A program made the position numbers and the translations under genes. DNA of 64,000 nt from Dyella silvae. Lineage in GTDB: Bacteria; Pseudomonadota; Gammaproteobacteria; Xanthomonadales; Rhodanobacteraceae. Shown piece after piece: positions 1 to 64,000 of this stretch. The stretch covers positions 1-64,000 of the forward strand of contig NZ_JAPJBQ010000006.1 in NCBI RefSeq assembly GCF_026421305.1. The letters run 5' to 3'. Under the pieces are notes generated by a model that saw only the letters and a program-made list of their open reading frames with translations, searched no databases and was not told where the DNA came from. Positions within the stretch are counted from its first letter, which is position 1, and every line of letters starts with the position of its first letter.

Positions 1-30
1 CACGTCGACTCCAATGCGCGTAAGCTTCAT
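1..30 (-). mobile_element. IS110-family transposase, N-terminal edge only
   Basis: Reading leftward off the window edge, an ATG at 30-28 opens a frame encoding MKLTRIGVDV, which is the characteristic start of IS110/IS1111-family (DEDD) transposases, where the Asp of 'GVD' is the first catalytic acid. Only ten codons are inside the window, so the family call rests on this short match and on the hairpin just upstream of it. The rest of the gene would lie to the left. Confidence 0.5.
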
Positions 31-33
31 GGG

Positions 34-109
34 TGGACTCCTCTTCGCCAGCGACTGGTTCTAATCGCTTCCAGTCTGGCACTTGATGCCGAAGACGGAG
101 AGGAGTCCA
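34..109. repeat. inverted repeat upstream of the transposase start
   Basis: TGGACTCCTCT at 34-44 is perfectly reverse-complemented at 99-109. An inner pair, GACTGG at 53-58 and CCAGTC at 71-76, lies between. Subterminal inverted repeats upstream of the transposase are typical of IS1111-group elements, so this is probably part of the IS end. The exact IS boundary cannot be fixed from one end. Confidence 0.5.
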
Positions 110-120
110 TCTCATTGCTT

Positions 121-140
121 CGGGTCGGAAGCGGACCTTA
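121..140. repeat. direct repeat, copy 1
   Basis: CGGGTCGGAAGCGGACCTTA here matches 494-513 (ending ACATTA) at 19 of 20 positions. The two copies flank the small membrane-protein gene at 138-440, and this copy overlaps its stop codon. Confidence 0.6.
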
Positions 141-440
141 TCGTGCCATCTGGTAGAGAAGGCTGCCTACAAAGCCAGCGGCCAGGCAAATGTTCACGAC
201 CACAACCACCCGAAGCGCCTTGACGCGCCCCATCACGGCGACCGGGGCATGGCTTCGAAACAACACCCACGAATTTACCGGCCCAAGGCGATAGAACACC
301 TGATCAAACGGTGGCGTATAGAGCTGGGCGGCATAGCTCGGGTCTGCCTCCACGATGGACTTCCAGAAAGCACCGGCCACAGACATCGTCACCACCCAAC
401 TGACGGCCCCCATAAGCCCAAGGATGATTGGAATAGGCAT
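138..440 (-). CDS. small two-helix membrane protein, function unknown
   Basis: A 100-residue protein with a hydrophobic segment at about residues 3-24 and another at about 76-95, separated by a polar loop with aromatic residues and 'FYRLGP'. This suggests two membrane helices with a loop between them. The start is supported by AGAGGTG a few bases upstream of the ATG at 440. Topology and length are a little like E. coli UspB, but I do not see enough identity to name it. It lies between two direct repeats and close to an IS end, so it may be accessory. The coding assignment is likely; the function is unknown. Confidence 0.6.
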   Translation of the reverse strand: MPIPIILGLMGAVSWVVTMSVAGAFWKSIVEADPSYAAQLYTPPFDQVFYRLGPVNSWVLFRSHAPVAVMGRVKALRVVVVVNICLAAGFVGSLLYQMAR

Positions 441-493
441 GTCGCACCTCTAGGCTCAATGGCAAGACGGAAAGCTCTTCGTAATGTCTGCTA

Positions 494-513
494 CGGGTCG
501 GAAGCGGACATTA
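494..513. repeat. direct repeat, copy 2
   Basis: CGGGTCGGAAGCGGACATTA matches 121-140 with one mismatch. Together the copies bracket the small membrane-protein gene. Confidence 0.6.
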
Positions 514-658
514 GAGCAGATGCTTTCAGCCCCCTCCCAACCGCGAACCGGGCTTCCGCCTCCTTCAGCCATAGCTGGCACGGGCTTTCGCCCCTGACCA
601 AGCCAGCACCCGCGCCAACCCTATTCTTCAGGCCATTCCGCCCATGGTGCGCCACCGC

Positions 659-674
659 TTGACACCGGTGTCAA
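659..674. promoter_or_regulatory. perfect palindrome, probable LacI-family operator over a -35 box
   Basis: TTGACACCGGTGTCAA is a perfect 16-bp palindrome centred on CG, the usual architecture of LacI/GalR operators. Its first six bases, TTGACA, are also an ideal -35 hexamer; a weak -10 (TACACG) follows at 681-686. It lies about 90 bp before the glucokinase start, and a LacI-family gene sits at 11803-12810, so repression of the locus by that regulator is the natural inference. Confidence 0.6.
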
Positions 675-764
675 TTGCGATACACGCTGATAAAAGGGCC
701 ATGGCGCGGGGGCGCACGGGTCCTGGCAATCGACTATTCGGATCGACTGGTGGGGAGACCAACG

Positions 765-1781
765 ATGCCGTTTCTGGCAGCCGATATTGGCGGTACGCAC
801 GCACGTGTGGCCCTTGTTCGCGCTTTGCGCGACGGCGGCAACGGCGTCGAGACGCTCGCCTATCGCAAGTTCGCCTGTGCGGACTTCCCAAGCCTGCCGG
901 AGCTGTTGCAAGCCTTTGTCGATGCCGCGGCGCAGGCTCCGGTGAAGCACTGTGTGCTCGCTTGCGCGGGCCAGATCATGGGCGACGAGGTGGTGAACGA
1001 TAACCTCGCCTGGCCCATCCACCTGACGCAGCTGCGTCACGCGCTGGCGCTGGATGAGGTTGCTGTACTCAACGATTTCGAAGCATTGGGCTACGCGCTT
1101 GATGGCCCCCTCGTTCATGGCGGTCATCACCTGTGCGGGCCAGCCACGCATGCTGCTGGCCCGACGCTGGTGGTCGGACCGGGTACGGGCCTTGGCGCGG
1201 CAGTGCACATTCCCGGCCCTGCCGGCGGCATCGTGCTGGCGACGGAAGCGGGTCAGATGGATTTCGCGCCGAACTCGGTTCGCGAGCGCGCGGTTCTTTC
1301 GCAGCTGGCGCCGAATGGCGGCTACGTCGCGTTTGAACACATCGTGTCGGGCCCCGGCCTGCTGACCTTGTACGCAACGCTGTGCGCGCTGGACGGAGCA
1401 ACGCCAAAGCTGGCGACACCCGAAGCCGTGACCTCGGCGGCCGTCGCGCGCAGCGATGCGCTCGCCGTGGAAGCCGTTGAAGTGTTCTGCGCCACGCTGG
1501 GGAGTTTTACCGGCAATCTCGCGATGGCGTTCATGGCGACAGGCGGCGTGTATCTGGCCGGCGGCTTTCTGTCTTCCATCTTCGAACTGCTCAAACACAG
1601 CGCTTTCGAAGAACGCTTCCTGCACGGCCGCAGCGCGCGGGCGCTGCTGTCGCAGGTGCCGGTGTGGGTGACGGAGCACGGGCGCCACGGCGTGTACGGT
1701 GCGGCCCAGTGGTACCTCAGGCACGGCATGTCCGGAGCAGCGGCGCCGCGTCCGGCCCTGGCCAACGGGTTGGGCACATGA
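765..1781 (+). CDS. glk: glucokinase (Glk family)
   Basis: ATP-dependent hexose kinase making glucose 6-phosphate in the cytoplasm. The 338-residue product starts MPFLAADIGGTHAR, which is the phosphate-binding motif of the bacterial Glk family (not ROK). The catalytic region is 'LNDFEALGYAL' (Asp104), followed by 'VGPGTGLGAA', 'EAGQMDFAPNS', 'VSGPGLLTLY' and 'GGVYLAGGF', in the order found in E. coli Glk. The start at 765 is preferred over the upstream in-frame ATG at 675 because it has GGGGAG just before it and begins at the conserved motif. The stop overlaps the next start (ATGA), implying translational coupling with the hexosaminidase. It probably feeds sugar released by this locus into glycolysis; use on glucosamine is possible but not shown. 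Confidence 0.9.
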   Translation: MPFLAADIGGTHARVALVRALRDGGNGVETLAYRKFACADFPSLPELLQAFVDAAAQAPVKHCVLACAGQIMGDEVVNDNLAWPIHLTQLRHALALDEVAVLNDFEALGYALDGPLVHGGHHLCGPATHAAGPTLVVGPGTGLGAAVHIPGPAGGIVLATEAGQMDFAPNSVRERAVLSQLAPNGGYVAFEHIVSGPGLLTLYATLCALDGATPKLATPEAVTSAAVARSDALAVEAVEVFCATLGSFTGNLAMAFMATGGVYLAGGFLSSIFELLKHSAFEERFLHGRSARALLSQVPVWVTEHGRHGVYGAAQWYLRHGMSGAAAPRPALANGLGT

Positions 1782-4114
1782 GCCGCAGGGGCGCATCGAC
1801 ATTCTTCCGTGGCCTGGCCATGACCTGGCTGGCGGCTACGAGTACCGCCGTTGCAGCGCCTGCCACCCCTGCATGGTCGTTGCTGCCGCAGCCGGTCAAA
1901 GTCAGCCCGGCTGGCACGGGCGCGGCGCACATCGCCGATGGCGCCGCCGTGGCAGTGCATGGTTCGGATAGCCAACACGTTCAGTCGATCGCAGCACAGT
2001 TCGTGCAACGTGTGACCGACACCAACGGCCTGCACCTGCACCTGGCCAACACGGACGATGCGCATCCCGCGATCACGTTCGACGTGGATCCCCACGCCGA
2101 CGTGGCTGGCGACGCTGGCTATCGCATCACGGTGGACGATCGCGGCATCGTGGTCACTGCACGCACGTCGCGCGGCGCGTTCTACGGCAGCGTCACCGTT
2201 TGGCAATTGCTGACACCACCGGGCTGGACTCGCGGCGCACCCGTCGAGGTTGCCTATGGCGTCATCGACGATCACCCGCGGTTCGCGTGGCGCGCGCTGC
2301 TGCTCGACTCGGGGCGCCATTTCCAGAGCGTGGCCGACATCAAGAAGATGATCGACTGGATGTCGCTGGAAAAGCTCAACGTGTTGCTCTGGCATGTCAC
2401 CGAAGACCAAGGCTGGCGGCTGGACATTCCCAAATACCCCGAGCTCACCAACATCGGCGCATGCCGCAAGGCCGTGGGGCTCGACAGCGAATTGAGCGGC
2501 TCTGCCGACCAGCCCTATTGCGGTTTCTATAACGAAGCCGATGTGCGCGACATCGTGCGTTATGCCGCCGAGCGCTATGTGGATGTGGTGCCGGAAATTG
2601 ATTTGCCCGGCCATTCGCAGGCCGCCGTCGCCGCGTATCCGTGGCTGGGCGTCACCGGCAAGCGTCCGGCTGTGTGGACCGACTGGGGCGTCAGCCCGTG
2701 GCTGCTGAAGCCCGACGAGAAAACCCTGGCATTCGTCGATGACGTGCTCGACGAGGTCATGCGGCTGTTTCCCTCGCGATACATCTCGATAGGCGGCGAC
2801 GAGGCCGACAAGCAACAGTGGAACGCATCGCCCGAGGTGCGTGCCCGCATGAAGCAGCTGGGCCTGGCGAACATGGATCAGCTGCAGGGCTGGTTCACCC
2901 AACAGGTGGCCGCGCATCTCATCAGGCACGGTCGCACGCCGGTGGGCTGGGATGATGAATTGGTTGCCGGCGCGACGCTTCCGACATCAGAGGTTGTGAT
3001 GTCGTGGCACGGCGACGACAACGAACGCGTGGCACTGACCGCGATCAGGCAAGGCCACAACGTGGTCATGACGCCGCAGGAATCGCTGTACTTCGACCAC
3101 TATCAGTCCGACCTGCCCGACGAATGGGCGGGCCCAGCGCCCGCAGCTACGTTGCGGCAGGCCTATGACACGATCGTTATTCCGAACGGTGCGAGCGCGG
3201 CCGAGGCTCAACGCATCATCGGCGTGCAGGCCGGTCTCTGGACCGAGCAGATGCTTACGTTTGCGCACGACCAGCACGCGGTGTATCCGCGTATCGCAGC
3301 GCTATCAGAACTTGGCTGGTCGCCTGCGAGCGCACACGACTGGAACGGATTCGTGCAACGCATGCCGGCAGAACTGGCGCGCTACCGCGCGCTCGGCATC
3401 GGGTATGCCGACAGTGCGTTCGCCCCGGTGTTTCATGTCTCGGCGGCGGCCAACGGCGCGTTCCGCGTCGAACTATCCAATCAGGCGGCTTTCGGAACCA
3501 TTCGATACACGACAGACGGTTCTAGCCCGACCCATCACTCAGCGCCCTATGCGCAGCCGCTGACACTTTCCGGCAAAGCAACGTTGCGAGCCGCCACCTT
3601 TGCGCCGGACGGGTCCGAACTCGCCGCGCCACGCACGCGGCTGCTGGACGAAACGACTTTACTTAGCCGCGATGCTAGTGCGCTTGCAACGTGTTCCAAG
3701 CAGCCCGCCTCGCGTCTGGATGGCAGCCTGCCAGCAAAGGGCTCGCGGCCGGTTTACTCAGTGGATATCGGTAACGCGTGCTGGCTGTGGCCGCAGGCAA
3801 CGCTGGATGGCGTCACGCATGTCGTACTGACGGTCGAACGCTTGCCCTGGCGCTTTGGCGACGAAGCCAGGGATGCCGTGGTGCGCCACACCGCCAACAC
3901 GGCAGGTGAGTTCGAAATTCATGCTGATGCCTGCACCGGTCCGCTGCTTGCCAGCGTGCCGCTGGGGAGCGTGGTGCAAGCAAAGGCACAGGTTCGTCTT
4001 GAAGCAAGGGTTGCCATGCCGGTGGGGGCCGGCGTTCGCGATCTGCGCGTCTTCGCTACCGGCGATCCGCGCGATGGCCAGTGGGCGTTGGCGCGGATGA
4101 CGTTTTTGAAATAA
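1778..4114 (+). CDS. secreted beta-N-acetylhexosaminidase (GH20)
   Basis: A 778-residue exported glycoside hydrolase that removes terminal GlcNAc/GalNAc from glycans. Residues 1-27 form a signal peptide ending AVAA. A GH20b-type alpha/beta domain (about 30-160) precedes the TIM-barrel catalytic domain (about 165-510). The family hallmark Asp-Glu pair is at 341-342 in 'SIGGDEADKQQW'; Asp assists the substrate N-acetyl group and Glu is the acid/base. A chitobiase-type C-terminal beta domain follows around residue 570 ('IRYTTDGSSPT'), then about 130 unassigned residues. The start overlaps the glk stop by four bases. Neighbours (TonB receptor, GH2 glucosaminidase) suggest chitin/chitosan fragments or amino-sugar glycans as substrate. 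Confidence 0.9.
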   Translation: MSRRGASTFFRGLAMTWLAATSTAVAAPATPAWSLLPQPVKVSPAGTGAAHIADGAAVAVHGSDSQHVQSIAAQFVQRVTDTNGLHLHLANTDDAHPAITFDVDPHADVAGDAGYRITVDDRGIVVTARTSRGAFYGSVTVWQLLTPPGWTRGAPVEVAYGVIDDHPRFAWRALLLDSGRHFQSVADIKKMIDWMSLEKLNVLLWHVTEDQGWRLDIPKYPELTNIGACRKAVGLDSELSGSADQPYCGFYNEADVRDIVRYAAERYVDVVPEIDLPGHSQAAVAAYPWLGVTGKRPAVWTDWGVSPWLLKPDEKTLAFVDDVLDEVMRLFPSRYISIGGDEADKQQWNASPEVRARMKQLGLANMDQLQGWFTQQVAAHLIRHGRTPVGWDDELVAGATLPTSEVVMSWHGDDNERVALTAIRQGHNVVMTPQESLYFDHYQSDLPDEWAGPAPAATLRQAYDTIVIPNGASAAEAQRIIGVQAGLWTEQMLTFAHDQHAVYPRIAALSELGWSPASAHDWNGFVQRMPAELARYRALGIGYADSAFAPVFHVSAAANGAFRVELSNQAAFGTIRYTTDGSSPTHHSAPYAQPLTLSGKATLRAATFAPDGSELAAPRTRLLDETTLLSRDASALATCSKQPASRLDGSLPAKGSRPVYSVDIGNACWLWPQATLDGVTHVVLTVERLPWRFGDEARDAVVRHTANTAGEFEIHADACTGPLLASVPLGSVVQAKAQVRLEARVAMPVGAGVRDLRVFATGDPRDGQWALARMTFLK

Positions 4115-4115
4115 G

Positions 4116-4143
4116 CGGCACGGGCGCTACGCGTCCCGTGCCG
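4116..4143. terminator. hairpin after the hexosaminidase gene
   Basis: CGGCACGGG at 4116-4124 pairs with CCCGTGCCG at 4135-4143 (9 bp, 10-base loop) directly after the stop. There is no following T run, so it may stabilise or attenuate the glk-GH20 transcript rather than fully terminate it. Confidence 0.45.
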
Positions 4144-4306
4144 TGGCATCGCATGAAAGTGCCGTGGCCCGCGAGGCCATGGTTGGGGAGTTCGAAGTTT
4201 GCATGACCACGGCGTGCGCCATTGAGGCACCGCCGGGCTGTACGTGTTTTTGGAGCACCACGGAGCACCTGACATTCGACAGGCAACACCAACGAGGTTT
4301 AAGCCC

Positions 4307-7300
4307 ATGTCCACCGTACATCGCAAGCATCCTTTGTCATTTGCCATCACCGTGTCGCTGCTTGCCGTCGTGTCGACGCCGGTAGCAGCGTCGCCGTTTT
4401 TCGATGCCCAGCCGGACGGCCCGGCACCGCAGTCCACCACGGCGCAAACGGCACCTTCGCCCGCGCCTGCGCCTGCGGCACCGTCGTCAGAGGCCAAGCC
4501 ATCCGGCCCACAGGTCGCCGGCGACGACGCGGAGAAGAATGCGGCTACGTTGTCGGCGGTGAATGTTTCCGGCGTACGTGCGTCGCAGATGCGCGCCATC
4601 GACCTGAAGCGCGATGCCGCCAACATCCAGGACAGCATTACGGCGGAGAACATTGGCGCACTGCCTGACACCACCATCACCGACTCGTTGCAGCGCGTCA
4701 CGGGCGTGCAGATCAACCGCGACGCTGGCGTAGGTACCTCGGTGGACGTGCGCGGCCTGCCCCAGGTCGGCACCATGTTGAATGGCGAAGTGTTTATCAC
4801 GGCGGACCAGATCGACTCGCAACAGCCTGACTTCACCATGTTGCCGTCCACGCTGTTCCACGGCGTGGACGTGGTCAAATCGTCCACCGCCAACGAGACC
4901 GATGGCGGCATCAGCGGCGCCATCAATCTCCATACCTACCGTCCCTGGGATCTCCCGAGCGGATTCACTTACAGCTATTCGGCCAATGGTGAGCGTGGCA
5001 CCACCACCAACCATTGGGGGCCCGAGGCCAACGGCCTCATCTCGTATAACGACCACGGCCGTTGGGGCTTCCTGGTCTCTGCGGATTACTCCGACACGCG
5101 GCGCACGAATGCCAGCGAGGGTCTGGATCAGTACGGCGTTGTGCTGAATGGCGAGAACGCCACCAGCGCGGCCAGCTACAACGGCTTCCTGAGCGCGTGG
5201 AACGGCGCGCCCATCCCCTCGCAGATCGTGCAGAACGCCGACGGCAGCGTCGACGTCAACGGCGATGGCAAGTCGAACGGCGTGTTCATGGGCAGCCAGA
5301 ACATATTCCTCAACGACATCATCACCCAGCGCAAGCGCAAGTCGGGCAATGCCTCGTTCCAGATGGATCTCGGCAACGGCTTCAGTGTGACCAGCGATTA
5401 TTTTTATTCGCAGCAGCACCAGTACGATCGCAACGTCGGCATCCAGTTCAACTCCACCAACTGGCAGGGCGCCACCTACGTGCCCCTGCAATCGCGCAAT
5501 ACCGGCAGCCCTGCCCTCGGCGCGTACGGCACGCCACAGCCGGGCTGGGAGGGTTCACAGCTTTACACCACGCAGGTGTACGAGAAGTGGCCAGGCGACG
5601 TGGAGTCGTACTCGCAGATCATCCAGAAGAGCTCCGTCGCGAAGAACTTCAATCTTCAGCTGGATTACGACAACGGCGGCAATTTCACGGCAAGCCTGCG
5701 TGGCATCCATGACACGGCCACCCAATCGAACCAGGAAACCGACGTCAACATTTCCGATTCCGACGGCGCACTGTGGCCCAACGTGCTCAATGACGGCGTC
5801 AACGTGCCACCCGGCACGATGGTCTACCCGGCGCAGTTGGGCGGTAATCGCGTGTTCAATGCCAACGGTATTCCGCAGAACACGGTGCCGATCGTTGCCA
5901 ACTTTGGTGGTCGTTACCTTCAGGTCAGCATGCCTTCGTCGCTGGCGTCCAATTTTTCCAATCCCTACGACTGGACGATGAAAACGCTGGAATCGTCCGG
6001 CGACTACGACCGCAAGGTGGCGTTGAACGCGCTGCGTTTTGACGGTCAATACGATTTCCAGGACGGCTTCAAGCTCGAGTTCGGCGTGCGCAACAGCATC
6101 CGCGATGCGGACAACAACGGCTGGACGTTGGAAACACCGGTTTATGCGGGCATAGGCGCCAGCGACCCGAACGGATGCCTGGTGCGCTATGTCGGTGCCG
6201 ACGTGGTGCTGAACAGCGGCGCCTGCACGGCGGGTAACGATCAGGGCTACTTCCGCGCAGGTCCGTTGTCCGCGCTGGCCATGCCCAATACCGCAGGGCC
6301 GCTGGCGAACAACTTCAAGCCGTACAGCAATCTGCTTGGCTCGGGCATCAACTTCTGGGCGATTGATCCCAATGCCATGGTCAATCCCGTGTCGTACTGG
6401 AAGTCGCTCTACCCCAATACCGTTGAGGTGGGCGAACCGGGTACGACCTGGGCCGTGAAGCTGAAAGAGTTGTCCGGCTATCTGCAAGGCGATTTCAACG
6501 GCACGCTCTGGGACATGACGTATAGCGGCAATATTGGCGTACGCCTGATCCACACCAATCTCAGCGTTACCCAGCACCTGACCGGTGCTCCGGGTTCGTA
6601 TGGCGACGAGCCCGCCGACCTGGGCACCTCTTTGACGAAGCGCAGCTATCAGGACGCGCTGCCGTCAGCCAATTTCTCGCTGAATATCACCGACAGCCTG
6701 AAATTCCGCCTGGCCTATTCCAAGAACATGATGCCGCTCGACCTCAGTACCTGGGCGGGTGGCCTGCAGCTGAACTACTCGCTGATGGAAACGCCGCAGG
6801 GGCCGATCTTCCGCGTCTCCAATGGCACCTCGACCGGTAACCCTAACCTCAACCCGTGGCGTTCCACCAACTACGGTGCGTCGCTGGAGTACTACATCAA
6901 CCCCACCAGCATGCTCAGCCTCGCGCTGTTTCGCATCAACGTGGATAGCTTCATCAAGAACGGCAGCGTGACCAACTGCACCCTGCCTGACGAAGACGGC
7001 GTGGTTCGCAATCACTGCATCGTGATCACCCAGCCCGTGCAAGGCACTGGCAACAGCATCCATGGTGCGGAGTTCGATTACCGCCAGGGCTTCACTTTCC
7101 TGCCGGGCATTCTGTCCAAGACGGGTATCGAGTTGAACGGCACGTACGCGCCCAGCAACTCGGGCGAGACGGATTTGTCCGGCAGCAAGATCCCCTTCCA
7201 GGACAACTCCACCAAGTCCGGCAACCTGATCCTTTGGTATCAGGATGACCACTTCCAGGCGCGCGTCGCCTACAACTACCGCTCGCGGCGAGCCGTGATG

Positions 7301-7522
7301 GACAGCGTGGGCGGCATCACGGGCATGGAGATGTACGAAGCGCCGCAGAAGTACCTCGATGCGTCGATCTCGTACAAGTTCAACAAGTACGCCGAAGTGT
7401 TCCTCGACGGCACCAACCTCACCAACGAGTACCAGAAGTACTACCTGGTGTGGCCCGACCAGCCTGCGCACTCGACGTTTTCCGAGCGCATGTTCATGCT
7501 CGGCGTACGCGGCCAGTGGTAA
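4307..7522 (+). CDS. TonB-dependent outer-membrane receptor (Xanthomonas/Caulobacter oligosaccharide type)
   Basis: A 1071-residue outer-membrane transporter that imports a ligand with energy from TonB. It has a signal peptide at about 1-28, a Pro/Ala-rich spacer (about 35-70), a TonB-box-like 'SAVNVSG' near residue 83, and a plug domain (about 95-215) with 'ITDSLQRVTGVQINRD' and 'VDVRGL'. A long 22-strand barrel follows and ends in an aromatic residue (GVRGQW). The plug motif is that of the TonB-Xanth-Caul subfamily, which commonly serves carbohydrate oligomers. The start at 4307 is chosen because it begins the signal peptide. It lies between the two secreted glycosidases, so oligosaccharides containing GlcNAc or GlcN are the likely cargo (inference). 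Confidence 0.9.
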   Translation: MSTVHRKHPLSFAITVSLLAVVSTPVAASPFFDAQPDGPAPQSTTAQTAPSPAPAPAAPSSEAKPSGPQVAGDDAEKNAATLSAVNVSGVRASQMRAIDLKRDAANIQDSITAENIGALPDTTITDSLQRVTGVQINRDAGVGTSVDVRGLPQVGTMLNGEVFITADQIDSQQPDFTMLPSTLFHGVDVVKSSTANETDGGISGAINLHTYRPWDLPSGFTYSYSANGERGTTTNHWGPEANGLISYNDHGRWGFLVSADYSDTRRTNASEGLDQYGVVLNGENATSAASYNGFLSAWNGAPIPSQIVQNADGSVDVNGDGKSNGVFMGSQNIFLNDIITQRKRKSGNASFQMDLGNGFSVTSDYFYSQQHQYDRNVGIQFNSTNWQGATYVPLQSRNTGSPALGAYGTPQPGWEGSQLYTTQVYEKWPGDVESYSQIIQKSSVAKNFNLQLDYDNGGNFTASLRGIHDTATQSNQETDVNISDSDGALWPNVLNDGVNVPPGTMVYPAQLGGNRVFNANGIPQNTVPIVANFGGRYLQVSMPSSLASNFSNPYDWTMKTLESSGDYDRKVALNALRFDGQYDFQDGFKLEFGVRNSIRDADNNGWTLETPVYAGIGASDPNGCLVRYVGADVVLNSGACTAGNDQGYFRAGPLSALAMPNTAGPLANNFKPYSNLLGSGINFWAIDPNAMVNPVSYWKSLYPNTVEVGEPGTTWAVKLKELSGYLQGDFNGTLWDMTYSGNIGVRLIHTNLSVTQHLTGAPGSYGDEPADLGTSLTKRSYQDALPSANFSLNITDSLKFRLAYSKNMMPLDLSTWAGGLQLNYSLMETPQGPIFRVSNGTSTGNPNLNPWRSTNYGASLEYYINPTSMLSLALFRINVDSFIKNGSVTNCTLPDEDGVVRNHCIVITQPVQGTGNSIHGAEFDYRQGFTFLPGILSKTGIELNGTYAPSNSGETDLSGSKIPFQDNSTKSGNLILWYQDDHFQARVAYNYRSRRAVMDSVGGITGMEMYEAPQKYLDASISYKFNKYAEVFLDGTNLTNEYQKYYLVWPDQPAHSTFSERMFMLGVRGQW

Positions 7523-7681
7523 CCGGAGCGGCTCCCTCACTGCCCCGGGCCTGACGGTAGCTCCATGCTCGCTTTTCGCGGGCATGGGGCCGCCACCAGG
7601 CGAGCCGAGTCGAAAGTCATAGCATCGTCCTTCGGGGCAGCGTCATCGCCCTCGTTCGCCACTCATCACGACAAGGCAAGC

Positions 7682-9070
7682 ATGCAGGATTCCACCGCGC
7701 ACTCGTCCGTTCGCGACAACGCCTTCCACCGTTCCATTGGCCTGTTCTCGGGAACCGCGATCAACATGACGCAGATGTGCGGCATCGGGCCGTTCATCAC
7801 TATTCCCATCATGGTCGCTGCCATGGGCGGACCGCAGGCGGTCATTGGCTGGATCGCCGGCGCCATCCTGGCCATGGCCGACGGCCTGGTCTGGGCTGAA
7901 CTCGGCGCGGCCATGCCGGGTTCCGGCGGAACCTATGTGTACCTGCGCGAGGCGTTTCAGTACCGCACCGGCAAGCTGATGCCGTTCCTGTTTATCTGGA
8001 CGATGCTGCTGGCGATTCCCTTGCTGATGTCCACCGGCATCATCGGCATGGTGGAATATCTGGAGTTTTTCTTTCCCAACCTGGGCTGGTGGCCGGTGCA
8101 TATCATCGGCCTGGCAGCGACCGCGCTTGTCACGTGGATGCTGTACCGGCGCATTGAATCGGTTCGCGCCATCACCATCGCGCTGTGGGTGATCATGCTG
8201 GTATCCGTCATTGGCGTGGCGGCGGCGGGCTTCACACACTTCCATGCGGAGTTCGCCTTTACCTACCCTGCCGGCGCATTCGGCAGCAAGTTTTTCATGG
8301 GGCTGGGCGCCGGGCTGATCATCGGCATTTACGATTATCTCGGCTACAACACCACCGCCTATATCGGCGACGAGTTGCGCGACCCGGGCCGAACCATGCC
8401 CGGCTCCATCATCGTGTCGGTGATCGCGATGATGTTTGTCTACCTTCTGCTCAACATCAGCGTGCTTGGCGTGGCGCCGTGGCAGGAGATCGCGCAGTCA
8501 AAATCGGTGGCGTCGCTGGTGGTGGAAAGAAGCTGGGGGCATATGGCCGCGGCCATCATGACCCTGCTCATCATCGTGACCGCGTTCGCCTCGGTGTTCA
8601 CCGGCCTGCTGGGTGGTTCGCGCGTGCCCTTTCAGGCAGCGCAGGAGAAAGTGTTTCTCTCCGTGTTCGGACGCCTGCACGCCAGGCACGGCTTCCCGCA
8701 TGTGGCGCTGCTGACGATGGGCGTGGTCACTGGCATCGGCACGTTCTTTGATCTCACCGACGTCATCAACATGCTGCTGGCCGCGACCATCATTGTGCAG
8801 TCCATCGCGCAGATTGCCGCGCTGGTGGTGCTGCGCAAACGCCAGCCGGATCTCGAGCGGCCGTACAAGCAATGGCTCTACCCGGTGCCCTGCGTGATTG
8901 CGCTGGTGGGGTGGATCTATGTGTATGTGTCGGCCTCCACGTTGTCGTTGATTTTGTCCGGCATCTGGATTGCCGCTGGCCTCATCGTGTTTGCGATCTG
9001 GGCGAGACTCAACCAGTCCTGGCCGTTTGCACCCGTTGAAATACGCGAAACCTATCTTGGGAAGCACTGA
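7682..9070 (+). CDS. APC-superfamily permease
   Basis: A 462-residue inner-membrane transporter with about 12 hydrophobic helices. The N-terminal 'GTAINMTQMCGIGPF' and 'AELGAAMPGSGGTYVYL' are classic for the amino acid-polyamine-organocation superfamily; the Gly-rich unwound first helix binds substrate. The start at 7682 is used because the upstream in-frame ATG (7565) adds a low-complexity extension. APC members usually carry amino acids, yet this one sits inside a glycan locus between a TonB receptor and a GH2 enzyme, where a sugar permease would be expected. Transport of an amino sugar such as glucosamine is a reasonable but unproved reading. Confidence 0.85.
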   Translation: MQDSTAHSSVRDNAFHRSIGLFSGTAINMTQMCGIGPFITIPIMVAAMGGPQAVIGWIAGAILAMADGLVWAELGAAMPGSGGTYVYLREAFQYRTGKLMPFLFIWTMLLAIPLLMSTGIIGMVEYLEFFFPNLGWWPVHIIGLAATALVTWMLYRRIESVRAITIALWVIMLVSVIGVAAAGFTHFHAEFAFTYPAGAFGSKFFMGLGAGLIIGIYDYLGYNTTAYIGDELRDPGRTMPGSIIVSVIAMMFVYLLLNISVLGVAPWQEIAQSKSVASLVVERSWGHMAAAIMTLLIIVTAFASVFTGLLGGSRVPFQAAQEKVFLSVFGRLHARHGFPHVALLTMGVVTGIGTFFDLTDVINMLLAATIIVQSIAQIAALVVLRKRQPDLERPYKQWLYPVPCVIALVGWIYVYVSASTLSLILSGIWIAAGLIVFAIWARLNQSWPFAPVEIRETYLGKH

Positions 9071-9074
9071 CGCC

Positions 9075-11786
9075 ATGCACACTCCAGCCAGGCACGCGCT
9101 TTGGATCTTGGCCACGATGGCGATATCGGCCACGCCAATGGCGCTCGCCGAGAAGGCCAACGCCCCGGTCCAGGTAACCGGTGGCGCCGGCTCCACCACC
9201 GCCATCAGTCAGTGGCATATTCAGGACAGCGCGAAAGCGCAGCAGGATGGCGCGGAGATCTCTTCGGCGGGCTTCGCCATGAAAGAGTGGTATCCGGTCA
9301 GTGGCCGCGCGACTGTCATGGCCGGACTGCTGGAGAACGGCGCGTTCAAGAATGACGTCTTCTACAGCGACAACCTGCGTGCGGTGCAGGTCCCAGAAGC
9401 CAGCGGCAACCTGTTCGTGACGCCATGGTGGTACCGCGCTCAGTTCACGCTGTCAAAAAGCGCAACGGGGTTGCACACGCTGGTGCGCACCAACGGCATC
9501 ATCGCTAGTGCCGACCTGTGGGTGAACGGGCATCAGGTGGCCGATCACAGCGATATCGCCGGCGCTTATCCCGTGCACGAGCTGGACGTGACGCGCTGGG
9601 TGCACGCGGGCGCAAACGTCCTCGCCATGCGCGTGCATCCGGCGGATCCCAGAAAGAGCCTGTCCATTGGCTGGGTCGACTGGAACCCTACGCCGCCCGA
9701 CAACAACATGGGTCCGTGGCGCGGCGTCGATATCGTGCAGACCGGGCCTGTCGCGCTGAACTTTCCTCAGGTGGAGTCAACGCTGCCACTACCCGATCTC
9801 TCACGCGCCACGCTGGCGGTGACAGTGACAGCAAGGAATGTCGACACGGTGGCGCATGACGCGACGATCACCGGCACTGTGGCCGGCGCTCCGCTGCAAC
9901 AAACCGTCCACCTCGCGCCGGGACAGACGCAGGTCGTTTCGTTCTCACCCGATACCACCCCGGGCCTCGCACTGGATCACCCTAAGATCTGGTGGCCGGT
10001 CGGCATGGGGGACCATCCGCTGTATCAGCTCGAGATGACCGCCACCGTCGATGGCGCACCATCGGACCGCGCCAATGCAACGTTTGGCATACGCAGCGTC
10101 AGTTCGAGCCTGACCAGGCAGGGCTACCGCCAGTTCTTCATCAATGGGAAACCCGTGCTGATCCGCGGTGCGGGTTGGGCGCCTGACATGTTTCTGCGCG
10201 ATGATCCCGCGCGCATGGAAGCTGAGATCAGCTATGTCCTCAACCTCGGCCTCAACACCATTCGCAGCGAAGGCAAGCTGGAAAATCAGCACTTTTATGA
10301 CCTCGCCGACCGCAACGGCATCCTGATACTGGCCGGCTGGGAGTGTTGCGATAAATGGGAGTCGGCCGCCAAGACCGGCGGCGAGCCCTGGAATGATGCG
10401 GACATGAAAGTGGCCGAAGACTCCATGGCCAGTGAAGCACGCCTGCTTCGCAACCATCCTTCCGTGATCGGCTTTCTGATCGGTAGCGATAACGCGCCGC
10501 CGCCGGCTATCGCGAAGATGTACGTCGACACGCTGCGCGCTGCCCATTGGACGTTGCCGATCATCGCGGCAGCCGTGCCACAGGGTACCGCCGAAACCGG
10601 CCCTTCCGGCATGAAGATGGCCGGGCCCTACGACTGGATACCACCTGCCTACTGGTACGCCGACAAGCTGGGCGGCGCATTCGGCTTCGACTCCGAAGTC
10701 AGCGCCGGCGCTGACATTCCTCGCATGGAAGACCTGCAGCGCATGCTGTCGCCGCAGGAGCAGGAAGCACTGTGGAAATACCCGGAGGCCAGGCAATACC
10801 ACGCATCCGCAGACTGGTCGACGTTCGCTGTACTCACGCCGTTCGACAAGGCACTGGCCCAACGTTACGGCGCACCCACAAGCCTTGCCGACTATGTGGC
10901 CAAGGCCCAGCTCGACAACTACGACAACGTGCGCGCGCAGTTCGAAGCGTTCAACGCACGCATGGATGCGGCCAAGCCGGCGACCGGCGTGATCTACTGG
11001 ATGCTCAACAACGCATGGCCCTCGCTGCACTGGCATCTGTACGACTACTACATGAATCCTGCCGGTGCCTACTTCGGCGCAAAGAAAGCCAACGAGCCGG
11101 TACACATCCAGTACTCGTACGACTCGAAGGACATCGTGGTGGTCAACCACACGCTAGATGACGCGCATGGCCTGCAGGCGGCCATCCGCGTACGCAATCT
11201 GGATGGCAGCGTGCGTTACGAGAAGCACCTGCCGGGCATCGACGTGGCGGGAAACCACACGCGGCAACTGGCGGCGCTGCCAGCCATCGCGGGCCTGTCT
11301 TCTACGTACTTCGTCGAGCTGGACCTCGCCTCTTCCGATGGCAAGCCGGTCAGCCGTAATGTCTACTGGTTGTCCACCCGGACGGATGTTATCGACTGGG
11401 CGAAATCGAACTGGTACCTCACGCCGGTCACGCAGTACGGCGACCTGACTGCACTGAAGTCCTTGCCGGCGGCGACGAGCGAGATCCACGCGACGACGCG
11501 GCGCGAAGGCAGTGACGACATCACCACCGTCACGCTGTCTGTCCCTTCAACATCCAAAGCGGTAGCTCTATTCCAGCATGTGTCGATCAGGCGCGGTGCG
11601 CACGGCGATCTTGCGCTGCCGATACGGTGGAATGACAATGACGTCACGCTTTGGCCTGGTGAGTCGATGGTCCTGACCGCGCGGTACGCATCGAAGGGAA
11701 CGGCCGGCGCTGTCGTCGAGGTGAGTGGGTGGAACGTTCCAACACAGAGCGTTTCAGCCACCGCCACGCAGGAAACAAAACACTGA
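9075..11786 (+). CDS. secreted exo-beta-D-glucosaminidase-like GH2 (SDE subfamily)
   Basis: A 903-residue exported glycosidase with a signal peptide ending about residue 24, a GH2 sugar-binding domain (about 75-240, 'SADLWVNGHQVAD'), an immunoglobulin-like domain (about 245-345), a TIM barrel (about 350-670) and C-terminal beta domains. In place of the usual GH2 Asn-Glu acid/base motif it has Ser471-Asp472 ('IGSDNAP'), and the nucleophile is Glu541 ('FDSEVSAG'). This Ser-Asp-Glu signature defines exo-beta-D-glucosaminidases such as CsxA, which release GlcN from chitosan oligomers. 'GWECCDKWE' also fits that subfamily. It starts 4 bases after the APC gene, so the two are coupled. Activity on a related amino-sugar glycan cannot be excluded. 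Confidence 0.82.
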   Translation: MHTPARHALWILATMAISATPMALAEKANAPVQVTGGAGSTTAISQWHIQDSAKAQQDGAEISSAGFAMKEWYPVSGRATVMAGLLENGAFKNDVFYSDNLRAVQVPEASGNLFVTPWWYRAQFTLSKSATGLHTLVRTNGIIASADLWVNGHQVADHSDIAGAYPVHELDVTRWVHAGANVLAMRVHPADPRKSLSIGWVDWNPTPPDNNMGPWRGVDIVQTGPVALNFPQVESTLPLPDLSRATLAVTVTARNVDTVAHDATITGTVAGAPLQQTVHLAPGQTQVVSFSPDTTPGLALDHPKIWWPVGMGDHPLYQLEMTATVDGAPSDRANATFGIRSVSSSLTRQGYRQFFINGKPVLIRGAGWAPDMFLRDDPARMEAEISYVLNLGLNTIRSEGKLENQHFYDLADRNGILILAGWECCDKWESAAKTGGEPWNDADMKVAEDSMASEARLLRNHPSVIGFLIGSDNAPPPAIAKMYVDTLRAAHWTLPIIAAAVPQGTAETGPSGMKMAGPYDWIPPAYWYADKLGGAFGFDSEVSAGADIPRMEDLQRMLSPQEQEALWKYPEARQYHASADWSTFAVLTPFDKALAQRYGAPTSLADYVAKAQLDNYDNVRAQFEAFNARMDAAKPATGVIYWMLNNAWPSLHWHLYDYYMNPAGAYFGAKKANEPVHIQYSYDSKDIVVVNHTLDDAHGLQAAIRVRNLDGSVRYEKHLPGIDVAGNHTRQLAALPAIAGLSSTYFVELDLASSDGKPVSRNVYWLSTRTDVIDWAKSNWYLTPVTQYGDLTALKSLPAATSEIHATTRREGSDDITTVTLSVPSTSKAVALFQHVSIRRGAHGDLALPIRWNDNDVTLWPGESMVLTARYASKGTAGAVVEVSGWNVPTQSVSATATQETKH

Positions 11787-11802
11787 ACATGTGCAGGCCC
11801 TC

Positions 11803-12810
11803 ATGGCACGCGTGACCATCAACGATGTCGCCCGTGCCTCGGGCACCTCGAAAAAGACCGTATCCCGCGTGCTCAATAACGAGCCGAACGTTCGCGACGC
11901 CGTGCGGGACCGTGTACATGCCGCCGTTGCGGCACTCAATTACCGGCCGCTCACCTCGGCGCGCAGCCTGGCGGCGAATCGTTCTTTCCTGATCGGCCTG
12001 CTGTACGACAACTTGTCGCCCAGCTACATCATGGAGGTACAGGCAGGCGTGCTTGAAGCATGCGAGGCCGCGCAATACAGCATGATGGTGCAGCCGCTGG
12101 CTTCGACCGCGCCGGACTTTGTCGAGCGTGTTGAGAGCATTCTCTCGCGGCACCAGCCGGATGGGCTGATTCTTACGCCTCCTATTACCGACCATCCGCA
12201 ACTGCTGGACTACCTGCGCGAGAGCGGCCTTCCGTTTGCCTCCATCGCTCCTCGTCAGCCCAAGGGCTGCATCGGCGTGATGGTGCCCGAGCGCGAAGCC
12301 GCCGCGGCGATGGTGGAACACCTTGCATCGCTGGGCCATCGCCGGATCGCCCACATCATTGGCGATCCCAAGCACGGTGCAGGCGTCTGGCGTCTGGCTG
12401 GTTACCGCGATGGCCTGAAGCGCGCGGGATTGAAGGAAAACCCCGCGTACATGGTGCAGGGCCGCTTTTCCTTCGAGTCCGGCGTGGCCGCAGCGCGCCA
12501 GCTGTTTGCACTGAAGTCCCGGCCAACGGCGATTTTCGCGGCGGACGACGACATGGCCGTTGGCGCGATCTGGGCGGCCGCTGAAGCAGGGGTATCGGTG
12601 CCCGGCGACATCTCCATTTGTGGCTTCGACGACACCACCATTGCCACGCAGGTATGGCCGCCGCTGACCACGGTCCACCAACCCGTGCGCGAAATGGGCA
12701 AGCGCGCCACCGAAGAACTTTTGCTTCGCGTGAAAGGAAAAGGCGAAGCCAGCATGGTCGAACTTTGCTACGAAATGCGCATGCGCGCATCGACGGCACC
12801 TGCACCCTGA
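11803..12810 (+). CDS. LacI-family transcriptional regulator
   Basis: A 335-residue DNA-binding regulator. The N-terminal LacI helix-turn-helix and hinge (about 1-58) read 'VTINDVARASGTSKKTVSRVLN', followed by a periplasmic-binding-protein-like sugar sensor domain (about 60-330) with 'ICGFDDTTIATQVWPPLTTVHQP'. The ATG at 11803 begins exactly at the HTH; an in-frame GTG four codons earlier is possible. It lies 16 bases after the GH2 gene, at the end of the utilisation locus. The palindrome at 659-674 is its most obvious candidate operator. The inducer is probably a released amino sugar or its phosphate (inference). Confidence 0.9.
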   Translation: MARVTINDVARASGTSKKTVSRVLNNEPNVRDAVRDRVHAAVAALNYRPLTSARSLAANRSFLIGLLYDNLSPSYIMEVQAGVLEACEAAQYSMMVQPLASTAPDFVERVESILSRHQPDGLILTPPITDHPQLLDYLRESGLPFASIAPRQPKGCIGVMVPEREAAAAMVEHLASLGHRRIAHIIGDPKHGAGVWRLAGYRDGLKRAGLKENPAYMVQGRFSFESGVAAARQLFALKSRPTAIFAADDDMAVGAIWAAAEAGVSVPGDISICGFDDTTIATQVWPPLTTVHQPVREMGKRATEELLLRVKGKGEASMVELCYEMRMRASTAPAP

Positions 12811-12859
12811 ACCACACGCCACCCTGCAGCCCACGCTACTGATCGAGAGGAGCACCCGC

Positions 12860-13705
12860 ATGCCTGCCACGCCCGATGCCAGCAACCCGCCACGGAAGTT
12901 TCATTTCATTTCCGGGCTGCCGCGCTCCGGCACCACGCTGCTGGCTGCCATCCTCAACCAGAATCCGTGCTTTCGCGCAGGCATGACGAGTCCACTTGCC
13001 GACATCATGGGCGTGGTCATGGCCGAGGCGAGCAGTAAGAACGATTTTTCGTTCGATGTCTCCGACGAGCAGCGCATCGCTGTGTTGCGCGGGCTGGTCG
13101 AGAACTTCTACTCCGTGCAGGCGGACGCCGGTGTCGTGTTCGACACCAGCCGGCTGTGGTGTAGCCGCATGCAGTTGCTCAACACGCTGTTCCCTGGCGT
13201 GAAGGTCATTGCGTGCGTGCGTCAACTGGCCTGGGTGCTGGACAGCATGGAGCGGCTGGTGCAAAAACAACCGGTGAGTGTCAGCAAAGTGTTCCGCTTC
13301 GACACCAACACCACCGTGTATTCACGCATTGAGGCGTTGACCGATCCCCGCGGCATGGTGGGCTTCGCCTATCAGGCCACCAAGGAAGCTTTTTACGGCC
13401 AGTACGCGCAGAACCACCTGCTGATGCTGACTTACGAAAACCTGGTGCGCGATCCGGCGACCGCCATCCGTGCGGTTTATAAGTTTCTCGGCGAACCCTG
13501 GTTTGAGCACGATTTCGACCACATCGAATACACCGCGGACGAGTTCGATGCCCGCGTCGGCATGCCCGGCCTGCATGCCGTTCGGCCGAAAGTGGAAGCC
13601 ATCGAACGCCAGCCCGTCCTGCCGCGCGAGATCTTTGGCCGCTTCGCGAATGAAGCGTTCTGGATGGATCCCAAGAACAACGTTAACCAGGTACCTATCG
13701 TGTAA
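12860..13705 (+). CDS. PAPS-dependent sulfotransferase-like P-loop protein
   Basis: A 281-residue soluble protein with the 5'-phosphosulfate loop 'GLPRSGTTLL' at residues 19-28 and the downstream region expected for the 3'-phosphate site ('VIACVRQLAWVLDSMERL', about 112-130). This places it in the sulfotransferase family that moves sulfate from PAPS to a hydroxyl or amine. GAGAGGAG upstream of the ATG is a strong ribosome site. It follows the LacI gene by 49 bases in the same direction, so it may belong to the glycan locus, which is unusual because such loci normally carry sulfatases. It could instead modify a lipid, glycan or small molecule of the host cell. Acceptor unknown. Confidence 0.8.
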   Translation: MPATPDASNPPRKFHFISGLPRSGTTLLAAILNQNPCFRAGMTSPLADIMGVVMAEASSKNDFSFDVSDEQRIAVLRGLVENFYSVQADAGVVFDTSRLWCSRMQLLNTLFPGVKVIACVRQLAWVLDSMERLVQKQPVSVSKVFRFDTNTTVYSRIEALTDPRGMVGFAYQATKEAFYGQYAQNHLLMLTYENLVRDPATAIRAVYKFLGEPWFEHDFDHIEYTADEFDARVGMPGLHAVRPKVEAIERQPVLPREIFGRFANEAFWMDPKNNVNQVPIV

Positions 13706-13841
13706 GTGCGCGTCACTGCTGCAAGCAACGCGCATGGCTCCGGCATTCAGGGCCGGGGTGGCGTGATATAGGTCAGGACCCTGAATCGTTTCGGTTTCGG
13801 AAGAGCTTTTCACGACTCGACACGCGACCTGGGAGCATTCC

Positions 13842-14399
13842 ATGAAGATCGAGATCTTTGCCATTCTGGTGTTTGCCGCATGGCTTATATCCGAACCATT
13901 GATTCTCCGCACCGCTCACGATCGAAGCGGCTCGAATGTGGACCGCCGCTCCCTGATCATTCTGGTCACGAGCAATTCGCTTTTGCCGTGGATTTCCATC
14001 GCACTCTATCTGCTTGGCATTGGCAACATCGCTTTGGATCCGATGCTTAAAGTCACGGGCGTGATCCTGATGCTCGCGGGCTTCGGCATTCGCTGGGCAG
14101 GCATGTGGACGCTGAGAAAGTTCTTCTCGGCAAACGTCGCCGTGCAGAGCGATCATCGCTTGGTGCTCGATGGCCCTTATCGCATGGTTCGCCATCCGGG
14201 CTACTTTGGCGGGTGGCTGGCTTTCGCAGGCCTGGGCCTGGCGCTGGGGAATGGGATAGCAATGTTTTGCCTGACCTTCCTGACGGTGCCGGCGTTCCTC
14301 TATCGAATCCATGTCGAGGAGCAAGCCCTCAACGGCGCGTTTCCCGACTATGCCGCCTATGCGCTACGCGTCAAACGATTCATCCCTTTTGTCTGGTAA
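13842..14399 (+). CDS. isoprenylcysteine carboxyl-methyltransferase-family membrane protein
   Basis: A 185-residue integral membrane protein with about five hydrophobic segments. The C-terminal half has the ICMT/PEMT S-adenosylmethionine site: 'GPYRMVRHPGYFGGW' (about 108-122) and 'HVEEQALNGAFPDYAAY' (about 149-165), where RHP and the EE pair contact the cofactor. Bacteria have no prenylated CaaX proteins, so the substrate is likely a lipid or small molecule. It stands alone, with a 136-bp upstream gap and a convergent neighbour downstream. Confidence 0.82.
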   Translation: MKIEIFAILVFAAWLISEPLILRTAHDRSGSNVDRRSLIILVTSNSLLPWISIALYLLGIGNIALDPMLKVTGVILMLAGFGIRWAGMWTLRKFFSANVAVQSDHRLVLDGPYRMVRHPGYFGGWLAFAGLGLALGNGIAMFCLTFLTVPAFLYRIHVEEQALNGAFPDYAAYALRVKRFIPFVW

Positions 14400-14459
14400 C
14401 GGGACATAGCCCGCTCTGTGGCGCAGGGGTCATCGCCCGGCTCCCATTTGCTGGCCGCC

Positions 14460-14951
14460 TCAGGGGACGTCTCTGCCGCCCTCTCCGTTTAAGGGCACAG
14501 CCAGCGCTTTGGCCATTTCAGTCGTGCCGTTCCAGCCCAGGCCCTGATAGAGCGGCCGGCCTTTTTGCGTGGCGTGCAAGACGGCATAGCCAACCCCTCG
14601 CCTGACGAACTCATCGTCCGCGAGCTTCATCAGCTCACGGGCTAATCCGCGCTTTCGATAAGCGGGCTCGACAAAGACATTCAGGACATAGCCGCGCTTA
14701 TCCGACGCCGGATGTTCGGGGTGTGGCGGCCACTCGATCAGCATCAGGCCGATGCCCGCCACGGGTGCGCCATCGTCGAGCATCACAAAGCCAAAATACG
14801 ATCCATCCTGCAGGCGCGGCCTGACCCATTCGCGGAAATGCGTGGTCATGGGACTCAGCACATCGTCGCTTCGTCCCGCATCCCGAAACATTTCTTCGCG
14901 ATGACGGCAAACCAGTTCCAGGTCGTGAGCGCCGAGTGTTCTTATGTCCAT
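14460..14951 (-). CDS. GNAT-family N-acetyltransferase
   Basis: A 163-residue single-domain acetyl-CoA-dependent acyltransferase. The acetyl-CoA loop is 'VEPAYRKRGLARELM' (R-x-x-G-x-A type), preceded by a beta-strand 'GYVLNVFV' and followed by 'YAVLHATQKGRPLYQGLGW', the usual C-terminal part of GNATs. The ATG at 14951 is preferred over the upstream 15095 because it begins the conserved fold ('MDIRTLGAHDLELV'). The acceptor substrate is unknown. It follows the HExxH peptidase gene on the same strand with a 77-bp gap. Confidence 0.82.
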   Translation of the reverse strand: MDIRTLGAHDLELVCRHREEMFRDAGRSDDVLSPMTTHFREWVRPRLQDGSYFGFVMLDDGAPVAGIGLMLIEWPPHPEHPASDKRGYVLNVFVEPAYRKRGLARELMKLADDEFVRRGVGYAVLHATQKGRPLYQGLGWNGTTEMAKALAVPLNGEGGRDVP

Positions 14952-15028
14952 GTGATTCCAATCCGAAGAGGGATACGCCTGGCAAGCCATCGGGCAAGGA
15001 TTGGCGGCGTCAACACAACGCGCATGAG

Positions 15029-16030
15029 CTATTCGCCGTGAGCCAATACCATCAGCGCGGCACGCGTTTGCTTTTCTGCCTCCGCCGGATGCCATGAAGC
15101 GATTTCAGTCAGCGTATGGCTACGCATAAGGATGCGGATGGTGTGCAGCCCCAGCCAGTAACCCGAGCGATTGGGCAGGTCGGCTTGATACGGCTTATTG
15201 CCACCCTCAAACCAGCGCGCAAAGGTGTCTGACGTCTTGTGCTTGACCGGATCGATGGTGAGCACATCGGCATCGATCAAGAAGCGCCGCGCAGAGTCAG
15301 GCAGCTTCGCGTCGGGCAACGCACCGAGATCGTTCTGAAGAAGGTACTCGCCATCGGTGTGACCGGGCGACACCACGGTGCTGACGTACGTCGCCAGACC
15401 CTCTTCATACAGCGGCAACAGCAAATGCGTGTCGGGCATGACGCCATCATTCGTGATGCCGGCGTGCTCGGCGTCCCAGAGATGGAAGAGTTCGTGCGGC
15501 AACACGATATCCAGCGAGGCCTTCTCCAGCAGCAGGGAGTCGACTGCCAGCGCGAGCACCGGATCGCCATTCGGCATCACGCCGCTTTTGGCGTCGAAAT
15601 GCGGGGCAAGCACCACCACCGCCCGCGGCTGACCGGACGAACCGAAGTACTGGGCAAATCGTTTTGCCTGTACGTTCAGAGCCGCATCGATATCACGAAC
15701 GCCTTTCGGTATATCCCCGCTGATGCTCCGGTACTGGTCAAAGCGGACCTTCAGCGAGGCGTCTTTCTGCCGTTTCCAGTCGGGATAGTTGCGCACCTCC
15801 CATACCACCGACTGATAAAGGTCCTGGCGGGGTGCTTCAATGAACTTGTCCCAGAGCGCTTCCTGCTCGGCGAACGGCTTGTCCTTCGCCGCTTGCCAGA
15901 ATGTTGTGAACGACTGCTCGATGGGTGGCGTGGTTTGGCCCTGCGGGGCACCTGCCATCGCGGGCGCACTGACCACCAGTGCCATCGCAGCCATACGTGA
16001 CCAGATCGACATCGACGCCACCTTTTTCAT
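15029..16030 (-). CDS. exported HExxH zinc metallopeptidase-like protein (DUF2268-like)
   Basis: A 333-residue protein with a signal peptide (about 1-27, ending AMAGA). It contains a gluzincin-type site: His179-Glu180-x-x-His183 in 'VLPHELFHLWDAEHAG', with a candidate third ligand Glu210 in 'YEEGLATYV'. This arrangement matches predicted Zn-dependent proteases of the DUF2268 group. It is expected in the periplasm. It lies 38 bases downstream of the DUF3820 gene on the same strand. The substrate is unknown, and catalytic activity is inferred from the motif only. Confidence 0.72.
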   Translation of the reverse strand: MKKVASMSIWSRMAAMALVVSAPAMAGAPQGQTTPPIEQSFTTFWQAAKDKPFAEQEALWDKFIEAPRQDLYQSVVWEVRNYPDWKRQKDASLKVRFDQYRSISGDIPKGVRDIDAALNVQAKRFAQYFGSSGQPRAVVVLAPHFDAKSGVMPNGDPVLALAVDSLLLEKASLDIVLPHELFHLWDAEHAGITNDGVMPDTHLLLPLYEEGLATYVSTVVSPGHTDGEYLLQNDLGALPDAKLPDSARRFLIDADVLTIDPVKHKTSDTFARWFEGGNKPYQADLPNRSGYWLGLHTIRILMRSHTLTEIASWHPAEAEKQTRAALMVLAHGE

Positions 16031-16068
16031 GGGCTTCCCGACGAATGCGTAATTGGACGTCCGTGCAC

Positions 16069-16299
16069 CTATCCGCGCTTTCTCAGCGGATCGAGCAGCG
16101 GCTTCAAACCGTTATGGTCGATCTCGAGGGCCAACGCGAGCAACTTCCCCAGCTCGCCCGGCGGAAAGCCTTTGCGCGCATACCAGGCAAGGTAAGCGCC
16201 GGGCAGATCGGCAAGGAGACGGCCCTGGTACTTGCCATAGGGCATGGTCATGGTGACCAGCCGCAACAGGTCTTCCGATTTCACCGCGCAAACCGCCAC
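16069..16299 (-). CDS. DUF3820 family protein
   Basis: A 76-residue cytoplasmic protein with the full DUF3820 signature: 'MTMPYGKYQGRLLADLPGAY', then 'WYARKGFPPGELGKLL' and 'ALEIDHNGL'. Members are short, widespread in gammaproteobacteria, and named only as putative quorum-sensing-regulated virulence factors. The frame is closed upstream by a stop, so the first usable start is GTG at 16299, with internal ATG alternatives at residues 17 and 19. Its biochemical role is unknown. Confidence 0.8.
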   Translation of the reverse strand: MAVCAVKSEDLLRLVTMTMPYGKYQGRLLADLPGAYLAWYARKGFPPGELGKLLALALEIDHNGLKPLLDPLRKRG

Positions 16300-16577
16300 A
16301 TGTCATGGGCCTGAAGCGTGGCTTTCTGTTGGCTGACCTTTTCCATGCGTGCTCCCGAATGAACCCTGTTGCTTCCTGGCCCGCCCTGGGCAGAAAGCGG
16401 ACATTACACCCGATTCGCATGCGCCGCATAAAGGAACGCGGCGCCGCTGCGCTGCAAACCGTTCGCCCGGAAGTGAACCCGACCCCGCATTGGTTTATCG
16501 TGACACCGCTCGCATGCCCTGAACCGCGACGCCGCAACGGAACTGGCTGACGACTCTTACTTCCCGCAAGGACTGCC

Positions 16578-17390
16578 ATGCCTCACCCGCCTATCGGAAA
16601 GCTGCTTCGTGAATGGCGGGCCCTGCGCGGCATCAGCCAGTTCGATCTGGCGCTCAAGACAGATGTGTCGCCCCGGCACCTCAGCTACATCGAAACCGGT
16701 AAGGCTCAGGCAAGCCGCAACGTGCTCCATCGTCTTGCCGATGTGCTCGTCATGCCGCTGCGTGAGCGCAACACGCTGATGATGGCGGCGGGATACGCCC
16801 CGCAGTATCCGGAAACCACGTGGGAAGCAGAGTCACTGGAGATGATGCGGCGGGCCGTCGACCTGATCATCACCCACCAGGAGCCTTACCCGGCGTTTGT
16901 ACTTAACCGGTGCTGGGATGTGCTGATGGTCAACGACGCAGCAGTGCGCATCAATCAGCTGATCATGCACGGGCGGCCGAGCAAGCACGGCAACATTTTG
17001 CGGCAGGTGTTCGATCCGGAGGATGTGCGCGCGGCTATCGTGAACTGGGAGGAAGTGGCGGAGAAGTTCATTCTGCTGCTGCACCAGGAAATCGCCGCCT
17101 CGCCGAACGATGACAAGGCGCAGGCGCTGCTTGACGAAGTGCTGCACTTTCCCGGTGTCCCCAAGCGGTGGCGGCAGCGCGATATCAACAGCACGCCTTC
17201 GCCGATTCTCACCATGACCTTTCAGACCAGCATGGGTCATCTGAGCTTCTTTGAAACCATCACGACATTCGCCACGCCGCGCAACGTGACCCTCGATGAC
17301 ATACGCATCGACTGTGCCTTTCCTGCAGACGGCCACACCGCCGCGGTCTGCGCGAAGCTGGCGGAGCAGGCCTCGCGCAAACTGGGCTGA
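16578..17390 (+). CDS. XRE/MmyB-type transcriptional regulator
   Basis: A 270-residue regulator with an N-terminal Cro/C1 helix-turn-helix (about 5-62, 'LREWRALRGISQFDLALKTD' and 'SPRHLSYIETGKAQAS') and a C-terminal MmyB-like ligand-binding domain (about 95-265, 'PYPAFVLNRCWDVLMVNDAA'). MmyB-like domains are thought to bind fatty-acid-like ligands. The start fits 'GGAGTG'-free but purine-rich 'CGCAAGGACTGCC' before the ATG. Neighbours are a DUF3820 gene upstream on the other strand and a convergent secreted DUF1579 protein, so its target is not evident. Confidence 0.85.
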   Translation: MPHPPIGKLLREWRALRGISQFDLALKTDVSPRHLSYIETGKAQASRNVLHRLADVLVMPLRERNTLMMAAGYAPQYPETTWEAESLEMMRRAVDLIITHQEPYPAFVLNRCWDVLMVNDAAVRINQLIMHGRPSKHGNILRQVFDPEDVRAAIVNWEEVAEKFILLLHQEIAASPNDDKAQALLDEVLHFPGVPKRWRQRDINSTPSPILTMTFQTSMGHLSFFETITTFATPRNVTLDDIRIDCAFPADGHTAAVCAKLAEQASRKLG

Positions 17391-17434
17391 CGCCTCGCCT
17401 TGGCGAAGGCCAGCTATCGTTGGGACCTCGCCAC

Positions 17435-18019
17435 TCAGCTCTCGCGCGTGTATTCCAGCCTGACGGCCAACGCTTCGCCCGCGCCGTGATCTTCGTAGTA
17501 CTCGTACGTGAAGTGGTTGTTGTCGATGACGCGCAGCACTTCGCGTAACGGTATTTTTGCTCCGGCCCTGGACGCGTCGGCCATGGAGCCCTTGAAGGTA
17601 TAGGTGCTGGTTGCGGTGTCGAATCCGCCTTGCGCGAGTACCAGCCCAGTGAAGTTCACATCCATCCAGGTGCTGAAGTATTCGCTCGTGGCGTTGTCGT
17701 AGCCGATATAGCCGAGCCCGTCGAAGGGTTTGTCCGGCGAGTCGATATGCAGATCCTGCCGAAGGTGACGCCCGTTCAGGACCATGCTGAGCGTGGCGCT
17801 GCCATGGTCGATGCGAGGCTGTTCACCCGGCTTCATCCACAGCGATTGCTTCACGGTCCAGCGTCCGGCCATGGACGCGAGCCTCGCGTGCTGCGGGTCG
17901 GGTTGCTCGTTGCTTGCGGGGGCGGTTGGCGGCTTTGCATTCGGAACGTCCGCTGCCAGGCAGGCGGCCGACGCCGTCATCAGCGTGAAGCCAAGGAATA
18001 AAGCGCGTACAGGTGACAT
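17435..18019 (-). CDS. secreted DUF1579-like protein
   Basis: A 194-residue exported protein: signal peptide about 1-23 (ACLAAD), then a lipocalin-like beta domain with 'LASMAGRWTVKQSLWMKPGE', 'GYDNATSEYFSTWMD' and a C-terminal 'FTYEYYEDHGAGE'. This is the DUF1579 pattern (proteins that describe themselves by a G-x-W strand near the start of the mature part). The ATG at 18019 is chosen because it starts the signal peptide; the longer frame upstream has no coding character. Function unknown. Confidence 0.75.
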   Translation of the reverse strand: MSPVRALFLGFTLMTASAACLAADVPNAKPPTAPASNEQPDPQHARLASMAGRWTVKQSLWMKPGEQPRIDHGSATLSMVLNGRHLRQDLHIDSPDKPFDGLGYIGYDNATSEYFSTWMDVNFTGLVLAQGGFDTATSTYTFKGSMADASRAGAKIPLREVLRVIDNNHFTYEYYEDHGAGEALAVRLEYTRES

Positions 18020-18310
18020 GCGTGTTTCCGCCTCTACGGTTTGAGATGCCAGGAGCTTGCAGGCGGGCGAGAAGTGCATCAATAACCTCGGAGGTAAAGA
18101 AGGGGCCTTCCCCGGCGGTCTTTCCTTGGCGCTACCGATCGGCGGGTAGTGATGGCCTGCTTTCGCTTCACACGAAGTACACGCCAGTGAGGCCAGTTTC
18201 TCGGCGCTAGGCGGTGCTTGCGGCGCGCGCGTTGCGCCGGTGGTCCGCGTCGTTCTACGGAACGCATAGTGCGCAAGCCCAGGCCGGTTTTCACGGGTGA
18301 GGAATCCGCG

Positions 18311-18457
18311 ATGCCTCGCAAAGAAATCATGGACATCCTGAGCCGGCGCGAAGATCCGTTCCGCGTAACGAAGCGTGAGCTCAGCCACGCCAAAGCCACG
18401 CCCGGAACGAAGAAAGAACTCGCTGCGGCATGCGCGGAACGCGACGCGGAACCGTAG
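18311..18457 (+). CDS. small charged protein of 48 residues, unknown
   Basis: ATG at 18311 follows GAGGAAT at a good distance and opens a 48-codon frame rich in Lys, Arg and Glu ('MPRKEIMDILSRREDPFRV'), ending 15 bases before the Na/Pi symporter start. Placement and ribosome site suggest a real leader-type gene translated ahead of the transporter. No family is recognised, and it could be a chance ORF. Confidence 0.4.
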   Translation: MPRKEIMDILSRREDPFRVTKRELSHAKATPGTKKELAAACAERDAEP

Positions 18458-18472
18458 AGGGACCAGCCGAAC

Positions 18473-20149
18473 ATGACCACGATCATTGTCATTCTTGGCG
18501 GCGTGGGACTGTTCTTGCTCGGCATGTCTGTCATGACCGACGGACTGAAAGCACTGGCGGGATCCGCTTTACGCACCGTACTTGGCAAGGCGGCATCCAC
18601 GCCACTCTCGGGTGCATTCTGGGGCGCCATCATCACCCTGCTCGTGCAGTCGTCGAGCGCCGTAACGATGACCACGATTGGTTTGGTCAGCGCTGAACTG
18701 CTGACGTTTCCGCAAGGCCTCGGTCTGGTGTTTGGCGCGAACGTGGGCACGACGGGTACAGGCTGGCTGGTCGCGCTGATTGGCGTAAGCGTCTCGCTAT
18801 CGTCCTATGCGCTGCTGCTCATTTTCATTGGCGCGTTGGCCAGGTTGCTGGCGGGCGGCAGAATCGCCGCGTCGGGCAGTGCGCTGGCGGGCTTTGCGCT
18901 CGTGCTCTACGGACTGACGACGCTGCAGCAGGGCATGGGTGGCCTTGCGCAGAGCTTGCACCCTTCCGATTTGCCTGCTGTGCTTGGCGCGCCAGGCGTC
19001 GGCTGGGCCTCCGGTTCAGTCGGCCTTATCACCCTGATCGCGGTCGGCATTGCCATGACGGCGGTGATGCAGTCATCGACCGCCGCCATTGCCGTCACCA
19101 TCTCGGCGTTCTTTGCCGGGGCGGTGAGTCTGGAGCAAGGGGCGGCCTTGATCATCGGCCAGAACATCGGCACCGCGACAAGCTCGGCGCTTGCAGCCAT
19201 TGGCGCCAGTGCGACGGCCAAGCGTCTCGCACTGGCCTATGTGTTGTTCAAGACCTTCGCGGCATTGATCGCCATCGCGGCGTTTCCATTGACGGCGCCA
19301 CTGATGCGCGGCTGGGCGTCATCGGTGGATGGCGCGACGCTGCTTGCGGCCTATCACACGGCTTACAACGTGGTCGGCGTTGCCGTGCTGCTACCGGCGA
19401 CCCAGTGGTTTACGCGCGTCGTCGAGCGGTTGCTTCCCTCGAAGGAAACGGCGCTGGAACGGGCACTGGACCCAAGCGCACTGGCCAACCCGGTGATCGC
19501 GGTCGAAACCACCCGGCGCGTTGTGGCGGAGGTGCTCAAGACGATCGCCTCCGCCGTCTTGGTCACGCTTTCGGATGGCAACAGGAGCACCGGTCCAGAT
19601 CTTGCGATGGAGGGCACGACGCTCGAAAAGGCGCGTGATTTCCTTTCTGCGCTGAAAGAACCCCCCGAAACGAAAGAGGAACAGCTGCGCATGACGAGCA
19701 CCCTGCACGCGCTCGATCACGCGTCGCGGCTGGTGGAGCTTATCCAGAAGAATGGATTTTCGTCCGGCGCGCCGCTTGATCCGCACGCAGCCGCGCTCTG
19801 CGAGCAAGCCATGCGGGCGGCGCAGTCGATTGACGGTTCCATTGCCGCGGAGTCCGCGCTCAGCATGCGCGCGCCATCGATAGGCTGGTTCGTTTCGGCC
19901 GGAGATCGCGCGTCGCTGGACGAGATGGAACGCGTAACGAAAGACCTCGATGCCATGCAGCGCGACTACCGTGCTACCACCCTCGCCGCTGTAGCGCCTG
20001 GAAGGCTGACGGCGATCGATGCGTTCGCGCGGATCGAAGCGTCGCGTCAACTCCACCTGATCGCACATCACGCATGGCGCGCAACGACACACCTGCTCGG
20101 TGAAGGTGGCACGGTGACGGAAGCTGTCACCCGGGAGAGACCACCTTGA
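18473..20149 (+). CDS. Na/Pi cotransporter family protein (NptA/PhoU-like)
   Basis: A 558-residue inner-membrane protein. The two inverted-repeat halves of the Na+/phosphate cotransporter fold each carry the signature QSS(S/T)A, at about 59-63 ('QSSSAVTMTT') and 200-204 ('QSSTAAIAVT'). The membrane part ends about residue 320, and a PhoU-like helical cytoplasmic domain (about 340-555) follows. It should import or balance inorganic phosphate with sodium. It is preceded by a possible 48-codon gene and followed by a cupin gene after 79 bp. Confidence 0.87.
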   Translation: MTTIIVILGGVGLFLLGMSVMTDGLKALAGSALRTVLGKAASTPLSGAFWGAIITLLVQSSSAVTMTTIGLVSAELLTFPQGLGLVFGANVGTTGTGWLVALIGVSVSLSSYALLLIFIGALARLLAGGRIAASGSALAGFALVLYGLTTLQQGMGGLAQSLHPSDLPAVLGAPGVGWASGSVGLITLIAVGIAMTAVMQSSTAAIAVTISAFFAGAVSLEQGAALIIGQNIGTATSSALAAIGASATAKRLALAYVLFKTFAALIAIAAFPLTAPLMRGWASSVDGATLLAAYHTAYNVVGVAVLLPATQWFTRVVERLLPSKETALERALDPSALANPVIAVETTRRVVAEVLKTIASAVLVTLSDGNRSTGPDLAMEGTTLEKARDFLSALKEPPETKEEQLRMTSTLHALDHASRLVELIQKNGFSSGAPLDPHAAALCEQAMRAAQSIDGSIAAESALSMRAPSIGWFVSAGDRASLDEMERVTKDLDAMQRDYRATTLAAVAPGRLTAIDAFARIEASRQLHLIAHHAWRATTHLLGEGGTVTEAVTRERPP

Positions 20150-20228
20150 TGTCCGCCGAGGCAACGACTTCACGTGCATCCGCCATCCACCGGCACGCTT
20201 TTCTTTCATCCTTTCTCTGGAGCACCCC

Positions 20229-20636
20229 ATGGAAATCAGCCGTAACGGCTCGCAGCCCTCTGTCACGGGGTCTCCCGACTATTTCACCGGCCACGTGCGC
20301 ATCGACATGGCGTTTCAGCGTGCCGGCAGTTCGCGCGTGGGCGGCGGCATTGTGACGTTCGAGCCCGGCGCACGCAGCGCGTGGCATACGCATCCGCTGG
20401 GGCAGACGCTTATCGTCACCGCCGGAAAAGGTTGGACGCAATGCGAAGGTGGGCCCATCGTGGAGATCAACGCGGGGGACATCATCTGGTGCCCGCCGGG
20501 TCACAAGCACTGGCATGGCGCAACGCCTACGATATCGATGACGCACATCGCCATCCAGGAAGCACTCAATGGCAAGGCGGTGGAGTGGCTCAACAAGGTG
20601 TCTGACGAGGAGTATCTGGTGGGGCCACCGGCTTAA
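20229..20636 (+). CDS. cupin protein, hydroxynitrile-lyase-like (GtHNL type)
   Basis: A 135-residue single-domain beta barrel. Metal ligands of the cupin fold are His53, His55, Gln59 ('WHTHPLGQT') and His94 ('GHKHWHG'), at the same numbering as the manganese cupin (R)-hydroxynitrile lyase of Granulicella tundricola. The surrounding 'SRVGGGIVTFEPGARSAW' and 'TMTHIAIQE'-type C-terminus ('SMTHIAIQEALNGKAVEW') also match. Many such small cupins have unknown physiological roles, so cyanogenic activity is only a possibility. GGAGC lies upstream of the ATG. Confidence 0.8.
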   Translation: MEISRNGSQPSVTGSPDYFTGHVRIDMAFQRAGSSRVGGGIVTFEPGARSAWHTHPLGQTLIVTAGKGWTQCEGGPIVEINAGDIIWCPPGHKHWHGATPTISMTHIAIQEALNGKAVEWLNKVSDEEYLVGPPA

Positions 20637-20687
20637 GCGACTTCACGACATTTCTCGCTTCACTTCCCGACGCACGTTCTTCTATTC

Positions 20688-20718
20688 CTCACCGTCATCC
20701 CCTGAGGATGACGGTGAG
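20688..20718. terminator. bidirectional hairpin terminator (dispersed-repeat type)
   Basis: CTCACCGTCATCC at 20688-20700 and GGATGACGGTGAG at 20706-20718 pair perfectly over 13 bp with a 5-base loop. It lies between convergent genes (cupin, plus; secreted protein, minus), as expected for a shared terminator. The same CACCGTCATCC core recurs in the repeats at 59875 and 49242. Confidence 0.6.
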
Positions 20719-20764
20719 CTCTCAACGAGACTGAGAGACGCGCTTGAGTGGACGCCGACCCTGT

Positions 20765-21370
20765 CTATCGCGACAAATCACAGATCCAGTTCACCTCCCA
20801 ATGTTTACCGCCATCGGGCGAGAACGCCTGCTCCATGTGCGCCGCCTTGGGCGATACGTTGAGCCACATCCAGCGAACCAGTATCACGCGGCCCTTCCAC
20901 GTCTGGTGGTTGTAGAACTCGCCCTGCTTGCCGTGGAATTCGCCCACCACCGGCGCGTCGAGTTCGCCTTTATCCAGGTCCAGACCGTAGATGCTCCACT
21001 GGTGCGTGTCGGGGTTGTACATCCGCAAGGTCTGCGCCTTGATATGCAGCTTCTTGTCAGGACTGGTGACGTCGAACTGCTCAAAGTTGGCGTTGGTGTC
21101 GAGTAGTTTGTGGTGATTGGAGATGCCGTCGTACACATCCCAGGCCTTCGAGTTGTTGAGACGATCGGGCAGGCGGCGCACATGGGCTTTCCAGTCGCCA
21201 ATCAGGAAATCGAAATCGTGGGAGCCGTCGCGCTGAGGCGCGGCAAAAACCGCTGTGGGATCTAGCGCGGCGTCGGCGGCATTCGCATCCGGCGCTGCGC
21301 CGGCCAGCGATGCGGCCACGATCCATAAAGGTAAAACGAACATCGATGTCGCCAATGACTTGGTAAACAC
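20765..21370 (-). CDS. secreted protein of unknown function
   Basis: A 201-residue exported protein with a signal peptide (about 1-25, ending LAGAAPDA). The mature part opens with 'HDFDFLIGDWKAHVRRLPD', a lipocalin/DUF1579-like G-x-W strand, and continues as alternating beta strands ('WSIYGLDLDKGEL', 'WKGRVILVRWMWLNV') with 'EQAFSPDGGKHWEVNW' near the end. It is probably a periplasmic beta-barrel-like binding protein. The ATG at 21370 has 'AAAAGGAGGT' just upstream, a near-perfect ribosome site. Confidence 0.72.
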   Translation of the reverse strand: MFTKSLATSMFVLPLWIVAASLAGAAPDANAADAALDPTAVFAAPQRDGSHDFDFLIGDWKAHVRRLPDRLNNSKAWDVYDGISNHHKLLDTNANFEQFDVTSPDKKLHIKAQTLRMYNPDTHQWSIYGLDLDKGELDAPVVGEFHGKQGEFYNHQTWKGRVILVRWMWLNVSPKAAHMEQAFSPDGGKHWEVNWICDLSR

Positions 21371-21401
21371 GCTGACCTCCTTTTGAGTTCAAGCTGTGGA
21401 T

Positions 21402-21629
21402 TCACGCTGTTACCGCGCGCGGGTGTTGCGTGGTTCTTTCCGCATCAAGGCAACGCTGTACTGACAGCGGGATACGTGGCAGCGCATCGATATTGAATTG
21501 CGGCTGGGTGCGCGAGCGGAGAAATGCGCGGACATCAACGATCCGCCGGACATCCGTGGCGCGCAGTAGCCCGGCGAACTCGTCGAGGCTGCGATTGGAA
21601 TGGCCGATGGTGAAGAACGGAGTCATCAT
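21402..21629 (-). pseudogene. truncated DUF488 family gene
   Basis: The first 45 or so residues match the start of DUF488 proteins ('FFTIGHSNRSLDEFAGLL' and 'RIVDVRAFLRSRTQPQFN'), which are normally about 120-180 residues long. After 'FNIDALPR' the sequence loses family character and stops at residue 75. The next gene's ribosome site begins about 10 bases later, so the missing C-terminal two thirds is absent, not frameshifted. It is probably a decayed remnant, though the promoter side and the DUF2945 partner are intact. Confidence 0.65.
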
Positions 21630-21637
21630 CGGCAGCC

Positions 21638-21853
21638 TTACGGTGGCATGTGTTGAAGCGCCCGCCCCTTGTGCGCGGCCACATGGTCGGTCTTGTCGCT
21701 TTTGATCTCATACTGCGGATCGTCGGCCGACGCATGGTGCGTATAGCCCTTGTAGTCAAAGTCTTCGGTGTGGACGGCGATAATGGTCCCGGTGACCCAA
21801 CCGGCTTCGGAGTTCCAGCGCACGTGGTCACCCACTTTGAATGGTCGGGTCAT
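21638..21853 (-). CDS. DUF2945 (hypervirulence-associated TUDOR-like) protein
   Basis: A 71-residue soluble protein beginning 'MTRPFKVGDHVRWNSEAGWV' and continuing 'GTIIAVHTEDFDYKGYTHHA', 'DDPQYEIKSDKTDHVAAHKG'. This is the whole of the DUF2945 / HVA1 TUDOR domain, a small SH3-like barrel. The ATG at 21853 begins the domain. It lies 8 bases upstream of the truncated DUF488 gene, a pairing seen elsewhere in stress-related gene sets. Function unknown. Confidence 0.8.
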   Translation of the reverse strand: MTRPFKVGDHVRWNSEAGWVTGTIIAVHTEDFDYKGYTHHASADDPQYEIKSDKTDHVAAHKGRALQHMPP

Positions 21854-22040
21854 CGTATGACTCCCACAAACATGCGTACCGGATTTGCGGCATCCAGGCC
21901 TCACCCGTGGCCTGGCCAACTCTAGCCTCGGGCGCCCGAAAGCTTTAGTGGCTATTCGGAGAGGTTAGCCTTCACAGGCAAATGGCCATATAGCCAATGC
22001 CCGCCATCTGGATGGCCAACTGGTTACTCCCCTGCGCCAC

Positions 22041-22069
22041 CCACTGCTGCCAGCCGCTGGCAGCAGTGG
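22041..22069. repeat. strong hairpin upstream of the exporter gene
   Basis: CCACTGCTGCCAG at 22041-22053 and CTGGCAGCAGTGG at 22057-22069 pair perfectly over 13 bp with a 3-base loop. It sits about 85 bp before the RhtA-like start, on the side away from the DUF2945 gene. No T run follows; a terminator for unseen upstream transcription or a leader structure are both possible. Confidence 0.4.
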
Positions 22070-22153
22070 TGGTGGAGAAACGGCCTGGCGGGTAGGTTTC
22101 GCCCGAATCTGCTGGCATCATGCGCCCATTGCCCTTCCCCGGCGGCTGCACTC

Positions 22154-23038
22154 ATGTCATCAGGCTCTTCCGTCGCCCGCATTTCGCTGGCGGTCGGCGC
22201 GTTGTTGATCAGCATGGTTTCGTACCAATGTGGCGCGTCACTGGCCAAACACCTGTTCCCACTGGTCGGCGCACAGGGCGCGACCGCGTACCGTCTTGGC
22301 CTTAGCGCGCTCATGCTGTTGTTGTGGCGGCGCCCGTGGCGCCGTCTGGGCACAGGGCGCGACTGGCGCGTGTTGTGGGGTTACGGTCTCGCGATGGGCG
22401 CGATGAACCTGGTGTTCTACATGTCGCTGCGCACGATCCCCCTGGGCATCGCGGTGGCATTGGAATTTACCGGGCCGCTGACGCTGGCGATGTTCAGCTC
22501 TCGCCGGCTGCTCGACTTTGTCTGGATTGCGCTCGTGATCGCCGGGCTTGCGCTGTTGCTACCGTTGCGCGGGCAGATGCAGGCACTCGACCCGGTGGGC
22601 GTGATGTATGCGTTGGCCGCGGGCGTGGGCTGGGCGCTGTACATCGTGCTTGGGAAAAAAGCCGGTGCGGCCTACGGCGGCGATGCGGTCACGCTGGGAA
22701 CCTCCATTGGTGCGCTATTGGCGATTCCATTCGGCATCGCGCACGCCGGCAGCGCACTGTTGTCGCCCACGCTGATGCCGTACGCGCTTGGCGTGGCCTT
22801 GCTCAGCTCCGCCCTGCCTTATTCGCTGGAGATGATGGCGCTGACGCGGTTGCCTGCGCGTACCTTCAGCACCTTGCTGAGTCTGGAGCCTGCGGTGGCC
22901 GCCATGGCGGGCGTGGCCTTGCTGGGCGAACAGCTCAGCGCGCTGCAGTGGCTGGCGATTGGGGCGATCATCGTGGCATCGGCCGGTACGGCATTGAGCG
23001 TGCAGCGCCCCACGCTAACGGAGCCGCTGCCGAACTGA
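22154..23038 (+). CDS. EamA/DMT-family exporter, RhtA-like
   Basis: A 294-residue inner-membrane protein with ten predicted helices forming two EamA repeats (about 15-145 and 152-285). 'AMNLVFYMSLRTIPLGIAVA' and 'EFTGPLTLAM' are characteristic of the RhtA threonine/homoserine exporter branch, as is the late 'LSLEPAVAAMAGVALLGEQL'. It probably exports small amino acids or related compounds by proton exchange. The start is the first ATG of the frame. The gene ends 16 bp from the convergent GAF gene. Confidence 0.85.
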   Translation: MSSGSSVARISLAVGALLISMVSYQCGASLAKHLFPLVGAQGATAYRLGLSALMLLLWRRPWRRLGTGRDWRVLWGYGLAMGAMNLVFYMSLRTIPLGIAVALEFTGPLTLAMFSSRRLLDFVWIALVIAGLALLLPLRGQMQALDPVGVMYALAAGVGWALYIVLGKKAGAAYGGDAVTLGTSIGALLAIPFGIAHAGSALLSPTLMPYALGVALLSSALPYSLEMMALTRLPARTFSTLLSLEPAVAAMAGVALLGEQLSALQWLAIGAIIVASAGTALSVQRPTLTEPLPN

Positions 23039-23054
23039 GCGCTGTCAGCATCGC

Positions 23055-23918
23055 CTACGGCTGGGGTTCAATCTCAGGCTGCGGCAATGGCAGTTCGCCA
23101 TCGATCTCTGCGCCGATGGCCCGCGCGAACTTTTCAATCGTCTGCACGATGGCAGGGCCGAGTTGCCGGGGCTGTGGATCGAGCGCGCACAAGGTTCCGA
23201 AGAACTGGCCATCCCTGCGAAAGATCGGCACGGAGATATAACTCTCGAAGCCGTACAGCGCCGGCGTACGGTGCCGCGAAAACACCGGATGCTGGCTGGC
23301 GTTGTTGAACATCACCGGCCGGCCATGCTGCCGAATTTCGTTGCAGATGGTGGTTTCCAGCGCAAGGTCCTGTCCCGCCTGCAGTCCGAAATCGATGGCG
23401 TCGTACACCGCGCATGCCGTCCAGCGCGTGTCGGACACTCTGGCAACGGCCGCGATGCGCATGCCCGTCTCCCGCGCTACGGCCTCCAGCATCGCGTTCA
23501 TGCCGGGCATCCGCGCCACGAGATCGAGATCATGCTGGGCGGCAGCGGTCTCCGTGACCGATCGGGCCAGAATGTCTTCGGAGGCGACCCGGTCCATGAC
23601 GCGCCGCTGCAGCCCGACACGCGATACCCGGTTCACAAAGCTGCGCACGTCGGCGGTCAGGTTCCGCAGTATGCCGGCGGGCCCGATCACCACCAGGCAC
23701 TGCGCATCCATCTGCACGTCCACCAGCTGATGCTGCTGTTTGAAGTGATGCACTTCCGAGCAGAAGGCTTCGATCCAATAGTTATCGGGGTGGACGCTCA
23801 GGAAAGCGACCATGACCGGTTCGTCGCCGTCGCGCCCCCGTGCCGATGGCGACGGCATATCGAACCCCATGACCGATGGCGGCCACGCGTAGTCAGGTGA
23901 CGGATTTTGCGAGGACAT
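23055..23918 (-). CDS. GAF-domain signalling protein
   Basis: A 287-residue cytoplasmic protein. The N-terminal 130 residues hold a predicted alpha/beta region ('QCLVVIGPAGILRNLTADVR') that I cannot assign. The C-terminal half (about 132-275) is a GAF domain ('RIAAVARVSDTRWTACAVYD', 'PALYGFESYISVPIFRRDGQ', 'FFGTLCALDPQPRQL'), a small-ligand sensor. No output domain follows, so it may act through a partner. Its start lies only 19 bp from the end of the palindromic element at 23937-24225, which therefore occupies its promoter or leader. Confidence 0.75.
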   Translation of the reverse strand: MSSQNPSPDYAWPPSVMGFDMPSPSARGRDGDEPVMVAFLSVHPDNYWIEAFCSEVHHFKQQHQLVDVQMDAQCLVVIGPAGILRNLTADVRSFVNRVSRVGLQRRVMDRVASEDILARSVTETAAAQHDLDLVARMPGMNAMLEAVARETGMRIAAVARVSDTRWTACAVYDAIDFGLQAGQDLALETTICNEIRQHGRPVMFNNASQHPVFSRHRTPALYGFESYISVPIFRRDGQFFGTLCALDPQPRQLGPAIVQTIEKFARAIGAEIDGELPLPQPEIEPQP

Positions 23919-24301
23919 CGTTCCGTGGCTCCCCTCAGGGATGCTCTGATTAATTCCACGTACCCGTCACCGCACGGTATGCGCGCAACGCACAGCACCG
24001 TCGGCGAAGGCAGGCTGGCTGCCTGTCGAGACGGCGGGGCGAAGCGTTGCGCGCATACCGTGCGGCCCCAACGTTTTGAATTTAACTGCCGGGGTGACGT
24101 CCGGAAGGCCCGCAGAGCGTACCGCGCGGCTTGAACAGACCGCCAGTCTGTCCTGCGCCACGCGGTACGCTCTGCGGGCCTTCTGGACGTCATGCCGGGT
24201 ACGTGGAATTAATCAGAGCATCCCTCACCCCTGCTCGCCCGCAGTATGCTCGAAATCGGCCAGCGGCATAGGGTGCAGAACGGAAGGGGGCGGCGTGCCC
24301 G
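23919..24301. other. 383-bp intergenic region filled by a structured element
   Basis: Between the GT9 and GAF genes, both on the minus strand, there is no coding potential. Most of the space is the three-stem inverted-repeat element described separately. Confidence 0.8.
23937..24225. repeat. 289-bp three-stem palindromic element (MITE-like or structured RNA)
   Basis: Three sets of complementary arms are seen. The outer arms, 23937-23966 and 24196-24225, are perfect over 30 bp and begin AGGGATGCTCTGATTAATTC. Inside them, stem 1 pairs 23970-23991 with 24044-24065 (22 bp, perfect). Stem 2 pairs 24095-24126 with 24161-24192 (32 bp, one mismatch). Both inner loops fold further: AGGCAG/CTGCCT in loop 1 and ACAGAC/GTCTGT (24135-24140 / 24146-24151) in loop 2. 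The whole folds as a Y or cloverleaf. Terminal inverted repeats suggest a miniature transposable element; no certain target-site duplication is seen. Confidence 0.8.
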
Positions 24302-25468
24302 CTACAACATCGCCGCCCGCATGGGCTCGGCGATGCCCAGGGTACGGCAGACGGTGACGCAGCTCTCCCAACCGCCGGCGTCGAGCGCATCCGCCACCAG
24401 CTGGCGCGCCGCGTGCTCCGGCCGTTGCGGCAGCTGCAGCCATGACTGCACGACGGTATCGACGGCAATCTGGTCCACTCGCGGCACGCTGGGCAGGCCG
24501 CCGATGACGTTGACCGCGCTGCCGGTGGCACTGCGCGGGGTCCACATGGACGGCCACCGGTTGCCGAACAGCACTACCAATGGACAACCCACGGCAGCCG
24601 CCAGGTGCGCAGGTCCGGTGTCGACCGACACCATGCTGTGCGCTATCTGCATCAATGCCCGCAGCAATCCCAGCGGCAAGCCGCGGGAAGGCACGATGAC
24701 CCGCACGTGCCCGGCCGCCGCGCCAATGGCTGAGAGATAGGGCGCTTCCTCCGCCGAGCCACAGAGCAGCACGCTGGCGTCGGGCATCTTGGCGGTTATC
24801 GCACGAGCGAGTGCTGCCCAGCGCTCCACCGGCCACGATTTGTCATCGTCTTCCGCACGACGCACGCCATTCCAGCGCATCGTGCGTTTGTTGGCGGGCT
24901 GCAGCAGTACCAGGGGCCGGCCAGCCAGCCCGTGTTCGGCCAGCCAGGCCTGTGCCATACGTTGTTCATCCAACGTGGGTTCAAGCCGCGGTGATGCAGA
25001 AAGCCCGGTGGCGCCGGGCACGTGATAGAAGGCCGCCGGCGTTTCGTCGGCAAAACGCATCAACCAGTCGGCCCAGTGCTCTTCCGGCCGCAGCGGCGTG
25101 TCTTCGATGAATACGCAATGCTGCGGGGCGATGTCCGCCAGCGCCAGCATCGGGCGTACTTTGGTGCGTGTGCGAACATCCGGTTCGCAGATATAGAACG
25201 GCGATCCGCGCAGCGAACGCAGTGACAGCGCCACGCGCAGCCGTTGCGGGTTCAACCATAGCGAGCCGTACTGGCTGTCGAAGTGCCTGACCTCAAGCAC
25301 GTCGTCGCTTTGCTCGTACAGCGTGCGGGAACTGTCACCCAGCGACACCAGACGGCATGCGCCGCCATAACGGCGACGCAGCTTGTGCAGCAGAGGCTGC
25401 AGAAGGATGGTGTCGCCCAGACGCCCAAAACGAATGACGACAGGATGGATAGGAACGCGCTGATTCAT
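24302..25468 (-). CDS. glycosyltransferase family 9 (heptosyltransferase-like)
   Basis: A 388-residue GT-B glycosyltransferase. The N-terminal acceptor domain begins 'VIRFGRLGDTILLQPLLHKL' (about 11-30), the standard GT9 loop. The C-terminal ADP-sugar domain has 'RPLVLLQPANKRTMRW' (about 183-198) and 'SMVSVDTGPAHLAAAVG' (about 283-299), where the Asp-Thr-Gly-Pro-x-His motif is diagnostic. Relatives transfer heptose to lipopolysaccharide inner core on the cytoplasmic membrane face. No other LPS core genes are adjacent, so its acceptor is uncertain. Confidence 0.85.
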   Translation of the reverse strand: MNQRVPIHPVVIRFGRLGDTILLQPLLHKLRRRYGGACRLVSLGDSSRTLYEQSDDVLEVRHFDSQYGSLWLNPQRLRVALSLRSLRGSPFYICEPDVRTRTKVRPMLALADIAPQHCVFIEDTPLRPEEHWADWLMRFADETPAAFYHVPGATGLSASPRLEPTLDEQRMAQAWLAEHGLAGRPLVLLQPANKRTMRWNGVRRAEDDDKSWPVERWAALARAITAKMPDASVLLCGSAEEAPYLSAIGAAAGHVRVIVPSRGLPLGLLRALMQIAHSMVSVDTGPAHLAAAVGCPLVVLFGNRWPSMWTPRSATGSAVNVIGGLPSVPRVDQIAVDTVVQSWLQLPQRPEHAARQLVADALDAGGWESCVTVCRTLGIAEPMRAAML

Positions 25469-25657
25469 GCACGATGCGAACAGTGTCGGAACAATCCCGA
25501 TCCCGCAGATGGCCCGCCCCCTGGCAGCACGACCTGCAAGCAGGGGTCATCATTCACTATTCACATCGAAATGAGTTGCGGCGGCGGCGCAAGTTGCCGC
25601 GAGGGGTTCTTGCGCCCAAAACCACCATAAAACGCTGAATCGGATCAGGAAATTACG

Positions 25658-27505
25658 TCAGCGCGTGACGTCCTGATCGCTGGGCGTCACCCCGGTGGGC
25701 TGTTGGCGCTCGCTTGCCGGCACCGGCTCGGCATCGGCCTGATACAGCTGATCGAGGTCGGCCAGCGCCTCACGCGTCGTTTGCACGATACGGGCGTCGT
25801 CGTCGTAGACCAGGTATTGGCGCTTGAGCAGTTCAGCGTCCTGGCGACGGAATCGCTCCACGCGGTCGGCCGCCAGCTCAGGGGAAAGGCCGAGCGCCTC
25901 CAGCGTCTGGCGCGTCATCTTGAGGCTGGAGTACAGCGTTTCGCGCACGGGCACTTCCACACCCAGATCCATCAGGCGCCATGCGTGCTGCCGGTTGCGG
26001 GCGCGCGCAATGACCTTCACCGTCGGATACATGCGGCGCACGACACGTGCCGTGCGCAGGCTTGCTTCCGGATCGTCCATGGCCAGCACGAAGACTTCCG
26101 CCTTGTCCGCTTGCGCGGCGCGAAGCATCTCTGGCCGCGCCGGATCGCCATAGAACAGTTCGCTCCAGTTGCCAAAGCGCTGCACCAGGTCGATCTGCTC
26201 CACCGAATGGTCGAGCGCGACAAACGGGATGCCCTGCGCGCGCAGCACGCGCGCCACGATCTGCCCCATGCGACCGTAGCCGGCAATGATCACGCGCGGC
26301 GCATCGGTATCGATGGTGTCGTACTCGCGCGTCTTGGCGGGTTTGGCACCATACAGACGGCCGAACAACGTCACCATCAGCGGCGTCAGCGCCATCGACA
26401 ACGTAATGGCGAGCACCTGCAGGGCATGCTGCTCATTCGTGATGAGGCTTTGCTCTCTCGCGAGCTTCAACACCACAAAGGCGAATTCGCCACCGCATGC
26501 CAGCAGTACGGCGAGACGCATCGAATCACGACCGTCCAGTCTGCCCACCACACGCCCCAGTGGCCACAGCAGAGCACCCTTGACCAGCAGCAGACCGACC
26601 ACCATCCCTGCCACCGCCAAGGGCCGCTGCACCGACAGCATGATGTCCATCGACATGCCAACGCTGATGAAGAACAGACCCAGCAACAAGCCCTTGAACG
26701 GCTCCAGATGCGATTCGAGTTCGTGCCGGTATTCGGAATCCGCCAGCAGTACGCCCGCGAGGAACGCGCCCAGCGTGGACGACACGCCGACCAGCTCCAT
26801 CAACCACGCGGTGCCCATCACTACCAGCAGCGCGGTGGCCGTGGACACTTCCACCGTGTCGGCCTTGGCCACGAAGCGGAAGATCGGGCGCAGCAGATAA
26901 CGGCCACCCACCATCACCGCGACGATGGCGCCCACCGTGCGCAACACCGCGTAGACATCAAAACCATGTTTGCTCGACGCGGTGGCCAACAGCGGCACGG
27001 CGGCAATCAGCGGGATCGCGGCGAGATCCTGAAACAACAGGATGGCGAACGCCTGCCGGCCATACGGCGAGCCGGCCTCTTTGCGCTCAGCGAGAATCTG
27101 CAGGCCAAAGGCGGTGGACGACAGCGCAAGGCTGCCGCCAACGATGGCCGCCGCGTTCATGGACAGTCCGAACAGGTAGTACGCCGCAGCGCCGATGACC
27201 ACGCTGGTGCCAAGCACCTGCAGCAAGCCGGTGCCGAACACCTGGCGCCGCATCACCCACAGTCGCTGGGGCGACAGCTCCAGGCCGATCACGAACAGCA
27301 TCAGCACCACGCCGAACTCGGAGATGGTCGTGACACCCGACGTATCCGAAATCAGACCCAGTTCCTGCGGGCCAATGATGATGCCCGCCAGCAGATAGCC
27401 CAGTACGGAGCCCAGCCGGAAGCGCTTGGTCAGCGGCACTGCGATCACCGCGGCCAACAGGAATACCAGCGCTGTCTCCAGAAAATGGTGACTATCCACT
27501 CGCAC
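25658..27505 (-). CDS. Kef-type monovalent cation:proton antiporter (CPA2)
   Basis: A 615-residue transporter with 12-13 helices (about 1-390) and a cytosolic RCK_N NAD-binding domain starting near residue 405 ('PRVIIAGYGRMGQIVARVL', a GxGxxG Rossmann motif). Membrane motifs 'VLGYLLAGIIIGP', 'ILLFQDLAAIPLI' (the Asp ion-coupling site) and 'LGAFLAGVLLADSEYRHE' fit KefB/KefC and YbaL-like exchangers. It should exchange K+ (or Na+) for H+ and be gated by nucleotide or glutathione adducts. No ancillary KefF/KefG gene is adjacent. Start: first ATG at 27505. Confidence 0.88.
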   Translation of the reverse strand: MRVDSHHFLETALVFLLAAVIAVPLTKRFRLGSVLGYLLAGIIIGPQELGLISDTSGVTTISEFGVVLMLFVIGLELSPQRLWVMRRQVFGTGLLQVLGTSVVIGAAAYYLFGLSMNAAAIVGGSLALSSTAFGLQILAERKEAGSPYGRQAFAILLFQDLAAIPLIAAVPLLATASSKHGFDVYAVLRTVGAIVAVMVGGRYLLRPIFRFVAKADTVEVSTATALLVVMGTAWLMELVGVSSTLGAFLAGVLLADSEYRHELESHLEPFKGLLLGLFFISVGMSMDIMLSVQRPLAVAGMVVGLLLVKGALLWPLGRVVGRLDGRDSMRLAVLLACGGEFAFVVLKLAREQSLITNEQHALQVLAITLSMALTPLMVTLFGRLYGAKPAKTREYDTIDTDAPRVIIAGYGRMGQIVARVLRAQGIPFVALDHSVEQIDLVQRFGNWSELFYGDPARPEMLRAAQADKAEVFVLAMDDPEASLRTARVVRRMYPTVKVIARARNRQHAWRLMDLGVEVPVRETLYSSLKMTRQTLEALGLSPELAADRVERFRRQDAELLKRQYLVYDDDARIVQTTREALADLDQLYQADAEPVPASERQQPTGVTPSDQDVTR

Positions 27506-27618
27506 ACTCCATGAGATAAGAGCTTGTCCATGCCAAGCCCGTCGGATTATTTCACGCGCGGGCGGTGTTGATGTGACGCTTCAGGCAACGCTGTGACACA
27601 GCGCCAATCTCTGCCACG

Positions 27619-28509
27619 TCAGGCCGCCAGCGGCAGCTCCTGCCATTGCTGCGCGAGGATGGTCGCAAGACGCGCCACCGCCGGTGATGGCTCGGCCTCG
27701 GCGCGATGCAGGCAAAGCGCCAGCTCGCCCAGCGTCGGCAAACTCATCTCGTGAGGCGCCAGCGCACGCACCGTCGGCGGCAATCCGAATGGCGTGCGCA
27801 GCGAGACGCCCAAGCCCGCCGCCACGGCGGCCCAGATGCCGGCGAGGCTCGCGCTGGTGAAGGCAATGCGCCAGGGTATGTTGGCGCGATCGAGCGTCGT
27901 GATGGCCGCCGTGCGCATCAGGCAGGGTGCCTCGAGCATCACCAGTGGCAAGGGCTCGCCATCATCGCGAGGCCACAGCGTTTCAGTGGCGGCGCTGCCG
28001 ATCCAGCGCATCGGCAAACTACCCATGAGTTGGGCATGCGGCGTGGTGACACCCGCGTCCCATGCCAGCGCCAGATCGAGCTGACCGGAAGAAACGCGGT
28101 CGAGCAGTTCGACATTGCGTGCGATGCGCACTTCTACACGCACGCGCGGATGGGCGCGCGCAAAACGGCCCAGCACATCGGTGAGCAGGCTTTCGCCGAA
28201 GTCCTCTTGCAGCCCCAGGCGCACCCGGCCCTCCAGCTCCGTGCCACGTAGCGCGGAAGCGGCCTCATCATTGAGCTCCAGCAACCGGCGCGCGTAGGCC
28301 AGCATGGTTTCACCGGCTTCGGTAAGCGCCATGCCGCGCCCCGCTTTGCGCAACACCGGCGTGCCGGTTTGCTCCTCCAGCTTCTTCAGCTGGGCGCTGA
28401 TGGCAGAGGTTGAACGCCCGAGGCGATCGGCGGCGCGGGCAAAACTGCCCAGTTCCACGCCGGTGACGAAGCTGCGCAGGACATCCAGATCGAACGTGAC
28501 ACGCCGCAT
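27619..28509 (-). CDS. LysR-family transcriptional regulator
   Basis: A 296-residue regulator with an N-terminal winged helix-turn-helix (about 5-64, 'DLDVLRSFVTGVELGSFARA' and 'RLGRSTSAISAQLKKLEEQT') and a LysR substrate domain (about 90-290). I use ATG 28509 (residue 18 of the longest frame) because homologues start directly before the HTH; no strong ribosome site separates the options. LysR genes of this branch are often next to DUF4865/tautomerase pairs, such as the one 1.6 kb away at 30066-31015, so a regulatory link is possible but interrupted here. Confidence 0.85.
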   Translation of the reverse strand: MRRVTFDLDVLRSFVTGVELGSFARAADRLGRSTSAISAQLKKLEEQTGTPVLRKAGRGMALTEAGETMLAYARRLLELNDEAASALRGTELEGRVRLGLQEDFGESLLTDVLGRFARAHPRVRVEVRIARNVELLDRVSSGQLDLALAWDAGVTTPHAQLMGSLPMRWIGSAATETLWPRDDGEPLPLVMLEAPCLMRTAAITTLDRANIPWRIAFTSASLAGIWAAVAAGLGVSLRTPFGLPPTVRALAPHEMSLPTLGELALCLHRAEAEPSPAVARLATILAQQWQELPLAA

Positions 28510-28625
28510 AGATAATCCCGAATATCTGTAAAGAACCCTGGGTTTATCCCAATTTTTCATAGTGTACGGCCAAACCGGCGCAGGCGTTCAAGCGCCGCGA
28601 GTCACCCATAGCGGGTTCCGCCCGA

Positions 28626-28778
28626 TCAGCGGTGGGTCGATGCAGCCTGCTCGCCGGAAAGAAAGTACTGGGAGTACGCCACGCTGGCCGCCGGGTGCAG
28701 CACATAGAACCCGATGGCCGCATAGAGAGCCAGCAAGACAACGATGATCAGCGCGTAGAAGCGGCTCACACGACCCAT
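28626..28778 (-). CDS. 50-residue single-pass membrane protein, coupled to the upstream glycosyltransferase
   Basis: ATG at 28778 opens a 50-codon frame ('MGRVSRFYALIIVVLLALYA' onward) with a single hydrophobic helix at about 8-28, positive N-terminal end and polar C-terminus. It overlaps the last 13 bases of the mannosyltransferase-like gene, which strongly suggests translational coupling. No family is recognised. It is probably a small accessory subunit of the membrane enzyme (inference). Confidence 0.6.
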   Translation of the reverse strand: MGRVSRFYALIIVVLLALYAAIGFYVLHPAASVAYSQYFLSGEQAASTHR

Positions 28779-29854
28779 GCTTTCACCGCCATCCAGGCCA
28801 TATACATATAGGCAAGCCCCATCAGGAAAATGGGCATGAGCGCGTACGCCAGCGGACGCCGGCTGACGACCCGCGCCAGTACGAGCAGGATCGGCGCCTG
28901 CCACCAGATGTAGCGCGGCATCGACTGCAACCCCGTTGCCAGCGGAATCAGAGTGCAGAACAAGGAGAACACGCCGAGCGTCAGGTAGCCGGTGAACATC
29001 AGATAGAGCGCGATGAGCACCGCCGTCAGCGACATCAACGCCCAGATCAGATGGATATTTCCGCGCTGAAATCCCTCGGCCATCACCGACAGCGGATTGC
29101 CCATGGGCGGCCGCCCCCAGGCCTTTTGTACGTGCACGAACGCCAGCGCATCCCCCGTCACCTGGTACAGGTGCAGCATGAACAGCGCCAGGCCCAGCGG
29201 AATCAGCAGACCGCCCAGCACCATCTCCAGCTGCTTATCTCGCGGCGCCGACCAAAAAAGTTGCACCACCACGACGGCGTACGGCAGCGCGACGAGTATC
29301 CCGGGGACACGGGTGGCCGATAGCGCGGCCCCTACCAGTCCGCAGCCGAGATAGTTGCGCTCCTTGAGAAAAATGAAAAACACGCAAGTGAGCAGCAGAA
29401 ACAGTGGCTCGGTGTAACCGGTATTCCCATAGATGGCGTACGGGCTGAGTGCGGCCACCATGCCCGCGCACAACGGCGGCACTTGTTCGGCATAGCGCGT
29501 CGCGAATTCGATGAAGGCGTAGATGGAGAGAATGAAAAACAGCTTTCCCAGCAACACCGACGCCAACGGGACCGACAGGGTCGTGACGGTTTTCGCCCCC
29601 AGCACGAGCATGGGGAACAGCGGAAAGAACGCCCAGTTGGCCTGATGCTTCACCGCGTCTGCATTGAGCGAATAGCCGTATTCGGAAATACCGGCGTACC
29701 ACTTGCAGTCCCAGTAGCAGGTATCCAGCGCATGATGGTGGCGGAGCACTGCAATAAGCAGCTCCACGAGTTGATGCGCGGCGAAGAGGCCTAACGACAG
29801 CCATAGGAAGTACAGGCGCGTCTGGCGCCTTGCGCTTCCTGTATCAGACAACAT
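28766..29854 (-). CDS. PIG-V-like integral membrane mannosyltransferase
   Basis: A 362-residue protein with about nine hydrophobic helices. The first outer loop has 'CYWDCKWYAGISEYGY' (about 46-61), the Asp-containing W-D-x-x-W-Y...GY motif of the GT-C PIG-V/COG5542 family, followed by 'WAFFPLFPMLVLGAK' and 'YGNTGYTEPLFLLLT', also typical. Eukaryotic PIG-V adds the second mannose to GPI; bacterial members probably use polyprenyl-phosphate sugars for cell-envelope glycans. The start is the first ATG; a 50-residue membrane protein overlaps its end. Confidence 0.78.
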   Translation of the reverse strand: MLSDTGSARRQTRLYFLWLSLGLFAAHQLVELLIAVLRHHHALDTCYWDCKWYAGISEYGYSLNADAVKHQANWAFFPLFPMLVLGAKTVTTLSVPLASVLLGKLFFILSIYAFIEFATRYAEQVPPLCAGMVAALSPYAIYGNTGYTEPLFLLLTCVFFIFLKERNYLGCGLVGAALSATRVPGILVALPYAVVVVQLFWSAPRDKQLEMVLGGLLIPLGLALFMLHLYQVTGDALAFVHVQKAWGRPPMGNPLSVMAEGFQRGNIHLIWALMSLTAVLIALYLMFTGYLTLGVFSLFCTLIPLATGLQSMPRYIWWQAPILLVLARVVSRRPLAYALMPIFLMGLAYMYMAWMAVKAWVV

Positions 29855-30065
29855 AACGGTGCACCCTCAACGATCCCCCGCAGGCATCATAACGGCTGAC
29901 AGACGGGCGGACGTGCCGCTCCCGCCGCCGCCCGCGATGGGTTCAGGCCAGGAAAAGGGCATTGTCCCGATTTTTGGAAGCGACGGTCAAAAATTTCCCG
30001 ATTTTTCGGATCACCCCGCCGCGTTATCTTGGTGATGTCCCAGGCAACTGGATGGACTTACCGCC

Positions 30066-30617
30066 ATGATCGCCATGCAGTACAGCTTTACCCTGCCCGC
30101 CGACTACGACATGGCGATCATTCGCCAGCGCATCGCCGACAAGGGCCACCTGCTCGATCACTTTGACGGCCTGTTGCTGAAGGCGTACCTGCAAGCCAGC
30201 CGCGGCGCCCGCTCCAGCGAGAATCTTTACGCACCCTTTTACGTGTGGCGCGACAGCGCCGCGATGCAGCGTTTTCTGGGCAGCCCCAGTTTTGCTGCCC
30301 TCACCCAGGCCTTTGGCTGGCCGGCCATCCGCTGCTGGCCGGTGTGGGACGCTCATCTTCCGCCGGAGGCACGGCAGGCGCGTTTTGCGTCGCGGGACGT
30401 CGCCGGCATTGCTCCCTACAGCGCGCTCGACACGCTGCGGCTCCATGAGCACGCCGCGTTGCAGCGCGATATCGAACGCGGCGCGGCAGGCGCCGTCAAT
30501 GCTTTCGAGCCGACCACCTGGACGCGCGTGAGCTTCCGGTTGTGGAACGAAGTGCCCGCCACGCAGGCCAACGACCCGGGCCAGTGGTACGAGGTCGGCC
30601 ACATTTCGCAACCCTGA
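30066..30617 (+). CDS. DUF4865 family protein
   Basis: A 183-residue cytoplasmic protein beginning 'MIAMQYSFTLPADYDMAIIR', then 'RIADKGHLLDHFDGLLLKAY' and 'YAPFYVWRDSAAMQRFLGSP', all characteristic of DUF4865. The fold is expected to be ferredoxin-like, related to monooxygenase-type dimers. It is followed 17 bases later by a tautomerase-family gene on the same strand, a pairing that recurs in proteobacteria. The reaction is unknown. The 211-bp region upstream contains two copies of CCCGATTTTT (near 29970 and 29998), possibly regulator contacts. Confidence 0.78.
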   Translation: MIAMQYSFTLPADYDMAIIRQRIADKGHLLDHFDGLLLKAYLQASRGARSSENLYAPFYVWRDSAAMQRFLGSPSFAALTQAFGWPAIRCWPVWDAHLPPEARQARFASRDVAGIAPYSALDTLRLHEHAALQRDIERGAAGAVNAFEPTTWTRVSFRLWNEVPATQANDPGQWYEVGHISQP

Positions 30618-30634
30618 TCCCCAGGAGTATCCCC

Positions 30635-31015
30635 ATGCCTCTCGTTCGTGTCTCGCTTCGCCGCGGCAAGTCCCCGCAGCACATCGCCGCCATTCGCAAC
30701 AGCATCTATCGCGCAATGATCGAATCCTTCAACGTGCCAGAGAACGACCGCTTCATTCTCGTGCACCAGCACGATGCGGAAGAGTTCGACTGCGACCCGA
30801 ACTATCTGGATATCGCGCGCACCGACGACCTGGTGATCATCCAGATTGCCTGCAACAACACGCGCACGGTCGAGCAGAAGAAAGCGTTTTACCAGCGCAC
30901 GGTGGAGTTGCTCGCCGCCGAACCGGGTCTGCGCCAGGAGGACGTCATGATCAACCTGCTGGAAACGGCCAAGGAGAACTGGTCGTTTGGGAATGGCGTG
31001 GCGCAGTACGCCTAG
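30635..31015 (+). CDS. tautomerase-family protein
   Basis: A 126-residue protein starting Met-Pro-Leu-Val-Arg: removal of Met leaves the N-terminal proline that is the catalytic base of the tautomerase (4-oxalocrotonate tautomerase / MIF) superfamily. The rest ('SIYRAMIESFNVPENDRFIL', 'DDLVIIQIACNNTRTVEQKK') fits the longer Tautomerase_3-like group with an internal duplication of the beta-alpha-beta unit. CCAGGAG before the ATG supports the start. It forms a pair with DUF4865. Substrate unknown. Confidence 0.85.
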   Translation: MPLVRVSLRRGKSPQHIAAIRNSIYRAMIESFNVPENDRFILVHQHDAEEFDCDPNYLDIARTDDLVIIQIACNNTRTVEQKKAFYQRTVELLAAEPGLRQEDVMINLLETAKENWSFGNGVAQYA

Positions 31016-31017
31016 AG

Positions 31018-31491
31018 TCAGGCTTCCGTCTTCACCAGCAGCCGCCGCGGGCCGGCGCCTTCCCGCGCCAGCTTGTCGTACGGGTTGCGCAGCCGGCAAC
31101 GATCGATCGACAGGCAACCGCAGCCGATGCAATCGTCGAGCGTGTCGCGCAGCTTCTTGAGCTGTGCCATGCGCTCGTCGAGCTCGGCACGCCACGCGGC
31201 AGACAGCCGGGACCAATCCTCTCTGCTCGGCGCCACCGTCGCCGGAAGGGCGGACAGCGCCGCCGCGATATCCGCGAGGGAAATGCCCACGCGTTGCGCC
31301 ACGCGGATAAACGACACCCGCCGCAACACCGCGCGCGCATACCGGCGCTGATTACCCGCCGTACGCTCGCTGCTGATCAACCCTTTCGTTTCGTAGAAAT
31401 GCAGCGTAGACACCGCCACGCCACTGCGCTGCGCCACTTCGCCCACGCTCAACGTCGCCGGCAGGCCGGCCGGTCCGGTGAGTTTGTTCAT
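31018..31491 (-). CDS. soxR: redox-sensitive regulator SoxR
   Basis: A 157-residue MerR-family activator. The helix-turn-helix (about 14-35, 'SVGEVAQRSGVAVSTLHFYE') is followed by a dimer helix and the [2Fe-2S] ligands Cys121, Cys124, Cys126 and Cys132 ('CIGCGCLSIDRC'), in the exact C-x2-C-x-C-x5-C spacing of SoxR. Oxidation of the cluster by redox-cycling compounds activates target promoters. A clear SoxR box lies just upstream at 31506-31523, between this gene and the divergent monooxygenase gene. soxS is not seen, as is usual outside enterics. Confidence 0.93.
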   Translation of the reverse strand: MNKLTGPAGLPATLSVGEVAQRSGVAVSTLHFYETKGLISSERTAGNQRRYARAVLRRVSFIRVAQRVGISLADIAAALSALPATVAPSREDWSRLSAAWRAELDERMAQLKKLRDTLDDCIGCGCLSIDRCRLRNPYDKLAREGAGPRRLLVKTEA

Positions 31492-31505
31492 CGGCCACCT
31501 CTTGA

Positions 31506-31523
31506 CCTGAAGTTTACTTGAGG
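31506..31523 (+). promoter_or_regulatory. SoxR box in the soxR / monooxygenase divergent promoter
   Basis: CCTGAAGTTTACTTGAGG differs from the consensus CCTCAAGTTAACTTGAGG at two positions. It lies within a promoter whose -35 (TTGACC, 31502-31507) and -10 (TAGAGT, 31527-31532) are 19 bp apart, the over-long spacing that MerR-type activators correct. The promoter points to the monooxygenase gene starting at 31561. Confidence 0.88.
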
Positions 31524-31560
31524 TCTTAGAGTGCCAGACACCTTTCCTGGAGTCTGCCTC

Positions 31561-31899
31561 ATGACCCAAGCAGTGACCTTTGCTCGCACCGCACCGGTGT
31601 ATCGCATCGACCGCTTCAACGTGCCCTCCCACGCGTTGTCCGATTTCATGGAGCGGCTTCACCTTACCCAGCGACTGCTGGACAAACAGCCCGGATGCCG
31701 ACAGAACCTTGTGCTCACCCAGCCCGACCTGGCCGGCGAGTTCAATGTGATCACGGTGGTGGAATGGAGCGACGAGGCGTCGCTCGCGGCGGCCAAGACG
31801 ATGATGCAGCAGCGCTATGCAGAGGAGCGATTCGATCCGGCAGCCTTCATGCATCGTCTGGGCGTGCAGGCGGATCTGGGGGTTTATCGCAACACGTGA
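31561..31899 (+). CDS. antibiotic-biosynthesis-monooxygenase (ABM) domain protein, SoxR target
   Basis: A 112-residue small protein with a ferredoxin-like ABM fold ('PVYRIDRFNVPSHALSDFME', 'NLVLTQPDLAGEFNVITVVE', 'WSDEASLAAAKTMMQQRYAE'). Such proteins include cofactor-free monooxygenases and heme- or quinone-acting enzymes. The ATG at 31561 follows TGGAGT and lies downstream of the predicted transcription start, so the longer upstream frame is not used. Direct control by SoxR suggests a role in handling redox-cycling compounds such as quinones or phenazines (inference). Confidence 0.82.
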   Translation: MTQAVTFARTAPVYRIDRFNVPSHALSDFMERLHLTQRLLDKQPGCRQNLVLTQPDLAGEFNVITVVEWSDEASLAAAKTMMQQRYAEERFDPAAFMHRLGVQADLGVYRNT

Positions 31900-32600
31900 T
31901 GTGGGGGTTCGCTCTGCTCCTGCGGTAGAGGGGGCGAATGCGCGATGCTTATTCCGCGTGCAGCCAGCGTGGCATGCGTGTATCGCGCGGCCACCCCGGA
32001 TTTCCGCTGCGCTTCAATCGGGCTACGTACTATTAGACGGCACCGCTAGATTGACCCCTCACCCCAACCCTCTCCCCGGAGGGGAGAGGGAGAAGTGGGG
32101 TGCCTCGCGACGCACACAGTGCAAGTCAAGAGGAAGCGCAGCGACGTTCCGCTTTAAGCCCTCTCCGCATCGGCGCGTTGCGAAGCGCATGGAAGTACCC
32201 GCTGTGTCCCACAGGGACTAGCTTCGCGTCGTAGCGGCGAAGGTTGCCAAGTAACAACGCGCCTCGCGCGCTCGGGCTTATCCCTGCGCAATGCTGCCAG
32301 CTCTTAAGGCCATTTTCTTTGGGTTACTTTTCTTTTGGGCCAGCAAAAGAAAAGTGACTCGGCCTCCGGCAGGAGGTCGAAACGCCCGCTGCGTAGGCGG
32401 CACGCTGGCGGGAACCCTACGTTCAGAGCCAAGAGCAAAGTCACTGGATCCCAGCCTTCGCTGGGATGACGGTGAGGGGAACAATCGCTGCCGCGAGCAC
32501 CCGCCCCTCAACCCAACCCTCTCCTCGTTCCTCAGAGCCGCGGCCATCCATGGCCGCTCCCCGCGTGCCCCGAAGGGGAGAGGGAGAAGGCGCGTGCGGC
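31900..32600. repeat. non-coding region with composite dispersed repeats (copy A)
   Basis: This 701-bp stretch has no credible gene. It carries a hairpin-like CCCTCTCCCCGG/AGGGGAGAGGG unit near 32065-32092 and a longer composite (32311-32525) with, in order: a T-rich 'GGTTACTTTTCTTTTGGGC' block, a CGGCCTCCGGCAGGAGGTCG palindrome, 'CACTGGATCCCAGC...GATGACGGTGAGG', and 'CGCGAGCACCCGCCCCTCA'. The same blocks in the same order recur at 49084-49312 and, inverted, at 48401-48600. It lies just downstream of hemB. Confidence 0.75.
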
Positions 32601-33620
<1,020 letters not shown>

Positions 33621-33778
33621 CTAGTTTAGCGCCTCACGCCCAAACCGCCTGTCAGGCAGGTTGACGCGGACGGTGAGACAGACAGACCGCACCATGAACG
33701 AGTCATCTTGCGAACACCCCGCTGACACGTTGACCAGTGCAGTCTGTCCCCCGCTTTGACCACTCAGGAGTCCGATCC

Positions 33779-35335
33779 ATGAGCACGCCAGCCGCCCGGC
33801 ATCATCACTGGCCCTTGGCCGCCGAAGCCCGTTATCTGGGCCCGCACGAAGGTACGGAACCGATCGACGTCACGGTCGTGCTGCGCCGGCGCGGCGACCG
33901 CCCTGCAGCCGCGTCCTGGCCGCATCAGCCCGCCCAAAAGCGCGAGTCGTTCGACACGCAGTGGGGCGCCGACCCGGCGGATGCGGACAGCGTGCGCAGT
34001 TTCGCCAGCGCGCATGGCCTTACTGAAACCGGCGCCGCGCTTCATCGCCGCGCGTTGCACTTTCGTGGCACGCCGCAAGCGCTAGAGAAGGCCTTTGGTG
34101 TGCAACTGGGGCGCTACCAGTTCGACGATGGCGGCCCGGAGATGATGGGTTGTCATCAGGCGGCCACCTTGCCGGCCGAGCTGTCATCGAAAGTGATCGC
34201 GGTGCTTGGCCTGGACAAGCGCCCCGTGGCCCGGCCCCATTTTCGCCGCCCGGCAGCCACGCCCAGCGTGACGTACACGCCGGTGCAACTCGGCCAGCTC
34301 TATGGCTTTCCCGACAGCCTCGATGGCACCGGGCAAACCGTGGCGGTGATCGAACTGGGCGGTGGCTTCACCCAGAGTGATTTTACGAAGTACATCCAGT
34401 CGCTCGGCATCAGCAAGGTACCTACGGTCAACGTGGTATCCGTGGCCGGCGGCACCAGCCAGACCGGCAGCGATGCGGATGGCGAAGTGATGCTGGACGT
34501 GGAAGTGATCGGCGCGCTCGCACCCGGCGCGACGCTTGCGGTGTACTTCGCGCCGAACACCGATCAAGGGTTTTACGAAGCCATCTCGCAAGCCGCGCAT
34601 GACGCCACCAACCACCCTTCCGTCCTATCCATCAGCTGGGGCGGGCCGGAAGACAGCTGGAGTGCCGCATCGCTGGCGGCGATGGAATCGGCGATGCAAG
34701 ATGCGGCCGCCCTGGGCGTCACCATCACCGTCGCCTGCGGCGACAGCGGATTCACCGATGGCGAAAGCGACGGCAAGCCGCACGTCGATTTCCCTGCCTC
34801 CAGCCCCATGGTGCTCGCCTGCGGCGGCACCAAATTGATCGCCAGCGCCACCGCGATTACCAGCGAAACAGTGTGGAACGAGCTGGCCAGTAATGAAGGC
34901 GCGACCGGCGGCGGCGTCAGCACGCAGTTTGCGCTGCCGGCGTGGCAGCAGTCGTCCAACGTACCCAAGGGCACCAACAACTTTGTGGGACGCGGCACCC
35001 CGGACGTGGCGGGCGACGCCGACCCCACCACCGGCTATCAGGTGCTGGTGGATGGCCAGAACGAAGTCATCGGCGGCACCAGCGCTGTGGCGCCGCTATG
35101 GGCAGCGTTGATTGCGCGTTTCAACCAGCAGCTGGGACAAAGCCTGGGCGATCCGCATCAGGCGTTCTACAGCATTGGCCAAGCCGCCTTCAACGACATC
35201 ACCCAGGGCAGCAACGGCAAGTTCAAGGCCGTCAAAGGCTGGGATGCCTGCACCGGCCTGGGCACGCCCAAGGGCCAGACCTTGCTCACCGCGCTTGCCG
35301 CCATGAAGAGTGGCACGGGCACCACCAAGAGCTGA
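33779..35335 (+). CDS. pro-kumamolisin / sedolisin peptidase (S53)
   Basis: A 518-residue acid serine-carboxyl peptidase precursor. The N-terminal prodomain (about 10-150, 'LHRRALHFRGTPQALEKAFG') is removed on activation. The catalytic domain (about 165-510) has Glu236 and Asp240 ('DGEVMLDVEVIG'), oxyanion Asp322 ('ACGDSGF') and nucleophile Ser435 ('GGTSAVAPLWAAL'). The C-terminal calcium site is 'FNDITQGSNG...GWDACTGLGTP'. There is no signal peptide, as in kumamolisin itself, so its export route is unclear. CAGGAG precedes the ATG. It stands between hemB and a convergent FAH gene. Confidence 0.92.
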   Translation: MSTPAARHHHWPLAAEARYLGPHEGTEPIDVTVVLRRRGDRPAAASWPHQPAQKRESFDTQWGADPADADSVRSFASAHGLTETGAALHRRALHFRGTPQALEKAFGVQLGRYQFDDGGPEMMGCHQAATLPAELSSKVIAVLGLDKRPVARPHFRRPAATPSVTYTPVQLGQLYGFPDSLDGTGQTVAVIELGGGFTQSDFTKYIQSLGISKVPTVNVVSVAGGTSQTGSDADGEVMLDVEVIGALAPGATLAVYFAPNTDQGFYEAISQAAHDATNHPSVLSISWGGPEDSWSAASLAAMESAMQDAAALGVTITVACGDSGFTDGESDGKPHVDFPASSPMVLACGGTKLIASATAITSETVWNELASNEGATGGGVSTQFALPAWQQSSNVPKGTNNFVGRGTPDVAGDADPTTGYQVLVDGQNEVIGGTSAVAPLWAALIARFNQQLGQSLGDPHQAFYSIGQAAFNDITQGSNGKFKAVKGWDACTGLGTPKGQTLLTALAAMKSGTGTTKS

Positions 35336-35356
35336 CGATCACCGGCAAACGGGCAC

Positions 35357-35377
35357 AGGGGCGTGCAAAGCGCCCCT
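35357..35377. terminator. hairpin between convergent S53 and FAH genes
   Basis: AGGGGCG at 35357-35363 pairs with CGCCCCT at 35371-35377 around a 7-base loop, directly between two converging genes. The T run is minimal, so termination is likely but not certain. Confidence 0.5.
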
Positions 35378-35400
35378 TGAGCCAACCGCAAGGCACGCCG

Positions 35401-36258
35401 TCATGGTTCGTCCATCACCATGTTGCGCAGCTGCCCGACGCGCTCGATGCTCACCTCACACACATCACCGGCCTTCATGTACACCGGTGGCTGACGCGCA
35501 TAACCCACGCCAGACGGCGTGCCCATCACGATCACATCGCCCGCATCGAGCGTCATCGCTTCGCTGATGATCGCAATGGTCTGTGCCACACCGAAGATCA
35601 TGTCGCTGGTCGATGCATGCTGCATCACCTCGCCGTTGAGGCGCGTTTCCAGCAGCAGCCCTGTAGCACCCGGCGGCAGTTCGTCCGCGGTAACCACCCA
35701 GGGACCGAAGGCGCCGGTGCCATCGAAATTCTTGCCCACGGTCCATTGCGGCGTGCGCAGCTGGTAGTCGCGTATCGAACCATCGTTGAACACCGTGTAG
35801 CCGAACACGTGATCGAGCGCATCGCGTTCGGCGATATGCCGCCCACCGCGCCCGAGCACGAGCGCCAACTCGCCTTCGTAATCGAAGCTGCTGGAAACGC
35901 GCGGACGCACCAGCGGTTGCCCGTGGCCGATCAGGCTCGACGCAAAACGCGCAAACAGCGTGGGATAGTCCGGCGATTGAAACTCAAACTCGCGTGCGTG
36001 ATCGCGATAATTGAGCCCGAGGCAAATGATCTTGCCCGGACGCGCACACGGCGGCAGATACGCGATCGGCGCGAGATCGACTGCATCACCTGAGCGAAGA
36101 TCCGCCACGGCACTCGCCCGTTGCATCGGCGTCATGCGCGCCAGCGAAGCAACATCGCCGGGGTACAGCGCATCACCTTCGAACCGCGCGCGGAAGCCCT
36201 CCCCCGCATCGACCGCCGTACCCACGCGCTCGCCCCGTTGGAAACGCAAGAATCGCAT
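35401..36258 (-). CDS. fumarylacetoacetate-hydrolase-family protein
   Basis: A 285-residue metal-dependent enzyme that breaks C-C bonds or tautomerises small diketo acids. Metal ligands are Glu128, Glu130 ('FDYEGELALVLG') and Asp159 ('VFNDGSIRDYQ'). 'ICLGLNYRDHARE' (about 78-90) and 'GDVIVMGTPSGVGYARQPP' near the C-terminus are standard for the FAH / ureidoglycolate-lyase-like family. The ATG at 36258 begins the conserved 'MRFLRFQRG'. Specific substrate cannot be read from the sequence, and no aromatic-degradation operon is adjacent. Confidence 0.87.
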   Translation of the reverse strand: MRFLRFQRGERVGTAVDAGEGFRARFEGDALYPGDVASLARMTPMQRASAVADLRSGDAVDLAPIAYLPPCARPGKIICLGLNYRDHAREFEFQSPDYPTLFARFASSLIGHGQPLVRPRVSSSFDYEGELALVLGRGGRHIAERDALDHVFGYTVFNDGSIRDYQLRTPQWTVGKNFDGTGAFGPWVVTADELPPGATGLLLETRLNGEVMQHASTSDMIFGVAQTIAIISEAMTLDAGDVIVMGTPSGVGYARQPPVYMKAGDVCEVSIERVGQLRNMVMDEP

Positions 36259-36443
36259 ATCGGTTCTCCGGTAGACCTGTCGATCACAGGCACAACACGT
36301 CGATACTCGCGGCAGCTTACTACGCCATGCCTTACGGATCGGCCTGCCACCCGGCAGCCTTGGTGAGCACTTCAATACGCACAACCATCCATGGCATCGT
36401 GAAGAGAAGGGGACGACGCCAAAGGCACATCCGGTAGCGCGCC

Positions 36444-37274
36444 ATGCCATGCGAAGGCATGAGCTACGTATCGATGACGCTTGCCGCGCCCGCAACGAAG
36501 GAACGTGCATTGGCTGCCTGCTTTTCTGCGTATCAGTACCTCACTGTCGGAGCCCATCGGCTTGCGTACCGCACGGCGGGTGACGCATCAGGCAAGCCCG
36601 TGATGTTGATCCACGCGTTCGCCAGCCAGTCCGGTAGCTGGGAGGCCGTTGCAAAAGCGCTGGCCGACGAAGGCTTTCGGATCGTTGCGCCCGATCTTCG
36701 CGGCCACGGGCGCAGTGCGCGAACTTCCACCTATGCGCTATCGGAGTTCGAGCAGGATCTCGTTGCCCTGCTCGATGCGCTCGACCTTCATGACGTCAGT
36801 CTGGTCGGCCATTCGCTTGGCGGGCATCTGGCGCTGCGGCTTGCCGCATATCAGCCCGGGCGCATTCGCAAGCTGGTGCTCGAAGCGGCTCCCGTACCTC
36901 CGCGCGACGCCGCAGAGGCGGCAGGCATAGCCGCATCACGCCCGGGCCCTGCATGGCGGCATTCGCTAAAGCTGTTGGGCATGGGCCGCCTGGTGCGTCT
37001 GCTGTTGTTGAGGCAGTTCGACCCGCGCGCGGCGCTCACCGTGCCCCGCGAGTTGCGAACGCCCATGCCGGCGTGGTGGAACCGCCTCGCCACCCTGTCA
37101 TCGCCCTGCCTGCTGCTGGCCAGCCAGAACGATGGCGCCGTCACGCAACGGCTGTCGCTATTGTCGAGCCACTTGCCCCACGCAACCGCGCACCACGTCG
37201 GCAGCGGGCATCGGCTGCACGGCGAACATACCGAAGCCTTCCTGGCGGCCGTTCTCCCTTTCTTATCCGCTTAG
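36444..37274 (+). CDS. alpha/beta hydrolase
   Basis: A 276-residue alpha/beta-hydrolase with nucleophile Ser124 ('LVGHSLGGHLAL'), probable acid Asp230 ('LLASQNDGAV') and His256 ('GSGHRLHGEH'); the oxyanion loop is 'LIHAFASQSGSW'. The start is ambiguous: in-frame ATGs occur at 36444, 36459 and 36474 without a clear ribosome site. It lies 117 bp upstream of the borosin methyltransferase on the same strand, so it may be part of that cluster (an esterase or peptidase acting on the product), or simply a neighbour. Confidence 0.82.
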   Translation: MPCEGMSYVSMTLAAPATKERALAACFSAYQYLTVGAHRLAYRTAGDASGKPVMLIHAFASQSGSWEAVAKALADEGFRIVAPDLRGHGRSARTSTYALSEFEQDLVALLDALDLHDVSLVGHSLGGHLALRLAAYQPGRIRKLVLEAAPVPPRDAAEAAGIAASRPGPAWRHSLKLLGMGRLVRLLLLRQFDPRAALTVPRELRTPMPAWWNRLATLSSPCLLLASQNDGAVTQRLSLLSSHLPHATAHHVGSGHRLHGEHTEAFLAAVLPFLSA

Positions 37275-37391
37275 ATCGTTTCAACCCGCAGCCGCACTCG
37301 CTTTCATTTCTGTTTGCCACTTATGCTGCGTTGTCATACCCAAGCGGTATGTTGAAACGCCTCTGCCTTACCCATTCCGGAGCAGATCACT

Positions 37392-38192
37392 TTGAGCACA
37401 CCCTCTTCGACCGGCAGCCTGGCCTGCGTTGGCATTGGCATCACCCTGGGGTCGCACATCACGCCGTTGGCGCGCAGTCACATCGAGAAAGCGGACGTGG
37501 TATTCGCCGCGGTTTCCGACGGCGTGGTCGAGCTATGGCTCAAGGAGATGCACCCGGACGTGCGCAGCCTTCAGCCGCTCTATGCCGAGGGCAAGCACCG
37601 CATGGAGACCTACCGCGGGATGGTCGACGCCATGCTTACCGAAGTGCGCGCAGGCAAGCGGGTGTGCGGTGTGTTCTACGGTCACCCCGGCATATTCGCC
37701 TGGGCGCCCCATCGCGCCATCAAGGTGGCCCGCGAGGAAGGCTATCCGGCGCACATGGAGCCGGGCATCTCCTCCGAAGATTGTCTGTATGCCGATCTTG
37801 GGATCGATCCAGGTGCGGCCGGCTGCCTACACTTCGAAACCACCCAGTTCATGGTCTATCGGCGAAATGTCGATCCCAGCGCCTGGCTGATTCTCTGGCA
37901 GGTGGGCCTGGCGGGAGAGCAAACTGGCCACCGCTTTGCCACCGGCCCGGCGTACCGTCAGGTGTTGGTGGACGTGCTGGCTCGTGACTATCCGGCCGAC
38001 CACGAGGTCATCATCTATTGCGCGGCTACCCTGCCCTTTCAGTCGCCGCGCATGGAGCGCATTCCGCTGTCGCAGTTGCCCCTGGCCGACCTGACAGCGG
38101 CAGAAACCCTCGCTGTGCCGCCGGCGCGCAAGCTCGAGGCCGACTCGGAAATTCAGGCACGTTTGACGGCGCTGGACCTGGTTCCAGCCTAG
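37392..38192 (+). CDS. split borosin peptide backbone alpha-N-methyltransferase (SonM/OphM-like)
   Basis: A 266-residue S-adenosylmethionine enzyme of the tetrapyrrole-methylase fold. The sequence 'GSLACVGIGITLGSHITPLA' opens it. It continues 'PLYAEGKHRMETYRGMV' (about 62-78), where Tyr64, Arg70 and Tyr74 align with catalytic Tyr66, Arg72 and Tyr76 of fungal OphMA. 'VCGVFYGHPGIFAWAPHRAI' (91-110) and 'MEPGISSEDCLYADLGIDPG' also match that family. In OphMA the precursor peptide is fused; here the enzyme ends without it, and two precursor-like genes follow, as in Shewanella SonM/SonA. The start is TTG at 37392, with CGGAGC about 8 bases upstream. It should methylate backbone amide nitrogens of the precursor tails. 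Confidence 0.88.
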   Translation: MSTPSSTGSLACVGIGITLGSHITPLARSHIEKADVVFAAVSDGVVELWLKEMHPDVRSLQPLYAEGKHRMETYRGMVDAMLTEVRAGKRVCGVFYGHPGIFAWAPHRAIKVAREEGYPAHMEPGISSEDCLYADLGIDPGAAGCLHFETTQFMVYRRNVDPSAWLILWQVGLAGEQTGHRFATGPAYRQVLVDVLARDYPADHEVIIYCAATLPFQSPRMERIPLSQLPLADLTAAETLAVPPARKLEADSEIQARLTALDLVPA

Positions 38193-38245
38193 GGTTGGAC
38201 CTCTCGCCCCTCAGGTGGGCACTCGCTATCACCAAGGCCCATATG

Positions 38246-38303
38246 GATATGAATGCCTTCTCCCAGTACTCCCCGGGGAGCGGGGAAACGGCAGTCAGGG
38301 GAG
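38246..38303 (+). promoter_or_regulatory. duplicated leader element upstream of precursor 1
   Basis: From GATATGA (38246) through GCCTTCTCCCAG, the 12-bp palindrome CTCCCCGGGGAG (38269-38280), and GTCAGGGG, this segment is about 85% identical to 38802-38859 before precursor 2. The palindrome lies 71 bp from the start codon here and 75 bp there. The match stops before the two ribosome sites, so the whole unit seems duplicated. It may be a promoter-proximal or leader-RNA control element. Confidence 0.65.
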
Positions 38304-38339
38304 CTGTGTCGCCCAACAGACCAACGGAGAAACCGAACT

Positions 38340-38633
38340 ATGCCGAGCATTATCAAGTTTCTGGAACGACTGGGTACCGACGCGCAGCTGCGCCACGCCT
38401 CGCAGGAAGAGCTTGCGAAGGCACTGGAAGAGTCGCAGGTAGACGCGGCTCTGGGCGCAGCCATCATTGCGCACAGCACGAGCGCCGATGAACTTTATGC
38501 CTTGCTGGGCCTGAGGCCCATGTTCCATACCCAGGAAAATCCGGGGCCGTGGCCATTGCCGCCGGGCGTTGCGGGCGACGTTGTAGAAAAGGAGAAACAG
38601 AAGGCCAGTCCTGCAGAGCAGGCAGCCCTCTAA
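38340..38633 (+). CDS. borosin precursor peptide 1 (SonA-like)
   Basis: A 97-residue protein. Its first 69 residues ('MPSIIKFLERLGTDAQLRHA' onward to 'ENPG') are an all-helical recognition region very like that of the neighbouring precursor and like the borosin-binding domain of split-borosin precursors (hydrophobic 'FLERLGTDAQL' helix). The remaining 28 residues ('PWPLPPGVAGDVVEKEKQKA' and the end SPAEQAAL) differ completely from precursor 2 and are the candidate core or tail. ACGGAGAA precedes the ATG. It follows the methyltransferase by 147 bp and is followed by a hairpin. Confidence 0.8.
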   Translation: MPSIIKFLERLGTDAQLRHASQEELAKALEESQVDAALGAAIIAHSTSADELYALLGLRPMFHTQENPGPWPLPPGVAGDVVEKEKQKASPAEQAAL

Positions 38634-38648
38634 CCTCGCCCAGGTAGT

Positions 38649-38671
38649 GTGGAGGGGGTCCCCCCTCCACT
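38649..38671 (+). terminator. GC-rich hairpin after precursor 1
   Basis: GTGGAGGG at 38649-38656 pairs with CCCTCCAC at 38663-38670 around a 6-base loop, followed by TTT. It lies 15 bp after the precursor 1 stop and would limit read-through into precursor 2, which has its own leader copy. Confidence 0.6.
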
Positions 38672-38801
38672 TTCGGCAATAGCCTGGCCCGCCCCAACCC
38701 GGCACTCAAGGTCTCGCCCTTTGCTGCTCAGCTTCTTGCGCCGAAGCGACCTTCAAAGGCCATACGAAAGTGTCTTGTAGACATTTTTGACCGCGAAGGG
38801 C

Positions 38802-38859
38802 GATATGATCGCCTTCTCCCAGCACTCCCCGGGGAGAGGGGAACGGCAAGTCAGGGGGG
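38802..38859 (+). promoter_or_regulatory. duplicated leader element upstream of precursor 2
   Basis: Second copy of the segment at 38246-38303, with the same 23-base distance from GATATGA to the palindrome CTCCCCGGGGAG (38825-38836). It lies in the 266-bp gap between the two precursor genes. Confidence 0.65.
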
Positions 38860-38899
38860 GTGTTGTCTTTCTTTCAAGACCATCAGGGGAACACAAGCC

Positions 38900-39208
38900 A
38901 TGTCGAGCGTCATCGAGTTTTTGGAGCGCCTGGGTACCGACGCGCAACTGCGTCATGCACCGCAAGAGGACCTTGCGCGGGCATTGGAAGATTCACAGGT
39001 CGACGCCGCTCTCGGCGCCGCCATCATTGCCCGTAGCACCGATGATCTTTACGCCCTGCTGGACGTAAGGCCCATGTTCAAGACCATCGAGAATCCTGGC
39101 CGAGAAGGCGAAGAGGAAGAAGAAGAGGGCGATGGCGAGGAAGGCGAGGAGCAAAGCGCTCTGAACGCACCTGTGGTGGGCCGACGCGCCGCCATCGCGC
39201 CCGTCTGA
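38900..39208 (+). CDS. borosin precursor peptide 2 (SonA-like)
   Basis: A 102-residue protein. Residues 1-67 ('MSSVIEFLERLGTDAQLRHA' to 'ENPG') are about 80% identical to precursor 1. The tail is different: an acidic linker (about 69-84, mostly Glu with Asp and Gly) and then 'QSALNAPVVGRRAAIAPV', a short hydrophobic, Ala/Val-rich end of the sort backbone methyltransferases act on. AGGGGA precedes the ATG. The leader/tail contrast between paralogues is a hallmark of RiPP precursors. The modified stretch and any processing site are inferred, not seen. Confidence 0.8.
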   Translation: MSSVIEFLERLGTDAQLRHAPQEDLARALEDSQVDAALGAAIIARSTDDLYALLDVRPMFKTIENPGREGEEEEEEGDGEEGEEQSALNAPVVGRRAAIAPV

Positions 39209-39216
39209 GCAGGCCC

Positions 39217-41067
39217 GTGCTCCGGCTTGGCACAACGAGTCGGAAGTGGCTAGGGAGCCTCATCGCTCTCGTGGGTATCTGTGCGGGCATGGCCGTAAAC
39301 GCCATGCCCGCCAACGAAACGCCCGAGCAATTGCTTGAGCGCGCATCCAGCATCAAAACTTCGGACCACGACGGGTTCCTACGGATACTCACGCAGCTCC
39401 ACCAGATGGAGAGCAACCTGCCGCAGGACCAGCAATGGTCTCTGCGCATTCTCGATGCATGGCAGGCGGATTTCGAAGGAAACGATTCGCAGGCCATTCC
39501 CGCGCTGCGGATGATCGCCGACCAGGCATCCAGCCCCGCATTGCGCCTGCGGGCGCTTGCTATGATGGTCAACATCTTCGGGTTTACGCATCACTACGAA
39601 GAGGCCTTCATCCAGTTCAACCGCCTGACCGAGCTGCTGCCTCAGGTCTCGGACAAGGGCGCGCGTTATGCAGCCCTGGGTGAAGCGGCCCAACTGCTCA
39701 TCTTCTCGCACCACTACAAGCAGGCTCTCGAGTACGCCGATCAAATGCTGGAGAACGTACCGCCGGGCAAGAACGCCTGCCACGCGGCGCGTTACCGGCT
39801 GCAGGCATTGGTCCATGGCGGCGATGCACAGCTGACGCCAAGCCAGTTCCAGGAGGGCATCGACCTGTGCATGCAGGACAACGATTTGATTTATGCCAAC
39901 GCCATGCGCGAAGACATGGCGGCATTCCTCCTGCAAAAGAACCGTGCCGCCGAGGCCATCCGGATCGTGCAGGAACACTACGCCGAGGTGCGCGATTACA
40001 ACTTTCCCTCCCAAATGCAGTACTCCAACCTGCTTTTGGCGCAAGGCTATTTCAGCCAGGGGGATCTTCCCGCCGCGCGCAAATTTGCGCTCGCAAGCAT
40101 CGAGAACAATGTAGAGAGCTCCTATAGTGAACTGCTGAGCAAAGCTTTCGAGCTGCTGTACCGGATCGAGAGCCGGCTTGGTCACACCGCCGACGCACTG
40201 GCCTTCCACGAAAAGTACATGACGGCAGACAAGGGCTACCTCAGCGAGGTAACCGCAGGTGCGCTGGCCTACGAGACGGTCAAGCAGCAGGTGCAGGCGC
40301 AGAAGAGTCAGGTCGACACGCTCAATCGCCAGAACCAGATCCTGCAGCTGCAACGCCAGCTCGACCATAAAGCCATGGAAACCAGCCGGGCATACATTAC
40401 TTTGCTGCTGACCGTACTCGCCTCCATCGCGTTCTGGCTGATGCGCACCAAGCGCTCGCAATTGCGCTTCAAGCGGCTGGCCACACAAGACAGCCTCACC
40501 CGCATCTGCAGCCGGCAGCATTTCGTCGATGAAGCTGAAATCGTGCTGCGGCAAGCGGCGCGATCCACCCGCAGCGTTTGCCTGATGCTGATGGATCTGG
40601 ACCACTTCAAGCAGGTCAACGACACGCACGGCCACCTGATCGGCGACCTCGTGCTCAAGCGTGCCGTGGATGCCTGTCAGCAGCACCTGGGCCGCTGCGA
40701 TATTTTCGGGCGCCTCGGTGGTGAAGAGTTTGCCGTGCTGATGCCCGACTGCACGGCACGCGAGGCGCGGGATCGTGCCGAGCGGCTTCGCCAGGCGATT
40801 GCCGCTACGCCCATCTGGGGCGAGACGCGTCACGTGGTGATTTCGGCGAGCTTCGGCGTGGCCTCGACGGACCGCAGCGGCTACGAGCTGCGCCAGCTGA
40901 TGATCGATGCCGACAACGCGCTATACCAGGCCAAGCGCGATGGGCGTAATCGCGTGATCTACAGTGGTCGTGGCGACGTCGTCCCGCCTGCTGATGGCGC
41001 GTCCGCACAGGCTACGGAAGAAGATGGTGTTGCGGACGTACCGCACTACCCGGAGTCCGCTCGCTAA
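39217..41067 (+). CDS. membrane diguanylate cyclase (GGDEF) with TPR-like sensor region
   Basis: A 616-residue protein that should make cyclic di-GMP. A signal sequence or N-terminal helix (about 10-30) leads into an alpha-helical repeat region (about 35-385, TPR-like), then a coiled segment, one membrane helix (about 393-412) and a GGDEF domain (about 445-595). The active site is GGEEF at 501-505 ('RLGGEEFAVLMPD'). The usual RxxD inhibitory site is absent (GRCD at that place). The start is GTG at 39217, only 8 bases after the precursor 2 stop, so co-transcription with the borosin genes is likely. The C-terminus overlaps the convergent ArnT-like gene by 4 bases. Confidence 0.85.
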   Translation: MLRLGTTSRKWLGSLIALVGICAGMAVNAMPANETPEQLLERASSIKTSDHDGFLRILTQLHQMESNLPQDQQWSLRILDAWQADFEGNDSQAIPALRMIADQASSPALRLRALAMMVNIFGFTHHYEEAFIQFNRLTELLPQVSDKGARYAALGEAAQLLIFSHHYKQALEYADQMLENVPPGKNACHAARYRLQALVHGGDAQLTPSQFQEGIDLCMQDNDLIYANAMREDMAAFLLQKNRAAEAIRIVQEHYAEVRDYNFPSQMQYSNLLLAQGYFSQGDLPAARKFALASIENNVESSYSELLSKAFELLYRIESRLGHTADALAFHEKYMTADKGYLSEVTAGALAYETVKQQVQAQKSQVDTLNRQNQILQLQRQLDHKAMETSRAYITLLLTVLASIAFWLMRTKRSQLRFKRLATQDSLTRICSRQHFVDEAEIVLRQAARSTRSVCLMLMDLDHFKQVNDTHGHLIGDLVLKRAVDACQQHLGRCDIFGRLGGEEFAVLMPDCTAREARDRAERLRQAIAATPIWGETRHVVISASFGVASTDRSGYELRQLMIDADNALYQAKRDGRNRVIYSGRGDVVPPADGASAQATEEDGVADVPHYPESAR

Positions 41068-42677
41068 TCGCCCTGCGGCGTGGGGGAGCGATCCAGCGCC
41101 GACGCATTCGCCTGCACCACCCGCGCGGGCAGCAGCCCCACCCAGCCATTGGCCAGCTTCACCACGTTCTCGGTACCTGCCGGTGCTGCGCCACGGCCGG
41201 AGTACGTCAGCAGCACACCATCGGGATGCTGTTGCGCCCATGCAGCGGGATCGGCAGCTTCGGGCAAAGGTTCCGGCAGGCGGGCGAGGAAGGTCACCAA
41301 CCCGGGCTCGCCTTGCGTACGCGCCATGGGCACGCCCTGCGCATGCAACTGAGCCACGCGCTGCGCAATGTCCCGCACGTCCAGCGAGCCCAGCACCTGC
41401 AGGCGTACCAGTGGCAGCAAGGCCAGCGCGAGCAGCAGCGCGACGGTCCCCGCTCTACGCTCAATGCGGATATCGCGGCCACTCAACGCGAGATACGCAC
41501 AAGCCACGATCAGCATCACGCTGCTCAGGCCATACAGCCACAGCTCAGTACTGCGCTGCATGACGCCACGCCCCAACGGCTCGTGGCCCAACATGGCCCA
41601 CAGCAGTACGCCTGCAACGACGGCCACCAGCACCCATAGCCGGCGAATGGCCAGCAAGGCGGCATCGCTTCTCACCCAGGCACCGAGCAGCACCGCCACA
41701 CCCGGCAGCAGGGGCAACAGGTAGTGCGGCTGCTTACCGCTGACAAAACAGAACGCAACAAAAGCCGGTACGGAGGCGCACAAACCAAAACGCGCGGCGC
41801 GCGAAGTGCGCCAGACGCCCGCCGCCGCACCGATGCGGCGCCAGCGCAACACTAGCGGCCAGGGCAACAGCAGCACCGGCACCAACGGCAGGTACCACCA
41901 GACCGGGCGATTGTGCGCGAAGCTCTTCACCATGCGACCGGCGGTCTGGCGCAACAACAGGTTCTGCGCGTCGGCAGCGCTCAGCGTATGCACGGCACCC
42001 CAGGCCCAGGCCAGTACCGGCAGTGCGCCCAACAACACCACCAGCATCATCACGCCGACGCGGCGCCACGAGACGCGCGGCGCACCGGCCGACCACCACG
42101 GCGCCGCCAACAGCGGTGCCGCCAGATGCAACAGCATCACCGGTCCCTTGGCGAGCAAACCGAGCGCGGATGCAACGAAGAGCAGACCCAGTGCGCCGCG
42201 CCGCCCTTCCTGCACGTAACTGACGATGGCGAGAAAGCCCATCAGCACGCACGCGCACAACAGCACGTCGAACATCACCACGCCGGTGTACAGATCCAGA
42301 AAGATCAGGCCCAGCAGCATCCACGCGGCCTGCCCCGAGGCATCCGGCGCGAGACGGCGCTCCACGCGTTCGCACAACGCCACGCAGGCGACGCCGCAAA
42401 GCATCACCAGCACGCGGGACGACCACAGCGACATGCCCAGCACACTCCAGCTGGCGTTCAACAGCCAGAACAGCAGCGGCGGCTTGTCGAAGTAAGGCAT
42501 GCCATTCAGATGCAGCGTCACCCAGCTACCGGTCTGACGCATTTCCCAGGCGATGCTCAGGTAGCGCGTTTCGTCGATGGGAACCGGCGGCAATACGGCC
42601 AGCAACGGCAACAACAACAGCAGCCAGAGTGCCGGTGGAATGTGCAGCTGACCGTCGCGGCGGAACCAGGCGTTCAT
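41064..42677 (-). CDS. ArnT-like lipid-linked-sugar glycosyltransferase (GT-C)
   Basis: A 537-residue inner-membrane protein with about 12 helices. The first periplasmic loop has 'PIDETRYLSIAWEMRQTGSW' (the Asp-Glu pair of the PMT/ArnT family) and 'PYFDKPPLLFWL', followed by 'LLAKGPVMLLHLAAPLL' and 'SGKQPHYLLPLLPGVAVLLG', all typical of polyprenyl-phosphate sugar transferases such as ArnT. It probably adds a sugar to lipid A or another envelope acceptor. Other arn genes are absent here, so the donor is uncertain. It follows the RND operon after a strong hairpin. Confidence 0.82.
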   Translation of the reverse strand: MNAWFRRDGQLHIPPALWLLLLLPLLAVLPPVPIDETRYLSIAWEMRQTGSWVTLHLNGMPYFDKPPLLFWLLNASWSVLGMSLWSSRVLVMLCGVACVALCERVERRLAPDASGQAAWMLLGLIFLDLYTGVVMFDVLLCACVLMGFLAIVSYVQEGRRGALGLLFVASALGLLAKGPVMLLHLAAPLLAAPWWSAGAPRVSWRRVGVMMLVVLLGALPVLAWAWGAVHTLSAADAQNLLLRQTAGRMVKSFAHNRPVWWYLPLVPVLLLPWPLVLRWRRIGAAAGVWRTSRAARFGLCASVPAFVAFCFVSGKQPHYLLPLLPGVAVLLGAWVRSDAALLAIRRLWVLVAVVAGVLLWAMLGHEPLGRGVMQRSTELWLYGLSSVMLIVACAYLALSGRDIRIERRAGTVALLLALALLPLVRLQVLGSLDVRDIAQRVAQLHAQGVPMARTQGEPGLVTFLARLPEPLPEAADPAAWAQQHPDGVLLTYSGRGAAPAGTENVVKLANGWVGLLPARVVQANASALDRSPTPQGD

Positions 42678-42732
42678 GTCGATATCTTGGGGTAATGGGC
42701 TGATCGGGGCGTGTGGACGATGACACAGTCAC

Positions 42733-42768
42733 TGCCCTGCGTCCCGGCTGGAGCCGGGTCGCAGGGCA
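42733..42768. terminator. long hairpin between the RND permease and ArnT-like genes
   Basis: TGCCCTGCG-T-CCCGGC pairs with GCCGGG-T-CGCAGGGCA around TGGA (42733-42768): 15 base pairs with one T-T mismatch. No T run follows on the minus strand. It sits 12 bp past the permease stop and likely stabilises or ends the efflux transcript. Confidence 0.55.
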
Positions 42769-42779
42769 AGCACGCTATG

Positions 42780-45700
42780 TTAACCGGCGGCTGCCCGATG
42801 GCCATCGGGGTGACGCACGTGCCCCTGCACCAGTCCGATCAGGGTCGGCATCACCAGCAAGACCAGTGGGTACTGCAGGGTCAGGCCGGCAATGATGGCG
42901 ATGGCCAACGGCTGCTGGATGCCCGCGCCCGCGCCCAGCGCCAATGCCAGCGGCAACAGGGTGAGGATGGCCGCCAGCGTGGTCATGGTGATCGGCCGCA
43001 GTCGGTCGCGGCTGGCCACGAGCAAGGCCTTCTCAGGCGGCATGACCCGGGCCAGCGACACGTACTCGGACACGTAGAAGATGGCCATTTCCGTGCCCAT
43101 GCCAATGATCATGGTCATGCCCATCATGGCGGTGATGTTGAGGTCCACGCCGCACAGCCACAGCGCAATGAACACCGCCGTGGCGGAGAACAGCGAGCAA
43201 CCCATCACGATGACGGCGAGGCCGGGCCGGCCGTACAGGAACAGCAACAGCACAAACTCCGCCACCAACGCCATCAGAAACACTTTGCTGAGGCCAAGGA
43301 AGGCGATCTGCTGTTGCTGGTACAAACCACCCAGCTCGTAGCGCATATCGGCATCGAGCATGCCCGGTTTCGCCAGCAGCTTCTTCACGTCGGCCACCGC
43401 CGCACCCATGCCACGGCCTTCGATGCGCGCGGTGACCGCCACCATCTGCTGCAGGTTTTCGCGGGAGATCTGCGGCTGCCCGTTCTCGGTGGTGATGGTG
43501 GCCACGCGGCTCAGCGGAAACACATGGCCGTCCGGCGCGCGGATCGGCAGCTCCTGCAATTGCGGCAGTCGCCACTGCATGGAGTCGGGCATGCGCACAC
43601 GCACGCCGACACTCTTGGTGGCCTGCGGCAACTGCGTGGCCACTACGCCTTGCAGCGCGGTGTTCACCGCCTGCGTGACGGTAGCCACGGTCATGCCTTC
43701 AAGCGTGGCCTTGTCGGCATCCACCTGGATATTCAGCGCATCGCCCGCAAGCTGCACGCCGTCCTTGATTTCCACCACACCGGGAATATCCGCAATAGCC
43801 TTGGCCACTTTTTGCGCCTGCGGCACCAGCTGACGCGGATCGGCGGCATACAGCTTGATTTCGATGGGCTGCGGCACGGCGGTCAGGTCGCCGATCAGAT
43901 CCTCCATCAGCTGGGCCAGCTCGACTTCCACGCCGGGCACGTCATGCTCGATATGCGCGCGCACGTCGCTCATCACCTCTTCCGTGGCGCGCTCGTGGTT
44001 TGGCTTGAGGCGCACGAAGAAGTCACCGTGATACGACTGGCCCAGGTCGCCACCCAGACCCGTACCGAGACGGCGGGAGAACGTATCCACCTCGGGCATG
44101 GCATGCAGGATCGCTTCCACCTGCGCGATCTGGCGCGCTGTCTCCGGCAGCGAGGTGCCGGGTTTGGTGTAGTAGTCCATCACGAAGCCGCTTTCATCCA
44201 CCGAAGGCATGAAACCGGTGGCTACGCGCGTATAAGCCACGCCACCCAGAATCAACAAGGGAATGACCACCACCAGCAACCACGCCGGCCGACGTGCCAG
44301 ACCGTCATACAGACGTCCATGCACGCGCGACAGCCATTTCTCATGATCCAGCCCGGGATCGTGCCAGTGGCGAAAATTCACCCAGCGGCGCAACAGCGGC
44401 GGCACCACAAACGCCGCGACCAGCCACGACACCGCGAGTGCGCTGGCCATGGTGATGGAGAGCGCCTTGGAGAACGCACCCGTCACACCGCTCAACAGCC
44501 CGAGCGGCACGAAGACGATCAACGTGGCGAGGCTCGAACCCGTAAGCGGCTGCAGAAACTCGCGCGCCGCCGGCAGCACGGCCTCGGCGCCGCCGCCCTC
44601 TTCCGCACCGGCACGGCGTGCCACGTGCTCCACCATCACGATCACATCGTCGATCACCAGACCGACCGCAGCAGCGATGCCGCCCAGCGTCATGATGTTG
44701 AAGCTCATGCCGAACACTTGCAGCATCAGTGCGGTGATCGCCAGCGTGAGCGGCACCACCAGCATGGCGATCAGCGTAACGCGCAGATTACGCAGGAACA
44801 GCAGCAGCACCGCCGCCGCCAGCACCAGACCAATCAGTACCGCATCGCGCACGCTGTGCGCGGACTCCACTACCAACTCGCTCTGGTCGTACCAGTTTTT
44901 CAGTTTGACGCCGACCGACAGACGGTAGCCCGCGAGTTTCTCGCGCACCTGAGCGGCGATCTGTACCGCGTTGCCATCGGGTTGCTCGTAAACATTGAAC
45001 AACACGGCAGGCTTGCCGTCTTCGCTTACCTTGACCCACTGAGGCACATAGCCATCGTGCACGGTGGCCACATCGGACAAACGTACCCATCCATGTGGAT
45101 CGTTTTTCACGACAATCTGACGGATCGCATCGAGCCGCTTCAGCGAGTGATCGGCCACCACCAGATAGAGCTGATTGCGATCCTGCAGACGTCCCACGGC
45201 TTCCAGCTGGTTGGCACCGGCTACCGCGCTCACCAGATCGTCCATGCTCAGGCCGTATTGCGTGAGCTTGTGGGGATCGGCTTCGACCTGCACTTCGGCG
45301 GTCTCGCCGCCCTGCACATCGACACGTGCCAGGCCCTCCACCGACGCCAGCAACGGCACGATCTGGTACTGCGCCAGATCGCGCAGCGCCACCGGTGACA
45401 TGGTGTCTGACTGCAGCGCATAGGAGATGATCGGAAAGACCGTGGGGTCCATGCGCCGCACGTTGTACGAAGCGCCCGCCGGCAGGCTGGGCAACACGCG
45501 CGCGATGGCCGAATCCACCTGCAGGGTGGACGCGATCATGTCGCGGCCCCAGCCGAAGTCGACCGAGATCTGCGCCGAACCGCGCGTGGTTTCCGAACGC
45601 ACGTTCGCGACGCCAGGTACCGTGCGGATGGCTTCTTCCACCGGGCGCGTCAGCAGCAATGCGGTCTGGTCGGCGGGGCGGTCGCCCGCATCCAGATCCA

Positions 45701-45839
45701 CCACGACACGCGGAAACGACACCTGCGGGAACAGACCCACCGGCAAGGTAAACGAACTGGCCAACCCCGCCAGCGCGAGCGCGAACGCCACAATAACGAT
45801 GGCACGCGCGTGCCTCGCGAGAAACGACGGCATACTCAT
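42780..45839 (-). CDS. RND efflux permease
   Basis: A 1019-residue inner-membrane proton antiporter. Two homologous halves each have six helices and large periplasmic porter loops. The fourth helix carries 'GLVIDDVIVMVEHVARR' with the paired Asp proton relay of drug-type (HAE) RND pumps; the second half has 'GMTMIIGMGTEMAIFYVSEY'. 'GWGRDMIASTLQVDSAIARV' is typical of the first porter domain. It overlaps the adaptor gene by four bases. Substrates cannot be predicted with confidence. Confidence 0.9.
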   Translation of the reverse strand: MSMPSFLARHARAIVIVAFALALAGLASSFTLPVGLFPQVSFPRVVVDLDAGDRPADQTALLLTRPVEEAIRTVPGVANVRSETTRGSAQISVDFGWGRDMIASTLQVDSAIARVLPSLPAGASYNVRRMDPTVFPIISYALQSDTMSPVALRDLAQYQIVPLLASVEGLARVDVQGGETAEVQVEADPHKLTQYGLSMDDLVSAVAGANQLEAVGRLQDRNQLYLVVADHSLKRLDAIRQIVVKNDPHGWVRLSDVATVHDGYVPQWVKVSEDGKPAVLFNVYEQPDGNAVQIAAQVREKLAGYRLSVGVKLKNWYDQSELVVESAHSVRDAVLIGLVLAAAVLLLFLRNLRVTLIAMLVVPLTLAITALMLQVFGMSFNIMTLGGIAAAVGLVIDDVIVMVEHVARRAGAEEGGGAEAVLPAAREFLQPLTGSSLATLIVFVPLGLLSGVTGAFSKALSITMASALAVSWLVAAFVVPPLLRRWVNFRHWHDPGLDHEKWLSRVHGRLYDGLARRPAWLLVVVIPLLILGGVAYTRVATGFMPSVDESGFVMDYYTKPGTSLPETARQIAQVEAILHAMPEVDTFSRRLGTGLGGDLGQSYHGDFFVRLKPNHERATEEVMSDVRAHIEHDVPGVEVELAQLMEDLIGDLTAVPQPIEIKLYAADPRQLVPQAQKVAKAIADIPGVVEIKDGVQLAGDALNIQVDADKATLEGMTVATVTQAVNTALQGVVATQLPQATKSVGVRVRMPDSMQWRLPQLQELPIRAPDGHVFPLSRVATITTENGQPQISRENLQQMVAVTARIEGRGMGAAVADVKKLLAKPGMLDADMRYELGGLYQQQQIAFLGLSKVFLMALVAEFVLLLFLYGRPGLAVIVMGCSLFSATAVFIALWLCGVDLNITAMMGMTMIIGMGTEMAIFYVSEYVSLARVMPPEKALLVASRDRLRPITMTTLAAILTLLPLALALGAGAGIQQPLAIAIIAGLTLQYPLVLLVMPTLIGLVQGHVRHPDGHRAAAG

Positions 45840-46888
45840 GGCTTGTTATCCGCCGCCTCTGCCGCGGTGCGCACCGCCATGCCGTCATCGAGCTGGGTCG
45901 CGCCCTCGGTCACCAGCGGATGCTTCGCGTCCAGCTTGCCGCTGGCGACGCTGATGCTGTCGGACTCGCCCAACACTTTCACCGGCACGCGCACGGCTTT
46001 GCCGTCGGCTACCTGGAATACGTAACGATCCGACTCATCACCCTGCAGCGCGTCGCGCGGCAACAACCAGCCCTGCCATTGGCCCACGATGATTTCCGCG
46101 CGGAAACCTTCGCCGTTCACCAGCGGGCCGTCAGGCACCAATTCCACATCCAGCTGATGCGTATGAGGATTGAGCGCCCGCGCCACGCGGCGCACCGTGC
46201 CATGCATCGGCGCACTGCCATCCAGCGGCACCAGGCTGACTTTGGCACCCACCTGCACGCGTCCCATCGCTGCACGCTCGATACCGCCCGTCACCACCAG
46301 GCCATCACCACGCTGGATGGAAAGCAGCGGCGCGCCGGGTTGCAATACATCGCCCTGCGCAGCATCGACGGTAACCACCGTGCCATCAAATGGCGCGGTG
46401 ATGTCCATGCTGGCGCTGCGGCCTTGCTGCTGCACCAACGCATCTAGATTGCTCTGCGCATCCTTCAGCGCTTTTTCCGCCTGTTCCATCTGGTCGCGCG
46501 TCGCCAACTGTTCCGACAGCAACTGTGCGGTATGAGCACGCTGCGCCTCGGCCACTTTCTGCGCGCTCACGGCCTGCTCGTACGCAGCCACCGCGGAAGG
46601 CGCCAGCGCAAACGTCAGCAGCGACTGGCCGCGTTTCACCGAAGCACCGGCCGTCACGTTCCAGCGCATGACGCGCCCAGAGGCCTGCACGTTCAACACC
46701 TGCGCTGCATCGGCAGCCGGGCCGGCGGTGCCATACGCCACCACCGTTTCGGGCAGGCTGCCCTGCTGCGGCGCGACGGTGGTAACGGCGGCGCTCACGG
46801 CGTTCTCCTCCGGCGCTTCGCCGCTCGAGCACGCCGCCAGAGCCAGCGCGGCCAACGCAGCAACAATCCATGGCAGTCGGAACATCAT
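45836..46888 (-). CDS. RND periplasmic adaptor (membrane-fusion lipoprotein)
   Basis: A 350-residue adaptor linking the RND pump to the outer-membrane channel. A lipobox ('LALAAC', Cys20) predicts lipid anchoring. Lipoyl halves ('NVQASGRVMRWNVTAGASVK' and 'DITAPFDGTVVTVDAAQGDV') flank an alpha-helical hairpin rich in Gln and Ala (about 95-160), followed by beta-barrel and membrane-proximal domains. It overlaps the channel gene upstream and the permease downstream by four bases each, so the three are translated together. Confidence 0.88.
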   Translation of the reverse strand: MMFRLPWIVAALAALALAACSSGEAPEENAVSAAVTTVAPQQGSLPETVVAYGTAGPAADAAQVLNVQASGRVMRWNVTAGASVKRGQSLLTFALAPSAVAAYEQAVSAQKVAEAQRAHTAQLLSEQLATRDQMEQAEKALKDAQSNLDALVQQQGRSASMDITAPFDGTVVTVDAAQGDVLQPGAPLLSIQRGDGLVVTGGIERAAMGRVQVGAKVSLVPLDGSAPMHGTVRRVARALNPHTHQLDVELVPDGPLVNGEGFRAEIIVGQWQGWLLPRDALQGDESDRYVFQVADGKAVRVPVKVLGESDSISVASGKLDAKHPLVTEGATQLDDGMAVRTAAEAADNKP

Positions 46889-48231
46889 GGCGCAATCACA
46901 TCCTGGTCAAGTGAAGTGGGCATATCGCGGCCTACCAGCAGGTCCAATGCGGCCTGCTGTTCCAACATGGCCTGCTCGGTGGCGATCAAAGCCATCTGGC
47001 GATTGATCGCGGCGACCTGCAGGTCGGCATGCGTACGCAAATCGATCAAACCGTTTTGCGAGGCACGCTGTGCCTGCGCGGCGACATGTTGCGCATCGTC
47101 GGCGGCCGGCAGCATGGCCTGTCGTTGCGTATCGAGCTGCGCGTATTGCGTCAGCAACGCATCGACTTCGTCGCGCGAGGTGGCGAGGCGCGTGGTGTAT
47201 TCCTGATGCAACTGATCGCGCGAAGCGCTGGCGATACCAACATTGCCCTGGTTGCGATCGAAGATGGGTAGCGAGAACTGCACCGCGGGGCCGCCATTGC
47301 GCACGCGGCTGTTGTCCTGCGATGCGTTGTAACCGATCGACAACGGCGGGAACTGCGCCAGCACCGCCGCGCGAAGGCTGGCATCCTGCGCGCGATAGCC
47401 AAGCTGCAGCGCCACCATGTCGGGGCGGCGGCGACTGATCGTGTCGGCCTGCTCGCGTATCGATGCCGCATCAAGGTTGGCGGGCGGCAGCGGCGAGGCC
47501 AGCGGCACCACCACATCGGGCTTCAGGCCCATCAATGCCGCCAGCTGTTGCTGCGAATCCAGGCGGCGGCGCTGCAGATCGTTGAGCGTTGCGCGCGCAT
47601 CCGCGGCGGCGGCAAGGTCAGGCGCGGCCGTGACACGTTCCACGTTGCCTGCGCCCACGGCGCTGATGATGCGCGACTCACGCTGCGCCAGCACATCCAG
47701 CGCCTGCTGTTGCAGAGCCATCTGACGATCGATCTGCACCAGATCGATTACCAGCAGGCGCGCCTTGCCCAGCGTTTGCCATTGCTCCCACAACAGTCCC
47801 GCATCGACCTCGTCCGCGGCTGCCTTGGCGGCCTCGCGGCGTGGCTTGAGAGTAATCAGCGAGGTGATGTCCTGGCTGATGGACGCCGTCCAGGCAGTGG
47901 CGTCGCCCACACCCGACAGCAGGTAACCGGCACTGGCACCCACCACTGGATTGGGCAGCACGGTGTCCTGCCGGCGCTGGGCCTGAGCCAGCTCGTGGCG
48001 GGCGCGCTGGGTCTTCAGATCCGGGTTGTTGAGCAGCACCAGCCGCTCGACCGCCGCCATATCGAGCGGTTGCACCGCGGCGTCATAACCGCGCAGCTGC
48101 GACAGCGATGACGCCGACGACGCCTGCTCGGGCAAGGGCTTGGCGTGATACGTAGCGCAGCCGGCAAGGCAGGCGCCGATCAGCACGATCGCGGCCCGGC
48201 TGATACGCGCGGGCTTTCTGTAAGTACGCAT
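46885..48231 (-). CDS. TolC-like outer-membrane efflux lipoprotein
   Basis: A 448-residue outer-membrane channel of the OEP family. A lipobox 'LAGC' puts the lipidated Cys at 25. Two OEP repeats (about 50-235 and 265-440) have the long helices of the TolC tunnel ('VERLVLLNNPDLKTQRARHE', 'ALMGLKPDVVVPLASPLPPA', 'RRPDMVALQLGYRAQDASLR'). The start at 48231 begins the lipoprotein signal. It is the first gene of the tripartite operon (channel, adaptor, permease). Confidence 0.87.
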   Translation of the reverse strand: MRTYRKPARISRAAIVLIGACLAGCATYHAKPLPEQASSASSLSQLRGYDAAVQPLDMAAVERLVLLNNPDLKTQRARHELAQAQRRQDTVLPNPVVGASAGYLLSGVGDATAWTASISQDITSLITLKPRREAAKAAADEVDAGLLWEQWQTLGKARLLVIDLVQIDRQMALQQQALDVLAQRESRIISAVGAGNVERVTAAPDLAAAADARATLNDLQRRRLDSQQQLAALMGLKPDVVVPLASPLPPANLDAASIREQADTISRRRPDMVALQLGYRAQDASLRAAVLAQFPPLSIGYNASQDNSRVRNGGPAVQFSLPIFDRNQGNVGIASASRDQLHQEYTTRLATSRDEVDALLTQYAQLDTQRQAMLPAADDAQHVAAQAQRASQNGLIDLRTHADLQVAAINRQMALIATEQAMLEQQAALDLLVGRDMPTSLDQDVIAP

Positions 48232-48392
48232 GGCAGACACTGGTAGCACCGACAGTCCGTACACGGTGGGGGAGTGCACACGCTAGCGGAACTGGCTTAG
48301 CGTTAACTTTGTGGAGGTGTTGCGCTGGTTTGTAGGCCTTTGACTCCCTCTCCCCTGCGGGGAGAGGGTTGGGGCAGGCGTGAGGCTTGCAC

Positions 48393-49320
48393 GCTCTTAG
48401 CTCCCTCTCCCCGCCGGGGAGAGGGTTGGGGTGAGGGGCGGGTGCTCGCGGTGATGTTTCTATCCCTCACCTTATGTTCTTTCGCTCCTTTTGACGTTCC
48501 CGCGACCTGGCTCGCCTGCGGCGGGCTTCCGACCTCCTGCCGGAGGCCGGGTCACTTCTCTTTGCGTGGCCAAAGAGAAGTAACCAAGAGAAAGGCCACC
48601 CCGATGGCGCGCCCTTCGGGTGCGCGTGCGGGTTACGGGGTTTTTCGACAGGGCTTCCTGCCCTGACGAAAAACTGGCCGGCATCCATGCCGGCCACCCT
48701 GCGGGCTATTCCTCCACCCGCCCGCCGCGCCATAGGGGCCCGGAGGTCAAGAGCGAATGCCAGAGCCGGAGCGGCGCGCGACGCGCGCCAGAAGCAAAGG
48801 GCAAAACCAAAGCCACCATCCGAAGCCAAAGCCACAAGGCAAGCGAGTACGTTGAACATTGATCCGGCTTCGCCCAGTGCGATGTGCCGCGCCAGCGGCA
48901 CGAGCCGTGTGCTTTTGATCTGAGGGGCCCCTGTGCGGCGGTGAGGATTGGACGATCAGGCCCCGCAGGGGTGCCTGGCATGGATGCCAGGCACTTTTCG
49001 TCAGGGCAGGATGCCCTGTCGAAAAGCCCGGCCGACCCTCACGGACTTGCCGGGCCATAAGGCCCGGCAAGCGCCAAGCGGGGTGCCTTTTCTTTTGGTT
49101 ACTTTTCTTTGGGCAAGCAAAGAAAAGTGACCCGGCCTCCGGCAGGAGGTCGGAAGCCCGCCGCAGGCGAGCCCGGTCGCAGAAGCGCTACATCACCGCA
49201 GAAGAGCAAAGTCACTGGATCCCTGCTTTCGCAGGGATGACGGTGAGGGATAGAAACGCTACCGCGAGCACCCGCCCCTCACCCCAACCCTCTCCCCGGA
49301 GGGGAGAGGGAGCTAAGAGC
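48393..49320. repeat. 928-bp imperfect inverted repeat (composite repeats B and C)
   Basis: Three arm blocks are complementary in order: 48393-48471 with 49242-49320 (GCTCTTAGCTCCCTCTCCCC and onward), 48510-48600 with 49084-49173 (a CCTCCTGCCGGAGG palindrome and a T/A-rich block), and 48635-48700 with 48976-49033 (CAGGGC...GCCCTG hairpins). The central 280 bp or so is unpaired. Arms are imperfect. The right arm matches the repeat at 32311-32525 in the same orientation. Confidence 0.72.
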
Positions 49321-49370
49321 CCGGACGCCGCACCGTTAGCTGGCCTTCGCGTGGATAACGAAGAAGCCGC

Positions 49371-49406
49371 TCAGAAGTTATAGCCGACGTCGATAGCCAG
49401 ACGTAT
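49371..49406 (-). pseudogene. possible 3' relic of an outer-membrane beta-barrel gene
   Basis: Reading the minus strand, an in-frame stop is followed by codons for IRLAIDVGYNF and a stop. The final 'DVGYNF' is a typical C-terminal beta-signal of outer-membrane proteins. It lies between the histidine kinase end and the inverted repeat, so it may be what remains of a gene deleted by repeat recombination. Twelve codons are weak evidence. Confidence 0.2.
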
Positions 49407-49421
49407 TCACAACAGAAAAAC

Positions 49422-50822
49422 TCACCCCCGCCCCAGCGGCACACACACCCGCACCCGCAAGCCCCGCCCATACGGCGAATCAAGCAATTCAATGGAAGCA
49501 TCATGCAACTGCGCCGCCCGCTGCACGATGGAAAGCCCCAGACCATAGCCTTCGCCACGGCTACTGCTCTCGCGATGAAAACGCGCAAACACCGCTGCCC
49601 GCCGCTCCGGCGGAATACCTTCGCCGTTATCGATCACATCGATCACTGCCTGATCCGCCTCGGGCCCGATCGAAAGTTGCACGCGGCCACCCGAGGGCAC
49701 GTGACGCAAAGCGTTCTCCAACAGATTGCGCAGTAATGCGGCCAGCGCCACCTCGTGACCACGCACGATCAGCTGGCCCTGGGCGAGCGCGACATCCAGC
49801 TCGACGTCGCTGTCGGCAATCAGCGGCGACAACTCTTCGATGACCGAGCGGGCCACCGCGAGCAGGTCGATATCCACGCGCTGGTCCGCGCGCGAACTCG
49901 CTTCCAGACGGGCCAGCGAAAGCAACTGCTCCACGCGCCGCGCCAATGCCGCCAGGCTTTCGCGCGCACCGGCCAGCGCCACATCGGCCTCCTGCGTGTC
50001 GCGGCTGGCTTCGGCGTTTTCCAGATTGATCATGGTGGAGGCCAGCGGTGTGCGCAGTTCGTGGGCCACATCCGCGCTGAAGCGCCGCTCGCGTTCCAGC
50101 GCTTCTTCCAGCTGGGCGAACTGGCCGTTGAGCGCAGCCAGCACGGGCTCCAGCTCGCGCGGGGCATGGTCGATCTGTAGCGTTTCATGGCTGCCGGGTT
50201 TGCGCTGGGACAGCAGCGACGCCAGCGCATCCAACGGTTTGAGCCCGCGCCGCACCGCCCAGCCCACCAACAACGCCAGCACCGGCAATGCGATCAATGG
50301 CGGCAGGGCATGCTCCAGCCAGAGTGCCTTGGTGATGTCGGTGCGGCTGTCGTAGCGCTCGGCGGCACGCACCACCACGCCATCGGGCGTCGGCGGCAAG
50401 GTGAACAGGCGCCAGCGGTATTCGCCGACCTGCTCATTCTTGAAACCGGCGTGCCCTGCTTTGGGTGGCGGCAGATCGGTGAGATTGCCGGTGACCAGCA
50501 GCGGCCGGCCATCGCGATCGAATACCTGGAAACCCACCTCGGATTCATAGGTGTGACCGTGCATCACCAGTTCCTGCGCCGCCTTGGCGGTGATCGGCAC
50601 CACCACACCGGACTCGGCGCCATGCTGTTGCAGCGCCGGCAGGCCCATGTTGCCGATCAGGGTTTGCAGCGTTCGCGCCGATTGCGCGAGGCGGCCATCG
50701 GACAGCTCACTCACCTCGGTGATGGTGCGCCGGAGGCTGTACACGCCCAGCGGCAGCAGCACCAGCGCGATGACGCCAAGGATCAACCAGCGCAGGCGGG
50801 CGCGCAGGCTGGCCGCGCTCAC
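49422..50822 (-). CDS. sensor histidine kinase (QseC/TctE-like)
   Basis: A 466-residue membrane kinase with helices at about 12-30 and 172-192 around a periplasmic sensor region. The dimerisation and phosphoacceptor helix has His254 ('FSADVAHELRTPLAS'). The ATPase domain has an N box ('LLRNLLENALRH'), a G1 box ('VIDNGEGIP') and a G2 box ('GEGYGLGLSIV'). It starts within the last four bases of the response-regulator gene (ATGA overlap). The ligand is unknown; the adjacent efflux operon may be a target (inference). Confidence 0.9.
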   Translation of the reverse strand: MSAASLRARLRWLILGVIALVLLPLGVYSLRRTITEVSELSDGRLAQSARTLQTLIGNMGLPALQQHGAESGVVVPITAKAAQELVMHGHTYESEVGFQVFDRDGRPLLVTGNLTDLPPPKAGHAGFKNEQVGEYRWRLFTLPPTPDGVVVRAAERYDSRTDITKALWLEHALPPLIALPVLALLVGWAVRRGLKPLDALASLLSQRKPGSHETLQIDHAPRELEPVLAALNGQFAQLEEALERERRFSADVAHELRTPLASTMINLENAEASRDTQEADVALAGARESLAALARRVEQLLSLARLEASSRADQRVDIDLLAVARSVIEELSPLIADSDVELDVALAQGQLIVRGHEVALAALLRNLLENALRHVPSGGRVQLSIGPEADQAVIDVIDNGEGIPPERRAAVFARFHRESSSRGEGYGLGLSIVQRAAQLHDASIELLDSPYGRGLRVRVCVPLGRG

Positions 50823-51484
50823 TTCGGATCCCGCGGAATCATGTAGCCGAAGCCGCGTACGTTGCGGATGGTTTCAAAGCTCAGCTTGCGGCGCAGCGCG
50901 TGCACCAGCACTTCCAGCGCGTTGTTGCCCACGACGTGGTCCAGACCGTAGAGCGAATTCTCCAGGCTTTCGCGGCGCACCAGCTTGCCGGCGCTTTCCA
51001 TCAGCGCCTGCAGCAAGGCGAATTCGCGGCGGGTGAGTTCCACCGGCTCGCCGCGAAAGGTGACTTCGGAGGTACCCACGTCCAGGCTCAGCGCCCCCAC
51101 GTCGATACGGTTGACCGCCATCCCCCGCATGCGGCGGGTCAGCGAGCGGATACGCGCCGCCAGCTCATCCACGTGAAAGGGCTTCACCAGGTAATCGTCG
51201 GCGCCGGCATCGAGCCCGTCGATGCGGGCAGAGAGCCCATCGCGCGCGGTCATCACCAGCACCGGCGTTTCCACATGGGCGCGCCGCGCCTCCACCAGTA
51301 CCTCGATGCCATCGCGGCCGGGCAGGCCGAGATCCAGCAGCACGAGATCGGCGGTGCGGTCGCGCATAGCCATCAGCGCCTCGCGGCCGTCGCGCAACCA
51401 CGACACCGTGTAGCTCAACCGCTCAAGCGCGCGCTGGATGGCGGCTCCGAGCTGCGCGTCGTCTTCGACCAGAAGGATGTGCAC
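50819..51484 (-). CDS. OmpR-family response regulator (QseB/PmrA-like)
   Basis: A 221-residue two-domain regulator. The receiver (about 1-115) has the acidic pair 'VEDD', phosphoacceptor Asp51 ('LVLLDLGLPGRDG'), Thr in 'LVMTARD' and Lys in 'YLVKPFHVDEL'. The C-terminal winged helix (about 125-218) includes 'ELTRREFALLQALMESAGKL' and 'VLVHALRRKLSFETIRNVRG'. Partner kinase follows with a four-base overlap. Confidence 0.92.
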   Translation of the reverse strand: MHILLVEDDAQLGAAIQRALERLSYTVSWLRDGREALMAMRDRTADLVLLDLGLPGRDGIEVLVEARRAHVETPVLVMTARDGLSARIDGLDAGADDYLVKPFHVDELAARIRSLTRRMRGMAVNRIDVGALSLDVGTSEVTFRGEPVELTRREFALLQALMESAGKLVRRESLENSLYGLDHVVGNNALEVLVHALRRKLSFETIRNVRGFGYMIPRDPK

Positions 51485-51605
51485 GAACCTGAGGCTCCCG
51501 TCGCCAGGGGCGGCAATGACCAGGGAGATTATCCGTCAGGTGACTTATGAAACACTTAATTGGCGCCATCCCCTCTCCCGAGGGAGAGGGGCGCGCCGGC
51601 GGCGG

Positions 51606-52244
51606 TCAGTCCTTGTCGTAGGCGAACTGGATGCCCGCCGTGCCACCGGTTTCGATGAACAGATTGATGAAGGCCGGCACGGTTTCCGAACGCTTCCAGT
51701 CGCGCTGCAGCTCGCAGAACAGCTGGGCCACGCTGATCATCTTGCCGCCGGCCTGCTCGATGCGGCGCAAGGCCATCTCATGAGCCGTTGTCGAGGTGCC
51801 GCCCACGGCGTCGGCCACCACATAGACCTCGTAGCCTTCCTTCAAGGCGTCCAGCGCGGGGAACGTCAGGCAGGCCTCGGTCCACAGCGCCGTCATGATC
51901 AGCTTCTTGCGGCCGGTAGCTTCCACTGCCTTGCGGAACTCCACGTCCTCCCACGAGTTGATGCTGGTGCGGTCGTAGGTGGGAAACGTATCCAGCACCT
52001 TGCGCAACTGGGGAATCGGCGGTTTGTTGAGGCCGGTCTTCACGTTGACGGTGGAATGCACGATCGGCAATCCATAAACAACAGCGGCCCGGGATGCGCC
52101 GACGATGTTGTTGACCAGCAACTGCCGGTCCATCGAAGCGATGGAATTCACCTGCACCGGCTGATAGTCGATGACGATGAAGGCGGCGTTCTGCGGGGTG
52201 AGCAACTGATCCTTGACGGGATCACGGATGGGTTCGCTTGCCAT
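51606..52244 (-). CDS. isochorismatase-family hydrolase (YcaC-like)
   Basis: A 212-residue cysteine hydrolase with catalytic Asp26 ('AFIVIDYQPVQ'), Lys114 ('RKKLIMTALWTE') and Cys125 ('EACLTFPALDALKEG'). It resembles YcaC-type enzymes, whose natural substrates are unknown. It lies 126 bp downstream of the pirin gene on the same strand and close to a divergent LysR gene, a combination common in proteobacteria. Confidence 0.87.
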   Translation of the reverse strand: MASEPIRDPVKDQLLTPQNAAFIVIDYQPVQVNSIASMDRQLLVNNIVGASRAAVVYGLPIVHSTVNVKTGLNKPPIPQLRKVLDTFPTYDRTSINSWEDVEFRKAVEATGRKKLIMTALWTEACLTFPALDALKEGYEVYVVADAVGGTSTTAHEMALRRIEQAGGKMISVAQLFCELQRDWKRSETVPAFINLFIETGGTAGIQFAYDKD

Positions 52245-52370
52245 GGGATGGTCCTCGGAGTGAGTGCGGAATGAAGTGGTGACTACACAAGCGGGGCAGT
52301 GCCGGATACATGCGTTCGGAATCGAACACTTCGTGACGGCAGCGCAAGCGCGCTGCCGTGTCGTTCTTTT

Positions 52371-53243
52371 TTAGTGATTCGGTGCTATCTGGCCAAAACG
52401 GCCGTTGCTGAAATCGGCGATGGCCTGGTGGATTTCCTCCATCGTGTTCATCACGAACGGACCACGGCCAACGATGGGCTCGTTGAGTGGTTCGCCGCTC
52501 AGCAGCAGCAAGGTGGCATCGGTATTGGCTTCGATCTTCAGATCCGTACCGTCGCGCTCGAAGGTCACCAGCTGCCCATCGCGCGCCACCTGCTGGCCAT
52601 TGACCAGCACCGTGCCACGCAGGACCACCAGCGCCGCCGTACGGCCGGCGGCCACCGGCAAGCGGAGCTCATGACGCTCGCGCAGACGGATATCCCACAC
52701 ATCGACAGGCGTGAAGGTTTGCGCGGGGCCGCGATGGCCGTCGTAGTCGCCTGCGATGACGCGCAACTGACCCGCGCCACCCGGCAACGCGACATCGGGA
52801 ATGTCGCGATTCAACAGGGTCTGATAGCGCGGCGCGCTCATCTTGTCCTTCGCGGGCAGATTCACCCACAGCTGCACCATGTCGAGCGTGCCACCGGTGC
52901 GGGTGAAGTCGCGTGAATGAAATTCCTCGTGCAGGATGCCCGAGGCCGCCGTCATCCATTGCACGTCGCCCGGGCCGATCTTGCCGCCGGCGCCGGTGGA
53001 GTCGCGGTGTTCCACCTCGCCCTCGTAGACGATGGTGACGGTTTCAAAACCCCGGTGCGGATGCTGACCCACGCCACGCGGCTGACTTGCCGGCTTGAAC
53101 GGCGCGGGGCCGGCATGGTCCAGCAACAGGAACGGACTCAGGTGGTCGCCGTGGGTGTCGTAAGAGAACAGCGAGCGCACCGGAAACCCGTCGCCCACCC
53201 AGTGGCCATGGGGCGCGCTGTAGATACCAAGCACCTTCTTCAT
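52371..53243 (-). CDS. pirin family protein (cupin quercetinase-like)
   Basis: A 290-residue bicupin. Metal ligands in the N-terminal cupin are His61, His63 ('QHPHRGFETVTIV'), His105 and Glu107 ('GILHEEFHS'), as in pirin and YhhW. 'PGDVQWMTAASGILHEEFHS' is the pirin signature. Relatives can oxidise quercetin; others act as regulators. The ATG at 53243 begins the standard 'MKKVLGIYSAPHGHWVGDGF'. It is divergent from the LysR gene, with the palindrome at 53341 between them. Confidence 0.9.
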   Translation of the reverse strand: MKKVLGIYSAPHGHWVGDGFPVRSLFSYDTHGDHLSPFLLLDHAGPAPFKPASQPRGVGQHPHRGFETVTIVYEGEVEHRDSTGAGGKIGPGDVQWMTAASGILHEEFHSRDFTRTGGTLDMVQLWVNLPAKDKMSAPRYQTLLNRDIPDVALPGGAGQLRVIAGDYDGHRGPAQTFTPVDVWDIRLRERHELRLPVAAGRTAALVVLRGTVLVNGQQVARDGQLVTFERDGTDLKIEANTDATLLLLSGEPLNEPIVGRGPFVMNTMEEIHQAIADFSNGRFGQIAPNH

Positions 53244-53340
53244 AAGCTTCTCCCGTGAGGTGGCCAGGGTGGCCACCGGTGTTGGGAGCAACGATAAGCT
53301 TGGAACGATGGTGCCGGTAGCCAGCAAGATTTATCCTTAG

Positions 53341-53358
53341 CGTTCTATCTATAGAACG
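53341..53358. promoter_or_regulatory. perfect palindrome, probable LysR operator
   Basis: CGTTCTATCTATAGAACG has perfect 8-bp arms around CT and contains an A-T-rich T-N11-A type core. It lies 15 bp before the LysR start and 98 bp before the pirin start, where an autoregulatory LysR site would be expected. Confidence 0.65.
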
Positions 53359-53372
53359 ATGAGGCGCCCGCC

Positions 53373-54275
53373 ATGCGCGATCTCAACGACCTGTATTACT
53401 TCGCCCAGGTGGTCGAGCACGGCGGCTTTGCGCCCGCCAGCCGAGCGCTGCACGTACCCAAGTCCAAGCTGAGCCGGCGGCTTGCCCTGCTGGAGGAGCA
53501 GCTCGGCGTGCGCCTGATCCAGCGTTCGTCGCGGCACTTTTCGGTGACCGAGATCGGGCAGGAGTTCTACCGGCACTGTCAGGCCATGCTGGTGGAGGCG
53601 GCCGCGGCGGACGAGGCCATCGAAACGCGCCGCGCGGAGCCGCAAGGCGTGGTGCGGCTCAGCTGCCCGGTGGCGCTGCTGCACGCGCGCGTCGGCGACA
53701 TGCTGGCGGAGTTCATGCTTCTGCACCCCAAGGTGACGCTGCTGCTGGAAAGCACCAACCGCCGAGTGGATGTGATTGCCGAAGGTTTCGACCTGGCCAT
53801 TCGCGCCCGCCCGCCACCGCTGGAGGACAGCGAGCTGGTGCTGCGCGTGTTCGCCGAACGCAGCTGGCGACTGGTGGCGAGCCCCTTGTTGATCGAGCAA
53901 CTGGGCGCACCGCAGGTACCGGCCGACCTGCATCGCTTTCCCACGGTGGACACCTGCCCACCCAGCGGCATCCACGTGTGGGAACTCACCGGCCCGGCGC
54001 AGGCACAGGCCGCGCTGCATCACACACCGCGGCTGGTTACCGACGACCTCATAGCGCTGCGTTCGGCGGTCATACGCGGCGTCGGGGTCTGCCAGCTGCC
54101 CAGCATGGTGGTGAGCGATGCACTGAAACAGGGCGAGCTGGTGGAATTGCTGCCTGGCTGGTCGCCGAAGGTTGGCATCGTGCACGCGGTGTTTCCGTCG
54201 CGGCGTGGACTGCTGCCGGCGGTGCGCGCGCTGATCGATTTCCTTGCGCAGCGCATGCAGGCAGCAGATGACTAG
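53373..54275 (+). CDS. LysR-family transcriptional regulator
   Basis: A 300-residue regulator. The winged helix-turn-helix (about 3-62) reads 'DLYYFAQVVEHGGFAPASRA' and 'VPKSKLSRRLALLEEQLGVR', and the effector domain spans about 90-295. It belongs to the CrgA-like branch (short 'RRVDVIAEGFDLAIRA' motif). It is divergent from the pirin/isochorismatase genes and probably controls them. Confidence 0.9.
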   Translation: MRDLNDLYYFAQVVEHGGFAPASRALHVPKSKLSRRLALLEEQLGVRLIQRSSRHFSVTEIGQEFYRHCQAMLVEAAAADEAIETRRAEPQGVVRLSCPVALLHARVGDMLAEFMLLHPKVTLLLESTNRRVDVIAEGFDLAIRARPPPLEDSELVLRVFAERSWRLVASPLLIEQLGAPQVPADLHRFPTVDTCPPSGIHVWELTGPAQAQAALHHTPRLVTDDLIALRSAVIRGVGVCQLPSMVVSDALKQGELVELLPGWSPKVGIVHAVFPSRRGLLPAVRALIDFLAQRMQAADD

Positions 54276-54340
54276 GCGCCACTGTCTCAACGATTGAGAC
54301 AGCCCACGGGTGCAATGCCGTTCCCGGACGGAGCGCGCCC

Positions 54341-56761
54341 ATGAATGCCTTGCCCAATCCCCTCGCCCAGCGCGCCGTGCGTCAGGACGGCGCGTTATCG
54401 GCGCCCGTCTCCGGCGGCGACCAGCTGGCCCGGCAGCTGACCAAGCGCTATGGCGACCGCATTACCGGATCGTTTGTGCTGCCCGGACGCGAAGGTCAGT
54501 TCGCCCCGCTCCCCGGCGATATGCCGCCGGCACTCGCGGACGCCTTGCGCAGCCGCGGCATTCATCAGCTCTACGCGCATCAGGCGCAGGCGTGGAATGC
54601 CACCGCGGCGGGCGAACACGTGGTGATTGCCACACCCACGGCCTCGGGCAAGTCGCTGTGCTACACGCTGCCGGTGATCAGCGCTGCCATCCGCCAACAG
54701 GCCAAGGCGCTGTACCTGTTTCCCACCAAGGCGCTGGCGCAGGATCAGGTGGCCGAGTTGCTGGAGCTCAATCAGGCCGGAGCACTGGGCGTGAAGGCCT
54801 TCACCTTTGATGGCGACACGCCGGGCGATGCGCGGCAAGCGATTCGTCTGCATGGCGATATCGTGGTGAGCAATCCGGACATGCTGCATCAGGCGATCCT
54901 GCCGCATCACACCAAATGGGCGCAGTTCTTCGAGAACCTGCGCTATGTGGTGATCGATGAAGTGCACACCTATCGCGGTGTATTCGGCTCGCACGTGGCC
55001 AATGTGCTGCGCCGGCTACAGCGTGTGTGTGCGTTCTATGGCGTGTCGCCGCAATTCATTCTTTGCTCGGCCACGATCGGTAACCCGGCCGAGCATGCGA
55101 GCGCCCTCATCGAGCAGCCGGTCACCGCCATCACCGAAAGCGGCGCGCCGGTGGGCGAGAAGCATGTGTTGCTGTGGAATCCGCCGGTGGTGAACCCGGA
55201 CCTTGGCTTGCGCGCCTCCGCACGCTCACAGTCGAACCGCATCGCTCGCACCGCCATTCGCGCGGGCTTGAAGACATTGGTGTTCGCCCAATCGCGGCTG
55301 ATGGTGGAGGTGCTCACCAAGTACTTGAAGGACGTGTTCGACAGCGATCCGCGCAAGCCACCGCGCATCCGCGCCTATCGTGGCGGTTATCTGCCCACCG
55401 AGCGCCGCGCCGCCGAGCGCGAGATGCGCGCGGGACACGTGGACGGGATCGTCAGCACCTCCGCGCTTGAGCTCGGCGTGGATATCGGCGCACTGGATGT
55501 GGTGGTGCTCAACGGCTACCCCGGCAGCGTGGCGGCGACGTGGCAGCGCTTTGGCCGCGCCGGCCGCCGTCAGCAGGCCTCGCTGGGCGTGCTGGTGGCG
55601 AGCAGCGATCCGCTCGACCAATACCTGGTGCGTCACCCGGAGTTCTTCCAGGGCGCACCGCCGGAACACGCGCGCATCGCGCCCGACCAACCCTTGATCC
55701 TGCTGGACCATATCCGCTGCGCTGCGTTCGAGCTGCCGTTCAAGGACGGCGAACTGTTCGGCCCGCAAGACGCCACACCCTGGCTGCAGGTGTTGTCCGA
55801 AGAAGGCGTACTGCATCAGGAGGGCGAGCGTTTTGAGTGGATCGCCGACAGCTACCCGGCCAATGCGGTGTCGCTGCGCTCGGTGGCCGACGGCAACTTT
55901 GTGGTGGTGGACCGCACCGACGGGCGCCAGACCATTGTGGCGGAAGTGGATTTCAGCGCCGCCTCGCTCACGCTGTACGAAGGTGCGATCCACATGATCC
56001 AGTCGGTGCCTTATCAGGTGGAACGGCTGGACTGGAACGGCCGCAAGGCGTACGTCACGCGCACGCATGTGGACTACTACACCGACGCCATCGATTACAC
56101 CAAGCTGAAGGTGCTGGAAGCCTTTGACGGCTCGCCGGCCGGCAGCGGCAGTGCGCACCACGGCGAGGTGCACGTGGCCCGCCGGGTCGCGGGTTACAAG
56201 AAGATCCGCTACTACACGCACGAGAACATCGGCTACGGGCCGGTGAATCTTCCGGACCTCGAACTGCACACCACCGCCGTGTGGTGGCAACTGCCGCAAC
56301 GTGCGCTGGATCAGGCCTTTGACCATCGCCAGCAGGCGCTCGATGGCTTCCTCGCCGCCGCCCACGCCCTGCATATCGTCGCCACCGTGGCCGTGATGGC
56401 CGAGGCACGCGACCTGCAGAAGGCGGTCGGCAGCGGCGACGGCGCATGGTTCGCCACGCCGGATGTGAACGGCCGCGCGCAGATCCGCTCGGGCTTTGGC
56501 GAAGGCGAGGCGGCGACGCTGGGCCCGTTCATTCCGACGCTTTATCTCTACGACGCCTTTCCCGGCGGCGTGGGGCTGAGCGCACCCTTGTTCGAGCGGC
56601 GCGAAGATCTGGTGCGACTGGCCCGCGAACTGGTGCACCGCTGCGACTGCCGCGCCGGCTGCCCCGCCTGCGTCGGCCCGGTACTTGCAGCCGATGAGCA
56701 GAACGAACACTCGCTGAAGTCGCTCGCCACGCGCGTGCTCGACCTGATCATCGCGTTATGA
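54341..56761 (+). CDS. mrfA: MrfA/YprA-type DEAD/DEAH-box DNA helicase
   Basis: An 806-residue superfamily 2 helicase. Walker A is 'ATPTASGKS' (97-105), the Walker B box DEVH (206-209), motif III 'LCSATIGNP', and the second RecA domain has 'STSALELGVDIGALDVVVLN' and 'RFGRAGRRQ'. The C-terminal DUF1998-like domain holds four cysteines (768, 770, 774, 777: 'CDCRAGCPAC') for a metal. This is the architecture of Bacillus MrfA (YprA), which with MrfB repairs mitomycin-type DNA damage. It overlaps mrfB by four bases. Confidence 0.9.
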   Translation: MNALPNPLAQRAVRQDGALSAPVSGGDQLARQLTKRYGDRITGSFVLPGREGQFAPLPGDMPPALADALRSRGIHQLYAHQAQAWNATAAGEHVVIATPTASGKSLCYTLPVISAAIRQQAKALYLFPTKALAQDQVAELLELNQAGALGVKAFTFDGDTPGDARQAIRLHGDIVVSNPDMLHQAILPHHTKWAQFFENLRYVVIDEVHTYRGVFGSHVANVLRRLQRVCAFYGVSPQFILCSATIGNPAEHASALIEQPVTAITESGAPVGEKHVLLWNPPVVNPDLGLRASARSQSNRIARTAIRAGLKTLVFAQSRLMVEVLTKYLKDVFDSDPRKPPRIRAYRGGYLPTERRAAEREMRAGHVDGIVSTSALELGVDIGALDVVVLNGYPGSVAATWQRFGRAGRRQQASLGVLVASSDPLDQYLVRHPEFFQGAPPEHARIAPDQPLILLDHIRCAAFELPFKDGELFGPQDATPWLQVLSEEGVLHQEGERFEWIADSYPANAVSLRSVADGNFVVVDRTDGRQTIVAEVDFSAASLTLYEGAIHMIQSVPYQVERLDWNGRKAYVTRTHVDYYTDAIDYTKLKVLEAFDGSPAGSGSAHHGEVHVARRVAGYKKIRYYTHENIGYGPVNLPDLELHTTAVWWQLPQRALDQAFDHRQQALDGFLAAAHALHIVATVAVMAEARDLQKAVGSGDGAWFATPDVNGRAQIRSGFGEGEAATLGPFIPTLYLYDAFPGGVGLSAPLFERREDLVRLARELVHRCDCRAGCPACVGPVLAADEQNEHSLKSLATRVLDLIIAL

Positions 56762-57642
56762 GCGCGCTTGCCGACAAATTGCGCGGACTGCGCAGACAAG
56801 CCGGTGTCGTGCCGCCAGCACCGGTGGCCGTAGCGAAGCGCGAACGCCCTGCACTGCCTGACAACATCAGTCAGCTACTCGGTATCCGCCGGCGTGCGCA
56901 AAACGCACCGCAGCGCCCGCAACGGCAAGAGTCTGCCTCGCTACCCGGCCAGACCATCGCCCCCGGCCTGCAGCTTTCCGAAACCAGCAGCGCATGGCCG
57001 CCATCGCCCTCGACGTTCCACGCCGCGTTTGCGCGACTCGATGAGGTGATCGCACCCGAACGGTTGCTGCTGTTCGACACTGAAACCACCGGGCTCGCCG
57101 GCGGCACCGGCACGCGCGCCTTCATGATTGGCGTGGCCGACTGGCACGAGGGGCGTTTTCGCGAGCGGCAACTGTTGATCACCACACTGGCCGCTGAGGG
57201 CGCCATGCTCGATTGCTTCGCGTCGTGGCTGCGGCCGGACTCGGTGCTGGTCAGTTACAACGGCAAGTCGTACGACTCGCCACTGCTCAAGACGCGCTTT
57301 CGCATGCACCAGCGTGCTTGCCCGCTCAACGGCCTTTCCCATATCGACTTGCTGCATCCCGTACGCCGCCAATGGCGCGGCGTGTGGGAAAACTGCCGCC
57401 TCGCCACTGCCGAGCGGCAACTGCTGCAAGTGGTGCGCGAAGACGATCTGCCGGGCGCGGAAGCACCCGCCGCATGGCTGGGCTTTCTGCGTGGCGGTTC
57501 GGCAGAGCCGCTGCATCGCGTGGCGCGCCACAACAGCCAGGACCTGCGAAGCCTCGGCGGCATCCTCGGCCATCTTGTGACGCAGAGCACGTCACTGCTC
57601 TGGGACACGTCGAAAACGTCAGTCCGGCGCAAGCAGAAGTGA
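56758..57642 (+). CDS. mrfB: MrfB/YprB-type 3'-5' exonuclease
   Basis: A 294-residue RNase H-fold nuclease with DEDDh catalytic residues: Asp107 and Glu109 ('LLFDTETTGLAGG'), Asp173 ('SYNGKSYDSPLL'), His258 and Asp262 ('HNSQDLRSL'). The N-terminal 95 residues are low-complexity and probably bind the helicase. Direct overlap with mrfA marks a two-gene repair operon, as in Bacillus, where MrfB acts with MrfA in a UvrABC-independent way on mitomycin lesions. Confidence 0.88.
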   Translation: MSALADKLRGLRRQAGVVPPAPVAVAKRERPALPDNISQLLGIRRRAQNAPQRPQRQESASLPGQTIAPGLQLSETSSAWPPSPSTFHAAFARLDEVIAPERLLLFDTETTGLAGGTGTRAFMIGVADWHEGRFRERQLLITTLAAEGAMLDCFASWLRPDSVLVSYNGKSYDSPLLKTRFRMHQRACPLNGLSHIDLLHPVRRQWRGVWENCRLATAERQLLQVVREDDLPGAEAPAAWLGFLRGGSAEPLHRVARHNSQDLRSLGGILGHLVTQSTSLLWDTSKTSVRRKQK

Positions 57643-57802
57643 CCAGTAAAACCCCTTGTTTTCAAGGTTCCTTACAGCTTGCTTAGTAACACTTCGAAAG
57701 CGCTGAACGCCAGGTATTTGCCATGCGATCCGGCCGAAAAAATTTCAGTCCGCATTAAGCGCCGGAATCACAGCATCACGCCCACGTTCACGGAGGTGTG
57801 TC

Positions 57803-58249
57803 ATGACCAAGCGCGCAGTAGTTAGTCGCATGTTGATGGGTTTTGCAGTAGCTGCTCTGGTGGCGGCGCCCATGGCGGCGTCGGCGCACGACCACGATGG
57901 TTGGGATCATGACGGCTACCGTCATGGCTGGGATCATGACCGCGACTATCGCGACCATGATGGCTGGCGCCATGAGGACTGGCGCCGCGATGGCGGGCAC
58001 CGCGAAGGCCACTGGAGCGGCGGCCGCTGGATCGCCGGCGCCCTTGTGGTGGGTGCCGTGGCAGGCCTCGTCGAGAACGCCATGGCTCCGCCACCGGCGC
58101 CCGTGTATTACGCGCCGCCGCCGCCGCCGCCGACCGTGGTCTATCGTCAGCCGACCACCGTCTACTACGAGAGCGCCCCTGTGGTCACTCGCACCGTCGT
58201 GTATGGCGCCCCGCAACCGGTGCGTTACGAAGACGATGATGGCCAGTAA
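57803..58249 (+). CDS. secreted His/Asp-rich protein with glycine-zipper segment
   Basis: A 148-residue exported protein. The signal peptide ends near residue 28 (AASA). The mature N-terminus (about 29-70) repeats His-Asp and Trp-Asp-His ('HDHDGWDHDGYRHGWDHD'), suggesting metal binding. A hydrophobic 'IAGALVVGAVAGLVENA' (glycine-zipper-like) follows, then a Pro-rich region with seven prolines and Tyr-rich ends. CGGAGGTG precedes the ATG. No named family; related proteins occur as hypothetical RcnB-like or envelope proteins. It is monocistronic, closed by a strong terminator. Confidence 0.75.
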   Translation: MTKRAVVSRMLMGFAVAALVAAPMAASAHDHDGWDHDGYRHGWDHDRDYRDHDGWRHEDWRRDGGHREGHWSGGRWIAGALVVGAVAGLVENAMAPPPAPVYYAPPPPPPTVVYRQPTTVYYESAPVVTRTVVYGAPQPVRYEDDDGQ

Positions 58250-58279
58250 GGCAAACCGCTAACGTAAGCGCGGTTGAAC

Positions 58280-58309
58280 AGAGCCCGGCGTGAGCCGGGC
58301 TCTTTCTTT
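58280..58309 (+). terminator. rho-independent terminator
   Basis: AGAGCCCGGC at 58280-58289 pairs with GCCGGGCTCT at 58294-58303 around GTGA, followed by TTCTTT. It ends transcription of the His/Asp-rich protein gene. Confidence 0.85.
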
Positions 58310-58444
58310 GCGTCCGATCTGGCCTCGCGCGTCGCCAACCTTCACATCCCGTTGGCGAGCACAGGTATGGAGTGCGTGGAGGTCCCCGGCCCGGCGAGGC
58401 GGGTGACGACACACGCTCTGCCAGCCCATCCAGAGGTCACGCCC

Positions 58445-58654
58445 ATGTCCGAGCACGTCTACAAGTCGGTGGAACTTACCGGTTCCTCGAAAGTAAGCAG
58501 CGATGATGCGATCAGGGCCGCCATCGAGCGCGCCTCGAAAACCATTCGCGACATCCGCTGGTTCCACGTGATCGAGACACGCGGGCATGTCGAAAACGGC
58601 AAGGTGGCTTACTGGCAGGTGACGTTGAAGATCGGCTTCACGCTCGAAGGCTAG
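58445..58654 (+). CDS. dodecin flavoprotein
   Basis: A 69-residue protein forming a beta-alpha-beta-beta fold that assembles as a hollow dodecamer binding flavin. '[20 protein letters not shown]', '[20 protein letters not shown]' and '[20 protein letters not shown]' are the family sequence; the Trp in '[11 protein letters not shown]' stacks on the flavin. The ATG at 58445 is taken because it starts the conserved strand; the longer frame overlaps the terminator. Dodecin buffers flavin and riboflavin breakdown products. Confidence 0.9.
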
Positions 58655-58686
58655 AAGTACGTTGCCAACTCAGCGGCCTCTGAAGT

Positions 58687-58772
58687 TCGTCATTCCCGCG
58701 AAAGCGGGAATCCAGCGACTTTTAACTCCAAAGAGCAGAGGCGCTGGATTCCCGCTTTCGCGGGAATGACGA
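58687..58772. repeat. long perfect inverted repeat between dodecin and pip
   Basis: Arms 58687-58717 and 58742-58772 are complementary over 31 bp without a mismatch, with a 24-base loop. Each arm is itself palindromic (CATTCCCGCG/AAAGCGGGAA). It lies between convergent genes, so it can act as a bidirectional terminator, and it is one of the CGTCAT...ATGACG repeat family found several times here. Confidence 0.8.
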
Positions 58773-58833
58773 GCAAGGTTTTGGCTTCTTGGAGCTCTGA
58801 GCCAACACCCGACCGAGTTATGACGTCAGCTCA

Positions 58834-59787
58834 TCAACAGTAGCGATCGGCAAGCGCGTCGGTCGCCTGTACCAGCGCGTCGACGATCGCCGGGTCGGCG
58901 GCGCTATGGCCAGCCAGCACAATGTGCAGCTTCGCCTCCGGCCACGCCGCCGCCAGATCGCACGCGCTCTTTACCGGGCAGATGATGTCGTAGCGGCCAT
59001 GCACGATGGCAGCCGGGATGGCGCGAACGCGGTCGATGTCCCGCAATAGCTGGTTCGGCTCCAGAAAAATCTTGTGGCGGAAATAATGCGCTTCCGCCCG
59101 CGCCACGCTGATGGCCACGTGGGGATTTTCGAAGTTGCCCGGCTCGTCCGGGTCGTGCAGCAAGGTGGTGCTGCCACCTTCCCAGTTGCCCCACGCCATG
59201 GCGGCGGCAAGACGCACCGCCTGGTCATCGCTGTCCAGGCGCCGCCAGTACGCTTCGACCAGATCGTCCTGTTCTTCTACCGGGATGTGAGCGAGATAAC
59301 GCGCCCAGCGCTCGGGAAAGATCTGCGAGGCGCCACCGTCGAGCTCGTTGAACCAACGCAGTTCCGGCGGCCGCCCCAGGAAGATGCCGCGCAGCACCAG
59401 CCCCAGTACGCGCTCCGGATGCGCCTGTGCGTAGGCCAGCGCCAGCGTCGAACCCCACGAACCGCCGAACACGGCCCAGCGCTCGATCTCCAGATGCTCG
59501 CGGATCGCTTCAATATCCGCCACGAGATGCCACGTGGTGTTGTCTTTCAGCTCCGCATGCGGCGTCGACTTGCCCGCACCACGCTGATCGAACAACACGA
59601 TGTGGTATCGCGCGGGATCAAAGAAGCGCCGGTGGAACGCAGACAACCCCGCACCCGGTCCGCCGTGCAGGAACACCACCGGGAGGCCATGCGGATTGCC
59701 GCATTCCTCGATGTACAGCTCGTGGAGGTCGTCCACTTTGAGCCGGTGGGTGCGAAACGGTTCGATCTCGGGGTATTGCTCGCGCAC
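58834..59787 (-). CDS. pip: proline iminopeptidase
   Basis: A 317-residue alpha/beta-hydrolase that removes N-terminal proline from peptides. Catalytic residues are Ser110 ('FGGSWGSTLAL'), Asp267 ('HGRYDIICP') and His294 ('AGHSA'). 'HGGPGAGLSAFHRRFFDPA' and 'DQRGAGKSTPHAELKDNTT' are the bacterial Pip signatures of the S33 family. The start at 59787 begins 'MREQYPEIEPFRTHRL', the usual N-terminus. It is monocistronic. Confidence 0.93.
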   Translation of the reverse strand: MREQYPEIEPFRTHRLKVDDLHELYIEECGNPHGLPVVFLHGGPGAGLSAFHRRFFDPARYHIVLFDQRGAGKSTPHAELKDNTTWHLVADIEAIREHLEIERWAVFGGSWGSTLALAYAQAHPERVLGLVLRGIFLGRPPELRWFNELDGGASQIFPERWARYLAHIPVEEQDDLVEAYWRRLDSDDQAVRLAAAMAWGNWEGGSTTLLHDPDEPGNFENPHVAISVARAEAHYFRHKIFLEPNQLLRDIDRVRAIPAAIVHGRYDIICPVKSACDLAAAWPEAKLHIVLAGHSAADPAIVDALVQATDALADRYC

Positions 59788-59874
59788 GGGGCTGCTCCTC
59801 TTGTGACATCGTCGGACTATGAAGACGGACTCTTAGAGCCCGCTCAAATGCTCAACGCGCTCTCATCAATGCGT

Positions 59875-59996
59875 CACCGTCATCCCAGCGAAAGCTGGAA
59901 GCGCTTCACAACAGCCGAAGGCTGGTCATCCAGTGACTTTCGGTTTCTTGTGGCGCTTAAAGGCACTGGATCCCAGCTTTCGCTGGGATGACGGTG
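59875..59996. repeat. inverted repeat of the CACCGTCATCCC family
   Basis: Arms 59875-59898 and 59973-59996 are complementary over 24 bp without mismatch; the 74-base loop contains a second smaller stem (CCAGTGAC/ matching block of CACTGGATCC). Both ends carry CACCGTCATCCC, the repeat seen at 20688, 32460 and 49230. It fills most of the 285-bp gap between pip and the next minus-strand gene. Confidence 0.75.
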
Positions 59997-60072
59997 AGGG
60001 ATTTATACGGGCACATCAAGACGTGAAACAAGGGCTTTCAAAAGGGCCCTGCTTCGTGCGTTGCGCTTCAAA

Positions 60073-60450
60073 TTACTTGGCGACAGCCGAGCACCCCGCC
60101 ACGACCAGTTTTGCATCCGGCCCGGCCGTCATGTCGTACAGGTCGCCGTGATCGCCCTTGGTCCACCACGTGTAACGATCCGCCATGTACTTCACGCCGG
60201 AGGCGGCCATGGTGTTGACGAACAACATCGCCTTGCCGTCCACCGGCACCAGCGCAAAGCTCTGACCGTCGCGGCTGTTCCAATAGGTCACCTGCAACGA
60301 TTTGCCGCCCTCGCACTGATACGCCCGCAACATCGGCGCCTCCACCTGCACCTTGGTCACTGTCAACGGTGCCGCCGCCATGGCTACAGGGGCGCACAAC
60401 AACGCGACACCGCGCAAAAGATTGGCAGCCACGCTACGCATCTTCTTCAT
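60073..60450 (-). CDS. MliC/PliC-like putative lysozyme inhibitor
   Basis: A 125-residue exported protein with a signal peptide (about 1-26). The mature domain resembles the MliC fold: 'AYQCEGGKSLQVTYWNSRDG' (Cys46), 'DGKAMLFVNTMAASGVKYMA', 'YTWWTKGDHGDLYDM' and 'VVAGCSA' (Cys120); Cys46-Cys120 is the expected disulfide. MliC proteins inhibit C-type lysozyme in the periplasm; the Ser of 'MAASGVKY' and the lysine-containing turn fit the inhibitor loop. Not a lipoprotein. It lies 3 bases after the serine-hydrolase stop, on the same strand, as the second gene of a pair. Confidence 0.65.
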   Translation of the reverse strand: MKKMRSVAANLLRGVALLCAPVAMAAAPLTVTKVQVEAPMLRAYQCEGGKSLQVTYWNSRDGQSFALVPVDGKAMLFVNTMAASGVKYMADRYTWWTKGDHGDLYDMTAGPDAKLVVAGCSAVAK

Positions 60451-60453
60451 GAG

Positions 60454-62436
60454 TTACTTCACCTCGTCATAGACGTATTCGTGCTGCTCGTCGCGTAACA
60501 CCAGTTTGCGGCTGTCCGGCGAACCGGAGACCACAAACTCCAGACCATCGTCACCGGGCGAGATGGTCATGAAGGAGACGGAGCCGTCGTCGTTCTTGCG
60601 CGACGCCACTTCGCTATGCCACGCGCCGAAGTTGAAGGTGGTAGCGGTGCCGTGGCGCTCCACCTGGATGCTGCCGACAGCCGGGTTGCGATAGTTTTCG
60701 GCAAGCTTGGCCACCTCGGCGGCATCGGCCGGAACGGTAAGCCGTTTGCGTTCGGCAGCCAGCTCCGCCTTGTACCGTTTGACGCCCGCATCTATCTGGC
60801 TCTGCGCGATGGGCTTGCCATCAAACAGCACTTCCAACAGACGGCGCTGGAACGGCCCCCGAATGAACACCCCCGCATCGGCATTGGTGAGAATCACCGC
60901 ACCTACGCCCTGCTCCGGTAGCCAGATCATGTCCGAGTGAAACCCGGAAAGGTCGCCGCCGTGATGTACCACCGGCACGCCCCACGTGCGATCGACGATC
61001 AGGCCCATGCCATACGTCGCCGCGGCGCCAAGCGCGACATTGGGTTTGCGGCGCTCCAGCAGTGCCTGTTTCGAGAGATAGCGTTTGCCGTCCGGCAGCA
61101 GTCCGTTGCTCAGCTCCATCTGCACGTAACGAAGCATGTCGCTCACCGCGCTCCACGCGCCACCCGCAGGCCTTGCCGCACGTATGGTGTCGTTGATGCC
61201 CATGCTGGCCAATGCCGTTTGGCCGTCCACATTCACTCCATGTGGCGCGGCATGATCGGCCAGCAGCGCGCGATCGAAATCAAACGTGGTCAGGTGCATG
61301 CCTAGCGGGTCAAACACCTGTTTCTGCATCGCCAGGTCGTAAGCCGGGCCCAGTTCCCTGTCCGGGTACAGGACATGCCCGCCGATATATCCGGCGACCG
61401 CCGCCATCAGGTTGGAGTACTGGAACAGCTCGCCGAACTTGCTGGTGGGCTGCATGCCGGACATGGCTGCCAGCACGCTCTCCGGCGTGGCATCGCGGCT
61501 GTTGAGCAACCACTCCATGTCCTGACGCGGCATGCCGGTGCACGCGCAGATCAGATGGCGAATCAGCACCTGTCTGGTGGTCGCGGCATTGCCCAGCTTG
61601 AACGACGGCATCACATCGGCCACCGGCGTATTCCAGCCGAACTTTTTCTCGTCCACCAACCGCGCCAGCATCAAGGTGGTGAGCGCCTTGGTGTTGGAGG
61701 CGATCATGAACAAGGTGTCGGCATCGACCGGCTCCGGCTTGCCGATTTCACGCGCGCCGAGCCCACCGGCAAACACCACCTTGTCATGATCGATCAAGCC
61801 AATCGCCACGCCGGGGACGTCATAGGCCTGGCGCGCGTTGTCGATAAAGGATCTCAGCGTTTCGATGCGACCCGCATCCAGCGGATGGGCCTTCTTGCCC
61901 GCGAAACTTTCGCGCTTGTAGCCCACGGGCAACAAGCGATCCATGATGGCTCGCGTTTGCGAGAGGCGCATCTCGGCCACCGCACTGGCCATGTCGATGA
62001 TGAGCACGGTGGCTTGCTTGCCATGACGATAGGCAACGGCGACCACATGGCGCTTTTCATTGGCCGTGGTGTCGTAGTCGTAGACGCGAATCTGATCCCA
62101 GCCATCACGCGGCGCACTATCCGTCGCCAGCAGCAATGGCCAGGTCTTGGGCGGTGCATAGACTTTCCAGGCAGCGGCCACCGCGTCATCCACCTCGGCG
62201 CCCTTGATGTCGATCAGCACCACATGCGAACCCGCCTCGGGTGGATCGAGCGTCACCTTATTGCCGCTGATATGCGCGGACCATTCGGTGGGGACGACAT
62301 ACTGGGTACCTGCCGATGTCTTCCCCGGCGTATCGGCCTTGATCGCGGCACCCGCGGTGTCTTCGGGCACCGTCTGCGCCAGCGACGGTATCGCCAGGCC
62401 GAGCAAGCCAAGGAACAACACACATCGCATCCACAT
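60454..62436 (-). CDS. periplasmic beta-lactamase-fold serine hydrolase
   Basis: A 660-residue exported protein with signal peptide 1-20. The N-terminal 180 residues are an unassigned extension ('DIKGAEVDDAVAAAWKVYAP'). A class C beta-lactamase / D-alanyl peptidase-like domain (about 195-535) has Ser247-x-x-Lys250 ('ASNTKALTTLM'), Tyr340-Ser-Asn ('FQYSNLMAAV') and 'VVHHGGDLSGF' for the third motif. A C-terminal beta domain (about 560-660) follows, as in peptidoglycan or D-peptide esterases. Starts at 62436, where GAGGTACC precedes the ATG. Substrate unknown; its partner is the MliC-like gene. Confidence 0.82.
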   Translation of the reverse strand: MWMRCVLFLGLLGLAIPSLAQTVPEDTAGAAIKADTPGKTSAGTQYVVPTEWSAHISGNKVTLDPPEAGSHVVLIDIKGAEVDDAVAAAWKVYAPPKTWPLLLATDSAPRDGWDQIRVYDYDTTANEKRHVVAVAYRHGKQATVLIIDMASAVAEMRLSQTRAIMDRLLPVGYKRESFAGKKAHPLDAGRIETLRSFIDNARQAYDVPGVAIGLIDHDKVVFAGGLGAREIGKPEPVDADTLFMIASNTKALTTLMLARLVDEKKFGWNTPVADVMPSFKLGNAATTRQVLIRHLICACTGMPRQDMEWLLNSRDATPESVLAAMSGMQPTSKFGELFQYSNLMAAVAGYIGGHVLYPDRELGPAYDLAMQKQVFDPLGMHLTTFDFDRALLADHAAPHGVNVDGQTALASMGINDTIRAARPAGGAWSAVSDMLRYVQMELSNGLLPDGKRYLSKQALLERRKPNVALGAAATYGMGLIVDRTWGVPVVHHGGDLSGFHSDMIWLPEQGVGAVILTNADAGVFIRGPFQRRLLEVLFDGKPIAQSQIDAGVKRYKAELAAERKRLTVPADAAEVAKLAENYRNPAVGSIQVERHGTATTFNFGAWHSEVASRKNDDGSVSFMTISPGDDGLEFVVSGSPDSRKLVLRDEQHEYVYDEVK

Positions 62437-62755
62437 GGAGGTACCTCGTCTTGAAGGAGGAAACGCTCTGCTGTCCGTCATGCACGAAGCTGAAGCCTAA
62501 TCGCATGACGGGTGACGCTGGTGGTCCATGAAGTCTACACGCGCTGATGCGGGGCGCCAGTGTGTGCTGTTCCGACGGTGGGCTGCTAAATCGGCGTGAA
62601 AGCGCCATCGCCTTTCGCGTTCGCCACGCCGATCTCCCTCGGAAGGAACCAGAAAGGAATAGCTGACTGAATGGGGATGCGAAGTGCCCTATACCACTCG
62701 GCAACGATGCAGTCGTGAAGCAGCTGCGCCCTCCGCCACCTATTCAAGAGCAGCC
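62437..62755. other. 319-bp divergent intergenic region
   Basis: Separates the serine-hydrolase gene (minus) from the PNPOx-like gene (plus) and must hold both promoters. I see no clear palindrome or repeat in it and no credible short gene. Confidence 0.5.
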
Positions 62756-63436
62756 ATGTCCGAACAGCCCATGGAATCCGACAGCTTTCCGAAAACAGAT
62801 CGAACCCGCATCAGGCGCGAACCCCATCTGGGCAGTTACCAGCGTGCCGATGTCTATGCCGTGGTGGACGCCAGCCCACTCTGTCATGTCGGCTATGTCA
62901 TCGATGGCGAACCGTTTGTCACCCCAACCATGCATTGGCGGCAAGGCGAGCGCCTTTATTGGCATGGCTCGGTGGGTAGCCGCTTCCTGCGGCAGGTCGA
63001 GGGAGCGCGCGCCTGCGTTACCTGCAGTCTGGTCGATGGCTATGTATTGGCGCGATCCGCGTTGAACCACGCCGTCAATTACCGATCGGCCATGCTGTTT
63101 GGTACTGCGCACGTGATGGAGTCACTCGAGGCGCGTGAAGAAGCCCTACGCCTGTTTATGGAGGGTCTTTTCCCGAAACGCTGGGACACACTACGTCCGG
63201 TGACGGAGAAAGAACTCCGCGCGACATCGGTGCTGTGGATGGATATCGAAGAGGCGACGGTGAAGGCAAGAACGGGCGATCCTTCGGATGCGGACGAATC
63301 GCATGTTCCCGTGTGGGCAGGTGTCATACCCATGCAGGCGACACTCAAAGATGCACAGCCCGCTCCGGAAGTTCCGGTATCGATCGTACTACCCGAACCT
63401 CTGGCTGCACTGGTCGCTTCCGGCAGGCTCCGCTGA
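62756..63436 (+). CDS. PNPOx-fold flavin-binding protein (pyridoxamine 5'-phosphate oxidase family)
   Basis: A 226-residue protein with a split-barrel flavin-binding domain: 'ADVYAVVDASPLCHVGYVID', 'YWHGSVGSRFLRQVEGARAC' and 'VNYRSAMLFGTAHVMESLEA'. It is the NimA/DUF447-like part of the PNPOx superfamily, which binds FMN or F420-like cofactors and reduces small molecules. It is not PdxH, because the PLP-binding C-terminus is missing. The ATG at 62756 is chosen because it follows the point where coding character starts. Confidence 0.82.
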   Translation: MSEQPMESDSFPKTDRTRIRREPHLGSYQRADVYAVVDASPLCHVGYVIDGEPFVTPTMHWRQGERLYWHGSVGSRFLRQVEGARACVTCSLVDGYVLARSALNHAVNYRSAMLFGTAHVMESLEAREEALRLFMEGLFPKRWDTLRPVTEKELRATSVLWMDIEEATVKARTGDPSDADESHVPVWAGVIPMQATLKDAQPAPEVPVSIVLPEPLAALVASGRLR

Positions 63437-63466
63437 GCGCGAAGCGCTGCCGGTCACTAATGGGGC

Positions 63467-64000
63467 TTACTTACTGCGCTCAACTTCCACGGGTGCCACA
63501 TCACCCGCCTTCTGCGCCAGCGGCAAGGCATCGCTCACCAGGTGGGCGAGGAAGCGGCCTGGCTGTTCCTGCATCACCATGTGCGCCGAATCGGCAAACG
63601 AGACGAAGTGCTTGGACGGCGCCTGGATATCGTCGAACCACTTTTCAGTGAGCTCGTGCGCCGTGGTGTAGTCGTGCGCGCCCACAAAGACAATGATGGG
63701 GCAGTTGAAGTGCGTGGTGTGATCGAAGTTCACGGCCAGCAACGGATCCATCAGATGATTCAGCGTGAACAGGCTCCCCTTGTCGATCGCGGCGAGATCC
63801 TGCTTGCTGTAGTCGGGTGACAGTTCTTCGGCATCGACGTCGAACTGGTAGTCCTTGCGGCCCCAGGCCAGACCGCCGTAGTACATCTCCCATTTGCTGC
63901 GCACGCCAAGACGATCCAGAGTCAACTTGTTGCCCGGATACGGACCCATCGCTTCCAGCTCGGCCACCGCTTTGGCGTTGCCTTCGGCCCTGGCCTGAGT
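63467..64000 (-). CDS. alpha/beta hydrolase, C-terminal part (runs off the window)
   Basis: The frame is open to the right edge (residues before the GTG at 63967 continue TQARAEGNAKAVAELEAMG), so the N-terminus with the nucleophile lies outside. The visible 178 codons hold the acid Asp in 'IVFVGAHDYTTAHELTEKWF' and His in 'FADSAHMVMQEQPGRFLAHL', typical of the proline-iminopeptidase-like S33 group. It converges with the PNPOx-like gene over a 30-bp gap. Confidence 0.8.
   Translation of the reverse strand, partial: TQARAEGNAKAVAELEAMGPYPGNKLTLDRLGVRSKWEMYYGGLAWGRKDYQFDVDAEELSPDYSKQDLAAIDKGSLFTLNHLMDPLLAVNFDHTTHFNCPIIVFVGAHDYTTAHELTEKWFDDIQAPSKHFVSFADSAHMVMQEQPGRFLAHLVSDALPLAQKAGDVAPVEVERSK

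Follow-up and report, generated by a model that had tools for sequence, protein, structure and literature searches.

The region at positions 37,392 to 39,208 of the window (the whole analyzed stretch of 64,000 nucleotides, from Dyella silvae, a soil bacterium belonging to the Rhodanobacteraceae) raises the question of which peptide system is encoded by a methylase-like gene that is followed by two small genes, and what the product of such a system may be used for. A sequence-only reading had proposed a split borosin system, in which one enzyme N-methylates the backbone of separately encoded peptides. The three reading frames on which this proposal was built were all present, namely a 266-amino-acid enzyme with a TTG start (37392..38192, + strand) and two small proteins of 97 amino acids (38340..38633, + strand) and 102 amino acids (38900..39208, + strand). 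The enzyme is a predicted split borosin alpha-N-methyltransferase of the SonM family. Indeed, when it was compared with borosin methyltransferases, as had been advised, its closest match in phmmer searches was SonM (7ltc_A; E 1.4e-77), followed by the fungal enzymes dbOphM and OphMA (E about 1e-52 to 1e-48), and the Pfam family TP_methylase was recognized (E 1.9e-20). The catalytic residues Tyr64, Arg70 and Tyr74 that had been pointed out earlier are in place, as is Y96, and these four align with Y58, R67, Y71 and Y93 of SonM, residues whose mutation slows the latter enzyme (PMC8429565, section 'Kinetic parameters'). Similarly, the quoted block GVFYGHPGIFAWAPHRA corresponds to residues 93-109, and the reading frame closes at residue 266 (38192) without a clasp or core, the precursors being separate at 38340 and 38900, so that the claim of an enzyme without fused precursor holds. 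Cobalamin or siroheme methylases as best matches had been named as the outcome that would speak against a borosin. These enzymes share the Pfam superfamily TP_methylase with the enzyme of the window, but the best cobalamin-pathway chain reached an E-value of merely 1.3e-3, compared with 1.4e-77 for SonM, and the seven NCBIfam models that matched (mostly cobalamin methylases) had cut-offs of 92.9 to 525, of which the enzyme fell far short with its 11.9 to 32.9 bits. In addition, SonA-family precursors adjoin the enzyme. A tetrapyrrole methylase beside unrelated small proteins is hence extremely improbable, and this identity of 37392-38192 was ruled out by the phmmer E-values and NCBIfam scores. 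The split borosin reading held, with a SonM/OphMA homologue that retains the catalytic residues and with small proteins of the SonA family, and the region 37392-39208 is, judged by homology, a type IV split borosin enzyme-precursor pair that forms a new member of a known family.

Both small proteins carry the putative borosin binding domain followed by a core and a tail. Precursor 1 consists of this domain (about residues 1-57), the core PMFHTQENPG, and a tail without an acidic run; precursor 2, the copy adjacent to the sensor gene described below, consists of the domain (five predicted helices, residues 3-54), the core PMFKTIENPG, and an acidic tail. A common N-terminal domain with differing tails, as noted earlier, was thus borne out, and the two genes are tandem duplicates (38246-38545 versus 38802-39099, 76.7% over 305 columns), the upstream leader DNA included. 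Single-sequence phmmer searches with precursor 1 or precursor 2 did not find SonA, but a profile built from 26 of 44 distinct precursors retrieved seven SonA sequences by their leader domain (E 1.6e-5 to 1e-4), in agreement with the SonA-type relationship that had been suggested. The AlphaFold2 model of precursor 2 displayed helices at residues 3-13, 15-18, 22-31, 36-43 and 47-54, and the leader domain of SonA likewise consists of five helices (PMC8429565). The top Foldseek matches of this model were SonA chains (probability 0.99; TM 0.72 by target), with weak E-values (0.31 and above). In the nearest relatives, the core that follows the leader has the consensus P-M-F-x-x-x-x-N-P-G, and an acidic tail comes next in most of the family. 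SonA is methylated at residues 63 and 65 (PMC8429565); since the profile alignment to SonA is gapless over residues 1-54, the core of the precursors (57-66) lies in register with these methylated residues. Matches to the NHLP-related model TIGR04509 (E 0.07-0.09) and, through the acidic tail, to DUF4611 and Ermin in Pfam/NCBIfam searches with the precursors were judged to be due to chance. Similar small genes are located beside nearly all enzymes of the relatives, and most sister loci contain a single precursor, compared with which two substrates for one enzyme, as plausibly present in the window, would be unusual. Leader and core of precursor 1 are most like those of the precursor in locus L047 of genome G001.

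The DNA ahead of the precursor genes may, by inference, be regulatory. The leader DNA of precursor 2 (38778..38899, + strand) is conserved (77% mean column identity, n = 10 leaders) and contains the palindrome CTCCCCGGGGAG at 38825-38836; the leader DNA of precursor 1 (38246..38339, + strand), duplicated along with the gene, contains it at 38269-38280. The palindrome occurs twice in the window, once ahead of each precursor. The leader of precursor 2 belonged to no Rfam family and displayed no unusual RNA folding (z 0.53), Rfam searches of 37200-39400 yielded a single microRNA match that was below the gathering score and was judged to be due to chance, and neither a terminator nor a convincing promoter was found in 37200-41200.

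The region as delimited earlier, 37392-39208, ends one gene before what looks like the functional unit, to which a TPR-GGDEF gene that the sequence-only reading had missed appears to belong. This gene (39217..41067, + strand; GTG start 8 bp past precursor 2) encodes a receptor-like protein of 616 amino acids (Pfam GGDEF, E 2.3e-41), in which an N-terminal signal-peptide-like segment and a TPR superhelix are followed by a membrane helix at about residues 390-411 and by a GGDEF domain whose GGEEF motif (residue 501) is intact. It is a predicted diguanylate cyclase and should have a second messenger as output. Its hydropathy profile has two peaks alone (11-33 and 390-411), and the TPR superhelix is apparently periplasmic. 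The aligned sensors share two invariant cysteines, as expected for a periplasmic domain. An AlphaFold2 model of the sensor (10 sequences; pLDDT 90.8) was entirely helical, forming a superhelix whose long C-terminal helix points toward the membrane. Its fold matches were TPR proteins, with LGN as the best match, and the majority were unrelated proteins of this kind with an rmsd of 5-12 A. Peptide receptors were among these matches, namely Rap-CSF (4gyo, E 2.5e-5) and NprR-NprX (4gpk, E 9.5e-5). This similarity in overall fold to receptors of the RRNPP family (Rap, NprR) accords with the peptide recognition proposed here for the sensor of the window, which differs from them in being membrane-anchored, apparently periplasmic, and provided with a GGDEF output. 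The RRNPP proteins are cytoplasmic TPR receptors of unmodified, re-imported peptides. Membership of the sensor in that family was rejected, as it has a signal-like segment and a membrane helix before the GGDEF domain and only the TPR fold is held in common.

The sensor accompanies the enzyme and precursors in many genomes. With the first 388 residues of the sensor as query (GGDEF domain excluded), enzyme and sensor part were found in the same 40 of 61 relatives' genomes, and a sensor on the same strand was present within 3 kb of 54 of the 59 enzyme places in these relatives (62 matches minus three at E 5e-4 to 8e-4). Enzyme, precursor and sensor occurred together in 37 of the 40 second-locus regions fetched. 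In seven genomes outside this set (Shewanella, Rheinheimera, Neiella and others), a sensor was located at most 1.3 kb from each of the nine enzyme places, and the linkage was kept in Rheinheimera with a changed gene order (precursors, sensor, enzyme). Similarly, all 49 enzyme places in 40 Shewanella genomes had a same-strand sensor at a distance of 267-1040 bp, and all 34 Shewanella loci fetched or read contained the enzyme, a SonA-like precursor, and the sensor; locus L111 of Shewanella sp. HN-41 encodes a SonM (E 6.4e-168) and a SonA (E 8.3e-39) that are near-identical to the crystallized pair, with the sensor next. Four of these 34 sensors (L121, L138, L143 and L144), although beside SonM-type enzymes, have a missing or degenerate GGDEF motif or a truncated domain, indicating that some Shewanella sensors may no longer be cyclases. 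Across 299 genomes of the order, both enzyme and sensor were found in 137, the enzyme only in 7, the sensor only in 19, and neither in 136, among the matches listed and with kinship ignored. In 274 genomes spread across the class, the genome of the window alone had the sensor, and four other class members had a more distant enzyme (27-41% identity) without sensor, in both cases among the matches listed; at most six candidates per genome were scored in the profile searches at order and class level. The sensor family hardly occurs outside enzyme-bearing genomes. Regarding the 19 sensor-only genomes (enzyme cut-off E 1e-20), many are incomplete assemblies of one family (f10), and their enzyme may have diverged or been lost, or may lie outside the assembled sequence.

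A precursor and a sensor can also occur together without an adjacent enzyme. Sixteen sensor places in the relatives had no enzyme within 4 kb, and in 12 of the 14 that were fetched a precursor was present upstream on the same strand, one of them with a broken start (L060); locus L058 seemingly contained just a precursor remnant. All 13 genomes with such enzyme-less sensor loci possessed the enzyme elsewhere, and in the genus of the window each of them keeps it at a second locus. The enzyme-less loci of this genus show synteny with the window, so that they correspond to it except for the missing enzyme gene. Precursor-sensor pairs persist without a local enzyme while an enzyme is encoded elsewhere in the genome, for which action of that enzyme in trans would be the simplest explanation. 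The genome of the window itself harbors a second split borosin locus (G000 contig C11, L070 3535-5495), with an enzyme that is 61% identical and two precursor-like frames but no sensor. In the genus of the window, to which Dyella sp. ASV21 belongs as well, locus L005 of that strain and contig C13 of genome G017 share one and the same precursor. The precursors of four sensor-less loci (L070, L081, L083 and L085) lack an acidic tail. A tie between acidic tail and sensor was nevertheless rejected, as precursor 1 and the Shewanella precursors have no such tail and yet have a sensor. The precursors of the sensor-less enzyme loci L081 (3150-3431) and L083 (1397-1852) share the odd ending VQLFAVQL and perhaps represent a different borosin subtype.

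The sensor domain is the fast-varying part of the locus. Over 20 loci syntenic with the window, its identity to the window was 44-76%, compared with 72-86% for the GGDEF domain, 77-84% for the enzyme, and 92-95, 71-81 and 82-90% for the flanking genes, and the closest sensors belonged to loci sharing the core of precursor 2 (L049, 76%). In the window-type family (18 of these 20 loci, L058 being left out for want of an intact precursor and L054 because of a contig end, and the sensor-adjacent precursor being used for the two-precursor loci, the window and L055), core distance correlated with sensor distance (rho 0.867), and with a flanking gene, the leader, and the GGDEF domain held constant, the correlation was 0.777 (0/2000 permutations). 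Core versus enzyme, with a raw value of 0.777 (12 loci), dropped to 0.153 given the rest (289/2000), and the values given the rest were 0.251 for leader versus sensor (139/2000) and a non-significant 0.196 for leader versus enzyme (256/2000). Sliding 9-mers located the peak on residues 57-65 (0.85), versus at most 0.64 in the leader, near zero in the acidic run, and up to 0.60 in a stretch of the C-terminal tail. A second family (26 of 40 regions, after omission of three without sensor and 11 with another core type) displayed a core-sensor correlation of 0.282 given the GGDEF domain, the enzyme and the leader (0/2000; core of L100 four residues out of register in this test, in register for the sliding 9-mers). 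Its remaining values were 0.037 for core versus enzyme (655/2000) and, given the rest, 0.181 for leader versus sensor (89/2000) and 0.294 for leader versus enzyme (0/2000), and the 9-mers had their maximum on the core (0.49), versus at most 0.33 in the leader. In these two locus families, no other precursor segment follows the sensor sequence as closely as the core does, and this goes beyond the linked controls. In Shewanella (30 of 34 loci, the four without GGDEF motif being dropped), the whole precursor tracks the sensor: the correlation given the rest was 0.654 for leader versus sensor (0/1000), 0.321 for core versus sensor, and 0.285 for leader versus enzyme (9/1000). Because the leader tracks the sensor more than the core does, core specificity is not seen in that genus. 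All these Mantel permutations ignore phylogeny, and joint inheritance of precursor and sensor as a block can add to the correlation, as the two genes are adjacent and the within-gene controls reduce this effect but do not remove it.

From this co-variation, it would seem that the modified peptide serves as a signal to the co-encoded sensor. We infer, with the balance tilting modestly in favor, that the type IV split borosin operon is a peptide-receptor signaling unit in which the methylated core is the ligand of the receptor diguanylate cyclase. The stand-alone methyltransferase would bind the helical leader of each precursor and N-methylate the peptide backbone in the short core (residues about 57-66), whereupon the product would be released by a protease encoded outside the unit and would reach the periplasm; backbone methylation favors membrane permeability (PMC8429565). 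In the periplasm, the product would be bound by the TPR superhelix of the membrane protein encoded alongside, which would set the activity of its GGDEF domain and thereby the amount of cyclic di-GMP. The sequences show the families to which the enzyme (with its catalytic residues) and the precursors belong, the order of the genes in the operon, the conserved linkage to the sensor, and the co-variation of core and sensor, whereas methylation in Dyella silvae, core cleavage, membrane crossing, binding, and cyclase control are presumed. Several observations count against a signaling unit. The precursors have no signal peptide, the unit contains a gene for neither an exporter nor a protease, the similarity of the TPR fold is generic (LGN being the best match), and some genomes have one partner only (7 with enzyme, 19 with sensor, of 299, among the matches listed). 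Further points of this kind are the enzyme loci without sensor (the second locus of the window's genome and those of the four distant class members), the four of 34 Shewanella sensors without GGDEF motif or cut short, the stronger co-variation of leader than core in Shewanella, and the value of 0.60 that the C-terminal tail also reaches in the window-type family.

Two other functions could account for the same genes. The cyclase might be regulated by the whole (methylated) precursor, leader included, instead of by a released core. Such a role fits the predominance of the leader over the core in the 30 Shewanella loci, as well as a unit that encodes no protease and the short core that follows the leader domain of SonA; it is nevertheless unlikely, as the core tracks the sensor best in the two other families, where leader versus sensor was weak, and as precursors without export signal would have to meet a TPR domain that is apparently outside the membrane. 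Alternatively, the locus might produce an ordinary borosin natural product, for instance an antimicrobial or metal-binding peptide, with a cyclase in the operon that answers an unrelated stimulus. Cyclase genes are common neighbors in general. Moreover, split borosins are without known product or role according to the discussion of PMC8429565. We hold this explanation to be rather improbable too, given a sensor family that is nearly confined to enzyme genomes, a sensor TPR part whose variation goes with that of the core rather than with that of the flanking genes, and precursors and sensors that stay paired where the enzyme is gone. The reading of the methylated core as ligand of the sensor can be widened to backbone-N-methylated ribosomal peptides as signals in general, each core having a matching TPR receptor in the periplasm for the control of cyclic di-GMP, with one methyltransferase serving several such pairs in trans and the pairs diversifying like pheromone systems; for this wider proposal the chances seem evenly divided.

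The best-described counterpart is SonM-SonA of Shewanella oneidensis (PMC8429565; PDB 7ltc), a type IV split borosin that likewise has a separate methyltransferase without clasp, the same catalytic residues, and, next to the enzyme, a precursor whose borosin binding domain has five helices and is followed by a short core; a TPR-GGDEF gene is directly next in the near-identical locus of Shewanella sp. HN-41. The window differs from it by a side-clamp loop of the enzyme that is three residues shorter, by two precursors with the cores PMFHTQENPG and PMFKTIENPG instead of the SonA core SYLVISHG, and by the acidic tail in which precursor 2 ends. Its sensor is distantly related to the SonM-type sensors, which scored 88 to 148 bits with the profile, whereas sensors of the nearer type scored at least 490 bits. 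Another split borosin methyltransferase is SahM (PMC11285071) from Shewanella sp. HN-41; this organism carries the loci L012 and L111, the enzyme of either being a candidate for SahM, and the L012 enzyme is 56% identical to that of the window. The fused fungal borosins OphMA and dbOphMA are homologous to the enzyme of the window in their catalytic domain (E about 1e-52 to 1e-48), but their core is fused to the enzyme, whereas enzyme and core are separate in the window. As GGDEF is named in the legend of Figure 1 of PMC11395268, its adjacency has, for one borosin type or more, already been published at least in part. No paper joining borosins with diguanylate cyclases was found in a search that covered few subscription papers and no supplements. 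As of 2021, no type IV pathway was tied to a final natural product according to the text of PMC8429565. If true, the proposed signaling would be the first proposed biological role for bacterial split borosins, SonM-SonA included, and an apparently new class of peptide signals that act through cyclic di-GMP. With the gene of a receptor-like cyclase coming after that of the enzyme, and with its product varying along with the core, the function of split borosins becomes directly testable in a laboratory species, Shewanella oneidensis, in which the sensor gene is presumed to be present from the near-identical locus L111.

A wider unit that would include the neighboring genes, which we take from their sequences to be hemB, an S53 peptidase, a FAH-type hydrolase, an alpha/beta hydrolase, a glycosyltransferase-like gene and an RND gene, was considered and rejected. 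These flanks are judged not to belong to the unit, as they occur genus-wide but were not found at the outside loci L006-L012 (seven loci, flanks up to 4 kb). Pfam searches were run on three proteins of the region beside the precursors, namely the hydrolase, the methyltransferase, and the GGDEF protein. The reading frame at 33737-35335, presumably an S53 (sedolisin) peptidase, is conserved nearby in the genus and is a conceivable candidate for the leader peptidase.
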